Position numbers and translations under genes: made by a program
Shown: positions 1-64,000 of the stretch, in pieces
Numbering within the stretch: the first letter of the stretch is position 1
Layout of the letters: each line of letters begins with the position of its first letter
Origin: Sulfuricurvum sp.
GTDB lineage: Bacteria; Campylobacterota; Campylobacteria; Campylobacterales; Sulfurimonadaceae
Direction: 5' to 3'
Assembly: GCF_030691015.1 (NCBI RefSeq)
Contig: NZ_JAUYFF010000001.1
Location: 558,001-622,000, forward strand
Length of the DNA: 64,000 bases
The notes under the pieces: model-generated
What the model saw: only the letters and a program-made list of their open reading frames with translations
Databases searched by the model: none
Told to the model about the DNA's origin: nothing

Positions 1-724
1 CTGCCAAAATAATCGGAATGTCGCGGTTTTGCAGACCCAACAGCAATCCGGCATTAAAAATCAGCATATTATCCCCCACGTTTGAGAGGATGTCGAAAAG
101 ATCATCGCTCTCATTCACATGGGAGAGGGCTTGATCGATAACACGCGCTCTGATCCCCTCAGGGGCATTTTTAAAACTGCTGCTGAACTTCTCTCGTGCA
201 TCGTACCCCAACGCCAACGCCGTGGCAAGTGCCGTTGTCGTCCCTGCGGGAACCGATTCGCCTAGGATGATGTAATCCCCTGCTATGGATAGCTCCTGCG
301 CAAACTGTACCCCTTTTTCAAATATCTCTTCGGCGGGGATACAAGCCCCCTGCTCAATCGAGTTGCTAGGAGTAATCCCGAAATCGTGGAGGGTAAAATA
401 CTCCATCGACGGGGCAATCTCCAACCCGAGGTTCAGAAGCTCAATCTCTCGAAACGGGTGGAGCAGATGGACGGCACGGGTGAGGAGGGCGGGGGTGGGA
501 ACCCCTTTGGGTGTTTCGGCGATGGAACCCAGACTTCGCACCTCTCCGATGGTTATAAACTCCGCATCGAGCGTCGGGGTGAGATGGAGGAGCCCCGGAA
601 TCCCTGCTTGGGTAATCCCCTCGATATTTGCCGTTGCCGTGTTGCTCATACACAGGAGAAAGCTAGCCCGCTTCCCCCGTAGACTCTCGATAAAATCCCG
701 CTTTCCCGTAATCGTTTTGATCAT
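1..724 (-). CDS. cobT: CobT-type nicotinate-nucleotide:dimethylbenzimidazole phosphoribosyltransferase, C-terminus beyond the window
   Basis: The 241 visible codons read as the CobT family of the TIGR00303 type seen in cyanobacteria, archaea and Campylobacterota. The enzyme transfers the phosphoribosyl group of nicotinate mononucleotide to a lower-ligand base such as dimethylbenzimidazole to give alpha-ribazole phosphate. The best motif is GESVPAGTTTA at about residues 154-164, with SNVGDN and NAGLLLGL further on. The ATG at 724 lies in an ATGA overlap with the stop of the upstream kinase gene, so the two are translationally coupled. It is the last visible gene of the btuB operon, downstream of bluB, which supplies its base. 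The 3' end lies left of base 1. Confidence 0.88.
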   Translation of the reverse strand, partial: MIKTITGKRDFIESLRGKRASFLLCMSNTATANIEGITQAGIPGLLHLTPTLDAEFITIGEVRSLGSIAETPKGVPTPALLTRAVHLLHPFREIELLNLGLEIAPSMEYFTLHDFGITPSNSIEQGACIPAEEIFEKGVQFAQELSIAGDYIILGESVPAGTTTALATALALGYDAREKFSSSFKNAPEGIRARVIDQALSHVNESDDLFDILSNVGDNMLIFNAGLLLGLQNRDIPIILA

Positions 725-1485
725 ACTAACTTCTCCAATAGTTCTTGATAATTTCCGCCGTTAAGGTAGCGGTTGACGCTGTAAAAGAGGGTCGCATATT
801 CACGGTAAGGGCGAAACGCCTCTAACGTGATCGTTGCACCGTAGCTCTCCAACAGAGCCTCTGTTTTTTCGTCGCTGTCGCACCACGAGAGACCCGCGAC
901 GGCAAGATCGAAGAGAAAATCGCCGTTACACGCCTGAGTGAAATCGATGACGCACGAGAGTCTTCCCCCCTCAAAAAGGGCGTTATCCAAAAAGAGATCG
1001 CCGTGAATGATCCCGTCGTTGCGCAATGTCAGATCGATTTTTTTGAATAGCGTATCGAAAATTTCAACGTTGCTCTCTTCGATCAACCGCTTCAGCCTCG
1101 ATCTCTCAAATAACGGCTCGTTCGTGCTCTGCCGTGCCGCTGTTAGGGTATGAAAAGCCTGTAAAAATGTCCCGATTTGTCGTATCTGACCCACTTCGGC
1201 ACTCTTCAGACTTTTCCCCTGACATCGATGATAGATAAGGGCGGGTTTGTTACGGATGTGCAACACTTTACCCAGAGGCTTGGCGATAGGGAGCATTCTG
1301 CAATAGGCGAGAAGATTTAACTCCTCGGTTACGGTATCCTCGTTTGCGTTTTCAAATAGTTTCAACACACGATCATCATCCAGAAAATAGACGCTGTCCA
1401 TCACTCCGTCCATACTCGCTTCAAGGGAGGTGATTTCTAATGATTGCGGTAAATCTGCCAGCGTAATAACGGTTTTCACACCCAT
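721..1485 (-). CDS. APH-fold small-molecule kinase in the cobamide operon
   Basis: 254 residues of the aminoglycoside phosphotransferase/choline kinase/homoserine kinase II fold. The catalytic loop HGDLFLDN is at about residue 160 and the metal-binding IDF about 18 residues later; a conserved aspartate follows in FLFDLAVAG. Substrate cannot be read from the sequence. Because it sits between bluB (10-base overlap) and cobT (ATGA overlap), a role in making the aminopropanol or ethanolamine phosphate linker, for instance phosphorylating threonine, serine or the amino alcohol, is the most economical inference. A ThrB-like homoserine kinase or an unrelated salvage kinase are alternatives. There is no signal peptide, so it should be cytoplasmic. 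Confidence 0.6.
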   Translation of the reverse strand: MGVKTVITLADLPQSLEITSLEASMDGVMDSVYFLDDDRVLKLFENANEDTVTEELNLLAYCRMLPIAKPLGKVLHIRNKPALIYHRCQGKSLKSAEVGQIRQIGTFLQAFHTLTAARQSTNEPLFERSRLKRLIEESNVEIFDTLFKKIDLTLRNDGIIHGDLFLDNALFEGGRLSCVIDFTQACNGDFLFDLAVAGLSWCDSDEKTEALLESYGATITLEAFRPYREYATLFYSVNRYLNGGNYQELLEKLV

Positions 1486-2099
1486 TCGACCACCTCATTC
1501 AGTGTCTTTTTCTCTTCCCATCCCAGTTTCAGCAGTTCGGGTTCATTGAGAAATTCGCTCACATACCCCATCGTCAAATAACCGATGAGTTTGTACTCAC
1601 TGGAAATTCCCAAAATCTTTTTCACTTTTTTAGGACGTAAAATACTCACCCACCCTACCCCGATGTTATAAGCCCGTGCCATCAGCCAGAGGTTTTGGAT
1701 CGCGCAGACGACACTGTACTCTCCCATCTTTTTCTGGGTCGTTTGACCGAGAACGGCTTTGGTCGGTTTTTGGTACAGCACGGCGATATTGAGGGGGGAC
1801 TCTTTGATCCCTTCGAGTTTAAGGGTCGGATAAAGGGAGTTATCTCCGAACTTTTTGGACGCTTTGGCATTTTCAGACACAAACTCGTTATAAATTGCTT
1901 CCCGCTTTGCGTCGTTTTGGACGATGAGAAACTTCCACGGCTGCGAAAAACCGACCGAGGGGGCGGAGATCGCCGCTTCCAGAATCTTCCTCAACACCTC
2001 ACCCTCAATCGGGGTATCAACAAAACGGTTCCCCCTCACGTCACGACGCGACGAGAAGATCGATTGCAACATCTCGGCATCGCGGAGGGTAAATTTCAT
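1476..2099 (-). CDS. bluB: 5,6-dimethylbenzimidazole synthase BluB
   Basis: 207 residues of the nitroreductase-fold BluB family, which breaks down reduced FMN with oxygen to make 5,6-dimethylbenzimidazole, the lower ligand of vitamin B12. Family signatures are RRDVRGNRF near residue 18, APSVGFSQPW near 46 and a GVGWVSI segment near 150; the RRDVR motif separates BluB from general nitroreductases. It overlaps btuC by 4 bases (ATGA) upstream and the kinase by 10 bases downstream. With cobT in the same transcript, the cell can apparently make and attach dimethylbenzimidazole. Because BluB needs oxygen, the organism probably lives at least micro-aerobically. Confidence 0.9.
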   Translation of the reverse strand: MKFTLRDAEMLQSIFSSRRDVRGNRFVDTPIEGEVLRKILEAAISAPSVGFSQPWKFLIVQNDAKREAIYNEFVSENAKASKKFGDNSLYPTLKLEGIKESPLNIAVLYQKPTKAVLGQTTQKKMGEYSVVCAIQNLWLMARAYNIGVGWVSILRPKKVKKILGISSEYKLIGYLTMGYVSEFLNEPELLKLGWEEKKTLNEVVEWV

Positions 2100-3052
2100 C
2101 GTGAACCTTTATGGCGGTGGAGTATCAGATAGATAAAGAACGGCCCGCCTAAAAATGAGGTAACGACTCCGATGGGGATGTCCGAAGCGGCTCCCAGATT
2201 GCGGGCGACCAGATCACACGCCACCAAAAAAATTCCGCCGTAAAAAAAGGTCGGGAGGATCAGCATGTCGCTGCTGCGTCGATAGAGCAGTTTGATGATA
2301 TGGGGGACGATCAGCCCCACAAACCCGATAGGCCCCACGACACTGACGCATAACGCCACCGCCAACGAGGTGAGGAGCAGCAGACTCATAACAAGCCGTG
2401 TGACATGAACCCCTTTGAGAAACGCGAAATCAAGCGACGTCAACAGAAGTCTCAGCGGTTTACGCAATAAATGGATCGAAGCCAAAAATAGAAGCGATAC
2501 GATGATAATCGGATAGGCGGTATCGAACCCGACGATATTGAGACTCCCCATCGTAAAACGGACAATCGAATAACTCTGTTCAAAATCGCTCAAATAATAA
2601 AGAACCATAAGGGCAGCCGAATAGAAAAAAGACAATGCGATTCCCACAAGCAGAAGCGAACTGGTCTGCGCCGATTTGAGGGAACGCGAAAGCAAAAAGA
2701 GGACGGCAACCGTCAATAATGCTCCGAAAAAACTCAATGCGTACTGCCAAAAGAGAATACCGCCGAAAAAAACGATCGCCAATGCCGTCCCCAATGTCGC
2801 ACCGCTGGCAACGCCGAGGGTAAAGGGGGTAGTGAGAGGATTGCGAAAGACACTCTGAAAGACAAGCCCCGCAAGAGCGAGAATCGCACCACTGCAAAAT
2901 GCGACAATCACCCGGGGAAAGCGAATCTCCCAAAAAAGCATCGACGATGAGGATGCCGGGTTAAAAATCTGCTGGATATTTACTGCGATCTCCCCAAAAA
3001 ATGGGGCAATGACAAGAACCGCTATGGATAAAAGCAGGCTAACGTATTTCAT
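2096..3052 (-). CDS. btuC: FecCD-family ABC permease for cobamides (BtuC)
   Basis: 318 residues, strongly hydrophobic, with about nine to ten membrane helices and the FecCD signatures GLVFQSVFRNPL near residue 60 and GPIGFVGLIVPH near 240. This is the inner-membrane channel of a type II importer. The family also carries ferric siderophores and heme, but the operon (BtuB, BluB, CobT) points to cobamides. The start overlaps the end of btuD by 14 bases and the end overlaps the start of bluB by 4. The highly conserved RxxxGxxLAxxG-like entry segment is present as RVIVAFCSGAILALAG near residue 48. Confidence 0.85.
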   Translation of the reverse strand: MKYVSLLLSIAVLVIAPFFGEIAVNIQQIFNPASSSSMLFWEIRFPRVIVAFCSGAILALAGLVFQSVFRNPLTTPFTLGVASGATLGTALAIVFFGGILFWQYALSFFGALLTVAVLFLLSRSLKSAQTSSLLLVGIALSFFYSAALMVLYYLSDFEQSYSIVRFTMGSLNIVGFDTAYPIIIVSLLFLASIHLLRKPLRLLLTSLDFAFLKGVHVTRLVMSLLLLTSLAVALCVSVVGPIGFVGLIVPHIIKLLYRRSSDMLILPTFFYGGIFLVACDLVARNLGAASDIPIGVVTSFLGGPFFIYLILHRHKGSR

Positions 3053-3755
3053 CGTAATTCACCACAAAGTTTCCGCCGATATTTTGAACCGCGTTGCCGA
3101 AACAGCCCTCAAGACGGGAGGGATCGAAAAAATCACCGCACGATCCGAAGAATCGGGCACTCCCCTCTTCCAGATAAAGAACATCATATCCGAGCTTGTA
3201 AGCCAAATTTAGATCATGGGTAATGATGATCGTGTTTTGAAAATAGGAGCCGCTTTTGAGAAGGCGGTAAATTTTGACTTTTTTAGCCTGATCGAGATTG
3301 GCGGTCGGCTCATCGAGAATCGTATATTGGGCACGGTGCAGCATTGCTCCGGCGATGAGGAGAAGTGAAGATTCGCCGCTGCTGAGGCTCTGGCAGGGGG
3401 AGTCTTTGAGATGCTCTATCTCCAACACTTCGAGAATCTCCTCCCTTTTTCGAGAATCGGCAGATTCGAATTGATTGAGCTCTAAATAATCACTCACGCT
3501 CAAATACTCATCGTAAATATCGAGGGTCGTGGGGATATAGTTGATCGCTTGCGAGCGCAAATGGGATGCGATTTCACCCATATTTTTCCCCTCCAAAAAA
3601 ATGTTTTGGGAGGGGAGGAGATGGCAGAGTGCTCTCGCCAGCGTCGTTTTACCACTTCCGTTATTTCCTAGAATCGTCAAATTCTCCCCCTCTCTCAGGG
3701 TGAAGCTGACATTTTTCAAAATTTGGCAGGTGAGATCAGCGACGTGCAGCATCAA
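3039..3755 (-). CDS. btuD: ABC transporter ATPase for cobamide import (BtuD)
   Basis: 238 residues. The ATPase signatures are Walker A GNNGSGKTT near residue 30, an LSSGESSLLLIAGA signature segment near 122 and Walker B YTILDEPTANLD near 143, with the switch histidine in ITHDLNLA. It should drive import through BtuC from BtuF. The signature motif reads SSGES rather than LSGGQ, still within FecE/BtuD variation. The start overlaps btuF by 20 bases; a second ATG one codon in is also possible. The C-terminal 45 residues after the helical domain are poorly conserved by eye. Confidence 0.85.
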   Translation of the reverse strand: MMLHVADLTCQILKNVSFTLREGENLTILGNNGSGKTTLARALCHLLPSQNIFLEGKNMGEIASHLRSQAINYIPTTLDIYDEYLSVSDYLELNQFESADSRKREEILEVLEIEHLKDSPCQSLSSGESSLLLIAGAMLHRAQYTILDEPTANLDQAKKVKIYRLLKSGSYFQNTIIITHDLNLAYKLGYDVLYLEEGSARFFGSCGDFFDPSRLEGCFGNAVQNIGGNFVVNYDEIR

Positions 3756-4563
3756 GCAAATACCCCCTCATATCGTCTAAAAAAAGGCCTAGACGCTGGC
3801 TCGGATTGCTCGAATAGGGCTGATCTTCGACATAAATTTTTCCCCGTTTGGCCGCATTGATCGGGAGGTGCCGCCACGGTGCAATCAACGCCTCTTTCGT
3901 TAACCCTCTCTCTTTGGTATTTGGGGCAAGGAGGATAATAATGTCGGGGTTGAGGGCAATAATGTTTTCGAGATTGAGAACCGGCTGCCCCTTTCGGCTG
4001 CTTTGGAGGGCATTGACGTTGCCGCTCTCTCGGATGAGATCGTCAAAATAGAGGTTCTGTCCCGAGACATAGATGCTTTTAGAGAGATCGGTATTGTGCC
4101 CGAACACCATCAAAATCTTTTGGTTGCGGACAATCCCCCGCAGGACGCGGAGTTTGTGATCGAGTTCGCTCACGATCGCTTCGGCTCTCTTTTCTTTACC
4201 GACGATCTGTCCCATCGTGAAGATCGATTCACGAATCGAGGGATAGGTATCGATTTTAATGATGCGTGTTTTGATCCCCATTTTTTCAATTTTTGCCGCC
4301 AGGGGAGCATTGTTCTCCTGCAGTATCACCATCGTAGGGCTGAGGGAGAGGATCTTTTCCAGAGAAGGGGAGAAATATCCCCCCACTTTGGGTTTGTTTT
4401 TGGCCTCGATAGGATAGTTGCAATACTCCGTATTGGCGATAATCTGATCTCCCGCACCCAGCGCATAGAGCGTTTCGTTGATAGCGGGACTCAGCGCAAT
4501 GATCCTCTCGGCGGCACAAAGGTTCCCCCATACTAACACTGCGGCTAGAACTTTCAATAGCAT
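3736..4563 (-). CDS. btuF: Periplasmic cobamide-binding protein (BtuF)
   Basis: 275 residues of the helical-backbone, cluster A-II solute-binding family. A signal peptide (MLLKVLAAVLVWGNLCAA) precedes a RIIALSPAINETLYALGAG segment, which is the typical first strand and helix of BtuF proteins. VGGYFSPSLEKILSLSPTMVI and NPDIIILLAPN are further family landmarks. I chose the ATG at 4563 rather than 4584 because it begins directly with the signal peptide. It overlaps the upstream DUF4430 gene by 10 bases and btuD by 20. It delivers cobamides to BtuC/BtuD in the periplasm. Confidence 0.85.
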   Translation of the reverse strand: MLLKVLAAVLVWGNLCAAERIIALSPAINETLYALGAGDQIIANTEYCNYPIEAKNKPKVGGYFSPSLEKILSLSPTMVILQENNAPLAAKIEKMGIKTRIIKIDTYPSIRESIFTMGQIVGKEKRAEAIVSELDHKLRVLRGIVRNQKILMVFGHNTDLSKSIYVSGQNLYFDDLIRESGNVNALQSSRKGQPVLNLENIIALNPDIIILLAPNTKERGLTKEALIAPWRHLPINAAKRGKIYVEDQPYSSNPSQRLGLFLDDMRGYLLDAARR

Positions 4564-4901
4564 GCTTCTACCTTGTACACCCATGTCATTGTTTTAGCAT
4601 CGTTAAAAATGAAATTCTCCGCTGTTGTATTGACCGATTCTCCGTCAATGAGATAAAACCATCCGAATTTACCGATTTGCGATTGAACTCCGTCAATGGA
4701 TCGGACAAAGCGGTAATTTCCCGTTTTGCTCGCCTCCACACGGCTAATCCGGTTGAGAACGTCCAATGCGCTCATTCCGGGCGAATAGGTCGTTTCGATA
4801 ACTTTATCGGGCTTTGCATCGCCGTAATGGAGGAAAACCGTAAGATTCTCCCCCCAACATTGCAGTGCTAAAAAAACAAATAGAATAATGACTTTGATCA
4901 A
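4554..4901 (-). CDS. Small secreted DUF4430 (transcobalamin C-terminal-like) protein
   Basis: 115 residues with an N-terminal signal peptide (about residues 1-17, ending near CWGEN) and one small beta domain. The pattern YSPGMSALDVLNRI, then FGWFYLIDGE near residue 83, then a closing WVYKVE strand, is that of DUF4430, the family related to the C-terminal domain of eukaryotic transcobalamin and intrinsic factor. The gene lies between btuB (4-base ATGA overlap) and btuF (10-base overlap). A role as an accessory cobamide binder in the periplasm is inferred from the domain and the operon. The cysteine near residue 16 lacks a good lipobox. The domain call is by eye. Confidence 0.65.
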   Translation of the reverse strand: MIKVIILFVFLALQCWGENLTVFLHYGDAKPDKVIETTYSPGMSALDVLNRISRVEASKTGNYRFVRSIDGVQSQIGKFGWFYLIDGESVNTTAENFIFNDAKTMTWVYKVEACY

Positions 4902-6742
4902 AATACTACCTTCATCCCCGCATAATATCCTCGTGGTGAAGATGCATACCCATCTACACTTTGATAATATTTGTCGGTAAGATTATCAATTTTACCGTAG
5001 AGTTGTATAGAATCGCTCAGATTGTAGTTAAGGACGAAATTAAAAAGGGTATAACGTCCTGTTTGTTCCCCTTGCTGATTCGCCTCGTCATAGCGCGTCC
5101 CGACGTAGTGAGCGTTTACCCCCATATTCAGCTGCTCTGTTCCATAATAGTTGAGAGAAATTTTAGCTTCACGTTTGGGACGGCGTTTTAAATCTTTCCC
5201 GTCTTTATCAACAAAGCGTGAAAGATGGGTATAGTCGGCATTGAACACAAGCGAGTCCAAAAGATTGTGCCGAAAAGAGAGTTCGTACCCTTTAAAGGTG
5301 CTGATTCCGTTTAGATTTTTGTAATAGGGGTCACTATTAAACCAATTCAGAGGAGTCGGATCATACCACTCGATCAAATCTTTGACCCGATTTTCAAAAT
5401 AGGTGAGCGTGATACTTTGATACCCGAGAGTAAGATCGTAGCTTTTCGTGTTTTCAGGGCTGAGCGTATCGTTGGACGAACCCCACGGATTAAACATTTG
5501 GATGAGATTAGGCGCCGTATAGGAAGTTCCGTAATTTCCGCCGACATACATATCCTCCGAAAAGGTATATTTCGCCCCTATTTTACCCGTTGTTTTAGCG
5601 TTAAAACTGCTATAGTTGTCACGTCGCAAACTCTCCGTTAGAATCAAATCGCCAAAGGTATTCAAATTGGTCACAAACACCGCTTCCGATGAAACCGACT
5701 TTTCCCCCGTGGTTGAATCAGCTTGAGTAAAATCGATATCATTCCACTCTTTGGAAAGCCCCGCCACGATAAAATCGCTCTCGCTGTAGCGAAAATGATC
5801 GCGCAGCTCAACCTCGCGGGTTTGGCCGTTAAATACCTTGACCCCGTAGGTGGTATCGAGCTCATCGCGTCTGAATTTTGAAAGATTCGCTTTGGTCGAA
5901 AGGGTATGATTCTGATAGGCTCTGTCATAGGTCGCCCCGTAAAGATGGGTTCGTATATCACTGCGTTCAAGACTGTCCGGCGATTGATAGCTATCATAAT
6001 TGCCTAGCGCGTTAATATCGGTATAGCTTATCCCGAAGGTATCCTCGGACGTTGGACGGTAATGGGCATTAAGATTGAGAGTAGTATTAGAGTAGGGATC
6101 ATTTTCGTACTGATTAATATCCTCCCATTTGGGTGCTTGAGCAGTAAAACTGTTGCTCATGAGACGATCAAGTGCTATTTTAAAATCATACTTGTCCGTT
6201 TTATGGGAGATAAAAGCCCCCCACTTTGTGGTGGCGAAACTTCCGTATTCGACATTTGCGCCGGTATGGGTCCCCGCTTCCGCGCTTTTGGTGATAATAT
6301 TGATAACTCCGGCACTCGCATCCGCTCCCCATATTCCGCTTTGAGATCCTTTTATCAGTTCAATCTGTTCAATATCGCTAATAAGAAGGTGGGCAAAATT
6401 CGCTCCACTCGTATTAGAGGGATCTTGATAGCGAATACCGTTAATCAAGACCAATACTTTATTGGTATCCATACCGCGTACAAAAACTTCCTGCGTCGTT
6501 CCGACTCCGCCGTTGGATGTGATACTTATCCCCGAAAGTGAATTAAGGGCTTCGACAAGCGTGGTGTAATGTTGTTCTTCGAGCTCTTCAGAGGTTATAA
6601 CTTCAACATTGGCAGTAATATTTTTTAAGGGCTGTTGGGTTTTGGATGCAGATACAATGATAGGTTCTAATGTGATCTCTCTGGCCTCTACTGAGGCGAC
6701 AAGGCTTGCACAGACGACAAGCGATAGGGTTGGTTTAAACAT
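4898..6742 (-). CDS. btuB: TonB-dependent outer-membrane cobamide receptor BtuB
   Basis: 614 residues, the usual BtuB length. There is a signal peptide, a TonB box-like EPIIVSASK near residue 27, a plug domain with VFVRGMDTNKVLVLINGIR near 90 and GVINIITK near 147, and a 22-strand barrel ending in the terminal phenylalanine VVF. It brings cobamides across the outer membrane using TonB energy; a tonB gene is present at 57528. An AAGGAC ribosome site sits 5 bases before the ATG. It is the first gene of an eight-gene operon; the substrate is assigned from that context. Confidence 0.9.
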   Translation of the reverse strand: MFKPTLSLVVCASLVASVEAREITLEPIIVSASKTQQPLKNITANVEVITSEELEEQHYTTLVEALNSLSGISITSNGGVGTTQEVFVRGMDTNKVLVLINGIRYQDPSNTSGANFAHLLISDIEQIELIKGSQSGIWGADASAGVINIITKSAEAGTHTGANVEYGSFATTKWGAFISHKTDKYDFKIALDRLMSNSFTAQAPKWEDINQYENDPYSNTTLNLNAHYRPTSEDTFGISYTDINALGNYDSYQSPDSLERSDIRTHLYGATYDRAYQNHTLSTKANLSKFRRDELDTTYGVKVFNGQTREVELRDHFRYSESDFIVAGLSKEWNDIDFTQADSTTGEKSVSSEAVFVTNLNTFGDLILTESLRRDNYSSFNAKTTGKIGAKYTFSEDMYVGGNYGTSYTAPNLIQMFNPWGSSNDTLSPENTKSYDLTLGYQSITLTYFENRVKDLIEWYDPTPLNWFNSDPYYKNLNGISTFKGYELSFRHNLLDSLVFNADYTHLSRFVDKDGKDLKRRPKREAKISLNYYGTEQLNMGVNAHYVGTRYDEANQQGEQTGRYTLFNFVLNYNLSDSIQLYGKIDNLTDKYYQSVDGYASSPRGYYAGMKVVF

Positions 6743-6984
6743 AGATGTCCTTGAAATAGTGTTGTAATTATGGATGAGAGAAGGACACTCTTAGGGGGTG
6801 AAACTGTGGAGTAGGTGTGGATAGGGTGAGTCGGACAAATCCACGCAATACGGGTAACGTTTTGCATAAGACGGATTTCAGAGGCGTACGCTTGGATAGC
6901 GACAAGCGAAAAATACGTTTTACCGAAACCCTTTGGTGCACTCACCCGTTCGCCTCCATTTTATCTAGTAGGCGAATTATATCA
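6743..6984 (-). promoter_or_regulatory. btuB leader: promoter and structured 5' untranslated region
   Basis: An extended -10 (TGATATAAT, 6976-6984 on the minus strand) would start a transcript near 6969, leaving a leader of about 225 nt before btuB. In the RNA, the segment from 6940-6949 can pair with 6824-6831 (GGGUGAGU/ACUCACCC, 8 pairs) or with 6850-6857 (ACGGGUGA/UUACCCGU, 8 pairs), but not both. GAGGCG (6951-6956) can pair with CGCCUC (6881-6886). The usual cobalamin-riboswitch core is not recognisable. An open GTG frame (6945 to 6688) with a GGAGG site also starts here and runs into btuB in another frame; I do not count it as a gene. Confidence 0.45.
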
Positions 6985-6993
6985 AGATTTTAG

Positions 6994-8565
6994 TTAGGAC
7001 TTAAATTGTCCCAACTGGGTGTTCAAGCTTGTAGCAGCATCGTAAAGTTGCCCTGTGATTTTAGAGATTTGTTTAATATCTTCCTGATTGCTTTGGGAGA
7101 GACTGGACATCTCTGAAACTTTATGAATAATTTCATGAATTTTATGTGCCATATTCTCAGCCTGTTGAACACTTTGGTGACTGGCATCGACATTGGAGCG
7201 GAGCGCACTCGATGCAGAATCTATTTTCAGATCAATCTCTTCACTTCTCTCCGCAAGGCGTCCGATATTTTCGCTGTTTGAATGCATCATATCCGAAGAA
7301 TCGGAAATGGATTGAATAACGATAGAGATGGTTGAGTTAATTTCGGTCAAACTTTTTTGAGTGCGTTCAGCGAGTTTCCGAACCTCATCGGCAACGACGG
7401 CAAACCCGCGTCCGTGTTCACCGGCACGTGCCGCTTCGATAGCCGCATTAAGTGCAAGAAGATTGGTTTGATCGGCAATGTCGGAGATAATGCTCAAGAC
7501 TCCGCTGACACTTGCCGCATCGCTGGAGAGTTGAGCAAAACGCTCACCAAGTTCATTGGACATCTGAGTTGTCTTATGCACTTCATTGGTGATTGCCGTA
7601 GCGATTTCACGGACATGGCTCAGTTCCGTTTCGGTTAAACGGCTGTTTTCAAGGGTAACTTTAGCAATATTGACACTCTCCTCCAGCGTCACTTCGATCT
7701 CAGCGGCAGTCGTATTGGTGTTTTGAGCAATCGTATTGGTTTTTTCCGATTGGGCAGAGAGATTGGCCGCCGCACTGTTCAACGTAGCGGTAGAATTGAC
7801 AGCTGAAGAGGTAATTTGCTTCGTATCGTTGATCGTACTTTGGATTTTTTCAATAAATTGGTTGAGATAAAGACTCGCTATTCCGATCTCGTCGTTTTTA
7901 TTGAGAATTGGAAGACGTTTTGTTAAATCGCCGTTGCCGTGAGCCAAATCGCTGGAGACTTTGTCAAGCTCTTCGATCGGATGGAGAATACTGGTTCCTG
8001 AAAAATAGTTAATTGCTATCAGCATCGCAGTGAGGATACTTCCCAACAGTAAGAACCATTTAAAAAAGCTTGATTGCAACTCATCAAAGTAATCGGCTTT
8101 ATTGATCCCGGGAATAACCCACATGTCCCATGCCGGAATATAGCGGTACGCGGCAATTTTTTCCTGTCCCGTCGTAGCCGAAGTATACTCATAAACCCCA
8201 CCCGCTTTATCGGATCGGATATGGTCGATATAGTCGTGTCCCGCCTTATTTTTCCCTTCATCTTTAGGGTGAATCGTCATCACTCCTTCGGAATCGATAA
8301 AATAGACATATCCGCTTTTACCGATTTTTATCTCTTTGATCTCATTTTTAAAACCCGCTTCTTCATATGCGTTAGGCTCTATCTTGGAAATATAGTTAAT
8401 ATTTTTTTCCAACGCATCCGCAACCGTATTAAGGTCGCTGATCATGATCGTCTTAATCGATCCTGTAGCAATGAAGTATGCTACAATGACACTTACAAGT
8501 ATGGCACCTATTGCTGCCACAAGATTGACAATAAATTTAGATTTGATCGTGTTAAACATACTCAT
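6994..8565 (-). CDS. Methyl-accepting chemotaxis protein with periplasmic Cache sensor
   Basis: 523 residues. Membrane helix 1 is at about 13-35, a periplasmic single-Cache-like domain with [10 protein letters not shown] and WDMWVIPGI at about 40-165, helix 2 at about 168-187, then HAMP and a long signalling coiled coil. The conserved tip [20 protein letters not shown] is at about 372-392, so the cytoplasmic part can dock CheA and CheW. No CheR-binding tail is seen. The ligand is unknown; small carboxylates are common for this Cache class. An AGGA site lies 8 bases before the first ATG. It is a single-gene unit divergent from the NFACT gene. Confidence 0.92.
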
Positions 8566-8631
8566 TTATAAAATCCTATTCTCCGGTGTTGTGTCATTGT
8601 AATTCTCTTTTTCTAAAGCGGAGGTAAAATT

Positions 8632-9957
8632 ATGAGATTTTCTTATTTAAAACAGATCGTTGCGTATATGCAGCCATTATCCCATATCGTAGCTGCATAC
8701 AGAGTTAACGACACGACCATTAAATTGGTTTTTAATCGTGAAAACAGCTGGAATTTCGAGATGGCACGGGGAAATTCGGCAATTACTATCGGAGAAATCC
8801 CAACCCGCGGTAAAATGTATCAAGCCCCGTTTGACATATTGCTTGCCAAGCGGCTCAATCGCTCCTCCATCCAATCGATTACTCTCCATAATAACGATAA
8901 AATCATCCGCATCACAACGACGACAAGCGGTTCGTACAAATCGGAGACAACCGTTTTACAGCTCGAATTTACCGGCAAACACACCAACCTCATCCTTTTG
9001 GATAAAGAGGGGATTGTTTTAGAAGCGTTGCGCCATATCGATGAGGATATCTCAACCCGAAGTGTTCGGGTAGGACAAAAACTGGGTGAAATTCCCAAAC
9101 CGCCTTATGAGCCTCAAGAGTACCCATTAGCAGATGTGCGTGAGTATTTAGAGGGGGAGTTTGCTCGCCGCAGCAATGATAAGCTTGAACAACTCAAAAA
9201 CGAGAAAAAAACTCTACTGCAAAAACGGCTGCTCCAGCTTCAAAAACATCTAGCAGGACTCGATGAAGAAGGGGCATTGATACAAGAATCTCAAGAGGCA
9301 CAAAATGCGGGGCATTTGGTATTAGCCAATCTGGACACCATAAAACCCTATGACAAAATAGCGGAACTTCATAATTTTGACGGAACCCCGATTCAGTTGG
9401 AGCTTCCCGCAGGATGTACAACCGCTTCCGGATGTGCAAACAGTTTTTTCAAACGCTCTAAAAAAGCGAAACAAAAAGCACTCGGACTCCATCAAGAGCG
9501 GAGCAACCTTGAAGCCAAAATCCGACATCTTGAACTTTTTATCCAAACGGTAGCGGAAGCTTCCACTCCCGATGAGATAACCCTCCTCTTTCCCCCTAAA
9601 TCAACCGCATCAAAACAAAAAAACGGCGATTCGATTGCCGAATTTTGGATTGAGGGGGTCAAAGTTTCGTTAGGGAAAAGCGAAAAAGGAAATATTGAAC
9701 TCCTCCGCAATGCAAAAGCACGCGATATTTGGATGCACCTGAAAGACCGCCCTTCCGCCCATGTCATCATCTCGACCGACAAACAGCAGCTTCCCGAAAA
9801 ACTCCTTGAAGCCTCAGCAAAACTGTGTGTCGATTTCTCCGTATTTGAGAAAGGGAACTATTTGGTCGATTATACCCCCCGAAGAGAAGTGAAAATACTC
9901 GAGGGCGCTAACGTCCTTTATACCAACTACAAGACTTTATCAATCCAAAAAGGGTAA
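8632..9957 (+). CDS. rqcH: NFACT-family protein, RqcH-like
   Basis: 441 residues of the Rqc2/RqcH (formerly fibronectin-binding A) family. The N-terminal NFACT-N domain (to about residue 175) includes the RVGQKLGEIPKPP segment; a coiled coil with many K/E residues spans about 180-320; the NFACT-R (DUF814) domain near 350-400 has ARDIWMHLKDRPSAHVII. In Bacillus this family recruits Ala-tRNA to obstructed large subunits and adds alanine tails. At 441 residues it is shorter than Bacillus RqcH (about 570), and part of the middle region is reduced. A strong GGAGG site precedes the ATG. Symbol assigned by family, function inferred. Confidence 0.8.
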   Translation: MRFSYLKQIVAYMQPLSHIVAAYRVNDTTIKLVFNRENSWNFEMARGNSAITIGEIPTRGKMYQAPFDILLAKRLNRSSIQSITLHNNDKIIRITTTTSGSYKSETTVLQLEFTGKHTNLILLDKEGIVLEALRHIDEDISTRSVRVGQKLGEIPKPPYEPQEYPLADVREYLEGEFARRSNDKLEQLKNEKKTLLQKRLLQLQKHLAGLDEEGALIQESQEAQNAGHLVLANLDTIKPYDKIAELHNFDGTPIQLELPAGCTTASGCANSFFKRSKKAKQKALGLHQERSNLEAKIRHLELFIQTVAEASTPDEITLLFPPKSTASKQKNGDSIAEFWIEGVKVSLGKSEKGNIELLRNAKARDIWMHLKDRPSAHVIISTDKQQLPEKLLEASAKLCVDFSVFEKGNYLVDYTPRREVKILEGANVLYTNYKTLSIQKG

Positions 9958-9961
9958 ATCT

Positions 9962-10267
9962 ATGGCGATCGGTCCTATCGGCAATGCTATCTATGTTAAT
10001 CAACAAATGGCAACGGTAGCAAGCGAAAAGAATGCCATTTTAAACCGATTTGAATTACAAGCACTTGCTGCGGCTACTGCGTCACAACAAGAGAAACAAG
10101 AGATCGAAGAGGTACGTCCCACCGAAGAGAATCAAGGCGTTGATCCTGACCGTGAGCATACCAAAGAACAAGCTGAACAAGAGGAGAGGCGTTTTCCTCA
10201 CAAAGAGAAAAAAGAGGAGTCCGGAAATCCCGAAAAGCCGCTCCATCTCCTTGATATTAAAGTTTAG
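9962..10267 (+). CDS. Small charged hypothetical protein
   Basis: 101 residues, four bases after the NFACT gene and probably co-transcribed. The N-terminal half (MAIGPIGNAIYVNQQM) is alanine- and glutamine-rich; the C-terminal half is dense in E, K, Q and R (for example QEERRFPHKEKKEE) and likely disordered or helical. There is no signal peptide or membrane segment. I do not recognise the family. The N-terminus loosely recalls flagellar or export-linked small proteins with a polar start, but that is not enough to assign a role. Confidence 0.6.
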   Translation: MAIGPIGNAIYVNQQMATVASEKNAILNRFELQALAAATASQQEKQEIEEVRPTEENQGVDPDREHTKEQAEQEERRFPHKEKKEESGNPEKPLHLLDIKV

Positions 10268-10360
10268 TCTGATATGCGGCTCTAGGGTGATTTAACATCT
10301 CTCGTATAATAAAATAAATGGTATAATTTCGAAATTTTAAAACCATTGGTTAATCATACT

Positions 10361-11119
10361 ATGCAAACTGCAAAAAATTCAATCCAAGAGCGCATTGTTA
10401 CTGCCGTCTTTCTTGTCATCGGCGTTTTGATCGTCGGACTTATCAACAACTTTTGGCTTATGTGGAGTGTGATGGGGGTCATTTATCTCCTCGCATTTCA
10501 CGAAGCGACCCGTTTGTTCGGTATCAACAATAACTCTTTGTATGCCTATGCGGCTATTCTTTGGCTAGCGGCAGCCCTTTATCCCTACGGTGAAGATCTG
10601 TTTGTGATTGCCGGATTGATTTTCGCCGCAGCCGTTGCCTATACCCAGAATATCTCTCCTAAGAATTTTCTCCCTTTCATCTATCCGACGGCGGGAATGC
10701 TTTTTATGCTCAGCATGTACCAAGAGTACGGGATGGGAGCTATGTTATGGCTCCTTGTTGTCGTCGCATCAGCTGATGTCGGTGCCTATGTGGTAGGGCG
10801 CAGTATCGGAAAAACCCCTTTCAGCGTCTCGAGTCCGAGCAAAACTCGCGAAGGTGTCTATGGCGGTATCGCGGTGGCAACAGTTGCCGGCTTTTTTATC
10901 GGAATCAGCATCGTTGATATCACCCAAGCGGTTATTATCTCTATGGCTGCGGCTATCGGTGCGGTATTCGGCGATTTGTTTGAGAGTTATCTCAAGCGCC
11001 AAGCAGGCGTCAAAGACAGCGGCTCCATCCTTCCCGGGCATGGCGGAGTATTAGATCGAATTGACGGCTATTTGTTTGCCGCAGTCATTATGCTCGTACT
11101 CCTTCGAGGTCTTGTTTGA
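10361..11119 (+). CDS. cdsA: Phosphatidate cytidylyltransferase
   Basis: 252 residues with about seven membrane helices. The CTP-transferase signature is at the C-terminus: SSPSKTREGVYGG near residue 160, then GAVFGDLFESYLKRQAGVKDS and LPGHGGVLDRIDG near 220. It makes CDP-diacylglycerol from phosphatidic acid and CTP for phospholipid synthesis at the inner membrane. I prefer the ATG at 10361; an in-frame TTG at 10346 would add five residues. It is first in an operon with dxr (4-base overlap), a hydrolase and tsaD. Two TATAAT-like -10 boxes lie just upstream at about 10300-10330. Confidence 0.9.
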   Translation: MQTAKNSIQERIVTAVFLVIGVLIVGLINNFWLMWSVMGVIYLLAFHEATRLFGINNNSLYAYAAILWLAAALYPYGEDLFVIAGLIFAAAVAYTQNISPKNFLPFIYPTAGMLFMLSMYQEYGMGAMLWLLVVVASADVGAYVVGRSIGKTPFSVSSPSKTREGVYGGIAVATVAGFFIGISIVDITQAVIISMAAAIGAVFGDLFESYLKRQAGVKDSGSILPGHGGVLDRIDGYLFAAVIMLVLLRGLV

Positions 11120-12192
11120 TCCTACTGGGCTCCACAGGCTCCATCGGAGTCAACGCCCTCAATATCGCCGAACAGTTTCACCTGAGCGTCGATACTCTCG
11201 TTGCAGGACGCAATATCGATCTTCTCAACCAACAAATCCTCAAACACTCTCCTAAACGTATTGTCGTCATGGACGAAGAAGATTGTTCCCGTGTTAATCA
11301 TCCCCATGTCCGCTCCGGTGAAGCGGCGATTCTTGATGCGATTGAAGAGTCATCCTCGCAGCATGTCGTCAACGCTTTGGTCGGATTCGCAGGGTTTCGC
11401 CCCACTCTCAAAGCACTCGAATGCGGTAAAAAACTAGCCCTCGCCAACAAAGAATCTTTGGTTGTCGGCGGTGCGTTTGTCGATACCTCCACTATTATCC
11501 CCATCGATTCGGAACATTTCGGACTGTGGTACCTCAATCAAACACCGCGCCCTCTCAGCCGTATGGTCATTACCGCCAGCGGCGGTGCATTTCGGGATTG
11601 GGCTCTGGAGCGACTCGCTTCCGCCACCCTTCAAGATGCCCTAAAGCACCCCAACTGGTCGATGGGACAAAAGATAACCATAGACAGTGCCTCTATGGTT
11701 AATAAACTCTTTGAACTCCTCGAAGCGCGATGGCTTTTCGGTGAGGGAGAATACGATGCCCTTATCGAAACCAAATCGCTGATTCATGCCCTAATTGATT
11801 ACAAAGACGGCTCAACAACCGCCCATTTTGCCCACGCCGATATGCGTCTCCCAATCGCCTATGCTCTCATGGGAAAAGTGGATACCCCGATTGTCGATCG
11901 AATCGATTTGACTCGTGTAGGTGCCCTCGAATTTCGCTCTATCGAAAAAGAGCGTTATCCGATCTGGGAGATCAAAAACGATCTCCTTCGCAACCCCCAA
12001 AAAGGTGTTATTGTTAATGCGGCTAACGAAGCGGCCATTGAACGCTTTATTGCCGGAGAGATCCGATTTATTGATATCTCTACGATGATTTTACGTTCGT
12101 ATGACTGTTTTACCCAAGCCCCTGAGTCGGTTGAGGCCATTTTTGCACTTGACAAAGAGGTACGTACCTTTGTTCGAGGGCTCTCATGCTAA
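11116..12192 (+). CDS. dxr: 1-deoxy-D-xylulose 5-phosphate reductoisomerase
   Basis: 358 residues. The second step of the MEP isoprenoid pathway, converting DXP to MEP with NADPH. Motifs are ILLGSTGSIG at the N-terminus (NADPH binding), ALANKESLVVGG near 107, the metal site in IDSEHFGLW near 133, TASGGAFRDW near 155, and HPNWSMGQKITIDSASMVNK near 177. The start is TTG at 11116, inside a TTGA overlap with the cdsA stop, so initiation is probably coupled. No other in-frame start would keep the first nucleotide-binding strand. Confidence 0.95.
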   Translation: MILLGSTGSIGVNALNIAEQFHLSVDTLVAGRNIDLLNQQILKHSPKRIVVMDEEDCSRVNHPHVRSGEAAILDAIEESSSQHVVNALVGFAGFRPTLKALECGKKLALANKESLVVGGAFVDTSTIIPIDSEHFGLWYLNQTPRPLSRMVITASGGAFRDWALERLASATLQDALKHPNWSMGQKITIDSASMVNKLFELLEARWLFGEGEYDALIETKSLIHALIDYKDGSTTAHFAHADMRLPIAYALMGKVDTPIVDRIDLTRVGALEFRSIEKERYPIWEIKNDLLRNPQKGVIVNAANEAAIERFIAGEIRFIDISTMILRSYDCFTQAPESVEAIFALDKEVRTFVRGLSC

Positions 12193-12716
12193 AAGTTTTG
12201 ATGCTACACGGCTGGGGCGGAAGCGACGATCCCCACTGGCAAGCATGGCTTTCCGGTGAAATCGTCAAAAACTATGGTACCGTTAGTTTTCCCCTTTTAG
12301 ATAATCCCCATTTCCCGAGTAAAAACCGTTGGATGAAACAGGTCAAAGCCCTCTTGAGCGATTTTCAACCCGATATCGTTATCTGCCATTCGCTTGCCAA
12401 TATACTCTGGTTTCATTTATGTAATGAGGGTGAAATTGCCTCTATAAAACGGTTACTTTTAGTCGCGCCTCCTCATTTAACCTGTGAAATCGAAACCCTT
12501 AAAACTTTTTTCCCTCTCGAAGCACCTAAAAATCTTTTTGCCGACGAGGTATTGTTGGTCACATCAACCAATGATCCCTATATGAGTATGGAAGAGGCAT
12601 CTGATCTTCAAAAAGCGCTCGGAGTAGAGATGAAAGTGATTGAGGATGGCGGACATATTAATACTGCGTCTGGTTTCGGAGAATGGCCGTGGGTCAAAGA
12701 GTGGTTAGTTCAATGA
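12186..12716 (+). CDS. RBBP9/YdeN-type alpha/beta hydrolase
   Basis: 176 residues of the small serine hydrolase family related to RBBP9 and YdeN. It starts with [18 protein letters not shown]; the nucleophile lies in CHSLAN near residue 68 (usually GHSLG), the acid in TSTNDPYM near 119 and the histidine in DGGHIN near 156. It overlaps dxr by 7 bases and tsaD by 4 (ATGA), so it is part of the operon. Substrate unknown; a housekeeping esterase or peptidase-like activity is usual for the family. The Cys in place of Gly before the nucleophile histidine is slightly unusual. Confidence 0.8.
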
Positions 12717-13690
12717 TCCTCAGTATCGAAAGCTCATGCGATGACAGCTCAATCGCTATCACAGAGATTGCTACCAAAAAACTCATCTATCATAAAAAGA
12801 TTTCCCAAGAACTAGAGCACTCCAAATACGGCGGTGTGGTTCCAGAACTCGCCAGCCGTTTGCACGCACAAGCTCTTCCTGCTATTTTAAGCGAGTGTGC
12901 GCCGTGGTTCGACCAACTAAAAGCAATAGCCGTAACCAATGAACCTGGATTAGGTGTCACGCTTATCGAAGGGGTAACGATGGCAAAAGCACTGAGCATT
13001 TCCCTCTCTCTCCCCATCTTGCCTATCAATCATCTAAAGGGGCACATCTATTCTCTCTTTATCGAAAAAGAGGCCCTCCTCCCTATTACCGTCTTACTGG
13101 TTTCAGGAGGACATACCCAACTCATTGAAGTGGATTCATATTCTCAGATGGAAACAATAGCGACGACAATGGATGACAGTTACGGAGAGAGTTTTGATAA
13201 GGTAGCGAAAATGATGGCACTAGGATACCCTGGAGGGCCTCTGATCGAAAAACTCGCCGAAACCGGTGATATGGCTCGATTTACCTTCACCGTTCCTCTA
13301 TGGCAGTCTCCGTTGATTGCGTTTAGCTATTCAGGATTAAAAAATCAGGTACGTCTGGCCGTAGAGGCGAATGATCCCTCAACCTACCCCGATATCGCTA
13401 GCGCATTTCAGAAAACGGCAACCGAACATTTGATTCAAAAGCTCAAAAAATATTTTAAATCCAATCCGCCTAAGCGTTTCGCTATCGTCGGCGGGGCGAG
13501 TGCCAACCTCTATCTTCGAGAACGTGTCAGTGAGCTATTACAGCCGTATAAAGCCGCTCTTTTGCTTTCAGAGATGCAATACTGTTCCGATAATGCCGCT
13601 ATGATCGGACGAGCAGCGATCGAAGCGTACTCCTTAGACGAGGGACGATCTTACTCTGATATTCCGATAAACCCCCGCTGTAAACTGTAA
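12713..13690 (+). CDS. tsaD: tRNA N6-threonylcarbamoyladenosine transferase subunit TsaD
   Basis: 325 residues of the Kae1/TsaD family, which with TsaB and TsaE adds the threonylcarbamoyl group to A37 of ANN-decoding tRNAs. [13 protein letters not shown] at the N-terminus, [11 protein letters not shown] near residue 105 (metal histidines), LVSGGHTQL near 128 and [11 protein letters not shown] near 260 are all present. The ATG at 12713 sits in an ATGA overlap with the hydrolase gene; an upstream in-frame start at 12683 would add an unrelated leader. It closes the cdsA operon. Confidence 0.95.
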
Positions 13691-13785
13691 CAAACCTTAA
13701 ACCAAAACATCTCTTCTATAATTCAGAGATAAATTATCCGATTTAAGTACAATTTCCGTACCAAACAAAAAAACAGGAGCTTTAA

Positions 13786-14289
13786 ATGGCAACGACTAAA
13801 TTCAAAGGTACAGATGTAGAGCTTTTAGGAAACAGTGTAAATGTAGGTGACAAAGCACCTGAAATTACAGTTGTTAACTCAGCAGGTCTTGGCGATGTAA
13901 AAGTAGGCGGAGCACAAGGTAAAAAACAACTCATTATCGTTGTTCCTTCACTTGACACAGGTGTATGTGCAACTGAAACACGTAACTTCAATGCAAAAGC
14001 TGCTGGTCTTAAAGACGTTATCACTACTATCGTATCACTTGATCTTCCGTTCGCAGCAGGCCGTTTTTGCCAAGCTGAGGGCATCGATAATTTGACAGTA
14101 TGTTCAGATTTCCGTAACAAAGATTTCGCAAACGCATACGGTGTATTGCTTGGAGGTTCAGTTCTTGCAGGTGTAACATGCCGCGCAATCTTCGCAGTAA
14201 ACGAAGAAGGAATCGTAACGTACAAAGAGATCGTTCCTGAAATCACAGAAGAGCCGAACTACGACGCTGCTTTAGCTGCCGTAGCGTAA
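13786..14289 (+). CDS. tpx: Thiol peroxidase
   Basis: 167 residues of the Tpx peroxiredoxin family. The peroxidatic cysteine is in PSLDTGVCATETR near residue 63 and the resolving cysteine in TVCSDFR near 97, so it is a two-cysteine enzyme reduced by thioredoxin. It removes lipid and hydrogen peroxides. Codon use is biased like a highly expressed gene. It has its own promoter (TATAAT at 13717-13722) and an AGGAG ribosome site, and a hairpin follows the stop codon. Confidence 0.95.
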   Translation: MATTKFKGTDVELLGNSVNVGDKAPEITVVNSAGLGDVKVGGAQGKKQLIIVVPSLDTGVCATETRNFNAKAAGLKDVITTIVSLDLPFAAGRFCQAEGIDNLTVCSDFRNKDFANAYGVLLGGSVLAGVTCRAIFAVNEEGIVTYKEIVPEITEEPNYDAALAAVA

Positions 14290-14296
14290 TCTCCCC

Positions 14297-14316
14297 TTCT
14301 CTCCCACGGGAGAGAA
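14297..14316 (+). terminator. Hairpin after tpx
   Basis: A near-perfect inverted repeat, TTCTCTCCC then GGGAGAGAA with a 2-nt centre, lies 8 bases after the tpx stop codon. The following sequence (ATCTCTCCC) is pyrimidine-rich but has no clean T-run, so termination may be partial. The next gene is convergent, which fits a terminator. Confidence 0.6.
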
Positions 14317-14347
14317 ATCTCTCCCTACTAATCAACGCACTTTTATT

Positions 14348-14959
14348 TTACTTGCACGTTATCGTGATCAACCCGCCCGCTTTATTCAATGTATAACTGT
14401 AATGTCCATCAAGGGTAATGGTAGCACGAGCAAATTGTCCATGATTTCCCAAAGTCACATCAAGGTACGGAGCAGCATTCAGGGCCTTTTTCTCGGATTT
14501 AAAAGAAGCGGCATGCTTAAAATCGAGAACAATCCGATTAGGATCACTTAAGACAAAATGACGAACCAGAGCATCAGGTGCTTTTACACTCAGACTCTTC
14601 CCTTTTGAATAAAATTGTACAAATCCGAAATTGGCTACAGAAGAATTTTTTGCAGCAACCGTGTGTGCAGATTTCCCCCCTTGTGAAAGGACAAGAGGAC
14701 GGTGCCAATCGATAGTTTGATCCACCTGTATTTTTCTCTCTTCGATACTTCCATCAAGATTTTGAACACTTAGCGTGACCTCTTTTAATACTCGAGATTG
14801 ATCAGGAAAAGTGTAGCTAATTGTTCCCATTTGCGGACGTGCATCCGGAATATTTGAGGTCACTTTTTGTTTTTTGGATTCATCGAGGGGGAAAAATGGA
14901 TTTTCTCGCGCGAAAAGGGGAGAGAGGAGTAAAAACGAGAGGCAAATCGAGTATTTCAT
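14348..14959 (-). CDS. AMIN-domain periplasmic protein
   Basis: 203 residues from the ATG at 14959, which directly begins a signal peptide (MKYSICLSFLLLSPLFA). The C-terminal half, from about residue 95, resembles an AMIN domain: SVKAPDALVRHFVLSDPNRIVLDF and repeating beta strands, ending ITITCK. AMIN domains bind peptidoglycan and target amidases or secretion and pilus proteins to the septum or envelope. No catalytic domain follows. It sits in the order recA-eno-FtsB-like-AMIN found in related bacteria, 13 bases after the FtsB-like gene. Confidence 0.75.
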   Translation of the reverse strand: MKYSICLSFLLLSPLFARENPFFPLDESKKQKVTSNIPDARPQMGTISYTFPDQSRVLKEVTLSVQNLDGSIEERKIQVDQTIDWHRPLVLSQGGKSAHTVAAKNSSVANFGFVQFYSKGKSLSVKAPDALVRHFVLSDPNRIVLDFKHAASFKSEKKALNAAPYLDVTLGNHGQFARATITLDGHYSYTLNKAGGLITITCK

Positions 14960-14972
14960 AAATCTCCCGTCA

Positions 14973-15259
14973 CTATTGTGAATCAGCATCAAGCTCTTTG
15001 AGCTCAAAATACTGTTTTTGCAAAGAGGCATTTTCGGCTTTGAGCCGTTCAATGTCTTCACTCAGATAATCTTGATGTTCTTCAAGTTCAAGAAGAACAC
15101 TCAACGAATTGTCCCCAAAGAAAATAAAGCCCATATACACACCAACACTCAAAACAACGCTTGCAGCGAGTAAAAACTTCTGGGTCGATAAGCCGAAATA
15201 GCGTTCGCTTAGGCTCTCTCCCTCCTCGTGCTCTATCAGGTGTTGATCGTCGTGATGCA

Positions 15260-15260
<1 letters not shown>
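14973..15260 (-). CDS. FtsB/DivIC-like small membrane protein
   Basis: 95 residues: a charged, histidine-rich cytoplasmic start (MHHDDQHLIEHEEGE), one membrane helix at about residues 30-49, and a short coiled coil at about 56-88 (LELEEHQDYLSEDIERLKAE). This is the topology of the septum initiator family (FtsB/DivIC), which bridges FtsQ and FtsL in the divisome. The start overlaps the eno stop by one base (TAATG). The position after recA-eno is conserved in Campylobacterota. A division role is inferred from topology and context; pairwise similarity to FtsB is low by nature. Confidence 0.65.
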
Positions 15261-17565
<2,305 letters not shown>

Positions 17566-17739
17566 GCTGTGCTCTCCTGAGACTAATATGTTTTAAAATT
17601 ACGTCATAATATGACAATTTGAAATATATTTTTAAAATATGGCAAATTGCAATATTAATAATTCGCATTCTGGAATAGAGATATTTTAGCGTTATTTGGT
17701 TAAAATTTAATTGATATGCAGTTCTGAACAGGATTTTAA

Positions 17740-18603
17740 GTGAAAAAAATGGTGATAGCCCACTCCCCCGATGCCGATGATATTTTTATGTACTATGCCA
17801 TTAAATTCGGTTGGGTTGGAAAAGAGAATATCCAGTTCGACAATATAGCCCTCGACATAGAGACCCTCAACACCGAAGCCCTCAAAGGAACCTATGACAT
17901 TACCGCGATCAGTTTCGGTCTTTACCCCCACATTAGAGCAGATTATGCCCTTTTGCGTACAGCGGTAAGTTTTGGACAAGGATACGGCCCAAAGTTGATC
18001 CGCAAAAAAGAGACCGTTCTTAAAAAAAGGTTCAAAGTAGCTCTCAGCGGGAAATATACGACCAATGCGCTCCTCTTTCGTATCGCCTATCCCGATGCCA
18101 AAATCGTTTATATGAATTTTTTAGAGATAGAACAAGCCGTTTTAGACGGTACCGTTGATGCGGGTGTTTTGATCCATGAATCTATCTTAGGGTATAACGA
18201 TTCTTTAGAGGTTGAGCGTGAGATGTGGGATATTTGGTGTGAGCTAAGCGGAGGAGATCTCCCTTTGCCGCTGGGCGGTATGGCGATTCGCCGCTCACTC
18301 CCACTTACTTCGGCGATCGAATATGAAAACCTTTTAACTAAAGCGGTTCAGATAGCGCGGGATCATAAAGAGAACCTCTCCAAAATGTTAATGGAGCGTA
18401 ATCTTGTCCGCATCGACGGTGAGACATTGGAGAAATATCTCGAACTTTACGCGAACGATGAATCGATTACTTTGAATGAAACGCAATACAAAGCGATTGA
18501 ACTTTTATTTGATCTTGGTTACAAACACGGCTTTTTTGACGCGGCCATCGACCCGAGAGAGTTTATGATTCCTCTCGAATACACTGAATTGAGGTACTCA
18601 TAA
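17740..18603 (+). CDS. mqnD: 1,4-dihydroxy-6-naphthoate synthase, futalosine menaquinone pathway
   Basis: 287 residues of the periplasmic-binding-protein-like MqnD fold. AHSPDADDIFMYYAI at the N-terminus, DITAISFGLYPHI near residue 52, FGQGYGPKLI near 76 and LPLGGMAIRR near 180 are family features. It cleaves cyclic dehypoxanthinylfutalosine toward menaquinone, the quinone of anaerobic respiration in this phylum. The GTG at 17740 fits the AGGA ribosome site (about 6 bases); an ATG three codons later is too far from it. fliQ begins directly after its stop codon. Confidence 0.92.
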   Translation: MKKMVIAHSPDADDIFMYYAIKFGWVGKENIQFDNIALDIETLNTEALKGTYDITAISFGLYPHIRADYALLRTAVSFGQGYGPKLIRKKETVLKKRFKVALSGKYTTNALLFRIAYPDAKIVYMNFLEIEQAVLDGTVDAGVLIHESILGYNDSLEVEREMWDIWCELSGGDLPLPLGGMAIRRSLPLTSAIEYENLLTKAVQIARDHKENLSKMLMERNLVRIDGETLEKYLELYANDESITLNETQYKAIELLFDLGYKHGFFDAAIDPREFMIPLEYTELRYS

Positions 18604-18873
18604 ATGATGCAGTCTGAATTGATCGGACTAGGGATCGAGACATTTAAAATTGCTCTTATTCTATCATTGCCCGCACTTCTAGTAGGAATGTTTCTGGGGC
18701 TTGCAGTCAGTATCTTTCAAGCGACAACCCAAATCAACGAGATGACCCTCAGCTTTATTCCGAAAATCATCGGAATTGTCATCGTCATTATCCTCACCAT
18801 GCCGTGGATGATGAATGAGATGCAGGATTTTACGATCCGAATGTTTAACTTGATCCCTACTTTTATGCAGTAA
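18604..18873 (+). CDS. fliQ: Flagellar export apparatus protein FliQ
   Basis: 89 residues, two membrane helices at about 15-38 and 52-72. The sequence LALIL-like IALILSLPALLVGMFLGL followed by SIFQATTQINEMTLSFIPK is characteristic of FliQ, a core subunit of the type III export gate (FliPQR) for flagellar proteins. The start codon follows the mqnD stop with no gap and murB begins 4 bases after its stop. The separation from other flagellar genes and the link to murB are typical of Campylobacterota. Confidence 0.95.
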   Translation: MMQSELIGLGIETFKIALILSLPALLVGMFLGLAVSIFQATTQINEMTLSFIPKIIGIVIVIILTMPWMMNEMQDFTIRMFNLIPTFMQ

Positions 18874-18877
18874 TAGT

Positions 18878-19675
18878 ATGAACGTTAAGCGCATTGATTT
18901 TTCAAAATTCAGTTCTATCCGCATCGGTCCTGTAGTAGAGGTCGCTTTAATCGAAAATGACGTTGTCCCTGAGGGATGTTTTATCGTCGGTGCCGCCAAC
19001 AATGTCCTAATCTCCCCTGCACCGCCGCCGCTCATGATCCTCTCCAAAGAGTATGACTTTATCCGTCTCGAAGAAGACGGCCTCCATATCGGTGCCGCCA
19101 CGCCGGGGGGACGTGTAGTCTCCTTTTGCAAAAAGAATGATATCGCCCATTTCGAATATCTCTCGAAACTTCCCGGCACCCTCGGTGGGATGCTGAAGAT
19201 GAATGCGGGGCTCAAAGAGTTTGAGATTTTTAACCACCTCATTGCCATCCGAACGATGAGCGGCTGGAAACAAAAAAACGAGATTGAGTACGGCTACCGA
19301 AAAACGTCGATTGATGAAGTAGTTTTTGAAGCCGTATTTGAAGCAGAAAAAGGGTACTCGCTAGAACGGTACGATATGTTTAATCAGATGCGTTCCAATC
19401 AACCCCATGATCCGAGTGCCGGAAGCTGTTTTAAAAATCCTCCGGGTGATTATGCAGGGCGTCTCATTGAAGCGGTTGGCTTAAAAGGTAAGCGTATCGG
19501 AGCGATGACCTTTAGTGACGTCCATGCCAATTTTCTTGTTAATACGGGTGGCGGAACCTATGCCGATGCGTTAAACCTTATAAATGAAGCCCAGACACGA
19601 GTAAAAAATGAATTCAATATAGAATTACACTGTGAGATTGTCCTTATTGATCAAAACATTATGACGACAAAATAA
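18878..19675 (+). CDS. murB: UDP-N-acetylmuramate dehydrogenase
   Basis: 265 residues, short for MurB and of the type lacking one insertion (type II). It reduces enolpyruvyl-UDP-GlcNAc to UDP-MurNAc with NADPH. FAD-binding parts include GAANNVLIS near residue 46 and LPGTLGGMLKMNAG near 100; the catalytic serine is in SAGSCFKNPPG near 185 and a glutamate in the C-terminal part. Overlap-free but tight spacing (4 bases) to fliQ suggests one transcript with mqnD. Confidence 0.93.
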   Translation: MNVKRIDFSKFSSIRIGPVVEVALIENDVVPEGCFIVGAANNVLISPAPPPLMILSKEYDFIRLEEDGLHIGAATPGGRVVSFCKKNDIAHFEYLSKLPGTLGGMLKMNAGLKEFEIFNHLIAIRTMSGWKQKNEIEYGYRKTSIDEVVFEAVFEAEKGYSLERYDMFNQMRSNQPHDPSAGSCFKNPPGDYAGRLIEAVGLKGKRIGAMTFSDVHANFLVNTGGGTYADALNLINEAQTRVKNEFNIELHCEIVLIDQNIMTTK

Positions 19676-19752
19676 TCATTTGCATTGACTTTAGTCGTCA
19701 CAATTCGATAAAATGACGATGAAACTAAATAATGAAAAGGATTTAATCATAC

Positions 19753-20415
19753 ATGACTGTTAGTTATATCCGTCCCGACAAAGACTTTGACGGTGTCTAT
19801 GAGCAGCTTAAATTGATCAACGGTTATGCCGATCAAAAAGAGATTACCATCCATGAAGAGATGGTGGATCAAACCTCTCAAAACAAACGGCTTATTGACC
19901 GTCACGAAGTAGTACGATTTTTTCGTTCCCTAGATGGTGACACCTTGATCGTTTACGACACATGGACATTGAGTAGCTGTATTGAAGATGTAGTCCAAAT
20001 GTTCAGCTGCCTTCTTAAAAATAATAATACAATCCATTTTGTTAAACCGGGCGTTATAATTGACCGGAAAAGTGATACAATGGTCGTTCTAGGTCTTATT
20101 GATCAGCTCCGTCAAGTATTACAAGATGATGCAAAAAAAGGGATTGGACGTCCACGAGGCTCCAAATCATCCTCTAAATTTGATATTCACTTGGAAAAAA
20201 TTATTGACTTATTGAAGAAAAGAAAAAGCGTAAGCGAGATTGCTCGTGTTTTAGGGGTGAGCCGAAGCTCCCTGAAAGACTATATAGAATCACGCGAACT
20301 CAAAGAAGTGGTGAGTGGTATAATCGGCATCGGAGATGATGCCGATGCGGAAGCAACGGTGATCGGCACCATTCGATGTCCGGTCGATGAATCAAGTATG
20401 AGGGAGAATGTATGA
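19753..20415 (+). CDS. Inactive serine-recombinase-like DNA-binding protein coupled to ccoG
   Basis: 220 residues. The N-terminal part (about 1-125) follows the serine recombinase fold: YIRPDKDF aligns with the usual YxRVSTxxQ, GDTLIVYDTWTLS with GDxLvVxxlDRLgR, and a GRPRGSK hinge is near residue 138. The catalytic serine and the catalytic arginines of those motifs are absent, so it should not recombine DNA. A helix-turn-helix (SVSEIARVLGVSRSSLKDYI) is near 160-180. The stop overlaps the ccoG start (ATGA), which suggests a domesticated regulator or accessory for cbb3 oxidase genes. Function inferred. Confidence 0.65.
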   Translation: MTVSYIRPDKDFDGVYEQLKLINGYADQKEITIHEEMVDQTSQNKRLIDRHEVVRFFRSLDGDTLIVYDTWTLSSCIEDVVQMFSCLLKNNNTIHFVKPGVIIDRKSDTMVVLGLIDQLRQVLQDDAKKGIGRPRGSKSSSKFDIHLEKIIDLLKKRKSVSEIARVLGVSRSSLKDYIESRELKEVVSGIIGIGDDADAEATVIGTIRCPVDESSMRENV

Positions 20416-21851
20416 GTAATGAATCAACCCCGAGCGGGAAAGAGTATTTGTCGGGGTGGACTCCTTGGCGTATTAAGCGGTATTGGTTTTATGGGTTGGT
20501 AACCCTTTTTGCATTAGCCGTGCCATGGATTACTATAGAAGGAAATCACCTTTTCTTGCTTAGTTTTGATAAACTGAAGCTCCATTTGATGTTTATCCAA
20601 TTCGATATGCAAGAACTTTATTTGATGCCGTTCTTACTGATGATTCTATTCATCGGTGTCTTCGGAATCACCGTATTGGGCGGGCGGGTTTTCTGCGGAT
20701 GGATGTGCCCTCAGACTATTTTCCGCGTCGTCTATCGTGATTTGATCGAAACAAAACTTTTGGGACTTCGCAAACGGATCAAAAATAAACAGCAAGAGCC
20801 CGATTACTCTAAGTTTGAAAACAAGCTCAAACGTCTGGTAGGAATTTTACTGTGGACCGGTTTAGCGTTTATTGCAGCTGCGGATTTGATGTGGTATTTC
20901 GTACCGCCGGAAGATTTCTTTGCCTATATTCAAAATCCGATGGAACATACGGTATTGATGGGGACGGTTATCGGGATTGTTCTCTTTTTGGTCTATGACG
21001 TTATTTTCTTGCAAGAGAATTTCTGTGTCTACGTCTGCCCGTATTCACGTATCCAATCTGTTTTGTATGACGATGATACCGTTATGGCGATTTATAACCC
21101 GAATCGCGGCGGAGATATCTATAACGAGCATAAAGAGAAAATGTTTATCAAACAAAATGATCTTCTTTCAGTTAATCCTAAAGCAGAGTGTACGACCTGT
21201 GAGAGCTGTGTCACGGTATGTCCGACCCATATCGATATTCGTAAAGGACTTCAGCTAGAGTGTATCAACTGTCTAGAATGTGTCGATGCGTGTACCGAGG
21301 TTATGGGTAAACTTGGCAAGCCGAGTCTTGTTGAATGGTCAAGTGAAAAAGAGACCCTTTACATGAAAGGTAAAACACACTATCTCCGTCCAAAAATTTT
21401 GGGCTACATAGCGATCTTGATCATCGTCAGTGTCATTTTAGGTATGATGGGAAGCAAAAAAGAGTATATGCTCCTTAACATCAATAAAGAGAACCGTTTA
21501 TACTCAATTCATGAGAATGATGAGGGAAAAGTACAAGTTGAAAATGCCTATACGTTCTTGTTACAAAATACCCTGAACGAAGACCATGAGTATTATTTCG
21601 ACATTGTTGCCCCTGCAGGAATGGAAGGTAAAATCAAAATTGATCAGCCTGAAAAACCGTTCAAAGTAAAACCGGGTGTTGTCAAGAAAAAAGTCGTTGT
21701 TCTTTATACCGATGAGATGTTGGTGAATGATGATCGTAAAGATACCGTTATCCCGATTACCATCAATGCGTATGCCGTAGATGCAAAAGATAAAGTGGCG
21801 GTAACCCGTCAATCCACCTTTACTTTCCCTCGTTCGGATATGCTTAAATAA
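20412..21851 (+). CDS. ccoG: Cytochrome c oxidase accessory protein CcoG
   Basis: 479 residues (FixG/RdxA family). Membrane helices lie near 25-45, 70-95, 155-175, 190-210 and 330-350. A CGWMCPQT motif follows helix 2 and CVYVCPYSR lies near residue 208. The two 4Fe-4S ligand sets are in CTTCESCVTVCP near 257 and CINCLECVDAC near 280. The C-terminal 130 residues form the Ig-like FixG domain. CcoG is thought to reduce copper for the cbb3 oxidase in the inner membrane. It is coupled to the recombinase-like gene and followed by a terminator. Confidence 0.95.
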   Translation: MSNESTPSGKEYLSGWTPWRIKRYWFYGLVTLFALAVPWITIEGNHLFLLSFDKLKLHLMFIQFDMQELYLMPFLLMILFIGVFGITVLGGRVFCGWMCPQTIFRVVYRDLIETKLLGLRKRIKNKQQEPDYSKFENKLKRLVGILLWTGLAFIAAADLMWYFVPPEDFFAYIQNPMEHTVLMGTVIGIVLFLVYDVIFLQENFCVYVCPYSRIQSVLYDDDTVMAIYNPNRGGDIYNEHKEKMFIKQNDLLSVNPKAECTTCESCVTVCPTHIDIRKGLQLECINCLECVDACTEVMGKLGKPSLVEWSSEKETLYMKGKTHYLRPKILGYIAILIIVSVILGMMGSKKEYMLLNINKENRLYSIHENDEGKVQVENAYTFLLQNTLNEDHEYYFDIVAPAGMEGKIKIDQPEKPFKVKPGVVKKKVVVLYTDEMLVNDDRKDTVIPITINAYAVDAKDKVAVTRQSTFTFPRSDMLK

Positions 21852-21860
21852 TTCTCCTTC

Positions 21861-21890
21861 AAGAGGGGAATTACCCCCTCTTTCTCTGCC
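21861..21890 (+). terminator. Rho-independent terminator of ccoG
   Basis: AAGAGGGG pairs with CCCCTCTT across a 6-nt loop (AATTAC), followed by TTCTCT. The hairpin begins 9 bases after the ccoG stop codon. Confidence 0.75.
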
Positions 21891-21920
21891 TCATTCTTCT
21901 TTTATAGTACAATACCTTCA

Positions 21921-23141
21921 ATGAAAAAAATAGCAATTATCGGCGGCGGTGCAAGCGGTTTAATGGCAGCCCTATTTGCGGCACGCTCTGGAGCAAATGT
22001 CACTATTTATGAACATAACAGTAGCGTGGGCAAAAAGATATTAGCATCGGGCAATGGGCGGTGCAATATCATCAACACCACCGCCTCGTCTGAGGATTAC
22101 GCTGGGAATGATCCTCAATTCGTCACTTACGCCCTTAAACAGCTCAATTTTGCCTATTTCGAAAAATTCTGCCACTCCATCGGACTCCTATTGGATATCA
22201 AAGAGGATGGGCGATGTTATCCCCTCTCCAATGAAGCAAAATCTGTATTGATCGCCCTCAAAAGTGCCATCAGCGAAGCAGGAGTTAAAATCATCACCGA
22301 GTCCAAAGTAACCGCGATTACTAAAAACGATTCCCTTTTCAACGTCCAAACCGATCAAGACAAACAAAGCTATAACAACGTTTTAATCGCTACGGGCTCA
22401 CAAGCGGCTCCGCAACTCGGTGCAACGGCAGATGGCTACAGCTTCGCCCGTGCATTCGGACATGAGGTACTCCCCACCTATCCGAGCCTTGTACAGCTCC
22501 ATCTAAACTCCAGAAACCACCCTAAAATGGCGGGGGTTAAAACGACAGCCGAAGTAACCCTCATTATTGACGGCAAACCAAAAGAAAAAGTCCAAGGGGA
22601 TATTTTGTTTGCCGCGTACGGTATTTCAGGTCTGGCTATCCTCGATATCAGCCAGAAGGCTTCCTATGCCCTCCATAACAAACAACGCGTTAGTGTAGCG
22701 CTCAATCTCCTCCCGCGCTATGATAGAGCCACCCTTGCAAATGTGATTGAAAAATTGTTCGCTTCCGTGCCAAAACACGACGTCCATACCGCTCTTTGTG
22801 GCCTACTCCCCGCTAAAATCATCACCTACCTCCTCGAAGATGCCGCCATAGTACTCTCCACAACCGTATCCTCCCTAAATCCCAAAGAGATCAAAAAAAT
22901 CGCCCACTTGATCGGTGAATGGAAGTTTGAGGTGACCGATACCCATGGTTTCAAACATGCCGAAGTTAGCGGAGGCGGTGTCTCTACGGCACAAGTGAAT
23001 AGCAAAACAATGGAATCAAAGTTGGTCGAAGGGCTTTATTTTGCAGGAGAAGTTTTGGATATAGTAGGACGCCGAGGGGGATATAATTTTAACTTTGCGT
23101 GGGCCAGCGGTATGATTGCAGGGAAAGAGATGGGGAAGTAA
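21921..23141 (+). CDS. HI0933-family flavoprotein
   Basis: 406 residues. FAD-binding dinucleotide motif IIGGGASGLMAALFA at the N-terminus, then GKKILASGNGRCNIIN near residue 36, which is diagnostic of the HI0933/YhiN group, and GEVLDIVGRRGGYNFNFAWASG near the C-terminus, where FAD is also held. The physiological substrate of this group is not settled. It is a single gene between a terminator and convergent typA. GGCGGTGC-rich start context is normal for the nucleotide fold. Confidence 0.85.
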   Translation: MKKIAIIGGGASGLMAALFAARSGANVTIYEHNSSVGKKILASGNGRCNIINTTASSEDYAGNDPQFVTYALKQLNFAYFEKFCHSIGLLLDIKEDGRCYPLSNEAKSVLIALKSAISEAGVKIITESKVTAITKNDSLFNVQTDQDKQSYNNVLIATGSQAAPQLGATADGYSFARAFGHEVLPTYPSLVQLHLNSRNHPKMAGVKTTAEVTLIIDGKPKEKVQGDILFAAYGISGLAILDISQKASYALHNKQRVSVALNLLPRYDRATLANVIEKLFASVPKHDVHTALCGLLPAKIITYLLEDAAIVLSTTVSSLNPKEIKKIAHLIGEWKFEVTDTHGFKHAEVSGGGVSTAQVNSKTMESKLVEGLYFAGEVLDIVGRRGGYNFNFAWASGMIAGKEMGK

Positions 23142-23158
23142 GCGCGCAAGCGCTACTT
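23136..23158. terminator. Hairpin between convergent flavoprotein and typA genes
   Basis: An imperfect palindrome (AAGTAAGCGC ... GCGCTACTT) covers the short gap between the two stop codons. T-runs occur on both sides, so it could serve both transcripts. Confidence 0.5.
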
Positions 23159-24962
23159 ACTTTTTAGCGCCGTAACGTTTACGATCACTTGGATCTAACC
23201 AACGTTTACGGATACGGATACTAACCGGTGTAACTTCGAGAAGTTCATCGTCTTCGATCCACTCTAATGCACGCTCAAGGTTCATATCACGTGGTGGAAC
23301 GAGTTTAATCGCTTCGTCTGCTCCAGAAGAACGGACGTTCGATTGTGCTTTACCTTTGATCGGGTTAACGTCAAGGTCGTTTGAACGACTGTGCTCACCG
23401 ATGATCATACCTTTGTACACTTTCGTTTGAGGCGCTGTGAAAAGGACACCGCGATCTTGGAGGTTGAACAATGAGTACGCTAACGCAACACCGTCTTCCA
23501 TAGAGATCAACGCTCCGTATTGACGGCTCTCAACATTTCCTGTGTAAGGACGGAATTCCAAGAATGAGTGATTCATTACACCCTCACCTTTGGTATCGGT
23601 CAAGAACTGACCACGGAAACCGATCAAACCACGTGCAGGGATTTCGAACTCTACGCGAGTAAAGCCCTCACCCATCGGTACCATTGCTTTCATTTCCGCT
23701 TTACGACGACCGAGACGCTCGATGATCGTACCTGCATTGTCTGCCGGAAGGTCAACAACAAGATGCTCGAACGGTTCACATTTGACCCCTTCGATCTCTT
23801 TTACGATAACTTCAGGACGTCCGATACCGAACTCGAAACCTTCACGACGCATGTTTTCTGCAAGAATCGTGATTTGAAGCTCACCACGACCGGAAACGAT
23901 AAATTTACCTTCTCCGACGGTTTCGTAACGCATTGCTACGTTGGTGTTCATTTCAGAATCAAGACGCTCACGGATTTTGTTCGCCGTAACGTGTTTACCC
24001 TCTTGACCTGCAAGGGGAGAGTCATTAACCGAGAAAACAACGGTCAAGGTAGGCTCTTCGATGTGCATCGGATCAAGTGGCATAGGATTTTGTGGATCAC
24101 AGATAGTATCCCCAACATCTACCGTTTCGATACCGGCAACAGCAACGATATCACCCGCTTCTGCTTCTTGGATCTCCATACGGTTAAGACCCATGAATCC
24201 GATAAGTTTAGAAATTTTCCCTTTGACCATTTCGCCATCGGCTTTTGCAAGGAGAATGTTATCCCCTTTTGCAATTTTACCGTTGAAGATACGGGCGATA
24301 CCGATTTTACCAACATAATTATCGTAGTCCAATGTGAAAACTTGTAATTGTGTTGGGTTCTCAGGATCACCAGTAGGCTCAGGCACTTTTTCTAGGATAG
24401 TGTTGAACAAGCAAGTGAAGTCACCATCAGGGTCAGACATATTGAGTTTCGCCATACCATCACGAGCTGCTGCATAGATGATTGGGAAATCGAGTTGATC
24501 TTCCGTCGCGTCCATTGCTACGAAAAGGTCAAATACTTCGTCGACTACGCGCTCAGGATCAGCGGATGGTTTATCGATTTTGTTGATAACAACGATTGGC
24601 TTGAGTCCAAGAGCCAACATTTTTTTAACAACAAATTTAGTTTGAGGCATAACACCCTCATATGCATCAACAAGGATCAAAGCCCCGTCAACCATTTTCA
24701 ATACACGCTCAACTTCTCCACCGAAATCGGCGTGGCCCGGAGTGTCGATAACGTTAATTTTATGATCGCCAAAGCGAATCGCTGTATTTTTAGAAAGAAT
24801 GGTAATCCCGCGCTCTTTTTCAAGGGCGTTAGAGTCCATAGCTCTTTCATTCACTTGCTCGTGGCTTCCATATGTACCAGATTGCTTAAGCAACCCGTCA
24901 ACTAAAGTCGTTTTACCGTGGTCAACGTGTGCGATTACGGCGATGTTACGAATTTTTTGCAT
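23157..24962 (-). CDS. typA: Ribosome-associated translational GTPase TypA/BipA
   Basis: 601 residues. G1 AHVDHGKTT near residue 10, G2 region [12 protein letters not shown] near 45, G3 [12 protein letters not shown] near 70 and NKID near 128 identify a translational GTPase; the GYRGQF-like [14 protein letters not shown] near 430 and the ending [17 protein letters not shown] identify TypA/BipA. It helps 50S assembly and growth in cold or stress. I take ATG 24962 because the family begins [19 protein letters not shown]; a start at 25007 would add 15 unrelated residues. Confidence 0.95.
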
Positions 24963-25067
24963 TGCTGTCCTTTGATAGGGCAAAGATTTTCGCGGATTAT
25001 ATCGCAAGTAAGGTTAAGGAAATGTTAAGCAGTTTAAAGAGTGTTACCGTTTGATTACTTTTTTTAA

Positions 25068-25085
25068 GTGGAATATTTTTTGCTT
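25068..25085 (+). promoter_or_regulatory. Sigma-54 promoter upstream of fliK
   Basis: GTGGAATATTTTTTGCTT shows the -24/-12 hallmark: GG at 25070-25071 and GC at 25082-25083 with exactly ten bases between. It lies about 60 bases before the fliK start and matches the promoter found before flgE. Middle flagellar genes in Campylobacterota use RpoN with FlgR. Confidence 0.75.
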
Positions 25086-25142
25086 TACTTAACTACTTTA
25101 ACAAAAGAGCGGATATAGTGTACGCTCGCACAAGGATCGCCT

Positions 25143-26537
25143 ATGATCATTCAGAATAAAGAGACCCAGACGAAAACGTCGCTCGCCGATTTATTAGGGG
25201 GGAATTCAAAAAATTCTTCATCCTCGAAATCGAATGACATGTTTTCCAAGCTTTTGAGCTCATTCGGGATGCAGACCAAGGGGGATGAGGGGAAGATTGT
25301 AAAATCGAATGATTTCAAAGCGATAATCGATCCTAAAAACAACTCCGTCAAAAATGGTGACAGTAAGGCATCTCAGCTCAAAGAGCTCCAATCCCTATTA
25401 ACAGGCGGTGACGAGAAAGCATCGTCACTTGTCTCTAATGAGTTACTCAATAATTTATCCAACGATCAGGTTCGTTCTCTCATCAATCGGGCAAAAGAGT
25501 ATCTTAAAAATGAGATTACGGCTAAAAACCCTGAATATCAGGTCGATCCGAAGTCGTTGCCGAAAACATTGGCCGGACTCGTAAAATTGGCTGAAAAAAT
25601 GGATCTTGACCCTCAATCGATCACCCTTTCTACCTTAGTGAACGATACAGAGGAGAAAGCTTCGTTTCCCACCGAATTACTCACAAAACCGCTGTTGGAT
25701 ACCAAAGCGCTTGCCGCTCTTCCCGCAACGATTCGGGAAGAGTCACCTTTTGAGGCCATTACTCAGCTCTTAAGTGACCTAAAAGGGAAAGAGCAAAAAA
25801 ACTCTACCACAGCCTCTTCAGAGCTTTCTACCAATTCGGTTTCTGAGAAATCACAAGAGCAGCCCCTAAAAGCGCTCCTGCAAAATCTCGATAAACGTGA
25901 GACGTCGGTTACTACCTCGTCTGATGCACTCCATTCAGATAAAACATCTACCGTAACGGCGTCGACAGGGATGAAGTCCGACGCACTGACAACCCTTTTA
26001 CACGGAGGTAATGAGACCAAGGAGGGTGATAAAGAATCATCAACCTCTCTTAAAATCGAGGGAGAAGGGGCTAAAGCTTCCCACACGCTCAAAGCCGATT
26101 CCCTAGAAGTAAAATCGAAAGAGGCCTCACAAAGTATGCGCCTTTTTGCTAGTGATCTCAAAGAGGCGGTACAAGAGTACAAGCCCCCTTTCACACGTCT
26201 CACTATGAAACTCAATCCCGAAAAGCTCGGTGAAGTTGAAGTGACACTTATACAGCGCGGCAACAATGTCCACGTCAATATTCAATCGAGTACAAACAGT
26301 ATCGCCTTTTTAGCACACAATGCCACTGAGCTCAAAGCACAGCTCGCCTCTCAGGGGATCACCAATGCTACGATGAACTTTATGTCCGGAGGCGAAGGAC
26401 AAAATGGCCAACAAGGGTTTCAACAGCAACAAGAACATCAACAAAACCGTTTCCGTGCCTATGAGTCGTTCGAAGAACTCGAACTAAATGAAGAGCAGAT
26501 TTCAGCTCTTGAAATCGTAATCCCGAATTACGCGTAA
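25143..26537 (+). CDS. fliK: Flagellar hook-length control protein FliK
   Basis: 464 residues. The first 340 are polar and S/T/K/E-rich with low complexity (SSSSKSNDMFSKLLSSFG; several LxxLL-like helices), as expected for the FliK ruler. The conserved C-terminal domain starts near residue 345 with PPFTRLTMKLNPEKLGEVEV, then HVNIQSSTNSIAFLAHN; a glutamine-rich stretch follows near 420-440. It measures hook length and switches export specificity. It opens a block fliK-flgD-flgE2 behind a sigma-54 promoter. Confidence 0.88.
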   Translation: MIIQNKETQTKTSLADLLGGNSKNSSSSKSNDMFSKLLSSFGMQTKGDEGKIVKSNDFKAIIDPKNNSVKNGDSKASQLKELQSLLTGGDEKASSLVSNELLNNLSNDQVRSLINRAKEYLKNEITAKNPEYQVDPKSLPKTLAGLVKLAEKMDLDPQSITLSTLVNDTEEKASFPTELLTKPLLDTKALAALPATIREESPFEAITQLLSDLKGKEQKNSTTASSELSTNSVSEKSQEQPLKALLQNLDKRETSVTTSSDALHSDKTSTVTASTGMKSDALTTLLHGGNETKEGDKESSTSLKIEGEGAKASHTLKADSLEVKSKEASQSMRLFASDLKEAVQEYKPPFTRLTMKLNPEKLGEVEVTLIQRGNNVHVNIQSSTNSIAFLAHNATELKAQLASQGITNATMNFMSGGEGQNGQQGFQQQQEHQQNRFRAYESFEELELNEEQISALEIVIPNYA

Positions 26538-26552
26538 TCCAAGGAGGATATT

Positions 26553-27230
26553 ATGGCTATTAATGCTTATGGCGCTTACACAGCAGATGCCGCTTACACA
26601 GGTGCAACTACGGCTGCGACGAACGTAGATAAAAGTGTTTTAGGAAAAGACGACTTCCTTAAATTGTTGCTCTTGGAACTCAAATACCAAGACCCGACCG
26701 CTCCGATGGACAGTGAGAAAATTTTAACACAAACGTCACAGCTTGCGACATTAGAGGCAAATGAAAATACCAATAAAGCACTTGAAACGTTGGCAACATC
26801 CCTCAACGCCTCCTTACAATATACCGGAATTTCTGCCATCGGTAAAATTGCCGATACGGGAAGTAACGGCATTGTTCGAGAAAAGGGTGAAGATGTTGAC
26901 TTTGAACTCTACTTTCCGGACAATGTAACCACCGGGAAGATCAATATTTTAGATAAGGACGGGAAAACATTAAAAACCATGAATGTTGGTGCTACTGAAT
27001 CGGGTGTATCAAAATATACATGGGATGGAACGAATTCCGGAGGGGAGAGTGTTGATGCAGGAATCTATTATATTGAAGCAACGTATACGAAAGCCGACAA
27101 TACTACTGCAACCACACGTGTCGGACTCTATCCGATCGAAGCGATCAAATTTGACAGCGGAACCACCTATGCCAAACTCGGATCAAACTATGTTGACTTC
27201 AGTACGATCAAAGAAGTGACAGGCAAATAA
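26553..27230 (+). CDS. flgD: Flagellar hook capping protein FlgD
   Basis: 225 residues. The N-terminal FlgD signature LGKDDFLKLLLLELKYQDPTAP is near 30-51, with TSQLATLEANENT soon after; the C-terminal half is the FlgD tudor/Ig-like pair, with SKYTWDGTNSGGESVDAGIYYIEA near 155. It is the scaffold on which hook subunits assemble. A strong AAGGAGG site precedes the ATG, 15 bases after fliK. Confidence 0.95.
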   Translation: MAINAYGAYTADAAYTGATTAATNVDKSVLGKDDFLKLLLLELKYQDPTAPMDSEKILTQTSQLATLEANENTNKALETLATSLNASLQYTGISAIGKIADTGSNGIVREKGEDVDFELYFPDNVTTGKINILDKDGKTLKTMNVGATESGVSKYTWDGTNSGGESVDAGIYYIEATYTKADNTTATTRVGLYPIEAIKFDSGTTYAKLGSNYVDFSTIKEVTGK

Positions 27231-27240
27231 GGAAACTATC

Positions 27241-28584
27241 GTGAATCAGGCCTATTTTTCGGGAATATCGGGTGTTATGACCCATCAATACGGATTGGAT
27301 GTCGTCGCCGATAACCTTGCCAATGTCAATACCGTCGGATTCAAAGGCTCAACCGCTGAATTTACCGATCTTTTTTCCAATATGCTGGTAAGTGCGGGTG
27401 CTTCTACCCCGACAACCAATGATATCGGTATCGGTTCCCGTCTTCAATCGACAACAACGCAGATGCAAAACGGAACACTCCTCTCAAGCGATCGTTTTAA
27501 TGACCTTGCAATCAGCGGAAACGGCTGGTTCGGTGTCGTATCGGGAAACAACTCTTACTATACACGTGCCGGAAATTTTGTCTTTGATGAGTATCAAAAG
27601 ACAGCCGGTGATCCCAATTCATCGGTTGCACGACTCACCACTACCGATGGTAAATACGTAACGGGGACAATGCTGAGCAATTTTGCCTACAACGGATCTT
27701 TTGATTACGGCGATTTCGATTTAAACGGAGTAACCGGCGCTTATGTCGTGAATGATCCAACCGATGATGTAGCTCTTGGATCGGTAGATTCCCAAGGGAT
27801 ACTGGAATTCCCAACCCGTATTGCTTATCCCGTTGAGCCGACAACACAAGCGCAGTTTTTCGGTAACCTCGGAACCGATAACGCTACGCGTACGATTAGT
27901 GCTGACGTTGTCAGTGCCAATAATGAGCGGAACCGCTTAAGCCTCTCCTTTACTCTAAGTGCCGTTCAGCCCTTAGATCAAGTGGCATGGGATGTCGTCG
28001 CTACCGTTACCTCAAATGACGGAAGCACCGTTTACGATACGAAAAACGGTCAAGCCATTTTCAACGGAACAGGGGGGCTGAGCAGTTTTAATATTGCCTC
28101 TATGGACAATGACGGCACCCCTGTTGCTCTTGATTTGGGCAGCGGTTTTGACGGCGTTATCTCTATCGACGGCACTACTATCACCGGAACATCTCGATCT
28201 AACGGGGTATCCGGGGGAACATTAACCAAGTATGGTATTAATTCCAACGGCGTTATCGTTGCCGATTTTTCCAATGGACGCCAAAGTGCTATCGGGAGAA
28301 TTGCTGTTTACCACTTTCAAAACGATCAAGGACTTAACCGCAGTGGAGACAATACATTTGAATCTTCTGCTGATAGTGGCGAGCCTATTTTTTGGACCAA
28401 TCAAAACGGGGAAGCGGTCACTGGGTCGTTAGTGTACAGCGGAAAACTCGAAAATTCCAATGTAAGACTCGACGTAGGGCTTACCGATATGATCATTATG
28501 CAGCGTGCGTATCAGGCCAATGCCAAGTGTATCACTACCGGAGATGAATTAATCCAAAAAGCGTTGCAAATGCATGGCCGATAG
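27241..28584 (+). CDS. FlgE-like flagellar hook/rod protein (FlgE2)
   Basis: 447 residues with both terminal signatures of axial flagellar proteins: GLDVVADNLANVNTVGFKG near residue 18 and RLDVGLTDMIIMQRAYQANAKC near the C-terminus. It is shorter than the 720-residue hook protein that follows. Many Campylobacterota carry such a second FlgE-like protein after flgD; its exact place (hook base, hook variant or distal rod) is unclear. The start is GTG at 27241, after AAGGAAA and 10 bases past flgD. The middle region is unlike the major FlgE. Confidence 0.85.
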   Translation: MNQAYFSGISGVMTHQYGLDVVADNLANVNTVGFKGSTAEFTDLFSNMLVSAGASTPTTNDIGIGSRLQSTTTQMQNGTLLSSDRFNDLAISGNGWFGVVSGNNSYYTRAGNFVFDEYQKTAGDPNSSVARLTTTDGKYVTGTMLSNFAYNGSFDYGDFDLNGVTGAYVVNDPTDDVALGSVDSQGILEFPTRIAYPVEPTTQAQFFGNLGTDNATRTISADVVSANNERNRLSLSFTLSAVQPLDQVAWDVVATVTSNDGSTVYDTKNGQAIFNGTGGLSSFNIASMDNDGTPVALDLGSGFDGVISIDGTTITGTSRSNGVSGGTLTKYGINSNGVIVADFSNGRQSAIGRIAVYHFQNDQGLNRSGDNTFESSADSGEPIFWTNQNGEAVTGSLVYSGKLENSNVRLDVGLTDMIIMQRAYQANAKCITTGDELIQKALQMHGR

Positions 28585-28590
28585 TCATTT

Positions 28591-28608
28591 TTGGAATAAT
28601 TTTTGCTT
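28591..28608 (+). promoter_or_regulatory. Sigma-54 promoter upstream of flgE
   Basis: TTGGAATAATTTTTGCTT: GG at 28593-28594, GC at 28605-28606, ten bases apart, 31 bases before the flgE start. Nearly identical to the promoter before fliK, and it gives flgE its own transcript immediately behind flgE2. Confidence 0.82.
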
Positions 28609-28639
28609 TTAAATTTTACTTTGTCATAAAGGACATATT

Positions 28640-30802
28640 ATGTTACGATCACTTTTCGCAGGGGTTACCGGTTTGCAATCGCATCAGGTTGCAATGGACG
28701 TTGAATCTAACAATATTGCTAACGTAAACACGATCGGATATAAATATTCGCGTGCAAACTTCTCTGATTTGTTAGCCCAAACCAACCAGATCGCGACTGC
28801 TCCACAGGGGCAAATCGGGGGTAAAAATGCCGTTCAAATCGGTCTTGGAACAACCGTCAGCTCGGTTACCCGTATCCACTCTCAAGGGTCAATCCAAAAT
28901 ACCGATAAAAATACCGACGTCGCGATTCAGGGTGATGGTTTTTTCATCGTCAGTTCCGATGGGGGAAATACCTATAAGTATAGCCGTTCGGGGGATTTTA
29001 AATTTGACGCGGCAGGAAATTTTGTCGATAACAACGGATTTATCGTGCAAGGATGGGTACGCGATGAGACTACCGGTCTTGTTGATGCTACCGCACCGAT
29101 CGCTAATATCCAAATCCCGCCGGGGTTAACGACTCCGGCACAATCAACTACGGAAGTAGTGATCAAAGCAAACCTCAGTTCAGGGGATCAAGTAGAACAA
29201 TTCAAACCAATCTATAATCTTGATACTAATAGTCTTAACACAACCGGTGTCGATGGCTTAGCCAACACTGCGGATGATGATCGCCCTGAATTTTTTAACG
29301 TTTTATTTGATGCCAGCGGAAATGCGTTGAATCTCCAAACCGGTCAAGGGATGTGGACGAGCTATCAGCCCTCAACCTACAGCGATACAATCGCCGCACC
29401 TGCTGCCGGTGCTTTAGCATTTGACGTGAACGGGGTTTCCATGTCATTGGTATTCGCCGGGACAGAAACGGCATCTCAAGCGACCAGTATGATAGCCGCC
29501 AAAATCAATGCCAATACTGCAACGACCGGTGTGAGTGCGGCACCAGATCCTTCAAATCCGGCTATTTTGATCCTTACTAATGATAATACACGTGGGACAA
29601 CCTCCGCCAGTAAAAACATTAGCTTGGTTGTAACTTCGGATGTAGCAGCGACTGGTTTTACCAGTGGAAGCGATATCACCGCATTTCAATATTCTTTTGT
29701 TAGTGCAGGAGCCACCCCTATAGGTGAAACCACTGCAACCGGCGCTATACGTCAATTCACATCAACGGAAGATTTACGGGCTCAAATGCAGCATGATGCC
29801 CGTCTTATAGGAGATGATCACGGAGATAATGATAACGTCTTAACAGAATCTGCTATTACTGTCGAAATTAATGCAAAAGGGCAATTCGAGATCAAAAATC
29901 CCGGTAGTGCCGGAGTCGATGAATACGATCTTCGTCTCGCCGTGACCGGATTAACCTCAGCAGGGGTCACTGAAAACACTCGATTTACCCAAAACTTTCA
30001 AACACTCTCAGGGACATTGACCACCGGTTCAAGCATCTCACGATTGAGCCAATCGTTTAATGCCGCTACTCACTCGGCGAGTATTGATGTGTTCGACTCC
30101 CTTGGAACCAAACACACCCTTCGCCTCGATTTCCGTAAAACGGCTCTCAACTCCAGCGGAGGAACCGAGTGGGTTTATGAAGTTAGTGTCCCATCACCCG
30201 GTGATATCGGCGGAACAATCAATAAAAATGAACTCACGAATCTAGATGCCGGACGTATCAGTTTTACCAATACCGGAGCACTAGCCCTCGCAACGATTCC
30301 AAGTCTCACCTATACCGCCAATAACGGTTCGGCTCCGAATCAAACCATCGATTTGAATTTCGGTACGATCAACTCATTTGACGGTATGACCAGTTTTGAT
30401 AATCCATCAGGAACCAGCGGTATCAGCCAAGACGGTTATCCCGGAGGGGATCTCGTCGGTATCCGAATCGACCAAAGCGGTACGTTAGTAGGATCTTTCT
30501 CTAACGGGCGTTCTTTCGGTTTGGCACAAATCGGGATGGCAAAATTTTCGAATAACGAGGGGTTAGTGAGCGATGGCGGAAATGTTTATCTCCAATCGGC
30601 CAACTCAGGCGATCCGATCATCGGTACGGCGGCAACGGCAGGGCGCGGCTTTATGCAATCCTCTGCGCTTGAAGCTTCCAACGTCGATTTGTCTAAATCA
30701 CTGACACAATTGATCATTATCCAGCGCGGATATCAAGCCAACGGTAAAACAATTACCACTTCTGATACACTTCTCGAAACCCTCATCGGACTCAAACGTT
30801 AA
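28640..30802 (+). CDS. flgE: Major flagellar hook protein FlgE
   Basis: 720 residues, close to the long hook proteins of Campylobacter and Helicobacter. N-terminal VAMDVESNNIANVNTIGYKYSR and C-terminal SALEASNVDLSKSLTQLIIIQRGYQANGKTI are the D0 helices; the large middle part holds the exposed D2-D4 domains rich in T, S, G and N. It polymerises into the hook outside the outer membrane. AAGGAC precedes the ATG by a few bases, and its own sigma-54 promoter lies just upstream. Confidence 0.95.
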   Translation: MLRSLFAGVTGLQSHQVAMDVESNNIANVNTIGYKYSRANFSDLLAQTNQIATAPQGQIGGKNAVQIGLGTTVSSVTRIHSQGSIQNTDKNTDVAIQGDGFFIVSSDGGNTYKYSRSGDFKFDAAGNFVDNNGFIVQGWVRDETTGLVDATAPIANIQIPPGLTTPAQSTTEVVIKANLSSGDQVEQFKPIYNLDTNSLNTTGVDGLANTADDDRPEFFNVLFDASGNALNLQTGQGMWTSYQPSTYSDTIAAPAAGALAFDVNGVSMSLVFAGTETASQATSMIAAKINANTATTGVSAAPDPSNPAILILTNDNTRGTTSASKNISLVVTSDVAATGFTSGSDITAFQYSFVSAGATPIGETTATGAIRQFTSTEDLRAQMQHDARLIGDDHGDNDNVLTESAITVEINAKGQFEIKNPGSAGVDEYDLRLAVTGLTSAGVTENTRFTQNFQTLSGTLTTGSSISRLSQSFNAATHSASIDVFDSLGTKHTLRLDFRKTALNSSGGTEWVYEVSVPSPGDIGGTINKNELTNLDAGRISFTNTGALALATIPSLTYTANNGSAPNQTIDLNFGTINSFDGMTSFDNPSGTSGISQDGYPGGDLVGIRIDQSGTLVGSFSNGRSFGLAQIGMAKFSNNEGLVSDGGNVYLQSANSGDPIIGTAATAGRGFMQSSALEASNVDLSKSLTQLIIIQRGYQANGKTITTSDTLLETLIGLKR

Positions 30803-30831
30803 CGCACTTATGCGTTAGCGACCAATTCTTT
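30797..30831 (+). terminator. Hairpin at the flgE stop codon
   Basis: CGTTAACGCA pairs with TGCGTTAGCG across CTTA (10 pairs, one G-T); the stem includes the flgE stop codon. Nine bases later comes TTCTTTTT, which merges into the -35 box of the next promoter. Confidence 0.6.
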
Positions 30832-30860
30832 TTGACAATAATATATTTTAGTAGGATAAT
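30832..30860 (+). promoter_or_regulatory. Near-consensus sigma-70 promoter
   Basis: TTGACA at 30832-30837 and GATAAT at 30855-30860 are separated by exactly 17 bases. It is the best housekeeping promoter I see in the window and points to the short ORF at 30919 and the RDD gene at 31022. Confidence 0.75.
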
Positions 30861-30861
30861 T

Positions 30862-30888
30862 TTCCGGCGAGAAGGATGAACGCCGGAA
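30862..30888 (+). repeat. Inverted repeat across the predicted start site
   Basis: TTCCGGCG and CGCCGGAA form a perfect 8-base inverted repeat around AGAAGGATGAA. It begins two bases after the -10 box, so it could be a DNA operator or, if transcription starts early, a 5' RNA hairpin with an AAGGAUG loop of the type bound by CsrA. Either use is inference. Confidence 0.5.
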
Positions 30889-30918
30889 CTTTGAACTTTG
30901 AAACTTAAGGAGTGAGTG

Positions 30919-30978
30919 ATGAATGAGAAAACGTTACCCGCTGACTTGCTGCTGTCATTTGGGATAACGATATTATGA
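30919..30978 (+). CDS. Possible 19-residue small protein or leader peptide
   Basis: The frame MNEKTLPADLLLSFGITIL is preceded by a full AAGGAG site at 30907-30912 with six-base spacing, downstream of a near-consensus promoter. The C-terminal part is hydrophobic. Its last codons lie inside the left arm of the 12-base inverted repeat 30964-31011, so its translation could affect that hairpin. I recognise no family. It could be a leader peptide for the RDD gene, a free small protein, or a chance frame. Confidence 0.4.
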   Translation: MNEKTLPADLLLSFGITIL

Positions 30979-31011
30979 ATCAACTTGGTAAACGAATAGT
31001 AATATCGTTAT
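30964..31011 (+). repeat. 12-base perfect inverted repeat before the RDD gene
   Basis: ATAACGATATTA at 30964-30975 and its exact reverse complement TAATATCGTTAT at 31000-31011 are separated by 24 bases. It sits between the short ORF and the RDD gene (10 bases before its start). It lacks a T-run, so it is not an ordinary terminator. Confidence 0.6.
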
Positions 31012-31021
31012 ACTTTCACTT

Positions 31022-31525
31022 ATGAGATGGCGAACCCTAAAAACAAAAAAATATTCACACACCACAAAACCCAAAGCACTGTTTGCCCCTTTTTGGCCTC
31101 GTGCCGCAGGATTTGTAACCGATATTTTCATGATAGGGCTCCCCATATCCCTCCTCATGATGATTGTCTTCGGCTATGATCAAATGAATACGGCAGGCGG
31201 CTTGGATGTCTTAGTCCATGACCCTAAAGCCCAGAGCAACCCCCCTAATCCGATAGCTTCGATTACCCAAATAGCGCTCTTTCTTATAACATACGTTTGG
31301 TTATGGCACAAAAGCGGTCAAACACCGGGGAAAAAGCTGGCTCGTACGCGTGTCGTAGATGCCCTAACCCTCCAAAATGCCCCTTATTGGAAACTAACCC
31401 TCCGTTTTATCGGTTATTTTCTCTCTTTTATAACACTGATCGGATTTTTTATCGGGCTGTTTCGAAAAGACAAACGGGCGTTGCACGACCTCCTCAGCGG
31501 CACTGCCGTTATCCGCGTCCCCTAA
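31022..31525 (+). CDS. RDD-family membrane protein
   Basis: 167 residues, membrane helices near 35-57, 80-98 and 125-147. The RDD family is recognised from WPRAAGFVTDIFMIG near residue 30 (Arg and Asp within the first helix region), the SGQTPGKKLARTRVVD segment near 98 and the closing KDKRALHDLLSGTAVI. The role of RDD proteins is mostly unknown; some act in ion exchange. The start is close to the end of the 12-base inverted repeat, and no strong ribosome site is seen, which could mean coupling to the short upstream ORF. Confidence 0.8.
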   Translation: MRWRTLKTKKYSHTTKPKALFAPFWPRAAGFVTDIFMIGLPISLLMMIVFGYDQMNTAGGLDVLVHDPKAQSNPPNPIASITQIALFLITYVWLWHKSGQTPGKKLARTRVVDALTLQNAPYWKLTLRFIGYFLSFITLIGFFIGLFRKDKRALHDLLSGTAVIRVP

Positions 31526-31526
31526 C

Positions 31527-32624
31527 ATGAGCGTTTTAATCGCCTCTTTCTATTTTTTCTATTTTGCCTTGATTGGGGTACATGTTATTTTTGTCCCTAA
31601 AATTCTTTCCATGGTAGGATATGCTCCGGCAGCGATCGGTGTTATTTTTGCCTCCGCTCCGCTGGTGCGGTTTGCGATACCGTTTCTCTTTCTCAGAGGG
31701 TTCAAACTAAGTCAAAAAACATTTTTTTCCGCCCTCATTCTTATGGGATTAGGTGCAGCAGGATTTTATCCCGCATTGGAGCATTTTTGGCCTCTACTGA
31801 TGGCCAATATCCTCTTTGGAATCGGACTTGCCCTCATTCTCCCCTACATCGAAGTAATCGCGCTGGAACAGATAGGCAAAGAGCGCTATGGAAAGATCCG
31901 TCTTTTCGGCTCCTTCGGGTTTATCGCCATCGCTTTGGTTTTGGTTAAATATCTCAGTACACCGTATGTCGGGATTGCATTTTTAATCGTTATGGCCTTG
32001 ATAACAATGTTTTTTGGAGCACTGATCGGATGGAGAGAACGCCATAGTCCGAGCGATGAGTGCGGTGCATCACACGAGGAGTGCCGTTTTTCAATCCGAA
32101 ACCATATTCCTCTCTGGATCGGTTTTTTTCTGATGCAGGTAAGCTTCGGTCCCTTTTATAACTTTTTTACCATCTATACGACCGATCACGGAGTCTCTTT
32201 GGATACTACCGTATGGCTGTGGAGTTTTGGGGTTATTGCCGAAATCATAATGTTCTATTTTCAAGGCAAGCTGCTCCGACGCAACCTCCATGCTCTACTA
32301 TGGATTACCGCATTCATTACGACCCTACGATGGTTTTTGGTTGCCCTCTTTCCTAACTCTTTGGTCGTTTTGTTTGCGTCCCAGAGCCTTCATGCTTTTA
32401 GTTTTGCCCTCTTTCATACTGCCGCAATCAGTGTGCTGTTTTCTCTTTATAAAGCACGACGTCTATCACAGCAATTTTTCTTTGGGATTTCGTATGGTCT
32501 GGGGGGGTTTGTGGGGGCATTGGGGGCGGGAGTCGTCTATCAATACGCTCCTGCGTATCTCTTTATCGCCGGAGCGATTGCCGCACTGGGCGCGACGCTC
32601 GCTTTTTTGATGAATAACCGCTAA
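31527..32624 (+). CDS. MFS transporter, LacY/HcaT-like subgroup
   Basis: 365 residues with about 12 membrane helices, starting one base after the RDD stop codon. The pattern of YAPAAIGVIFASAPLVRFAIPF near residue 28, GKERYGKIRLFGSFGFIAIAL near 113, and NHIPLWIGFFLMQVSFGPFYNFF near 190 is that of the MFS_1-like group around HcaT and the nucleoside:H+ symporters. The substrate cannot be told. The stop overlaps the convergent mscS stop (CTAA shared). Confidence 0.78.
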   Translation: MSVLIASFYFFYFALIGVHVIFVPKILSMVGYAPAAIGVIFASAPLVRFAIPFLFLRGFKLSQKTFFSALILMGLGAAGFYPALEHFWPLLMANILFGIGLALILPYIEVIALEQIGKERYGKIRLFGSFGFIAIALVLVKYLSTPYVGIAFLIVMALITMFFGALIGWRERHSPSDECGASHEECRFSIRNHIPLWIGFFLMQVSFGPFYNFFTIYTTDHGVSLDTTVWLWSFGVIAEIIMFYFQGKLLRRNLHALLWITAFITTLRWFLVALFPNSLVVLFASQSLHAFSFALFHTAAISVLFSLYKARRLSQQFFFGISYGLGGFVGALGAGVVYQYAPAYLFIAGAIAALGATLAFLMNNR

Positions 32625-33463
32625 TCTTCGTGCTTGACGTGGGTTACAACCTGAGGAAGCGGAACGGTAATATGATGCTGATCAAACGCCAATTTGGTCA
32701 ATTCGGTTATCTCAAACATCACATCCCAATAATCTTCAACCTTTACCCATGGACGGGCAATCAGTTGGACGGAATTTTGGGTCAATGCCCCAACCGCGAC
32801 AAGTGACTCAGGTGTTTGCAGTACTTTAGGGTGAGCGTCCAATATGTCTGATACAATCGTTTTGGCAAGTTTGAGATCATCTTTGTAATCGATATCAAAC
32901 GTCATATCGATCCGTCGTGTTTCATTCCCCGTATAGTTGATAATGTTTCCGGCGATCAATGCACCGTTGGGGATAATAATCGAACGGTTATCCGCCGTCG
33001 TTAGTGTTGTCGAAAACAGGTTAATTATTTTGACCGTCCCCATCACTCCCGATACTTCGATAAAATCACCCACTTTAAACGGACGGAAGAAGATAATCAG
33101 CACCGCAGCCCCGACATTGGCAAGGGTATCTTTGAGTGCCAAGCCGATTGCTAAGCCCACTGCACCGAAAACCGCAACAAATGAGGTGGTATTAATTCCC
33201 AGATTGCTCGCAGCCGCAACGAGTACCGCAATCATCAACGCAACATAAATAGCATTGCCCGCAAAAGATATGAGTGTTTCATCTACATGGGACCTTACCA
33301 TCCCTTTACGCATCAAGGTTATGAGTTTGTGAACGATCCATTTTCCGATAAAGAAGATGGTAACCGCTCCTAGAATTTTGAGTCCGTATTCGGTAGCATA
33401 CCCCATTATGATGTCGGTGTACTGTGCAACTTTGTCTTCGACATGTTCAATTTTACGGATCAT
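32621..33463 (-). CDS. Small-conductance mechanosensitive channel MscS family
   Basis: 280 residues, the length of E. coli MscS. Three membrane helices are near 25-45, 68-90 and 95-118; the pore helix is GAVGLAIGLALKDTLANVGAAVLIIFFRPF near residue 97-128, followed by the beta domain (VGDFIEVSGVMGTV) and alpha-beta C-terminal domain with RRIDMTFDIDY. It releases solutes on osmotic downshift. It follows the nitroreductase gene by 12 bases and is probably co-transcribed. Confidence 0.9.
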   Translation of the reverse strand: MIRKIEHVEDKVAQYTDIIMGYATEYGLKILGAVTIFFIGKWIVHKLITLMRKGMVRSHVDETLISFAGNAIYVALMIAVLVAAASNLGINTTSFVAVFGAVGLAIGLALKDTLANVGAAVLIIFFRPFKVGDFIEVSGVMGTVKIINLFSTTLTTADNRSIIIPNGALIAGNIINYTGNETRRIDMTFDIDYKDDLKLAKTIVSDILDAHPKVLQTPESLVAVGALTQNSVQLIARPWVKVEDYWDVMFEITELTKLAFDQHHITVPLPQVVTHVKHED

Positions 33464-33475
33464 CCTTTTCTCCTC

Positions 33476-34096
33476 TTAGCGGTATTCAACGATCTGTTTC
33501 AAATCAAGACGCACTTGAGGACTCTGCGGATTTACTCTGTATCCAAATGCGCAGATCACAGCGACACTGTGACCGTATTCAATATCCAAGATTGCTTCAA
33601 CTTGCTCTTTATCGAACCCCTCTATCGGGCAGCTGTCGATCTCTAATGTCGCCGCATAGGTCATCATGTTCGCTAAGGCAATATAACACTGCTTTGCCGT
33701 CCAGTTCTCCAGCAATACCTCATCACATTCAATCGGTTCAAGGTAATTTTTATAGACCCCCATATAGGTATCGACCGATTCAGCACTAAGACCGCGACGC
33801 TCAAACATTTTACGTACATACGGTGTACCGCTGCGTACCGTGTCGTTATCGGTGGTAAAAATCACCAATTCGGAACACTCGGTAATCTGGTTTTGATTCC
33901 AACACGCACTTTTAAGTGCCTTTCGGAGATTCGGCTTTCGAATAACGATCATTCTCCATGGCTCCATCCCAAACGATGAAGGGGACGTGCGAGCCACGTC
34001 CAGCAGTGATTCAAATTCCTCAGCAGGAATCTGTTTTTCGCTATCAAACACTTTACACGCATGACGAAACGCCATCGCTTTTAAAAATTCTGACAT
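33476..34096 (-). CDS. NAD(P)H-dependent nitroreductase
   Basis: 206 residues of the NfsB/RdxA-like nitroreductase family. FRHACKVFD near residue 11 (FMN phosphate binding) and ARTSPSSFGMEPWRMIVI near 34 are typical; the rest follows the fold to HSVAVICAFGYRV near 180. It probably reduces quinones, flavins or nitro compounds in the cytosol. It is distinct from the BluB-type protein at 1476, lacking the RRDVR motif. It overlaps the DUF309 gene by 16 bases. Confidence 0.85.
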   Translation of the reverse strand: MSEFLKAMAFRHACKVFDSEKQIPAEEFESLLDVARTSPSSFGMEPWRMIVIRKPNLRKALKSACWNQNQITECSELVIFTTDNDTVRSGTPYVRKMFERRGLSAESVDTYMGVYKNYLEPIECDEVLLENWTAKQCYIALANMMTYAATLEIDSCPIEGFDKEQVEAILDIEYGHSVAVICAFGYRVNPQSPQVRLDLKQIVEYR

Positions 34097-34419
34097 TCTA
34101 ATCTCCTAGTGTGAATAAGTGCTTCTATTTTAACGTAGAGTTCTTTATGGGGAGTAATAAGATTCTCTAAAAGTATCCGATATTTGAGATAGGTTTGCCA
34201 AGCAATTTGTGCGGGCTTTGCCTTTCCTCGATTTATCAGCTCAAAACTCACAGCAGCATTGATAAACCCTTTCCAAAGAAGCACTTCATCATTTGCTTCA
34301 AAACGACGCGGATACCAAATAGCCTCCACATCCTCATGGGCATCGTAATAACGACCCTCTTCGAGTGAGCGAACAAACGCCTCTAATGCTTCTGTTATAC
34401 CCTCAAGTTTTTGCGCCAA
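34081..34419 (-). CDS. DUF309 protein
   Basis: 112 residues, all helical. The family signature GRYYDAHEDVEAIWYPRR is near residue 22-39, followed by LLWKGFINAAVSFELINRGK. DUF309 proteins are small, with no settled function; the HE(D/T)xE pattern is characteristic. It overlaps the rhodanese-like gene by 25 bases and the nitroreductase by 16, so all three are one transcript. Confidence 0.75.
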   Translation of the reverse strand: MAQKLEGITEALEAFVRSLEEGRYYDAHEDVEAIWYPRRFEANDEVLLWKGFINAAVSFELINRGKAKPAQIAWQTYLKYRILLENLITPHKELYVKIEALIHTRRLECQNF

Positions 34420-34703
34420 TACCCTCTTCCTCCCCGTAAACTGATACAGACGTGTTTCGGAAACTTACCTCGAAACTCTTTTAGTCGCTCTTTGGAGGAT
34501 TTCCCGCTGTCGCAGTAAAAAACAAACACACTTCCCTCTGGCTCGTTTTTAAGAATCGGCGGAGTGTAAAGAGTCGTCTCGGCACCGTCAATAGGATTTA
34601 GGATTGTATCAATTAGCAGTACTTTAACGCCATTGGCTTCAAGCTCTTTTTTGTTACGTAAAAACTCTTCTTGCGTCCATTCATCGACATTTAGATCGAC
34701 CAT
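34395..34703 (-). CDS. Rhodanese-like domain protein
   Basis: 102 residues from ATG 34703, which has AAGGGGCGG just before it; the upstream ATG at 34742 lacks one. The C-terminal half reads as a rhodanese loop: FVFYCDSGKSSKERLKEF near residue 64, with the active cysteine followed by DSGKSS, and then SLRGGRGYWRKN, matching the usual LxGGxxxW end. The N-terminal half is only partly alignable, so the domain is short. A sulfur or phosphatase-like transfer role is possible. First gene of the group ending in mscS. Confidence 0.6.
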   Translation of the reverse strand: MVDLNVDEWTQEEFLRNKKELEANGVKVLLIDTILNPIDGAETTLYTPPILKNEPEGSVFVFYCDSGKSSKERLKEFRGKFPKHVCISLRGGRGYWRKNLRV

Positions 34704-34787
34704 ATCCGCCCCTTTACAGATCATTTTGCGAAAGTTTATCAAAACAAGAAATGCTTTAGCCTTAGGATTTTAGGCTACACTTACACT

Positions 34788-37607
34788 ATGGCTAAGAAAA
34801 AGAAAAAAATGATCAAACTCAACCAATCCATTCGCCATTTTTTCGGCAATGAAGGATTTGATGAGGGGATAGAGCGGGTTCCGACCGAATCCCTCATTGC
34901 CCTCTCTCACACACTAGGGATATTTACCGGTACAACCGACAAAACAACTCTCATTAAAACCTTTCGCCGTTTGTGGTCGGAGGGGGAGAGCGACAGTCGT
35001 GAGATGATTGTCGCATTTTTCAAAAATGAGGGGAAGATCTATCCCAATCCAAAGCCCAAAGAGAAACCGCATGAGCGGGAAGAGAAAATCGATGAGTTGT
35101 TAGAGGCTTTTGATATTACTCCTGATGAGCGGCGCACACTGCATTCTTCATTTATCGATATTCGTACCCGAAAAATCACACCTGAAAAAATTGCAGGAAA
35201 ACTGGAACATATCCGATATACCCTCAAGCGAGAAGCTCTCGAAAAAGCGTTGGAAGGGAAATTCAACTTTGACGATACGTTAGAGTACTATGCTCCTATA
35301 CTCTACCATATAGATACAGAAAGCTTTACTAAAATTCATGTCCTGAAGACACCACCGCTGAATGAAAAACGGTTACATGAAGAGTCTCTGGAGATATTGG
35401 TTCCAGAAATAACGGAACTAAAATCTGCTCTGACGGCACAAAAACAAGAACAAACAAATCAGTTTTTATCTTCTCTCAATCTTGCTTCTCACCGTTATCT
35501 CACGAAAGAGCAGATTATTGCTTCTCTTAAAAGCGCGCCCCCCTCTATCCAAACCTATGGAGCGCTCAACAATGAGATTTTACGGGATGTATTGGCACAC
35601 CATTTGCACACCCCGCTGACATCGATCGGAAGCGACGATTTAATCATCGAAATTGAGAAACAGCTTATCCTTCCGTATCGTGAAGAGCCGCTTGAATATA
35701 CCCTCTCCCTTCATCTGGATGCACATGAGTTAAGCCGCCAAATATGGAATGAAGAAGAGCTTACTATCACAACGATGGTCGAGAAACAAAGTGTTCAAGA
35801 GGAGAGAGCATTTCTCGATGAATTGCATCATCTCATCGAAGAGTGTCGTACAAGGTCTAAACTCTTGGAGATGAGCGATGAGGATCTTTATGGGGTTGTT
35901 TATGAACTCCTCATCCCCTATCTCACCCACACCCCCCACATCAGTTCCAAAACGACTCGACGGGTACTTTTTGCTTTTGACCAGCGCAATGCCAACGAAC
36001 TGCTCAAACGTCAGCGTCAAGCACTCCTTGCCCGTACCGTACGCGATTTTAAAAATCTCTTCCCACTAGCACGTTCACTGCGACGCCGTCTTATTTTTCA
36101 TACGGGGCCTACTAACAGCGGTAAAACCTATACGGCGTTTCAACAGCTCAAAAAGGCGGGAACGGGATATTATCTTGCACCGTTGCGTTTGTTAGCGTTA
36201 GAAGGGTACGAGACACTTCGTGAGAATGGAGTCAACGCATCACTTATCACCGGAGAAGAGCAGCTCCTCGATGAAGATGCGACCCATATCAGCTCCACCA
36301 TCGAGATGCTCAGTTTCGAAACAGAGGTCGATTGCTGTGTTATTGATGAGGTACAAATGATCGATGACCGCGATCGGGGATGGGCGTGGGCGAATGCCAT
36401 CATCGGCTCACCTGCGAAAACGGTTATTATGACAGGATCCCCAAACGCCAAAGAGGCCGTCATCGCGTTAGCCGAATATTTGGGTGAACCGTTGGAAATT
36501 GTCGAATTTGAGCGTAAAAATCCCCTCGAACTTCTAAAATCAGTCACACCGATTGATGCTATTGAGCCAAAAACCGCCGTGATAGCCTTTACCCGTTCCA
36601 ATGCTCTGCGATTGAAACAGCAACTCTCTAAAACATACAAAACCAGCGTTATCTACGGAAATCTAAGTCCCGAAGTACGCCGCGAAGAGGCACGACGTTT
36701 CCGCGAAGGGGAGACGGACATTCTCGTCGCGACGGATGCGATCAGTATGGGATTAAATCTTCCCATTAAAACACTTCTCTTCTCCAAAGCCGACAAATTT
36801 GACGGCCAAAACCAGCGCAACCTCACCGCTACTGAGGTACGGCAAATCTCCGGACGGGCGGGACGCTATGGATTGAGTGAAAAAGGGTATGTCGGTGCGC
36901 TTACCGGTGATGTCCTCAAAACCATCACCACACTCTTTACTAAAGCGATCGATCCGATAACACTCCCCTTCAATGTGATGGCAAATTTTGATCACATTAT
37001 GCTCGTCTCAAATATTTTGGAGGAGAAATCACTCTCCAATATCGTTGACTTTTTTGTCGAAAATATGAAATTTGAAGGGCCATTCCGTGCCGCCAACCTC
37101 GAATCGATGCAGGAAGCCTCCGCTATCGTCGATCGCTATGATTTGGATATGCGAACCAAATATACTCTTGCTACCGCACCCCTTTCGACCTCATCACCAC
37201 TTGTTATGGCGTCATTCGAGCGCTATGTAAGAGCTTTGGAGCAGAAAAAACCGATCGCCTATATTCCCCCGCAACGTTTGGGTCATTATGCCCTCTCTAT
37301 GGAAGAGCTTCAAGAGGCGGAAGATCGGATCAAAGAGATCAGTCTTTATTTGTGGCTGTCATATCGGTTGGGAGAATTTTTTGTCGATGCCGAAAAAGCA
37401 CGAACATTTAGAGGGGAGCTGAACCGCTTTATCGAAAACTCACTCCAGCAAAGCCATTTTGTCCCACGTTGTAAAACATGCGGAAAACCGTTAGCCCCAA
37501 ATAGCGAATTTGCAATTTGCCAAAGCTGTTTTAATAATCTCAACCGAGCTAAAGGACAGCAAAATTCTGCCGAAGTGAGAAAACGTTTCCCTTCAAACCG
37601 CCGATAA
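34788..37607 (+). CDS. SUV3-like ATP-dependent RNA helicase with C-terminal zinc motif
   Basis: 939 residues. Residues 1-435 are a helical, charged region I cannot assign. The helicase core has HTGPTNSGKT near 438 (Walker A), CVIDEVQMIDD near 514 (DEVQ box), MTGSPN, VATDAISMGLNLP near 647 and QISGRAGRYG near 683. This set is that of SUV3/SUPV3L1, the mitochondrial degradosome helicase. Near the C-terminus, CKTCGKPLAPNSEFAICQSC (about 896-915) is a four-cysteine zinc knuckle. Its partner nuclease is not nearby. The stop overlaps the convergent HD-GYP gene by 15 bases. Confidence 0.8.
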   Translation: MAKKKKKMIKLNQSIRHFFGNEGFDEGIERVPTESLIALSHTLGIFTGTTDKTTLIKTFRRLWSEGESDSREMIVAFFKNEGKIYPNPKPKEKPHEREEKIDELLEAFDITPDERRTLHSSFIDIRTRKITPEKIAGKLEHIRYTLKREALEKALEGKFNFDDTLEYYAPILYHIDTESFTKIHVLKTPPLNEKRLHEESLEILVPEITELKSALTAQKQEQTNQFLSSLNLASHRYLTKEQIIASLKSAPPSIQTYGALNNEILRDVLAHHLHTPLTSIGSDDLIIEIEKQLILPYREEPLEYTLSLHLDAHELSRQIWNEEELTITTMVEKQSVQEERAFLDELHHLIEECRTRSKLLEMSDEDLYGVVYELLIPYLTHTPHISSKTTRRVLFAFDQRNANELLKRQRQALLARTVRDFKNLFPLARSLRRRLIFHTGPTNSGKTYTAFQQLKKAGTGYYLAPLRLLALEGYETLRENGVNASLITGEEQLLDEDATHISSTIEMLSFETEVDCCVIDEVQMIDDRDRGWAWANAIIGSPAKTVIMTGSPNAKEAVIALAEYLGEPLEIVEFERKNPLELLKSVTPIDAIEPKTAVIAFTRSNALRLKQQLSKTYKTSVIYGNLSPEVRREEARRFREGETDILVATDAISMGLNLPIKTLLFSKADKFDGQNQRNLTATEVRQISGRAGRYGLSEKGYVGALTGDVLKTITTLFTKAIDPITLPFNVMANFDHIMLVSNILEEKSLSNIVDFFVENMKFEGPFRAANLESMQEASAIVDRYDLDMRTKYTLATAPLSTSSPLVMASFERYVRALEQKKPIAYIPPQRLGHYALSMEELQEAEDRIKEISLYLWLSYRLGEFFVDAEKARTFRGELNRFIENSLQQSHFVPRCKTCGKPLAPNSEFAICQSCFNNLNRAKGQQNSAEVRKRFPSNRR

Positions 37608-38591
37608 AATATCCCCATGCTGCTGCATTCGAATAAAAGCATCAACTATCTCCATATCGAGATGATGCTGCATCGTTTTTTTCATCAGCATCAAGGTATC
37701 GTAGGAACTCATACTCTCTTTGTAAGAGCGTTTGGTTGAGATGGCATCAAAGACATCACACACGCCGATAATACGGGCAAAGAGTGTAATATTTTTTCCC
37801 ATAAGCCCATCAGGATAGCCGCTACCGTCAAGTTTTTCGTGATGATGACGTATCCCATCGAGAATACGGTTATCACGAATTCCTATCTTCAAGGCGATCG
37901 TATGCCCATAGAGAGGATGGTGCTTCATCTCCTCAAATTCGCTATCGGTTAAATGCCCTTTTTTATTGGTTATTTTTGAATCGACTCTACTTTTCCCCAA
38001 ATCATGAAGCAATGCCGACATCCCGAGTTCTTGAAGAGTTATCGCGTTAAGTTCTAAATATGATCCCAGACTTAGAGAATAAATACACACATTGATCGAA
38101 TGGGTATGGGTGTAATAGTCATAGGCGGTAATTTTGATCATTGACTCTATCGCATAGGAATCACTGAAAATCGTATCGACGAATGTATTGACCACTTTTT
38201 TTGATTTCGGAACATTTTCAAGCTCTTCGGGATTTTCAAACATCTCATCGAGAATAACCGAGGCTTGCCGATAGATGACTGCCGCTTTTTTGACTATCGG
38301 TATATGCTCGTTTCGAGCCACCGCCTGAACAATCTTATCTACAAACAGATTGTATAGAGGAAGATCGCTTTGACGTATGTAGAGAGAGTGTATTTGATCT
38401 ATTTCGGTTTTTATTTCCGTATCGATAATCGTATTTTTTGACCAAAAAAGTATTTTTTCCGAAAATTTCCCTTCACTGCGAAAAAGGTCAAACTCGAGAA
38501 CGTCATTGACGTCTAAAAGCCATTTTTCAATTTCTACAAACGATGGTTGATGGCTTTCATCGTATCGCCGAAAAATGCGTATTTGTCTCAC
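37593..38591 (-). CDS. HD-GYP cyclic-di-GMP phosphodiesterase (second copy)
   Basis: 332 residues. The N-terminal 145 are shared with the other HD-GYP protein at 39224 and have no assigned domain. The HD-GYP domain has THTHSINV near residue 165, HDLGK near 195 and HHHEKLDGSGYPDGL near 253, with all signature residues intact, so it should hydrolyse cyclic-di-GMP. No membrane helix is seen. It is the last gene of yajQ-HD-GYP-HTH-HD-GYP, 12 bases after the HTH gene. Confidence 0.88.
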   Translation of the reverse strand: MRQIRIFRRYDESHQPSFVEIEKWLLDVNDVLEFDLFRSEGKFSEKILFWSKNTIIDTEIKTEIDQIHSLYIRQSDLPLYNLFVDKIVQAVARNEHIPIVKKAAVIYRQASVILDEMFENPEELENVPKSKKVVNTFVDTIFSDSYAIESMIKITAYDYYTHTHSINVCIYSLSLGSYLELNAITLQELGMSALLHDLGKSRVDSKITNKKGHLTDSEFEEMKHHPLYGHTIALKIGIRDNRILDGIRHHHEKLDGSGYPDGLMGKNITLFARIIGVCDVFDAISTKRSYKESMSSYDTLMLMKKTMQHHLDMEIVDAFIRMQQHGDILSAV

Positions 38592-38603
38592 TTCAACCGT
38601 TGC

Positions 38604-39227
38604 CTAACGCAACAAATCCGAGTAATCATATTCAGAAGGATTCAGAAATACCTTTCCGTTGCGAAGACTAAGTCTCACATCATCCCCCATCACTGCTTCA
38701 AAGCGATTTTTGATCTTTTTTTTCTCTTTGTCGTTATAACGTTTGAGTTTCAAAAAGGATTTTAATGAAACCCACTCCTCGATTTCAGTATCAACCACAT
38801 CGACATTAATGGCCTCTACCGCATTTGCCTCTTCCATCACATCCTCCACGGAAGCATGCGAGAGAAATTTGGTTGCTACCACATGGAGTACACTGCGCAG
38901 TTGTGCATCGCGCTCTTTGTATATTTGCTCTACTTTGACCCGTTCATCGATTAACATTTGTTCTCGTTGATCACGCAACCGACTCGTCTCTTTTTCAAGA
39001 ACATCTACTTTTTCTCGCAGCCGCTCATTTTCCTGCTCAATATAGTGCGTATAACGGTTATCACTCACGACAGTCGATGAAGCATTGTTTTTTGCCGATT
39101 CAACAGCGACATATTTCACTCCGTTATCGACGATACAATCCAAACTACCGCGCCGTATCCGATTATGAATCGCCTCTTTGGAAACATTAAAATACTCCGC
39201 CGCATCGGCGATGGTCATTTTCTTCAT
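38604..39227 (-). CDS. HTH and coiled-coil protein between two HD-GYP genes
   Basis: 207 residues. The start reads as an excisionase/MerR-like helix-turn-helix (TIADAAEYFNVSKEAIHNRIRRG, continuing into a short strand ending KYVAV). A coiled coil covers about 60-115 (ENERLREKVDVLEKETSRLRD). The C-terminal 60 residues are basic and mixed. It looks like a DNA-binding or scaffold protein rather than an enzyme. It overlaps the first HD-GYP gene by four bases (ATGA). The role is unknown; regulating or tethering the two phosphodiesterases is an inference from position. Confidence 0.65.
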   Translation of the reverse strand: MKKMTIADAAEYFNVSKEAIHNRIRRGSLDCIVDNGVKYVAVESAKNNASSTVVSDNRYTHYIEQENERLREKVDVLEKETSRLRDQREQMLIDERVKVEQIYKERDAQLRSVLHVVATKFLSHASVEDVMEEANAVEAINVDVVDTEIEEWVSLKSFLKLKRYNDKEKKKIKNRFEAVMGDDVRLSLRNGKVFLNPSEYDYSDLLR

Positions 39228-40180
39228 GATTTTCCTTGTGTATGTAACATTTTAATAAACGAATTCACAATCTTCATATCCAAATGCCCCTCCATCTGCT
39301 CTTTCATCAGCTTAAGAGATTCAAAAGAACTCATGGGGTCTTTATAGGAACGTTTTGTTGAGAGGGCATCAAAGACATCACATACGCCGATGATACGGGC
39401 AAACTGACTAATATGCTCCCCGTTCAGATTGTCGGGATATCCTCCCCCCCTAATCTTTTCATGATGGTGACGAATCCCACTCAAAATTCGCTCATCGCTA
39501 ATACCTAGATTCAGAGCAATCTCATGTCCTAGTGCAGGATGGTTTTTCATCTGCATGAATTCATCCTCGGTCAGTTTACCATTTTTATTGATGATCTCGT
39601 AATCGATCTTACTTTTCCCAAGATCATGTAAAATAGCCGCCATCCCGAGTACTTCCAGGTCTTTCCCCGTGATTCCTAAAAAGGAGCCTAAACTAAGCGT
39701 GTAGATACTGACATTAATCGAGTGGGTATGGGTATAGTAGTCGTGTGCCGTAATCTTCATTAACGATTCGACAGCACTCGTGTCGTTCAGAATAATGTCG
39801 ATGAAACTGTTGACAACCGGCTGAGTATTTTCAACGTTTTTAAGCGATTCGGGGTTGCTAAACATAGCATCAATCGTTTCAGACGCTTTTTCATAGATTA
39901 AACGTGCCTTTTGCTCTGTTGGGATATCAGAGTTTCTTGCAATACTTTGGAGGTGTTTATTGACATAAGATTGATATTGCTCTTCCTCGTCTTCACTAAT
40001 ATAAAGCATTTCAACTTCACGAAGTTTTACTTTAGTATCCCCATTTACAGCACTGTCACTTTGTAAAAAAATGGTCATTGCATTTTTAGTCTCATTCGTC
40101 AAAAAAAGATTGAAATCGATTTGTGACCCTTCGGTAATGAGCCGTTTATCAATTCGTTTGTACTTTTTTTGCTTCATCAC
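39224..40180 (-). CDS. HD-GYP domain protein (first copy, variant GYP motif)
   Basis: 318 residues, clearly a paralogue of the protein at 37593 across its whole length (shared ITAxDYYTHTHSINV and GVCDVFDAxSTKRSYK). HDLGK is near 192. The signature reads HHHEKIRGGGYPDNL instead of HHExxDGxGYP, so the aspartate of the GYP loop is arginine here. Metal-binding residues otherwise look intact. It may be a weaker phosphodiesterase or a sensing partner. It follows yajQ by six bases. Confidence 0.85.
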   Translation of the reverse strand: MMKQKKYKRIDKRLITEGSQIDFNLFLTNETKNAMTIFLQSDSAVNGDTKVKLREVEMLYISEDEEEQYQSYVNKHLQSIARNSDIPTEQKARLIYEKASETIDAMFSNPESLKNVENTQPVVNSFIDIILNDTSAVESLMKITAHDYYTHTHSINVSIYTLSLGSFLGITGKDLEVLGMAAILHDLGKSKIDYEIINKNGKLTEDEFMQMKNHPALGHEIALNLGISDERILSGIRHHHEKIRGGGYPDNLNGEHISQFARIIGVCDVFDALSTKRSYKDPMSSFESLKLMKEQMEGHLDMKIVNSFIKMLHTQGKS

Positions 40181-40186
40181 AAACTC

Positions 40187-40684
40187 TTATCGAAAGTTTT
40201 CGAATACCAATGGCGCATCCCACTCAAGGGATTTGATATGTGCCATTATCTTTTGAAGTTCATCAATCTGTTTGGATTTCACACGGATATAATCACCCTC
40301 AATGGCAGCGCTTGCTTTTGTTTTAAGATTTTTAATCTCTGCCATAATTTTTTTAGCTTCTTTGGATTCGATGCTGTCCACGATTTTATAGGTCGCTTTT
40401 CGCGCCCCTCCGCTTGCATCCTCGGTTTTCAACTCTTCAAGTGCTTTCGAAGAGAGTCCCCGCTTGATAAGCCGTGCTATAACAATATCTTTGAGGGCGT
40501 CGAGCTTATTATCACTGGAAGCAAGAAGGATAAGCTGTTTCTCTTTTTCACGGTAGTTGATTTCGTAGGTGATCCCTTTAAAATCATAACGGCCGATTGC
40601 CTCTTTTTCAGATTGAGCAATCGCGTCTTTAAATGCTTGAAGATCAATTTTTGCGGAGATATCGAGAGAGTGTTCAGATGCCAT
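40187..40684 (-). CDS. YajQ-family nucleotide-binding protein
   Basis: 165 residues, full length for YajQ. Signatures are RYDFKGI near residue 34, LLASSDNKLDALKDIV near 53, GDYIRVKSKQIDELQ near 130 and the ending. In Xanthomonas a YajQ protein binds cyclic-di-GMP and modulates transcription. Its position directly before two HD-GYP genes supports a cyclic-di-GMP link here. It leads the operon. Confidence 0.92.
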   Translation of the reverse strand: MASEHSLDISAKIDLQAFKDAIAQSEKEAIGRYDFKGITYEINYREKEKQLILLASSDNKLDALKDIVIARLIKRGLSSKALEELKTEDASGGARKATYKIVDSIESKEAKKIMAEIKNLKTKASAAIEGDYIRVKSKQIDELQKIMAHIKSLEWDAPLVFENFR

Positions 40685-40739
40685 ATGAAAGTCCTAACTG
40701 TTTTATAACATTAGTATAACACACTAAAACCTTAATATT

Positions 40740-41435
40740 TTAAAATGTCACTCCTCCAAAATCTAATCCACCACCATAACTCATAGTAGGATCAGAGTAT
40801 CCCATCATGCCGCTTTTGTTTCGTAACATGCGTATATCTTGTACCGGAGCGATCTGTTGGGGACACACGGGGACACATTCGCCACACAGTGTACAATCCC
40901 ATATTCCATTGGTTTGGACTGCCGCCATTTTCCCATCACTCCTTTCTTCACGCACGTCATTCACATAGCGCCACACGCGCGTCAGTGCAAAGGGACCGAT
41001 GAAGTCAGGGTTCACTGCATAGACAGGGCACGCACTGTAACACGACCCGCAGAGGATACAATCCGTTTGTGTCTCGATACGGCTCGCCTCCTCTTCACTA
41101 ACACATCCCTCACGCGAACCTTCACTCCAAGCGTTTGCACATGAGATAAAACGCTCGATAGAGGATGTATCCACCACTAAATCTCGAATTACGCGAGCAT
41201 TTCGGATCGGTTCAATCACATCGCCATCACAAGGTTTGTATTCACACATCAACTGCTCACGTCCATTCACTCGGACGGCACAGCTGCCGCATACCCCGCT
41301 ACGGCACCCGTGGGAAAAGGTTAACGTCGGATCAATTTTTGTTTTAATGTGATTTAAAACACTCAGGAGGGTAATATTTTCTAACTCAACGTTATAGGCT
41401 TGTGATTCTTCACCGCGTAAAATAGATATTTCCAT
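40740..41435 (-). CDS. sdhB: Succinate dehydrogenase/fumarate reductase iron-sulfur subunit, type E-like
   Basis: 231 residues. [2Fe-2S] ligands C44, C49, C52 and C64 are in HGCRSGVCGSC and LMC. The second domain has CILCGSCYSAC (C126, C129, C132, C136) and CTLCGECVPVCP (C181, C184, C187, C191). C184 takes the place of the valine or similar residue in E. coli FrdB (V207) and predicts a second 4Fe-4S instead of a 3Fe-4S, as in type E (non-classical) enzymes. The start lies in a TGATG overlap with a 20-codon ORF. No membrane-anchor or CCG-domain gene follows. Confidence 0.9.
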   Translation of the reverse strand: MEISILRGEESQAYNVELENITLLSVLNHIKTKIDPTLTFSHGCRSGVCGSCAVRVNGREQLMCEYKPCDGDVIEPIRNARVIRDLVVDTSSIERFISCANAWSEGSREGCVSEEEASRIETQTDCILCGSCYSACPVYAVNPDFIGPFALTRVWRYVNDVREERSDGKMAAVQTNGIWDCTLCGECVPVCPQQIAPVQDIRMLRNKSGMMGYSDPTMSYGGGLDFGGVTF

Positions 41436-41497
41436 CAGTCACACCACTCCCGTTCATTCTCTTCATCGTCAAAATCATCCTCTATATCTTCGTTCAT
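41435..41497 (-). CDS. 20-residue acidic microprotein between sdhA and sdhB
   Basis: A frame of 20 codons, MNEDIEDDFDDEENEREWCD, starts in an ATGA overlap with the sdhA stop and ends in a TGATG overlap with the sdhB start. Twelve of twenty residues are acidic, with a single Trp and Cys near the end. Double overlap means ribosomes can pass from sdhA through it into sdhB. It could be a real small subunit, a coupling device, or a chance frame; I have no homologue in mind. Its product would not enter the membrane. Confidence 0.5.
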   Translation of the reverse strand: MNEDIEDDFDDEENEREWCD

Positions 41498-43095
41498 TGT
41501 ATAAAATCGGCGCATAGTACTCCATCCTCTTTCCATGTGATTGTGTGGGCTCCGAACATCCTGTCGTTTCGGATCGGTGCATCGAGTCGATAATGTGCCC
41601 CGCGACTCTCAACACGGCTGATTGCACTCACGACAATGATCTCGGCTAATTCGACTTTATTACCAAACTCAATAAATTCGACCAAATTGCTGTTACACAC
41701 TTTGGATTTGTCACGCGGTCCCATAAACGGTAACTCTTTCTGCATCTGACGGATCGCGCCGAGCACCGCTTTAAGCCCCATATCATCACGTACTAACCCG
41801 ACATTGTTATAGAAGATATTTGCGAGCATCTCTTGTTTTTGGTAAAAGTCTATCTGGTTAGTGAAATACATCACTCCGCGAACGAAGTTTGTATCTTTCG
41901 CTAACTGTGGGTTATCCGATAAGGAAGCGGGATTTTTAGTTCCGTATTCAGCCGCTTTAGCTCCGCAGTGACGGCCGAAAACGACTAACTCAAGAAGTGA
42001 GTTCCCCCCTAAGCGGTTTGCTCCGTGTGTTTTATGGTTCGCACATTCACCGACGGCAAACAAACCGCTCACACTGCTCATGCAATCATCATTAACCTCA
42101 ATCCCCCCCATACTGTAATGGGCGGCAGGCTTGATCGGTATCCGCTCACGAACCGGATCAATCCCCTCATAAAGCTGTGCCAATTTTCTCTCCTGAGGAA
42201 GTTCATGGTTGATAAATGCTTCTCCCAAATGGCGGATATCAAGATAGACCGAGCCACCTCTATTTATCTCATCATGAATTGCACGAGCGACGACATCACG
42301 AGAGGCAAGTTCGTCGGTAAATCGCTCATTCTCAGCATTAAGGAGATATCCCCCCGCTCCTCTGGCACTCTCACTAATCAAGATAGAGGAGCCCTTCAGC
42401 GCCGTCGGATGAAATTGAATAAATTCCATATCCGCTAAGCGCGCCCCCGCACGTACTGCCGCCGCTAACCCGTCACCGCTCGCTTGAACCGAGTTAGTGG
42501 AGTGTTTGCCATAAAGTGCACCGTATCCGCCCGTTGCAAGGATTACAGCGTCGGCACGAATCTCTTCCACTTCTCCGGTTTCAACATGCAAAAAGGATGC
42601 CCCTAACACACGGTTAGTACTTTCATCAACACTAAGATTCAGTAAAAAACGGTCATTTTTGAACTCTACCCCTGCTTTAAGGCATTGATCATATAACGTA
42701 TGGAGGAGCTTGAGCCCTGTATAATCTTGCGCATAACACGCACGCGGAGCTGATGCTCCTCCGAGTCTCCGTCTGGCAATCTCACCCGATTCATCTCGGC
42801 TAAACGGCAAGCCGATTGAATTACACCACCGTAATGCTTCAGGAGCCCTCTCACACATAAAAGTGATTTGTGATTCATCGCCTAATCCGGCAGAAGATCG
42901 GAGTGTATCTTCTATATGGTTTTCGATTGCATCATCGGAACCTAAAACCGCATTCATTCCCCCTTGCGCCATTGAGGTTTGTGAGCGTGTAGCCAGTGTT
43001 TTGGAGGCGACAATCACCTCGGCACCCGCCTCAGATGCTGATAATGCACTCACCAGTCCTGCCCCGCCACTACCGATAATCAATACTTTAGCCAT
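41494..43095 (-). CDS. sdhA: Succinate dehydrogenase/fumarate reductase flavoprotein subunit without the FAD-linking histidine
   Basis: 533 residues. The FAD fold IIGSGGAGLVSALSA opens the protein. The motif that normally carries the covalent FAD histidine (RSHT) reads RSQTSMAQGG, so residue 39 is Gln and FAD is probably not covalent. Substrate residues are present in EFIQFHPT near 228, SESARGAGGYL near 245, ELASRDVVARAI near 268, AAHYSMGGIEV near 335 and GANRLGGNSL near 368. No twin-arginine signal is present, so it faces the cytoplasm. A NadB identity is less likely because of the partner sdhB. Confidence 0.88.
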   Translation of the reverse strand: MAKVLIIGSGGAGLVSALSASEAGAEVIVASKTLATRSQTSMAQGGMNAVLGSDDAIENHIEDTLRSSAGLGDESQITFMCERAPEALRWCNSIGLPFSRDESGEIARRRLGGASAPRACYAQDYTGLKLLHTLYDQCLKAGVEFKNDRFLLNLSVDESTNRVLGASFLHVETGEVEEIRADAVILATGGYGALYGKHSTNSVQASGDGLAAAVRAGARLADMEFIQFHPTALKGSSILISESARGAGGYLLNAENERFTDELASRDVVARAIHDEINRGGSVYLDIRHLGEAFINHELPQERKLAQLYEGIDPVRERIPIKPAAHYSMGGIEVNDDCMSSVSGLFAVGECANHKTHGANRLGGNSLLELVVFGRHCGAKAAEYGTKNPASLSDNPQLAKDTNFVRGVMYFTNQIDFYQKQEMLANIFYNNVGLVRDDMGLKAVLGAIRQMQKELPFMGPRDKSKVCNSNLVEFIEFGNKVELAEIIVVSAISRVESRGAHYRLDAPIRNDRMFGAHTITWKEDGVLCADFIQ

Positions 43096-43239
43096 TCAAA
43101 ACCTTTTTCATCATACTATCGTTTAGATGCAATCTTCATTCGTAAAGGGATTGTAGCGAAAGGGATTTTAGGGGTTTATCAATGAAAGCAAAGGAGATAA
43201 AAATTTAAGGGAAAGATAGGAATACTTTTTTTCTTCACA

Positions 43240-43257
43240 GTTCGGCAAATGCCGAAC
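43240..43257 (-). terminator. Hairpin after the small lipoprotein-like gene
   Basis: GTTCGGCA and TGCCGAAC form a perfect 8-base stem with a two-base loop right behind the stop codon of the 43259 gene. On that strand an A-run rather than a T-run follows, so it may protect the transcript end rather than terminate efficiently. Confidence 0.5.
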
Positions 43258-43258
43258 C

Positions 43259-43516
43259 TTAAAGTGCTTTTAGCTTTTCTAAGAAAAGCGGTTTACACGT
43301 CCCTTTTGGTAATTTTCCGCTGGCCACGTCAGCTCTACACTCTTCAAAGAACTTATCCAATGCAGACTGTTTCTCTGCTCCAAGAGAATCATATTTAGCC
43401 TTTTGAGCACCGCCATCTAGCCCTTGAAGCCACGTAGTAACTTCTGCTTTTAATGCATCATTTGCGGATGCTCCAACACAACCGACCAAAAACAATACCC
43501 ATACAAATTTTTTCAT
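43259..43516 (-). CDS. Small exported protein, possible lipoprotein
   Basis: 85 residues from ATG 43516 (upstream starts lack a signal start). MKKFVWVLFLVGCVGASA is a signal peptide; LVGC is a fair lipobox with the cysteine at residue 12. The mature part is helical and charged with two cysteines near 60 and 75 that could form a disulfide (EECRADVASGKLPKGTCKPLF). I do not recognise the family. The gene stands alone, before a hairpin. Confidence 0.65.
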   Translation of the reverse strand: MKKFVWVLFLVGCVGASANDALKAEVTTWLQGLDGGAQKAKYDSLGAEKQSALDKFFEECRADVASGKLPKGTCKPLFLEKLKAL

Positions 43517-43635
43517 GCCACCCCTTCCACTCATAAAATTCACTACATTGTAACGACGATAACTATAAAAAAATCTTAATAACTCAAAAAAAAGCGTACT
43601 GTTTTTTTCGCTACAATACCTATCAAAAAAAGACT

Positions 43636-44541
43636 ATGCAAACATTATTCTCTATTATGGGTATTTACCTTTTTATCGCTGTCGGTTTCGGTGCCAAATG
43701 GACATTTAAAGAGAAAATCGATGATCGTACTATTACTCTGCTCAGTGTCTATTTTTTACAAATCTTTCTCACTTTTTGGGGATTGCTCAAACGTCCCATC
43801 GATACGGAACTTCTCTTTGCACCTGCCCTCTATCTTGGGATTACATTGGTCTCTTTGCTCCTAATGATTCCATTAGCCCGAATGCTTTTTTCTGAACCTA
43901 AAGAGCGCTCCATCGCCACCGTTGCGGCATTAATCGGCAATACGGGAAATCTTGGTATTCCTCTGGGAATTGCATTGTTCGGAGAAATGAGCGTCCCCTA
44001 TCTTACCCTCATCAACCTCGTCAATGTTTTCGTCGTCTATACGATAGGGGTGTTTTACTATTCACGCGGAGAGTTCAGTGTAAAGGGTTCACTCCTCAAT
44101 ATCCTCAAACTTCCCGTCCTTTGGGCGGCAATGGTCGCTATCGCGCTGAATCTCATCGGCTATGTCCCAAGCCCCGCTGTCGATAAAACGCTGATGATGG
44201 GGGCGTATGCTTCTATGACAATGCAACTCGTGTTGTTTGGGATTTATCTTTACGGCATTAAACTCGGTGAGATTAATCTACGACTTAGCGCATGGGTCAA
44301 CGGAACAAAATTTATTTTGATACCCGTAATCGCGTTTGTCGTATTAGGGATGGTGGAGATGGATAGGGTCGTGAAGGGGATTTTATTTTTGGAGCTGTTA
44401 GTTCCGTTAGCGGTAGCGAATGTTAATCTCGCCTCGCTCTATCACTGTGCCCCCCGCACCGTTACGGTGCAGGTATTTACGACATCCATCGTTTTTTTAG
44501 GGATCGCGCTGGTACTTCCTACCCTTTTGCACTTGTTTTAA
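43636..44541 (+). CDS. AEC-family (auxin efflux carrier-like) transporter
   Basis: 301 residues with about ten membrane helices in two halves. GNTGNLGIPLGIALFGEMSVPYL near residue 112 is the family's conserved crossing segment with the unwound GNxGxxGxP motif; the second half has VLPTLLHLF at its end. Members export or import small carboxylates (malate, malonate) or other anions; the substrate here is unknown. The stop overlaps the convergent GGDEF gene by four bases. Confidence 0.82.
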   Translation: MQTLFSIMGIYLFIAVGFGAKWTFKEKIDDRTITLLSVYFLQIFLTFWGLLKRPIDTELLFAPALYLGITLVSLLLMIPLARMLFSEPKERSIATVAALIGNTGNLGIPLGIALFGEMSVPYLTLINLVNVFVVYTIGVFYYSRGEFSVKGSLLNILKLPVLWAAMVAIALNLIGYVPSPAVDKTLMMGAYASMTMQLVLFGIYLYGIKLGEINLRLSAWVNGTKFILIPVIAFVVLGMVEMDRVVKGILFLELLVPLAVANVNLASLYHCAPRTVTVQVFTTSIVFLGIALVLPTLLHLF

Positions 44542-45770
44542 CGCGCGACATCTTTGGCTTTTTTATTGGCAAACATTGATTGATCAGCACTGCGAAACAA
44601 CTCATCAAACATATGCGTTACGTCTTCACTGTATGCAACTCCGTAACTACACGCTATTGTTATCATACCACTTTCTACAACCAAAGGTGTAGTACTCAAC
44701 TCCCATTCAATCTGCACCGCAATCATTTCCGCATCATGTGCCGATGTATGGGGTAAAAGTGCCAAAAATTCATCTCCTCCAAGACGAAAAACATAATCGC
44801 GTCCTTTGAGATTTTCACGTATGACCGATGCAAATCGTTTGAGTACTTCATCCCCGATATCATGTCCATAAGTATCATTAATCGGCTTGAATTTATCCAA
44901 ATCAAATAATATAATCGAACATTCCAACCGGCTATGCCCATACTGAGCTAATATCTGATTGAGTTTCAATCGATTAAAGACCCCTGTCAATTCATCCACC
45001 TCTGCCGATAGCTTGATCGAATCAAATGAATCTGCCAATTGAGCTCGAATTTTATTAAATGCATTTTTCAAATGGTTTAGTTCTGCTATCGATGTTTTTA
45101 CACTAATCTCTTTTCGTAAATCTTGGTGTGACATAATCCTATCAACCTGAACCACAAAATCATCAAGCGGAGTAATAAATTCTCTCTTCAACATGACGTA
45201 AAGGACAAATGATATGGAAAAAAGTGTCACAATAAATATGGCACCGATGATTTTAAAGACATAGGTACTGCTGACCCAAAACTCCCCCATAGGGAAGGTG
45301 AGTTCCAACATCCCAGCATCATCACCGATATTTGCATTGGCATGACATCGTAAACACGCTTGCTCAAATTTAATCGCGTAATGATACCGTAGCGTTCCGT
45401 TATCAACCAGTTCCATTTCATCTCTATCGATCATCGTAAAAGAGCCTTGCTCTTGTCGTTTACCATACACTGCGTCGACGAGCGGTCCTCGATAAAGTTT
45501 AACTTGAAGATTTTTATTATCCTGATTGATACGATACGTCATCGCATCAATCTCCTTTTGCCCCCACCCGTTTTGCATCGCAGTATAAAACATCGAAAAA
45601 ATCATCCGTCCGGTCTGTTTGCTTTGCTCTTTGAGCGGGTTGCGATTACTTTGACTGACAAGAAGCCAATAGATAACAAATAGTGTTATTCCAAATACTG
45701 CTGAAACTACCACTACTTGTTTAACAAATGAGCCAAACCGCTTAATATCGCTTCTCTTGTTTTTTTTCAC
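44538..45770 (-). CDS. Diguanylate cyclase with periplasmic c-heme motif
   Basis: 410 residues: membrane helix at about 15-38, periplasmic domain at 40-170, helix at about 172-194, HAMP-like linker, then GGDEF at about 250-410. The periplasmic domain has FEQACLRCHAN (C139, C142, H143), a c-type heme site in a Tll0287/DUF3365-like sensor. The active motif RLGGDEF is intact; the inhibitory site reads KGRD rather than RxxD, so product inhibition may be weak. It likely makes cyclic-di-GMP in response to redox or a gas ligand. Single gene. Confidence 0.82.
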   Translation of the reverse strand: MKKNKRSDIKRFGSFVKQVVVVSAVFGITLFVIYWLLVSQSNRNPLKEQSKQTGRMIFSMFYTAMQNGWGQKEIDAMTYRINQDNKNLQVKLYRGPLVDAVYGKRQEQGSFTMIDRDEMELVDNGTLRYHYAIKFEQACLRCHANANIGDDAGMLELTFPMGEFWVSSTYVFKIIGAIFIVTLFSISFVLYVMLKREFITPLDDFVVQVDRIMSHQDLRKEISVKTSIAELNHLKNAFNKIRAQLADSFDSIKLSAEVDELTGVFNRLKLNQILAQYGHSRLECSIILFDLDKFKPINDTYGHDIGDEVLKRFASVIRENLKGRDYVFRLGGDEFLALLPHTSAHDAEMIAVQIEWELSTTPLVVESGMITIACSYGVAYSEDVTHMFDELFRSADQSMFANKKAKDVAR

Positions 45771-45856
45771 ACTGCCTCTTCTATTGTTATAACTACTTAT
45801 TATAGTAATAGCACTCTATTGTTAAAAAAATCCTAAAATGGAAAAGCAAGAGAGAA

Positions 45857-45887
45857 AAGATTGCAGTATTTCGAGTTAAATACTGCA
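45857..45887 (-). terminator. Terminator overlapping the 3' end of the dehydrogenase gene
   Basis: On the minus strand TGCAGTATTT pairs with AAATACTGCA over a 6-nt loop, followed by ATCTTTTCTCTC. The stem includes the last codons of the 2-hydroxyacid dehydrogenase. Confidence 0.75.
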
Positions 45888-46796
45888 GATGTTATCAATG
45901 GTAGCGGCGATAAGCCGCTCACGCGCTTCACGGGATGTCCATGCTATATGGGGAGTGATATAGAGGCGTTCAGGATGTTTTACCGCCAAAAGAGGATGCG
46001 GTGTTTTCATCGGTTCACTCATCAATACATCCAAACCGACATAAATCGGCTTGACGTCAATGATCACAGAAAGAGCATCTTCGTCCACAATTCCGCCGCG
46101 ACCAAGATTTAAAAGTACCGCACCGTCTTTCATCTGCAACAGTTCAGAGTGGGAGATCAAATTTTCGGTCGATTTGTTAAGGGGTGCATGAATAGAGAGG
46201 ATATCGCTGTTCTCGATCAAACGGCTCAACGTCGTTTTCTCAAAATCGTCGTTCTCATTTTTCCCTGAGGTTGAATAATAACAAACGTTAGCACCGAATG
46301 CCCGGGCAATGTTTGCAACAGAGCGGCCGATCTCGCCCAGTCCGATAATCCCCCACGTTTTTCCGCGCAGTTCGCTGAACGAAGGGCCGATATGGGCAAA
46401 TACCGATTCCTTCTGCCATGCTCCGCTTTTAACGTACTCATCGTAATAACGACTATGCCCCATCAGGTAAAACAACATCGAAAACGTGTGTTGTACCACC
46501 GCATCGGTCGAGTACCCCGCCACGTTTTTGACACGGATTCCACGACGTGCCGCCGCCTCATGGTCGATATTATTCATCCCCGTCGCCGCAACACAGATAA
46601 GTTTGAGTTTCGGTGCGGCTTCCATTTCGGCATTGCTAATCACCACTTTGTTGGTAACGATCACTTCCGCATCACGAATACGTTCTATCGTCTCATCCAC
46701 GCAGGTTGTCTGATAGATAGTCACATCACCTAAAGTATCAAACCCTACTAACGAGGTATCCCCGTAGGTTAGTGCATCGAGTATGACTATTTTCAT
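45876..46796 (-). CDS. D-isomer-specific 2-hydroxyacid dehydrogenase
   Basis: 306 residues. NAD-binding motif [15 protein letters not shown] near residue 148, [15 protein letters not shown] near 228 with the catalytic arginine, and the histidine in TPHIAWTS near 283 show an active D-2-hydroxyacid dehydrogenase. The N-terminal half carries the substrate domain ([17 protein letters not shown]). It may be a glycerate or lactate dehydrogenase; the substrate cannot be told. It overlaps purT by four bases (ATGA), so the two are co-transcribed. Confidence 0.88.
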
Positions 46797-47956
46797 GCGT
46801 CTTGAATCTTTTTGATCAATTTTTTCGCTTTTTTGAGCGCTTTGTTCACTTTATCAAATACCAATACTACCGCCATACGTCGTCCGACGTGCGCTTCAGG
46901 CTTACCGAACACACGGACAAAGCTGTTATCATCGAATAACTCATCAGCGACATCGATCACCGGTTCATGCGATTCAACCGTGGATTTAAACGCGGCACTC
47001 GCACCGTCACCGTAGAACGTAAAGCCTAACGGCAATCCAAGCACCGCACGCACATGGAGGGCAAATTCGCTTTGACTTTGGGTGATGAGCGTTACCATCC
47101 CCGTATCATGCGGGCGCGGGCTCACTTCACTGAAATAGACATCGTCCCCCGCCACAAACAGTTCAACACCGAACAGCCCTTTACCGCCCAAACCGTCAGT
47201 AATCGCTTTTGCGATCTTTTGAGAGCGTTTGAGTGCTTTTTTCGACATCTCCATCGGCTGCCAGCTGTAGATATAGTCACCGTCTTTTTGAATATGGCCG
47301 ATCGGCTCACAGAAAACCGTCTCTACGCCATTACGGGCAGTGAGCAATGTGATTTCGTAATCAAAACGGATAAACTCCTCGACAATCAGCTCGCTTGCGT
47401 CACCGCGTGCCTCTTTGGCAATCTCCCACGAGTTTTCCAAATCAAACGGACTCTGCGCGATACTTTGCCCATGTCCTGAAGAACTCATCACAGGCTTGAT
47501 AACACACGGGAATCCGACATCCTCAGCCGCACTGCACATATCCTCATAGGTGCTCACAAAATGATAACGACTTGTTTTAAGACCCAACTCTTCGCTCGCG
47601 AAACGGCGGATATTTTTACGGTTCATTGTTTTGTTGACCGCTTCGGCATTGGGGATAACGCAAAACCCCTCCGCTTCAGCCGCAAATAGCGCATCGATAC
47701 TGATCGCTTCGATTTCAGGGAGAATATAATCGGGTTTCTCTTTACGGATAATCTTTAATACCGCTTCCTGATCTTGCATATTGATCACATGAGATCGGTT
47801 TGCTACGAGGTGTGCGGGGGCATTTTTATAACGGTCTACCGCGATCACTTCGATCCCGAGACGCTGTGCCTCGATGGCCACTTCTTTGCCGAGCTCGCCG
47901 GAGCCTAAGAGCATGATTTTTTTGGAATTGGTTTTAAGGGGTGCGCTAAAGAGCAT
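46793..47956 (-). CDS. purT: Formate-dependent phosphoribosylglycinamide formyltransferase
   Basis: 387 residues of the ATP-grasp PurT family, which makes formyl-GAR from GAR, formate and ATP in purine synthesis. [20 protein letters not shown] near residue 15, [17 protein letters not shown] near 148 (ATP loop), and [17 protein letters not shown] near 278 are diagnostic. The family uses formate rather than formyltetrahydrofolate, fitting an organism with formate metabolism. First gene with the dehydrogenase. Confidence 0.94.
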
Positions 47957-48041
47957 AATGTAGCCTTGTGCAAAAATTGTTACACGAAGTTTATCATAGG
48001 GTTAGTAAAGGTTTTGTTACAAAGGGAAAAGTTGAGGGGAA

Positions 48042-48075
48042 GAGGGTTGTAACCCAAGCGCCGAAGCGCAAGAGA
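48042..48075 (-). terminator. Compact hairpins after rpsU
   Basis: On the minus strand GCGC-TTCG-GCGC is followed by GGGTT-AC-AACCC and then a C/T-rich stretch. A UUCG tetraloop is very stable. This fits a terminator or an mRNA end for rpsU, though the T-run is weak. Confidence 0.45.
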
Positions 48076-48288
48076 TTACAGGCGAGATTCGTAACGTCGC
48101 ATCATATACAAACGTTTTAACATCTTTTTGCGAGCGCTGATTTTGAACTGTTTACGTTTTTCAGTCTCTGTAACATGGTTACGGCGAGCACGAGCTTCAG
48201 TAACAATCAGATTACGATCTGTTTGTTTCTTGAAACGGCGGTAAGCAGCATCAAAGTTATCATCTTGTCTAAGAACGATACCAGGCAT
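48076..48288 (-). CDS. rpsU: Small ribosomal subunit protein bS21
   Basis: 70 residues, the usual size. [26 protein letters not shown] near the start and the basic tail [17 protein letters not shown] are those of S21. It is unusual in starting MPGI, a form known in epsilon-type bacteria. An AGGTGA site precedes the ATG. Divergent from dnaG, with which rpsU is often linked. Confidence 0.95.
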
Positions 48289-48367
48289 TCACATCACCTA
48301 CTTTCTATTTAAAATTTTGAGTGCGAATTGTACCATAACTTTAGGCGTCTTGAGTTAAAATAACTTT

Positions 48368-50014
48368 ATGATTACCCAAGACTCCATTGAGGCTCTCAAA
48401 GCCCGGCTTGATATTGTCGATATCGTCGGCACCTATGTCGAGCTCAAGCGTGCAGGAAGCAGTTTTAAAGCTCCTTGTCCGTTTCACGATGAGAAGTCCC
48501 CGAGCTTCGTCGTCAACCCCTCACGCCAAAGCTACCACTGTTTCGGATGCGGCGCACACGGCGATAGCATCAAATTCGTTATGGAGTACGAGAAACTCAA
48601 CTACCCCGAAGCAATCGAAAAACTGGCCGCTTCGAGTAACTTTTCCCTTCATTACACCGACGACACGAAACAAAAAAAACGCTCTAACCTACTCGAGACA
48701 CTGAACGAGTGGTACCAAAAGCTTTTAGAGCAAAATAAAACGGCAATGGATTACCTCCATGAGCGGGGAATTTACGCCTCCAGTATCGAGCGGTTCGGTA
48801 TCGGATACGCCCCGACCTCACCTGAAACGCTCCGTTTTTTAGAACAACGAAAACTTCCTACCCCAGATGCGATCGAACAAGGGGCTATCGGGCGAGGGGA
48901 AGAGGGGAGACTCTTCGCCCGTTTTATCGAGCGGATCACGTTTCCGATCCACTCCACCAGCGGTGCTATCGTCGGATTCGGCGGACGTACCATCACCGGA
49001 CATCAAGCCAAATACGTCAACTCTTCCCAAAGTGCCATTTTCAACAAATCGCGCCTCCTCTATGCCTATCACCTCGCCCGTGAAGCGATCTATCGCCGCC
49101 GAGAGATCATCGTAACCGAGGGGTATTTGGACGTCGTGATGCTCCATCAGGCAGGATTTACCCATGCCGTCGCGACACTGGGAACAGCTCTCACAGCAGA
49201 GCATCTTCCGCTGTTACGCAAGGGTGAGCCGAAAATATTCTTGGCCTATGACGGCGACAAAGCGGGACGTGCCGCCGCGTACAAAGCCTCCAAGCTTTTG
49301 AGCATGTCAGGGTTTGATGGTGGCGTTGTTTTGTTCGAAGGGGGACTTGACCCCGCCGATATGATCAAAAACGGCCAAATCGAGCAGCTTAATGCCCTTT
49401 TGCACCGTCCGATCCCTTTTATCGAGTTTGTTATCTCAGAGATGATTAGCGCCTATGATCTCCAAGATCCCAAAGCCAAAGAGACGGCACTGCATGAAAA
49501 CATCGCTTTTCTCAAAACCCTCTCTCCGCTGCTTCAAGAAGAGTATCGCCCCTATATTGCCTCAAAACTGGGGATTTCTCCTTCATTGATCCAAGTGGGA
49601 CGCCCCAATAAAACCGCTACCGTGCAACCCATCAATTTTTCCCATCACGATATTTGGGAACTGAGTTTTATCAAAACACTTTTGGAGCGTCCTCATATCA
49701 CAGACACCTTGCTAGATTTTATAGACGGGAGCCTCTTGCAATACCATGCGAGTGAGTTCGAAGCCGCCCTTCAAGGACGCTCAGACGATCCAAGACTCAG
49801 CGCATTGATGATAGATGATCGAATACGTACGTTTGAGGGAGATGAGGGGATGAGAGCGGAACTTATTACTTTCTTGAGTGCTCATTATAATCGTGAACTC
49901 AAAAAAGTGACAACTCAAAATACGATATCATTCGATCAAAAATCGTATTTAATACGTCAATTTCGGGACAAAATCGAACGCCTAAAGCGTGGTGAATTAG
50001 TACCGTTAGGCTAA
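48368..50014 (+). CDS. dnaG: DNA primase
   Basis: 548 residues. Zinc-binding domain with CPFHDEKSPSFVVNPSRQSY near residue 38 and CFGCGAHGD near 58; TOPRIM catalytic core with VTEGYLDVVMLHQAGF near 251 and YDGDKAGRAAAYKAS near 296. Primase makes RNA primers for replication. The C-terminal helicase-binding part (about 430-548) is divergent, as usual. Start ATG 48368. Confidence 0.95.
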   Translation: MITQDSIEALKARLDIVDIVGTYVELKRAGSSFKAPCPFHDEKSPSFVVNPSRQSYHCFGCGAHGDSIKFVMEYEKLNYPEAIEKLAASSNFSLHYTDDTKQKKRSNLLETLNEWYQKLLEQNKTAMDYLHERGIYASSIERFGIGYAPTSPETLRFLEQRKLPTPDAIEQGAIGRGEEGRLFARFIERITFPIHSTSGAIVGFGGRTITGHQAKYVNSSQSAIFNKSRLLYAYHLAREAIYRRREIIVTEGYLDVVMLHQAGFTHAVATLGTALTAEHLPLLRKGEPKIFLAYDGDKAGRAAAYKASKLLSMSGFDGGVVLFEGGLDPADMIKNGQIEQLNALLHRPIPFIEFVISEMISAYDLQDPKAKETALHENIAFLKTLSPLLQEEYRPYIASKLGISPSLIQVGRPNKTATVQPINFSHHDIWELSFIKTLLERPHITDTLLDFIDGSLLQYHASEFEAALQGRSDDPRLSALMIDDRIRTFEGDEGMRAELITFLSAHYNRELKKVTTQNTISFDQKSYLIRQFRDKIERLKRGELVPLG

Positions 50015-50028
50015 AACGAAGGAATTAT

Positions 50029-51000
50029 ATGAAAGCCATAGCCCTATTCAGCGGTGGACTAGACTCAACATTAGCAATGAAACTCATCCTTGATCAAGGG
50101 ATCGAAGTGATTGCCTGCAATATCAATACAGGATTCGGTTCGACCAAAGATCGCCTCACCCATATGAAAAACATGTGCGAGCAAGTGGGTGCCGAATTTA
50201 GAAGTATAGATATCCGTGATGAATATATCCGCGAAGTCCTCTTTACCCCAAAATACGGCTACGGTAAAAACTTTAATCCCTGCATCGATTGTCATGCGAA
50301 AATGTTTGAAGTGGCCAAGCGGCTTATGAATGAGTGGGGGGCAAGTTTTCTCATCAGCGGCGAAGTGCTCGGGCAACGTCCGATGAGCCAAAATCGTGAA
50401 TCACTTGATAAAGTCCTCAATCTTAGCAACTGCGATGGATTGCTTTTACGCCCATTGTGTGCACAATCGTTGGAGCCGACCCTTGCCGAAATCAACGGAT
50501 GGGTCGATCGTGACAAACTCGAAAATATTGTCGGACGTAACCGTGAACGACAAATAGAGTTAGCCAAATCATTCGGACTCAAGGATTACGAAGCACCGGG
50601 TGGCGGTTGTCTCCTCACCGATGAGAAGTTCTCTAATAAAATCCGTGATTTTATCGCTCATGATACCTTTACTATTGAAGATATCCCGACACTCAAATAC
50701 GGCCGCCAGCTTCGTCTTCCGGAGGGGGCAAAGCTCATTATCGGGCGCAATGCCGAAGATAATGCCATACTAGAAGCCATTGAGAATCCCAAATACATTC
50801 ACATCGATACGGAACTCTTCGGTCCCCATTCACTTATCTCACACAATGCGAGCGATAACGACCGTGTGTTAGCGGCAAAATTGATGTTAGCGTATTGTAA
50901 ACCGGATTTTGAAGGGGAGCAAACATTGATGTTTGGAGAAGATGCACTCACAACCGTGAGCGACATGAGCCGCCACGATGCACAAAGGTATTTTATTTAG
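50029..51000 (+). CDS. PP-loop ATP-pyrophosphatase, MnmA/ThiI-like
   Basis: 323 residues. PP-loop SGGLDSTLAMKL at the N-terminus; CIDCHAKMF near residue 88 and GGGCLLTDEKFSNKI near 187 supply cysteines. This combination matches an epsilonproteobacterial and Aquificota group related to tRNA thiolases (MnmA/ThiI) with its own C-terminal part. The reaction is probably adenylation and sulfur transfer to a tRNA or cofactor; the substrate is unknown. It follows dnaG by 14 bases with an AAGGA site; the stop overlaps the HMA gene's 3' end by eight bases. Confidence 0.75.
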   Translation: MKAIALFSGGLDSTLAMKLILDQGIEVIACNINTGFGSTKDRLTHMKNMCEQVGAEFRSIDIRDEYIREVLFTPKYGYGKNFNPCIDCHAKMFEVAKRLMNEWGASFLISGEVLGQRPMSQNRESLDKVLNLSNCDGLLLRPLCAQSLEPTLAEINGWVDRDKLENIVGRNRERQIELAKSFGLKDYEAPGGGCLLTDEKFSNKIRDFIAHDTFTIEDIPTLKYGRQLRLPEGAKLIIGRNAEDNAILEAIENPKYIHIDTELFGPHSLISHNASDNDRVLAAKLMLAYCKPDFEGEQTLMFGEDALTTVSDMSRHDAQRYFI

Positions 51001-51256
51001 CTACTGTGCAGCCATAACCTGCTTTTTTAACGGCATCGCACATCGCTTCGGCTTTTGTGCCGTCTGAAGCTTTTACTTCCGCTTTGCCCTCTTTGAGATA
51101 AACAGTTGATTCTTTGACCCCATTTACTTCGTTCAGAGTTCCTTTTACATTTTTCACACACGCAGGGCAGGTCATACCGCTCACATTGAGTTTTACGAGC
51201 TGATCGGCACTTGTAATCGCAACTAAAGCAACTAAAGAGAGGAGAACTTTTTTCAT
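50993..51256 (-). CDS. Periplasmic heavy-metal-associated domain protein (MerP/CopZ-like)
   Basis: 87 residues: a signal peptide (MKKVLLSLVALVAITSA), then one HMA domain with the metal motif GMTCPACVKNV near residue 28. The fold continues to GYGCTVAK, with extra cysteines near 73 and 83. It should bind copper, mercury or another soft metal in the periplasm. It is divergent from the SafE-like membrane protein at 51378. Confidence 0.85.
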   Translation of the reverse strand: MKKVLLSLVALVAITSADQLVKLNVSGMTCPACVKNVKGTLNEVNGVKESTVYLKEGKAEVKASDGTKAEAMCDAVKKAGYGCTVAK

Positions 51257-51377
51257 TCGCGAATCCTTTAAATAATTTCGTGCTATTGTTTCACAGAACT
51301 GTTAAATTTGTGTTAAGTCTTAACACTGTTGTAACAAAAATTATTTAAACTATTGATATTCACTAAAAGGTTTAATT

Positions 51378-52067
51378 ATGTACGGTATCGAATGGTGGCT
51401 CATAATTTCGATTGCATTTGCGGGAAGTTTCGGTCATTGTATCGGGATGTGTGGCGGCTTTATCGTCGCCTACAGTTCGACCAAAATCGATGCTTCGATG
51501 AGTCGTAGCGCGCAGTTCGTCCGTCACAGTGCCTACAATATAGGGCGTGTTAGTTCTTATATCTTACTGGGAATGGTATTCGGTGCCATCGGAGCGCTAT
51601 TTGCTCTTAGTATGGAGATGCACGGCGCCTTGTTTATCTTTGCCGGAATCATTATGATAATCACCGCGCTGGGAATGTTCGGCCTCTCAAAACTGATTCA
51701 TATACTCGAACGGGGATTTTCTAGCAACGCTCTTTTTAAAACCCTCTTTTCACGCTTAATCAAAAGTAAAAGTATCGGAAGTTTTTTTGCATTAGGGGTG
51801 ATGAACGGCTTTTTCCCGTGTGGATTTGTCTTTTTCTTTGCGGCAAAAGCTGCATCATCCGCATCAATCATCGACGGCGGGCTTATTATGGCGGTATTTG
51901 GTCTTGCTACCATTCCGGCATTGCTCGCACTGGGACAATCGGTCTCTTTCTTCAAAGAGATCGCATTTCGCCAGACAATGAATCGAATTGCTGCGTTAGC
52001 AATCTTGATTTACGGTCTTTACAGCGTTTATTACGGGTTAGCTTACTTTTTTGATTTGCCGATTTAG
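51378..52067 (+). CDS. SafE/COG2836-like membrane protein
   Basis: 229 residues with six membrane helices. GSFGHCIGMCGGFI near residue 16 carries the two cysteines typical of the COG2836 (DsbD-2/UreH-like) group, and a second half repeat starts NGFFPCGFVFFFAA near 150. Members are linked to cytochrome oxidase assembly or metal handling. The divergent periplasmic HMA protein supports a copper role. A sulfite exporter name is often attached by similarity but is weakly based. Confidence 0.72.
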   Translation: MYGIEWWLIISIAFAGSFGHCIGMCGGFIVAYSSTKIDASMSRSAQFVRHSAYNIGRVSSYILLGMVFGAIGALFALSMEMHGALFIFAGIIMIITALGMFGLSKLIHILERGFSSNALFKTLFSRLIKSKSIGSFFALGVMNGFFPCGFVFFFAAKAASSASIIDGGLIMAVFGLATIPALLALGQSVSFFKEIAFRQTMNRIAALAILIYGLYSVYYGLAYFFDLPI

Positions 52068-52077
52068 AAGATAGGCT

Positions 52078-52872
52078 TTACACTTGTTTTTGAGTAGATT
52101 TGACCGACTGAATAGCTTCTTCAAAGGCACTTTTATTTAATCCGAATCCCTCTATCATTTCGAGTGCGGTGCGTATCCCCTCTTCGCTAAACGTATCTCG
52201 TAAATTAACCGCTTGTGTAATAACTCTTAACACCTGTGCGTGAGGATTCTGGGTTGATGGGTTTGATATTTCTCGTAATGTCTCAATAAGTGCCGTCTCA
52301 AAATTCCAATGTTCAAACATAGCTGCCGCAATTTCATAACTGCTTATCTCAAGATACTTTCGCTCAACCTCTTCTAAAGACCCGCCTTGGGCAATATCTT
52401 GTAAAAAATGCTCTAAATTTCCTGTCGAAATTACTTTGAGTGAGGCGACAAGCTTTCCAAGTTCCATCAAAAAAGCACTGCTTTGGAGTAGTGGCAACAT
52501 ACTCTTATCGACATTTCGATACCACTCTCGCGCCAAAGACATTTGCAGTGTCGATACCGTTGTTAAATCATCAATACTCGCTGAGTAAGGGCTTAAGTCA
52601 ATCACAACCGACTTTTTAATCGCACTCGCCGCCGCAAATCCCCGAATCATAGATATTCCAAATAGCATTACCGCTTTCGAAATGGAGGATATTTCTTTAC
52701 TCATCCCATAGAGCGGTGAATTAACCGATTTTAAAATGTTAGCACTGAGCATCGGATCATGTTCGATAACGCGTGAAAGTTCATCAATATCAGTATCGTG
52801 ACTCATACACAGCTCTTGTATCCGTACTACAGAAATGGGTAAAGGGGGGAGGCTTTTTATCTCTTCAAGCAT
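52078..52872 (-). CDS. HDOD-domain protein
   Basis: 264 residues. LPPLPISVVRIQELCMSHDTDIDELSRVIEHDP at the start and ILKSVNSPLYG near residue 49 are the HDOD signature (a non-catalytic HD relative). KAVMLFGISMIRG near 66 and later YEIAAAMFEHW fit. HDOD proteins act in signalling or with cyclic-di-GMP and motility genes. A single domain with no attached receiver. Convergent with the SafE-like gene; divergent from 52991. Confidence 0.85.
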   Translation of the reverse strand: MLEEIKSLPPLPISVVRIQELCMSHDTDIDELSRVIEHDPMLSANILKSVNSPLYGMSKEISSISKAVMLFGISMIRGFAAASAIKKSVVIDLSPYSASIDDLTTVSTLQMSLAREWYRNVDKSMLPLLQSSAFLMELGKLVASLKVISTGNLEHFLQDIAQGGSLEEVERKYLEISSYEIAAAMFEHWNFETALIETLREISNPSTQNPHAQVLRVITQAVNLRDTFSEEGIRTALEMIEGFGLNKSAFEEAIQSVKSTQKQV

Positions 52873-52990
52873 ATAGTATCATTCCTCTCAATTTTCATCT
52901 AAACGGGAGTGTACTCCGACTCATTTTAAAGCATTATTAGTTTGAGATAATTAACGCTATACTAATCAAATATTTTTTTGAGGAGTTAAA

Positions 52991-53413
52991 ATGGCAGGGG
53001 TAATATTTTCATTTTATGACTTTGCATCGTTGATCGATCTCAATATCGGAATATCGGATCGATTGGATGAAAACCGTTCGGAAAGTTTTACAATTTTATT
53101 TTGCGATTTTTCAAATATTTCACATGCGTTAGTTGAATCAAACATTCAAACCTTGCTACGCACGTCCGACTCCATTGTCCATTATGAAGATTACTACTTT
53201 TTCGTCATGCCCTATACCGACCGATACGGATGCGGGTTTGTTAAAAAAATGGTTCAAGATATCTTTGGCAAACCTATCCAAACTGCCGCGATTTGTTATC
53301 CATCCGACGGAGAAAACTCTGCTGAATTACTGGAGTCTCTCCATGCCGAAGTCAAAAAGATTCACAAGATCGATCTCGACTGCCTCTACAGTGCGGCGAA
53401 TCGGGAGCCGTAA
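52991..53413 (+). CDS. GGDEF-like small protein, degenerate
   Basis: 140 residues. From about residue 20 the pattern follows a GGDEF fold: a first strand FTILFCDFSN, then LLRTSDSIVHYEDYYFFVMPYTD near 55-78 where a GGDEF hairpin would sit (YEDYY replaces GGDEF), then TAAICYPSDG and LLESLHAEVKK. The catalytic and RxxD residues are gone, so it cannot make cyclic-di-GMP; a binding or partner role is possible. It is divergent from the HDOD gene, 118 bases away. Fold assignment by eye only. Confidence 0.5.
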   Translation: MAGVIFSFYDFASLIDLNIGISDRLDENRSESFTILFCDFSNISHALVESNIQTLLRTSDSIVHYEDYYFFVMPYTDRYGCGFVKKMVQDIFGKPIQTAAICYPSDGENSAELLESLHAEVKKIHKIDLDCLYSAANREP

Positions 53414-53419
53414 AAATAT

Positions 53420-54037
53420 TTAGCGCTGAGTTACCATCGGTTTAAATGTATGATACGGTGAGTTTTTGTAATACTCTATTGCATCGTGTATATCACTTTT
53501 ACGTCCAATATTTCGATCATATACATAAACCGTATTAGTAACTTTTTCACATGGCTGTACTTTGCACGGTTCCGCTTTCGCCTCTTGTACATTTGGTGCG
53601 ACAGCCACTCGTGTTACAACAGCACTGCTCGCTGAAGGGGATGAAGCCGTTTCATGTGCTGTAGAAATCGATACTTCTTTTTTAACCGAAGCAACCGGAG
53701 TGTGCGCATCTGCAGCTTTTTTCTCAGCAGTAGCACTCTCACATGCCTTCGGTGTTGTTCTGTTGATCGGACGGACAAAAGCATCTTTGCTAATAGCTTT
53801 CGCTTTTTTTAGATCATGATATGCCGACGCAGCTGATGGGTATTTACCTACCGTTACAATATTGCACTTTCCCTCTTTTTTCTTCGTTGATGGGAGAACA
53901 CTTTTATGTACTTTCTTTTCAAAAGCGGGAGTAATCGAAGCCTCTTTTTGGGCACTGATCGTCTGAATCGTATATTCCTCCGCACTCAACACTACACTCG
54001 TTACACTGAACATTATAATTAGGGCTAAATTTTTCAT
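53420..54037 (-). CDS. Exported SPOR-like protein
   Basis: 205 residues from ATG 54037, which begins a signal peptide (MKNLALIIMFSVTSVVLSA). Residues about 25-85 resemble a SPOR repeat (YTIQTISAQ ... GKCNIVTVGKYPSAASAYHDLKKA), which binds denuded peptidoglycan. An A/T/S/V-rich linker follows and the end is conserved-looking (YVYDRNIGRKSDIHDAIEYY). The role is probably envelope or division related. Six bases from the convergent GGDEF-like gene. Confidence 0.5.
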   Translation of the reverse strand: MKNLALIIMFSVTSVVLSAEEYTIQTISAQKEASITPAFEKKVHKSVLPSTKKKEGKCNIVTVGKYPSAASAYHDLKKAKAISKDAFVRPINRTTPKACESATAEKKAADAHTPVASVKKEVSISTAHETASSPSASSAVVTRVAVAPNVQEAKAEPCKVQPCEKVTNTVYVYDRNIGRKSDIHDAIEYYKNSPYHTFKPMVTQR

Positions 54038-54096
54038 ACCCCTATATCGACACGATAAGAGTAAAACTTTACCGTTGCCCTCTTTTTTGTTGCGCA

Positions 54097-54126
54097 TTGA
54101 CTTTTAAGAGCCCTCTATCGTATAAT
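54097..54126 (+). promoter_or_regulatory. Promoter of tRNA-Ala
   Basis: TTGACT at 54097-54102 and TATAAT at 54121-54126, 18 bases apart, 17 bases before the mature tRNA. Confidence 0.7.
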
Positions 54127-54143
54127 GGCGCTCCAATATCTTT

Positions 54144-54219
54144 GGGCCCTTAGCTCAGCTGGGAGAGCGCGTCGCTGGCAGCGACGAGGTCAGCGGTTCG
54201 ATCCCGCTAGGGTCCACCA
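54144..54219 (+). tRNA. tRNA-Ala (GGC)
   Basis: A 76-base cloverleaf with the CCA end encoded. Acceptor stem GGGCCCT/AGGGTCC (one G-U pair), D arm GCTCAGCTGGGAGAGC, anticodon stem CGTCG/CGACG with loop CTGGCAG (anticodon GGC) and T arm AGCGG-TTCGATC-CCGCT. It reads GCC and GCU codons. It lies at the left edge of the AT-rich island, a common integration site, but I find no repeat of its 3' end at the island's right edge. Confidence 0.97.
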
Positions 54220-54332
54220 ACACCACTTCATCTAACAATCACCTGCACTCATCGTAAAAGCCAAAAAATTATCATCTATTTTCTCTTGCGCTATAATATC
54301 CTCACTTTAACATTGAGGCAAATAAATTGGCA

Positions 54333-54368
54333 TTCTTCAAATCAAATACTACAGTTACATAAAGTATA
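54333..54368 (+). pseudogene. Possible remnant of an interrupted gene
   Basis: A TTG frame of 11 codons (LAFFKSNTTVT) follows a TATAAT at about 54291 and a GAGG site, and stops just before the AT-rich ORF at 54370. It looks like the cut start of a core gene displaced by the island insertion, but it is too short to prove. Confidence 0.25.
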
Positions 54369-54369
54369 A

Positions 54370-55338
54370 ATGAATACTATTAAAACTTTATCTATCTTCA
54401 TTGTTTCTTACCTGTTTGTAATTTATATTAATGAATTCAAAATTGAGGATTTCCCTACATTTGTAGTTTCTTTAATTGCACTTGTAATTTCATTGATCGC
54501 TTTAATTTATACTATTGAAACTTATATGCTTAAATCAGGTATTTATCTTAGAGGTATGTATGGAATTACATTTTTTAATTCTGATAGTCATCAAGCATTT
54601 ATAAATCAGATCACCCTTGAAAATATAAAAGATAAAGCCATTATTATTTTTAATATTTCTATGAAAATTGGTGACAATTATATTTTACTGCTAGAAGATT
54701 TCAAAGATGAGCCATTGATTATAAAGCCATTTGAAATTTACCAAAAAAAATATGAAACCGTCTATTGCTATATATCCAATATGATAAAGTTGGACATACA
54801 AGAATTACTTATTGATCAAGATGTAAAAAAGATTTTTATTCTTTCTACAAATCACGGAAGATATGAAGTTAAAGAAACTGTTAACTTCCATCATCCTTTA
54901 CAAGAATTAAGTTTGAACAGTTGTACGACGCTTGTGCATCCATGTCGATCCGTGTATAAAAGCAAAGTTATTGGAGAAGATGTAAGCTATATTATTGACA
55001 TGGATGATGAGGTTATATTTTTACATAAAGGCGATGAACAACTTCAAATATTTAATAATTTTGATTTGACATCTCATTCATTGACAAGTCGTGATAATTT
55101 AGAAATCTTTTTTGAGCAACAAAAGCAACTAGGAAATATAAAATATAACTTTCTTCAAGTTATCGATGCCGACATTGTTCATAGTGATATCAAGAAAAAA
55201 TATTTTGCTGAAAATAAGGCTAAAGATAACATATCTCTAAGAAAAAGAATACATTGTAAGTATTTGACTCTATTGAATTTATTTAGATCACAAATAGACT
55301 ATATGCTATATAAAATGAAAAAAATTCTGCATATATGA
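54370..55338 (+). CDS. Unknown membrane-anchored protein of the AT-rich island
   Basis: 322 residues, strikingly AT-rich compared with the flanks, with frequent ATA, TTA and AAA codons. Two membrane helices lie at the N-terminus (about 5-20 and 29-50), followed by about 270 mostly cytoplasmic residues with alternating strands (KAIIIFNISMKIGDNYILLL) and helices. I recognise no family. The composition and place beside a toxin-antitoxin pair suggest horizontal origin; a defence role is possible but unsupported by any motif. Confidence 0.6.
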   Translation: MNTIKTLSIFIVSYLFVIYINEFKIEDFPTFVVSLIALVISLIALIYTIETYMLKSGIYLRGMYGITFFNSDSHQAFINQITLENIKDKAIIIFNISMKIGDNYILLLEDFKDEPLIIKPFEIYQKKYETVYCYISNMIKLDIQELLIDQDVKKIFILSTNHGRYEVKETVNFHHPLQELSLNSCTTLVHPCRSVYKSKVIGEDVSYIIDMDDEVIFLHKGDEQLQIFNNFDLTSHSLTSRDNLEIFFEQQKQLGNIKYNFLQVIDADIVHSDIKKKYFAENKAKDNISLRKRIHCKYLTLLNLFRSQIDYMLYKMKKILHI

Positions 55339-55350
55339 TTGGAAAAGAGA

Positions 55351-55476
55351 ATGACAGCTTTAGAACTCCAAAATCATCTTAAAGCCCACTATCCAAAAGA
55401 AAACGAAGCGTGCGAATGGAAAGAGTTTAAAAATCTCAAATCAATAAAGGAAATATTCGTATGGCTAAAGATTTAA
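55351..55476 (+). pseudogene. AlbA_2/Schlafen-type gene remnant
   Basis: A 41-codon frame beginning MTALELQNHLKAHYPKENEA and continuing CEWKEFKNLK. That is how AlbA_2-domain (Schlafen-like, divergent AAA-4) proteins begin; the CEWKExK segment normally opens the nucleic-acid-binding domain of a 400-600 residue protein. Here it ends after about 30 matching residues and runs into the start of the HTH gene, so most of the gene has been lost by deletion. Confidence 0.5.
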
Positions 55477-56480
55477 CCAACTCCAGTTTGGAACGACAAA
55501 ATATCCTCAATAATCCTTATGCTGTACAAGAAATCGAAAAAGCAACCAATCTTCAGGGAGTACGTTTTGAAGATGGTGTGCGTTTCGTAAAAGAACAAGT
55601 AGCTGATTTTTTCGGTATTGATATTCGAACCGTTGAGCGCTATTTAGAAGCGCATGGGGATGAGTTAGAACACAACGGATATGAAGTTCTAAAAGGGGGA
55701 AAACTACAAGCATTTCGTGAAGCGATCAGTGCACAGTTTGTGACCGACATTGATGTCGGTAGCAAAGTACGGAATCTCGGTATATTCGACTTTCGCTCGC
55801 TCTTAAATATTTCCATGTTGCTCACTGAGAGTGAGACGGCCCGTGTATTACGACAAACCATTTTGGATGTTGTGATCGACACCATTAACCAACGTACAGG
55901 CGGCGGGACTAAATATATTAATCAACGTGATGAAGATTTTATCCAAGCCTCTTTCGCAGAAGAAAATTATCGAAAAGAGTTTACCAACGCGCTAAGAGAT
56001 CATGTTGATATGGGAACATTTAAATATCCTCTCTATACAGATAAAATTTACCTATCGATCTTTCGAGAAAATGCTAAGGAATACCGTAAAATCTTAAAAC
56101 TTCACGAAAAAGATAATGTTCGAGATACTTTTTATTCAGAAATTTTGGATCTTATCGCATCATTTGAATTTGGGTTTGCAAAACTTATCGAAGAATCAGC
56201 CAAGCGAAAGGGATCCCAATTAACCTCATATGAAACAGATCATTTGTACAAAGAGTTTGAATCGCAAGCTCACTGGAAACCATTGATTGAACGCGCCCGT
56301 AACAAAATGGCAAGTCGAGATTTAGCGTTTAGAGATGCATTGCATCAACAACTTGAAGAGTATATTACACCTGTGCAGAAAATGGATTTTGAGCGTTTTC
56401 TTGGAGAAAAAAGTAAAGAGCTTGCCGAGAGACTCGAAGAGGCAAAAGATGTCTTTAAACGCCTTAAGGAACGCAAATAA
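55461..56480 (+). CDS. HTH DNA-binding partner (RhuM-like) of a Doc toxin
   Basis: 339 residues. Near residue 45, FVKEQVADFFGIDIRTVERYLE is a helix-turn-helix; the following GYEVLKGGKLQAF and VRNLGIFDFRSLLNISMLL recall RhuM/ANT-type DNA-binding proteins. From about 180 the protein is helical and charged and ends in a coiled coil (ELAERLEEAKDVFKRLKERK). Its stop overlaps the doc start by one base (TAATG), so it is probably the antitoxin and autoregulator. It is far larger than Phd (73 residues), the classical partner of Doc. Function inferred from pairing. Confidence 0.68.
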   Translation: MAKDLTNSSLERQNILNNPYAVQEIEKATNLQGVRFEDGVRFVKEQVADFFGIDIRTVERYLEAHGDELEHNGYEVLKGGKLQAFREAISAQFVTDIDVGSKVRNLGIFDFRSLLNISMLLTESETARVLRQTILDVVIDTINQRTGGGTKYINQRDEDFIQASFAEENYRKEFTNALRDHVDMGTFKYPLYTDKIYLSIFRENAKEYRKILKLHEKDNVRDTFYSEILDLIASFEFGFAKLIEESAKRKGSQLTSYETDHLYKEFESQAHWKPLIERARNKMASRDLAFRDALHQQLEEYITPVQKMDFERFLGEKSKELAERLEEAKDVFKRLKERK

Positions 56481-56914
56481 TGGCATTAATATACCTGACA
56501 TTGGAACAGGCTATAGCAACTCATGCCAAAACGGTAGAAGTAAGTGGTGGCGGAGCAATGGGGCATTTAGATATTGAGCAACTTGGTAGTTGCTTGGATC
56601 ATATCCGAAATGATGTCTATTATCCTACATTTGAAGATAAATTAACCCACATATTTTTTTGCGCTAATAAATTTCACTGTTTTGAAGATGGCAATAAACG
56701 TATTGCTATTTCCGTAGGTGCTCAATTCTTGCTACTTAATGGATATGTGTTTGTAGCCAAACGCTTTATTCATGAAATGGAAAATATCAGTTACCACGTA
56801 GCCGCAGGTAAAATTGAAAAATCCTTACTTCATGAAATCATCACAGCCGTTATCAATGATGACATGAATAATGAATCCATTAAACTCAAAATTTTTATGG
56901 CAATATCAGATTAA
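56480..56914 (+). CDS. Death-on-curing (Doc) family toxin
   Basis: 144 residues. The Fic/Doc motif HCFEDGNKRIA is at 66-76 (H66, N72, K73, R74), followed by FLLLNGY. The N-terminus (YLTLEQAIATHAK) is that of Doc proteins. Classical Doc phosphorylates elongation factor Tu and stops translation. The K in GNKR marks a Doc kinase type rather than an AMP-transferring Fic (GNGR). Partner upstream is the large HTH protein. Confidence 0.85.
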   Translation: MALIYLTLEQAIATHAKTVEVSGGGAMGHLDIEQLGSCLDHIRNDVYYPTFEDKLTHIFFCANKFHCFEDGNKRIAISVGAQFLLLNGYVFVAKRFIHEMENISYHVAAGKIEKSLLHEIITAVINDDMNNESIKLKIFMAISD

Positions 56915-56995
56915 TGCAAGACATTTCTCCCACTTAACCTTTTCGTATTAAACACATACTATAATAGCCCTAACACTTTTCCAAAAGGAACCTTT

Positions 56996-57520
56996 ATGAA
57001 ACTTTCCCTTGCACTTGCCTCATTTGTACTAACCTCTACTTTTGTATTTGCCGCTCCCGCCGCCCTCGCAACCGTCAACGGCAAAGCGATTACTACGAAT
57101 GATGCAAACGCATTTTTGTCCAAAGCTGCACCGGGAATGAGTTTTAATAAACTTGATCCGAAAATGAAACGCCAAGTGGTCGATCAACTTGTAAACCAAA
57201 CGCTTGTAAAAGATCAAGTTATCAAAAGCGGTATTCAAAGCACCCCTGCCTTCAAAGCCCAATATGCTGCGATCAAAAATGATTTGGCAGTCGATATGTG
57301 GATGAAACAGCAAATGAATAAAATCACCGTCACCGACAAAGAGACCAAAGCCTTTTATGATGCTAACGGCGATAAGATGAAACAAGGGGATAAAAAAGTT
57401 CCGTATGAACAAGTAAAAAAAGAGATTACTCAATTTTTAAAACTGGAAAAGTTTAAAGAACATATGAATAAAACAACGGATGCGCTCCGTGCAGGTGCAA
57501 AAGTAGAAATCAAGCTCTAA
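56996..57520 (+). CDS. PEB4/SurA-like periplasmic chaperone lacking the PPIase domain
   Basis: 174 residues. A signal peptide (to about residue 19) is followed by the N-terminal SurA/PEB4 domain (LATVNGKAITTNDANAFL, then DQLVNQTLVKDQVIKSGI). At about residue 124 FYDANGDKMKQ goes directly to YEQVKKEITQFLKLEKFKEHMNKTTDALR, which is the C-terminal helix that in PEB4 comes after the parvulin domain. The roughly 100-residue parvulin domain is thus missing cleanly, leaving a likely pure chaperone for outer-membrane proteins. Seven bases precede tonB. Confidence 0.75.
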   Translation: MKLSLALASFVLTSTFVFAAPAALATVNGKAITTNDANAFLSKAAPGMSFNKLDPKMKRQVVDQLVNQTLVKDQVIKSGIQSTPAFKAQYAAIKNDLAVDMWMKQQMNKITVTDKETKAFYDANGDKMKQGDKKVPYEQVKKEITQFLKLEKFKEHMNKTTDALRAGAKVEIKL

Positions 57521-57527
57521 ATTTAAC

Positions 57528-58202
57528 TTGGAACACGTACGCACTCCCCATCCTTTTATCCTCTCGGTAGGTATCCACCTCACTCTCGCGGCTCTCATTA
57601 TCGGAGCTGCCAGTGCTGTACATAAAATTCTCCCCGTAGTACCCGAGAAAACCACCCTTAAAATTTTGCTTCACACCCCTGAATCCGTACTAAGCGTCCC
57701 TGCCATCAAACCCTCTGAACCGATACAACATAAAGAAGAGCCTATCCCTCTTCTTAAACCGAAGCAACCTCAAACACTAACACCGCTTAAAACACCGGTG
57801 TTAGTCCAAAGTAAACCGACGGTAGTCGCTCCGCAAACAACTCCGACCATTACACCCGCAACCAAAACTCCTGAAATTACAGGTCAAGTAACACCGAAGG
57901 CTCCGCCACCGAAAGTAGAAGAAAATTATGCGGAAGAGAATTTGGGACGTATCCGCACTATTTTAGCTGAACGGCTAAAATACCCTAAAAATGCCTTACG
58001 CTTGAAACAGCAGGGGGAGACAACGATAACATTTACATTGGATACGAATCGTGATGTGAGTCAAATTACCATTACGCAAAGTTCAGGATTCGAACTTCTT
58101 GATGATGCGGCAAAGGGCCTCATAGAGAATTCTGCTAGTTTGTTTCCGAAACCTGCAAAATCGGTGCGCATTAGCGTCCCGATCGCCTACAAACTCCGTT
58201 AA
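57528..58202 (+). CDS. tonB: TonB energy transducer
   Basis: 224 residues. One N-terminal helix (about 10-30) starts after FILSVGIHLTLA, which carries the S/H pair used to couple to ExbB/ExbD; a long P/K/T/E-rich span (about 60-130) crosses the periplasm; the TonB C-terminal domain begins near 145 (ERLKYPKNALRLKQQGETTITFTL). The start is TTG at 57528. exbBD are not adjacent. It would power BtuB at 4898 and other receptors. Confidence 0.85.
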   Translation: MEHVRTPHPFILSVGIHLTLAALIIGAASAVHKILPVVPEKTTLKILLHTPESVLSVPAIKPSEPIQHKEEPIPLLKPKQPQTLTPLKTPVLVQSKPTVVAPQTTPTITPATKTPEITGQVTPKAPPPKVEENYAEENLGRIRTILAERLKYPKNALRLKQQGETTITFTLDTNRDVSQITITQSSGFELLDDAAKGLIENSASLFPKPAKSVRISVPIAYKLR

Positions 58203-58204
58203 TA

Positions 58205-58600
58205 TTACCCCCGCTGAGCAAGTCCGAGGGCAAGAGATTTTTCAATATCATGGGCGTATGTTGGGTTATTCATCCGAAGGGTCTTCTCAAATCGGAGGAT
58301 AAGTTTAGAATCGGTTCGCGGATGGGTACACAACTCTTCGAGCAAAAGTTTGTATTTGCCAACCGTATGCGATGTCATCGTTCCGAAATGGCTTAAAATT
58401 ATCTCAACAGCATGATTTAACTCTCTAGCACTTGAGGATTTATTCTTAATGATAGCACTCAAAGATTCAAAGGTTTCGATAGTCGTCGGAGCCGTTTCAA
58501 AAACGGTTTTACTCTTGTTACTCCAGACATAAAGTGCCACCAAGACGATGAGGATAAGCAATAAACCCGCTATCGTAAGTATTAAATTTGCTGTGATCAT
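58205..58600 (-). CDS. Single-pass membrane protein of unknown function
   Basis: 131 residues. One N-terminal membrane helix (about 3-26) followed by a helical cytoplasmic domain with conserved-looking segments SSSARELNHAVEIILSHFG and the ending. It is three bases from the convergent tonB stop and about 110 bases from the end of the porin gene. I do not recognise the family; no enzyme motif is seen. Confidence 0.6.
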   Translation of the reverse strand: MITANLILTIAGLLLILIVLVALYVWSNKSKTVFETAPTTIETFESLSAIIKNKSSSARELNHAVEIILSHFGTMTSHTVGKYKLLLEELCTHPRTDSKLILRFEKTLRMNNPTYAHDIEKSLALGLAQRG

Positions 58601-58708
58601 AATAGGATTCTCTTTGGTTGGTATAAAAAGTATTGTAGCGAAAAAGGGATGAAGGAGAATATCTCCCGCAAATGCGGGAGATGAAGGAGAGAATGAAACG
58701 TTAAACGA

Positions 58709-60121
58709 TTACCATTTCAATTCGGTAGTCATCATGTAAACGTCTTTAGATTCACCAGTATCACTTGCTTTAGCAGCTACTTTTGAATCTTTTTCATTAA
58801 TAAATTTTGCTGAACCGATAAAGCTGACATTTTTATTGTATTTATACGCTAAACCAGCGATGATTTTATCACCTTCGATATTAGATGTAACAACACCATT
58901 CAACTCACTTTCGATTTTATAATCATCATAACGTCCAATAACAGTCCAGTCTTGTATTGGACGATATTCAGCATTGATTGACCAACCAGTATAATCTTTA
59001 GAATCAAATGTCGTAGCAATATTTTGAGTACGTTTATCATCTTTTGCAGTAAAATATTGTGCCGCAATCAAGAATTCCGGTTGGTTATAAACCGCATGGA
59101 TACCGTAGAAAGAGCGATCGTATTCATTAGCGTCTAACGTACCACCGAGATCCGCATCATCATCTTTATGATTATTAGAAATCAAACCATATGTTGAAAT
59201 ATTTGCATAGGTATCTTTCGTACGGTCATTTTTACCTACTTTTGTACCATCTCCAAGGATGTGACCCGTCAAACGCCACTCAACAGAGAGTTGACTTGAA
59301 TTTTGTTGGTTACCCGCAACTTTGTCAGCGTGATATCCTTCGCCGTTGAAAATACCGATTTCAGAACTGAACATATCCGTTTTGGTTTGGAAATTTACCC
59401 CAAAATCGGCTGAGTTTACAAGGTCAACACCAGCTTCCGTAGCCGTCCCTTTCTCTTCAAGAAAAACTTTGTTAAACGAGCGGTAATGCCACGCATTGTG
59501 CTCTTCATAATCGATCCATGGACGGTGAACGATACCCGCTTCTACACCGGTATACGGAAGCACTTTATCCAAATAGAGGTAAGCATATTTAACAAATACA
59601 TCCGCATAACCGCCACCTTGAGACGTTTTCAAATCACTTCCATCTTGAGTCGTTCCAACAGAAGAGGCAAGTTCTTTGGTAGAATCTAAGGTTACACGTG
59701 CATAGTCTTTATCATTGAAATATGCTTTTACCTGCACGTAGTTACGGCGCATTTCAAAACCGGATGAACGTCCAGCATATATTGAAGTTTCACCGGCACC
59801 GGCATTAGTAACTCTTGTGCTTGGGTTAGCACTTGTAAACCCAAGATAGTGGGTACCGCTAAATTCAAGTGTTTTCGCTTTTGATTTAACGTTTACGTAT
59901 TTAGACATTTTGTCCTGATATTCAGAACCTTTTGATTCCAAATCACGAAGTTGCATATCAACTTCTTTCGCACTTACGAAGTCACCCATCTCCACACGGC
60001 CTTCGCCCGGAGTTGTATAAACTTGTCCTGTTTTAGGATCACTGTAGAGAGTCAATGCATCTGCTGATGCAACGCCACTGATCATCGCCGCAGCAAGGGC
60101 AGATAATGCAACTTTTTTCAT
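58709..60121 (-). CDS. OprP/OprO-like phosphate-selective porin
   Basis: 470 residues from ATG 60121, which has AGGAG eight bases upstream and starts the signal peptide (MKKVALSALAAAMISGVASA). A short helical segment near residues 45-65 precedes a 16-strand barrel rich in aromatic girdles (NYVQVKAYFNDKDYARVTLDS near 150) and ending in the terminal tryptophan ELKW. Its promoter carries a Pho box-like site and it sits in a phosphate cluster, which supports phosphate or phosphonate uptake. An arsenate or sulfate porin is less likely here. Confidence 0.75.
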   Translation of the reverse strand: MKKVALSALAAAMISGVASADALTLYSDPKTGQVYTTPGEGRVEMGDFVSAKEVDMQLRDLESKGSEYQDKMSKYVNVKSKAKTLEFSGTHYLGFTSANPSTRVTNAGAGETSIYAGRSSGFEMRRNYVQVKAYFNDKDYARVTLDSTKELASSVGTTQDGSDLKTSQGGGYADVFVKYAYLYLDKVLPYTGVEAGIVHRPWIDYEEHNAWHYRSFNKVFLEEKGTATEAGVDLVNSADFGVNFQTKTDMFSSEIGIFNGEGYHADKVAGNQQNSSQLSVEWRLTGHILGDGTKVGKNDRTKDTYANISTYGLISNNHKDDDADLGGTLDANEYDRSFYGIHAVYNQPEFLIAAQYFTAKDDKRTQNIATTFDSKDYTGWSINAEYRPIQDWTVIGRYDDYKIESELNGVVTSNIEGDKIIAGLAYKYNKNVSFIGSAKFINEKDSKVAAKASDTGESKDVYMMTTELKW

Positions 60122-60151
60122 AAGAATCACTCCTGTTTTTTAATGATGTCA

Positions 60152-60199
60152 TTGTAGAAAAAACAGATTACGCTAATGTTACATTGCAGAATGATTACG
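60152..60199 (-). promoter_or_regulatory. Pho box-like promoter of the porin
   Basis: On the minus strand TGTAACA-N4-CGTAATC (60166-60183) has its half-sites 11 bases apart and is followed after exactly nine bases by TACAAT (-10, 60152-60157). A second pair, CGTAATC-N4-TGCAATG (60182-60199), abuts it. The geometry matches the pstS and phoU promoters. Confidence 0.65.
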
Positions 60200-60289
60200 A
60201 TAAGGAAAACGGATGAAAAACGCTTGTCTCAACGCATACGCAAGGAAAGACAAGCAAAAACTTAAGGGATTGAAGAAGGAGAAAGAAAC

Positions 60290-60352
60290 GTGCCACGAGG
60301 GCACCTTTAAACGTACCGTATACGCTTAAAGGTACCCATCCGGAGAGGATGG
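60290..60352 (-). terminator. Three tandem hairpins behind pstS
   Basis: On the minus strand, after the pstS stop: CCATCC/GGATGG, then a long ACCTTTAA/TTAAAGGT stem with an inner CGTA/TACG, then GTGCC/GGCAC and GTTTCTTTCTCC. The last has a T-rich tail and may terminate; the others could protect the pstS message. Confidence 0.6.
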
Positions 60353-60361
60353 ATAGAAAAA

Positions 60362-61363
60362 TTATTTGGTCTCTGCCCAGTATTCACGAACAAGGTTTGT
60401 TGTTTCTACCGGAAGAGGGATGTAGCCAAGTTTTTCAGCCGCTTTATCACCGTTTTTGAATGCATAGTCAAAGAATTTGATAACTTGTGCATTCGTTTCA
60501 GCCGTCTCTTTTGGCATAAGAATATAAGTTGCCGCTACGATCGGGTATGCAGTATCCCCTTTTTGAGATACCAATGAACCGTAGAAGTGCTCTGATTTTT
60601 TCCATGATGCTTGTTTAACGGCTGCCATAAAGTTTGCTTTGTTCGCCGTTACCCATTTACCGCTTGCCGTTTGCAATGTAGCGGCTGAGAGGTTGTTTTT
60701 CTCTTTGTAGGCATTTTCAATATATCCGATTGAGTAAGGAGTTTGTTTGATAAGGTTTGTTACCCCCTCATTCCCTTTTCCACCGACACCTGTTGCCCAA
60801 CCGATCGCTTTACCGATACCGAATTTACTTTTCCACATTTGTGATGAATCACTTAAAAAGTCTGTAAATACATAGGTAGTTCCCGATCCGTCTGAACGGT
60901 GAGCAACAATGATTTTCTCAGCCGGAAGTTTAATCCCTGCATTGTCCGCTGCGATAGCAGAATCATTCCACATGGTAATCTTACCTGCAAAAATATCAGC
61001 GACAACGCTGTTTTTGAGTTTTAGTTTTTCATCCGCAACACCCGGAAGGTTATGTGCTACAACGATAGAACCGATAACTGCAGGGAATTGTGTTAATTTT
61101 GCCGCGGCAAGCTCTTTTGGAGTCATCGGAGCATCCGTCGCACCGAAGTGTACGATACGCTCTGAAATTTGTTTAATACCGCCGCCTGATCCGATAGCTT
61201 GATAATTAACACGTGTTTGTGTCGCTTTTTGGTAGTTATACGCCCAGTCATAATAGACAGGGGCAGGGAAAGTTGCACCCGCACCGTTAATTTTATCCGC
61301 AGCGATCATAGACGTTGCCGCGATTGCCGCGATTACTAAACCTTTTGTAGCATTCTTTAGCAT
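60362..61363 (-). CDS. pstS: Phosphate ABC transporter substrate-binding protein
   Basis: 333 residues. Signal peptide to about 21, then NGAGATFPAPVYYDWAYNY, YQAIGSGGGIKQI near 56, HFGATDAPM near 72 and HRSDGSGTTYVFTDFLS near 155: the phosphate-ligating segments of PstS. It captures phosphate in the periplasm. No pstCAB lies in the window, so the permease is elsewhere. The promoter carries a Pho box-like site. It is divergent from phoU. Confidence 0.93.
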   Translation of the reverse strand: MLKNATKGLVIAAIAATSMIAADKINGAGATFPAPVYYDWAYNYQKATQTRVNYQAIGSGGGIKQISERIVHFGATDAPMTPKELAAAKLTQFPAVIGSIVVAHNLPGVADEKLKLKNSVVADIFAGKITMWNDSAIAADNAGIKLPAEKIIVAHRSDGSGTTYVFTDFLSDSSQMWKSKFGIGKAIGWATGVGGKGNEGVTNLIKQTPYSIGYIENAYKEKNNLSAATLQTASGKWVTANKANFMAAVKQASWKKSEHFYGSLVSQKGDTAYPIVAATYILMPKETAETNAQVIKFFDYAFKNGDKAAEKLGYIPLPVETTNLVREYWAETK

Positions 61364-61394
61364 TATGGAATCCTTTTGGAATTTTTGATGACGG

Positions 61395-61428
61395 TATTGT
61401 AGAAGCCTCGGGTAACGAAATGATTACA
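61395..61428 (-). promoter_or_regulatory. Pho box-like promoter of pstS
   Basis: On the minus strand TGTAATC-N4-CGTTACC (61411-61428), then nine bases, then TACAAT (-10, 61396-61401). Half-sites are 11 bases apart, as in E. coli Pho boxes. Confidence 0.7.
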
Positions 61429-61444
61429 AACAACAATGACTCTT

Positions 61445-61477
61445 TGTAATCTCACGGTTATAAACCATTGGTATAAT
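61445..61477 (+). promoter_or_regulatory. Pho box-like promoter of phoU-phoB-phoR
   Basis: TGTAATC-N4-GGTTATA (61445-61462), nine bases, TATAAT (61472-61477). The outer TGTAATC of this site and that of pstS form the inverted repeat GATTACAAA/TTTGTAATC between the divergent genes. Confidence 0.65.
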
Positions 61478-61508
61478 CGCGCATCATCATTTAATCAAAG
61501 GCACATCC

Positions 61509-62180
61509 ATGCTACCACGCTATGAAAATAAACTCAACGAAATTCGCGGAATGATTTCGCTTATGCTTTCTCAAATCATCCAATCCAGCGAAGAGACGCT
61601 CAAAGCGTTTGAAACCGACAATGAGGAACTCTACGAAACATCACGCACCTATATCAAAAATATCCAAGTGGATGCGAATAAGATCGATAACGAAATTATC
61701 AAAACGTTTGCCCTCTTTGGTCCGGAAGCGGATGAGTTACGGTTGTTAGTGGCGTATCTGAAAATGACCAATGAGATCGACCGCATCGGTGACGGTCTCA
61801 AAAAATACAGTAAACGTCTGCATGACCATTGTCAAGGCGGATGTGATATGAGCGTCCTAAGCAATGCAATTATTCAACTTCACAAAACAACGATCAATGC
61901 GTTACAATACATCATTGGATGTTTGAATGCTATTGAAGCGTGTGACGCGGATGATGTTTACCGCAAAGTAATGGTAGAAGAGTCCAAAAATGACGATCTT
62001 TTTTCTATTATGGAAAAAGAGCTTCTGACATTGATCATAGATGCGAACGAACTTGCTGTGGAATACGTTCGCGTGTTAGGCACATTGCGTAAGTTAGAGC
62101 GTATCGGTGACCGTACGGTCAATATTGCCTCGTTGATGCTCTATGCACAAAAAGGTGGCGAATTAAAATTACACAATTAG
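61509..62180 (+). CDS. phoU: PhoU-family phosphate signalling regulator
   Basis: 223 residues, two three-helix bundles. Motifs with acidic metal clusters repeat near residues 60 (IDNEIIKTFAL) and 90 (MTNEIDRIGDGLKKYS) and again near 185 (RKLERIGDRTVNIA). PhoU restrains PhoR and phosphate import when phosphate is plentiful. The mostly alpha fold lacks any signal. It leads an operon with phoB and phoR. Confidence 0.88.
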   Translation: MLPRYENKLNEIRGMISLMLSQIIQSSEETLKAFETDNEELYETSRTYIKNIQVDANKIDNEIIKTFALFGPEADELRLLVAYLKMTNEIDRIGDGLKKYSKRLHDHCQGGCDMSVLSNAIIQLHKTTINALQYIIGCLNAIEACDADDVYRKVMVEESKNDDLFSIMEKELLTLIIDANELAVEYVRVLGTLRKLERIGDRTVNIASLMLYAQKGGELKLHN

Positions 62181-62221
62181 TGCGAAGAACGTACTTAGAC
62201 CTACGGAAAAAGGAATCAATC

Positions 62222-62896
62222 GTGAACACGTTGATACTGATTGTTGAAGATGAACAAGATATTCTAGAGCTTATGGAATATCATCTGGGACGTGAAGGAT
62301 TTGAGACTATCGGCTTTCTTAATACCAAGCACGTCGTTGATGCTCTCGAAGAAGAGAAAGTAGACCTCATTTTAATGGATCGAAATCTTCCCGGAGCGGA
62401 AGGGAGCGAATTCGTCGAGTCCCTACGCAAACGCGGCATTCAAACACCTGTTATTTTTGTAAGTGCAAAACACAAAGATGAAGAGATCGAGCAGGGATTT
62501 GAGCGCGGAGGCGATGATTATATTACCAAGCCCTTCAGTATGAAAGAGTTAATTTTACGGGTCAAGGCAGTATTGCGCCGCACGAAAAAACTCTCCTCCG
62601 AAGGGAATATCACCCATCGCGACATTACCCTGAACCTCGCGGCACGTACTGTGTTTATTGAAGGGACTCCTGTCGATCTAACCAAACTTGAGTTTGATCT
62701 TCTTCATGCCCTCATTGTCAACGAAAATGTCGTTTTAGAGCGCGATTATCTCCTTGAACACGTTTGGGGAAGTGATGAAGTTTATCAAGACCGAACCGTC
62801 AACGTCGCAATCAATCGCCTCAAAGAGAAAATTGACCCCGATAAGTCCAAAGAGTATATTAAAACCGTACGGGGAGTCGGTTACACGCTGTGCTAA
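62222..62896 (+). CDS. phoB: PhoB-like response regulator
   Basis: 224 residues from GTG 62222, which has AAGGA eight bases upstream. The receiver has acidic residues EDEQD near 8, the phosphoacceptor in LILMDRNLPG near 52 and the switch lysine in YITKPFSM near 100. The OmpR-type winged helix follows (LTKLEFDLLHAL near 160, RTVNVAINRLKEKID near 196). An upstream GTG at 62180 lacks a site. It should bind the 11-base repeats seen before pstS, the porin and phoU. Confidence 0.9.
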   Translation: MNTLILIVEDEQDILELMEYHLGREGFETIGFLNTKHVVDALEEEKVDLILMDRNLPGAEGSEFVESLRKRGIQTPVIFVSAKHKDEEIEQGFERGGDDYITKPFSMKELILRVKAVLRRTKKLSSEGNITHRDITLNLAARTVFIEGTPVDLTKLEFDLLHALIVNENVVLERDYLLEHVWGSDEVYQDRTVNVAINRLKEKIDPDKSKEYIKTVRGVGYTLC

Positions 62897-64000
62897 GAAT
62901 CCATCAGTTTTTTTTCTTAAATGTTTTAGGATTGTTTATTGCAGCACTTTTTGTTGCCTCCCTCATCAGTTTTATTACCCTTAAAACCATGATTATTGAA
63001 GAAGGTGAGAATCGGCTTATACAAAGCATTGAACTTCTTGAACCGCAGATCGCTACCACAAGCGATCTTGATTCTCTTGCCCACTTAATCGCACATAAAT
63101 CTCACTTGAGAGTAACCGTTGTTAGTGATAGCGGCAACGTCATTGCCGAAAGCGAAACTGACAAAAATACCATGGAAAACCATTCGAATCGAATCGAAAT
63201 TATGCAGGCGATGAACGAGCCATACGGAGTAACAACCCGTTATTCTAAAACCCTCAAAACCGATTTTGTGTATGTTGCGAAAAAAGTCTCCACACAACAT
63301 GGGATACTCTATTTTCGTCTTTCTATGAGTCTAAAAGGGGTAATGGAACATTTTTACGCATTGTGGATCAAACTTATTATCGCATTTGGAGCCTTAGTCG
63401 CTATAGCTCTGGCTATTGCGTATAAAATCTCTAAAAAAGCGCGTCACGATATTATTCAAATAACCCGCTATTTAGATGAAGTCTCTGCTAAAAATTACCG
63501 TGCCGTTCTCAAACCTGAATACTTCCGTGAGTTTTTACAGATATCCATTATGCTCAAGAATCTCGTTAAAAAACTTCATAACCGTGACAAACAAAAACGC
63601 AAACACACCGCCAAGCTTCGTCTCATCAACAAACAGCAAAACGATATCCTCTCCGCCATCAGCCATGAGTTTAAAAATCCGATCGCCGCTATCATGGGTT
63701 ATGCCGAAACACTCCACGATGATCTGAATATCGATCCTAAAATCCGAGAAAAGTTCTTAGATAAAATTCTCTCCAACACCCATCGCGTTACTATGATGTT
63801 GGACCGTCTTGCTCTCTCGGTGAAACTGGAAAACAACGATCTCTCCATCAAACCTACATCGTTTGATATTTCGGACGTTTGCACGGACTCTATTTCTATC
63901 CTGCAAGCCAAATATCCTACTCGTACCATCCATTACAACGGCCTCTCAAAAACGATATATGCCGATAAAACGATGATCGAGCTTATCGTCACCAATCTCG
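62890..64000 (+). CDS. phoR: PhoR-like histidine kinase, C-terminus beyond the window
   Basis: 370 visible codons from a GTG that overlaps phoB by seven bases. Two membrane helices (about 10-33 and 160-180) flank a periplasmic domain of about 125 residues, longer than in E. coli PhoR, so a sensor input is possible. A dimerisation helix contains the phospho-histidine in SAISHEFKNPIAAIMGYAETL-type sequence (residues near 258); the N box begins at TMIELIVTNL as the window ends. Pairs with phoB by operon. Confidence 0.88.
   Translation, partial: MLRIHQFFFLNVLGLFIAALFVASLISFITLKTMIIEEGENRLIQSIELLEPQIATTSDLDSLAHLIAHKSHLRVTVVSDSGNVIAESETDKNTMENHSNRIEIMQAMNEPYGVTTRYSKTLKTDFVYVAKKVSTQHGILYFRLSMSLKGVMEHFYALWIKLIIAFGALVAIALAIAYKISKKARHDIIQITRYLDEVSAKNYRAVLKPEYFREFLQISIMLKNLVKKLHNRDKQKRKHTAKLRLINKQQNDILSAISHEFKNPIAAIMGYAETLHDDLNIDPKIREKFLDKILSNTHRVTMMLDRLALSVKLENNDLSIKPTSFDISDVCTDSISILQAKYPTRTIHYNGLSKTIYADKTMIELIVTNL

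Follow-up and report, generated by a model that had tools for sequence, protein, structure and literature searches.

The Doc protein of P1, encoded together with Phd, is a plasmid-addiction toxin. A lysine replacing a glycine in the motif HxFx(D/N)(A/G)NKR is the reported mark of Doc as an EF-Tu kinase, and a review of the family holds all of its members to be part of Phd-Doc systems (PMC4177925). Other Fic-fold toxins, those of Sofic and FicT-FicA, are AMPylators with a glycine motif, and Sofic has been reported to be anti-phage with a small antitoxin (PMC12249575); in the fused forms of RhuM (PF13310; BifA-type RhuM-Fic fusion), an N-terminal helix-turn-helix (HTH) lies beside a Fic domain (PMC6529018). 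Another toxin pair, DarTG2 of the EPEC RRDM island, is embedded in a type I restriction-modification (R-M) operon and has been reported to be active against phages (PMC12255303). The genes described here belong with PDC-M59, a candidate system of PADLOC-DB 2.0.0 with two members (M59A and M59B), PDC standing for "phage defence candidate" (PMC11514479). The criterion by which it was defined appears to have been its occurrence inside established immune systems (bioRxiv 10.1101/2024.01.29.577857, by Payne and colleagues, cited in PMC12255303), and no paper reporting experiments on it was found in the open-access literature.

We analyzed a 64-kb stretch of DNA from Sulfuricurvum sp. (hereafter the window), which in its 54-kb region contains an AT-rich insert of about 2.7 kb between a tRNA-Ala(GGC) gene and a SurA-like chaperone gene beginning at 56996 (Table 1). 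The coordinates and gene list of an earlier sequence-only reading were found to be correct; the open reading frames are of 322, 339, and 144 aa, with a stub of 41 aa. The insert is present where that reading had placed it, but it is somewhat wider, from 54220 to about 56934, as shown by the empty sites of five same-genus genomes (G017, G004, G011, G024, and G030), in which the gap between the tRNA and the chaperone gene is about 80 bp. The AT-richness claimed for the region was also evident, the gene for the 322-aa protein being the lowest-GC 969-bp stretch of the window (26.2%, versus a window median of 44.2%); the two genes that follow the stub, coding for the 339-aa partner and the 144-aa Doc protein, have GC contents of 38.6 and 34.9%, respectively, and the start of the Doc gene overlaps the stop of the partner gene by one base (TAATG).

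Table 1. Features of the tRNA-Ala insert and its borders (window positions).
Feature	Coordinates	Strand	Basis or remark
tRNA-Ala (GGC), island integration site	54144..54219	+	ARAGORN; borders inserts or empty sites genus-wide
Conserved left arm/leader of integrative element	54220..54326	+	Near-identical to the G029 left arm
Remnant of 12 codons where the type IIG R-M gene would start	54327..54362	+	Alignment to the 5' end of the L130 gene (1038 aa)
Orphan 322-aa protein gene, passenger outside the pair	54370..55338	+	
Truncated AlbA_2 (Schlafen)/HATPase_c_4 gene, 5' end	55339..55476	+	Homology stops at about 55440
PDC-M59A-type partner, 339 aa	55461..56480	+	PADLOC PDLC04717, alignments, model
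PDC-M59B-type Doc protein, 144 aa	56480..56914	+	PADLOC PDLC04718, PF02661, model
Fic/Doc motif HCFEDGNKR, residues 66–74	56675..56701	+	H-x-F-x-D-G-N-K-R in nearly all of 71 homologues
Right junction of insert	56915..56934	.	Matches empty sites from about 56934 on; right end of the element and attR absent

The 339-aa protein matched the PADLOC model PDC-M59A (PDLC04717) with E=1.2e-107 over residues 3–337 of 339, and the product of the adjacent gene, the 144-aa protein, matched PDC-M59B (PDLC04718) with E=1.1e-32. Both matches extend over nearly the full length of the models, the genes lie side by side in the same order as in PDC-M59, and the window copy differs in nothing that defines the system, although it lacks R-M neighbours and is located in a decayed tRNA-Ala element. 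These results indicated that the HTH-Doc pair is an already catalogued candidate anti-phage system and, as far as found, only a candidate. Since both proteins match PDC-M59 A and B, the pair does not constitute the new kind of module distinct from phd-doc that the sequence-only reading had considered; the underlying observation, that Doc is coupled here not to Phd but to an HTH protein of 339 residues, was borne out by the one-base overlap and by the lack of a match to the Phd family.

The 144-aa protein is a Fic/Doc protein: it matched PF02661 above the gathering score (E=4.8e-8) and reached 38.5 bits against TIGR01550 (DOC_P1), just below the cut-off of 38.65. The best Foldseek matches of its model (pLDDT 94.7) were P1 Doc (prob 1.00), on which it superposes at 2.2 Å. 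Its HCFEDGNKR motif fits the Doc consensus HxFx(D/N)(A/G)NKR, with the lysine at position 8, and by analogy of this motif EF-Tu is the predicted target of its phosphorylation. The locus thus resembles P1 Phd-Doc in the fold of the toxin, in the HxFxDGNKR motif with lysine, and in a toxin gene that comes second and overlaps the gene of its partner, and it differs from it in having a 339-aa partner without a Phd/YefM domain, none being detected in the genome either, and in the R-M association of PDC-M59. The same genome codes for two more Fic-domain proteins unrelated to the pair (G000:C17:116572-116856 and G000:C11:15728-16024, in open frames of 334 and 364 aa).

The partner gave no Pfam or NCBIfam match, a family search found no Phd domain in it, and its PHROG match was phrog_2657, "transcriptional regulator" (E=1e-6). 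Its model, of moderate confidence (pLDDT 70, pTM 0.42), shows a winged-HTH region at about residues 34–91, a helical middle part, and a long C-terminal helix at about residues 307–337. In alignments the C-terminal helix is conserved, including a segment around FLGE-S, the invariant motifs include KYINQRD and KMASRDL, and mean column identity is 77% (45 sequences). A Phd-like antitoxin elsewhere, which the sequence-only reading had named as evidence against this pairing, was searched for genome-wide: none was present at the locus and no PF02604 (PhdYefM) match was obtained in the genome. The partner is similar in size to RhuM proteins, but its assignment to RhuM was rejected: it had no PF13310 match (profile-profile probability of 4% over about 50 residues). 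M59 also differs from the fused forms in being split in two genes. With Sofic and FicT-FicA it shares the Fic-fold toxin, these being AMPylators, and the FicTA class I inhibitory motif [ST]xxxE[GN] was found scattered and not conserved among 25 M59A homologues.

PDB sequence searches with the partner profile gave nothing significant. In Foldseek, the sole significant matches of the partner model were structures of Deinococcus DdrC (E=9e-5), and VIA-align gave Z=12.1 over 205 residues at an rmsd of 12 Å, with at most 5.7 for the next entry; with this method Z values below about 13 can occur for helical bundles, and the rmsd implies that only separate parts of the two proteins superpose. In view of the rmsd and the low pTM, the likeness to DdrC is a lead only, and a weak one, to a DdrC-like fold in the partner, possibly as a common arrangement of a winged HTH and a helical part. 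DdrC shows no detectable sequence similarity, not being retrieved by partner sequence profiles even at E 10, it is not itself the partner of a toxin, and the C-terminal region of about 60 residues of M59A lies outside the match. The titles of the DdrC structure entries describe a DNA-damage response, DNA-binding protein, and the R-M genes that adjoin the pair in other genomes would produce broken DNA. The partner might accordingly be a DdrC-like DNA-lesion sensor, whose binding to DNA broken or nicked by restriction or phages would release or activate the Doc kinase, a reading that the structural matches invite but that the rmsd, the pTM, the Z range of helical bundles, and the silence of the sequence profiles make unlikely. 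Its more specific version, in which a DdrC-like sensor would silence the Doc EF-Tu kinase and free it upon abnormal DNA arising from restriction or phage attack, we regard as quite improbable; if true, one portable two-gene unit would tie several restriction types to translational shutdown.

The proposal of an accessory island at tRNA-Ala was supported by the finding that the site next to this tRNA is occupied in some genomes of the genus and empty in others. Besides the five empty sites, other members of the genus have differing inserts at this position, from about 0.4 kb upward. In G032 (locus L130, G032:C31:109500-123600), the distance from the tRNA to the chaperone gene is 13 kb, of which the initial 11 kb correspond to an integrative element (complete at 460-11330 of L130) that contains, in this order, a tyrosine integrase, a type IIG R-M protein (1038 aa, PADLOC E=3.6e-180), two proteins, an AlbA_2/HATPase_c_4 protein (559 aa), and attR, where the tRNA 3' end is repeated. 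The two middle proteins are of 317 and 338 aa, and the 338-aa one opens with VVILGAGAS and is SIR2-like by eye. In G029 (L131), the tRNA is followed by the leader, an intact AlbA_2 gene (552 aa), and attR; past attR, and ahead of the chaperone gene, come two genes for proteins of 537 and 2052 aa and a set of three small genes that are lipoprotein-like. Three other loci (L126, L127, and L128) code for a protein of about 860 aa next to this tRNA, in the opposite orientation, P-type cation-transporting ATPase-like by eye, and no att repeat was found next to it. A second, independent copy of the window element, the closest one to it, with the same gene order and with attR retained, was found in a metagenome-assembled genome labelled Sulfurimonas (L010), in which a pentapeptide-repeat gene stands where the window has the 322-aa gene.

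The leader of the window element has a TATAAT-bearing block in common with both L010 and the type IIG R-M leader of G032. Its promoter-like match consists of TTATCA at 54269 and the TATAAT box at 54292-54297; promoter and terminator scans of the locus gave matches at chance level by count, so that a promoter is argued solely from the conservation of the leader. The short frame that follows it (TTG start, MAFFKSNTTVT, stop) sits where the type IIG R-M gene starts. No second tRNA 3' end was found in the 64-kb window, whereas attR is retained in L010, L130, and L131, and the integrase present in L130 is absent from the window copy; the lack of both here and their presence in relatives indicate that the window copy is a remnant. 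Judging from these comparisons, the insert descends from a tRNA-Ala element that carried R-M and AlbA_2 genes and is a decayed member of a family of such elements whose cargo has been swapped piecewise.

What the sequence-only reading described as a broken AlbA_2 gene is genuinely the 5' end of an AlbA_2/HATPase_c_4 gene, of which two relatives have intact copies. The stub frame is of 41 aa (ATG at 55351, stop at 55476), and at 55339-55440 the first 30 or so AlbA_2 codons are almost letter-identical to the intact genes in an alignment with L130 and L131. Comparison of the window with L010 revealed 55 silent and 4 replacement differences in M59A, 22 silent and 4 replacement differences in M59B, and 0 silent and 3 replacement differences in the AlbA_2 stub, which shows no sign of constraint. 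By these counts, both genes of the pair are under strong purifying selection, while for the stub none is visible. The possibility that the stub functions as a small peptide or as a leader was discarded, as it is unconstrained and was found ahead of the pair in no locus besides the window and L010 (a small count). As for the 322-aa gene, whose protein has two hydrophobic segments at the N-terminus, the idea that it travels with the pair did not hold: among 200 genomes it was seen only in its own. No relatives of the protein were found in the other genomes of this set or among viral contigs, and its sole match elsewhere was a weak and partial one on Acinetobacter plasmids. A third component was therefore rejected, and the 322-aa gene is a passenger that is not part of the pair.

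HTH-Doc pairs recur widely. At least 227 loci in GTDB genomes of many phyla encode the partner, and in 74 of the best 80 of these 227 loci, which have 60–70% identity or more, a Doc open reading frame lies beside it, at an offset of 0 or ±3 bases in 67 of the best 80. The six loci of the best 80 without an adjacent Doc comprise four at contig ends and two damaged ones: L077 (8001-9095), in which a deletion has fused partner and Doc in frame and eliminated the Fic motif, and L015, with a shortened partner and no Doc. Both are broken units of the safe kind. Distances of A and B correlate with each other (r=0.81, 69 loci). The partner is sporadic among 200 relatives of the window genome, and intact close relatives of the Doc protein (>45% identity) occur solely in the six of these genomes in which the partner is present. 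A partner gene in pieces and without Doc was observed in L141 (G105:C70), and at G119:C20:430446-430643 a remnant of Doc is interrupted by a stop codon; both loci are in relatives. The pair is also carried by Streptococcus satellite phages, by an Ilyobacter prophage region, where it comes directly after type III R-M genes, and by IMG/VR contigs. In Streptococcus satellite phage Javan319 (L144, 7245-8249), the partner is labelled "CiaB protein" and the following 150-aa Doc frame is unannotated, and "CiaB protein" is also the annotation of the partner in Javan742 (L146, 10480-11936); contig IMGVR_UViG_2837715220_000001 bears two related M59 pairs near its ends (L172 and L173), each followed by a 1032-aa protein. 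At the level of gene content and sequence, the obligate coupling of A and B and the wide horizontal spread show the PDC-M59 pair to behave as a horizontally moving two-gene unit.

We also determined which genes surround the pair. Its immediate upstream neighbours were type III methylases in 20 of 55 cases and type I specificity subunits (HsdS) in 8 of 55, and its immediate downstream neighbours were type III nucleases in 16 of 42 cases and type I nucleases in 5 of 42. Among 55 control genes taken from the same loci at distances above 5.5 kb, type III genes were not in the top 25 families, and the top count was 2. Embedding in a known defence system is thus found for many homologues, while the window has only R-M and AlbA_2 remnants, its pair standing alone without the R-M genes that accompany PDC-M59 elsewhere. 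Mean identity is 70 and 66% for the two proteins of the pair versus 45% for Mod and Res, and this higher conservation is as would be expected if a portable unit had been inserted into R-M operons. A toxin pair within an R-M operon is also what DarTG2 represents, but with another toxin chemistry and another antitoxin, and PDC-M59 is mostly associated with type III R-M (the window copy with none). Because the unit sits in R-M operons, satellite phages, and prophages, the anti-phage or maintenance role suggested by the sequence-only reading is plausible. Alternatively, the partner might chiefly regulate transcription of the R-M operon around it, with Doc modifying either the partner or a target other than EF-Tu. 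The winged-HTH region and the phrog_2657 match would agree with such a function, and in another case an R-M operon containing a toxin pair is under the control of a repressor, RptR. The unit, however, moves among operons of type III, of type I, and of other kinds, and also occurs where R-M genes are lacking, and in 11 loci in which Mod and Res flank the pair (a small sample; Mod-Res r=0.93) the distances of A track B (r=0.77) above either Mod or Res (0.66), so that we consider this function very unlikely.

With the evidence leaning modestly in its favour, the reading that we prefer is that of a mobile PDC-M59 toxin unit stranded in the remains of a tRNA-Ala(GGC) element, with Doc as an EF-Tu kinase, the partner as a substitute for Phd, and the pair as a backup of restriction. 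The Doc protein would phosphorylate EF-Tu and halt translation in the manner of P1 Doc. Its large partner would replace Phd and bind the toxin, possibly through its conserved C-terminal helix, and would repress or sense by means of its N-terminal winged HTH; that it neutralises the toxin is suggested by the gene order, by the absence of intact Doc genes without the partner, and by the lack of Phd. Infection would disturb the partner, or the R-M complex encoded by the adjoining genes, and the Doc protein so freed would shut down the cell as a second line behind restriction, a release for which the R-M placement and the precedent of DarTG2 (PMC12255303) argue. Toxicity, neutralisation, and phage protection are predicted properties of the pair. 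The main rival is a selfish addiction unit that would kill cells losing the island or the R-M operon, with no direct anti-phage role. Residence on mobile elements and beside easily lost genes, the addiction function of P1 Doc itself, and the state of the window element, decayed around a pair that is intact and under selection, are all as would be expected of such a unit; the preferred location of the pair, flanked by R-M genes or adjacent to them, points to more than carriage, however, and so long and so highly conserved a partner is unusual for an addiction antitoxin, and on this basis we judge pure addiction rather unlikely. Addiction and defence are not mutually exclusive.

In contrast to the view that all Doc family members are part of Phd-Doc systems (PMC4177925), these results describe a widespread Doc family with a different, far larger, and strongly conserved partner. 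What is new here is the reconstruction of the tRNA-Ala element, the quantified embedding in R-M loci with its control, the selection on both genes, and the structural lead for the partner. The locus offers a stepwise picture of a tRNA-gene defence element decaying, with one cargo unit retained under selection, and the placement of the pair in type III and type I restriction operons poses a testable question, namely whether a portable toxin pair backs up restriction.
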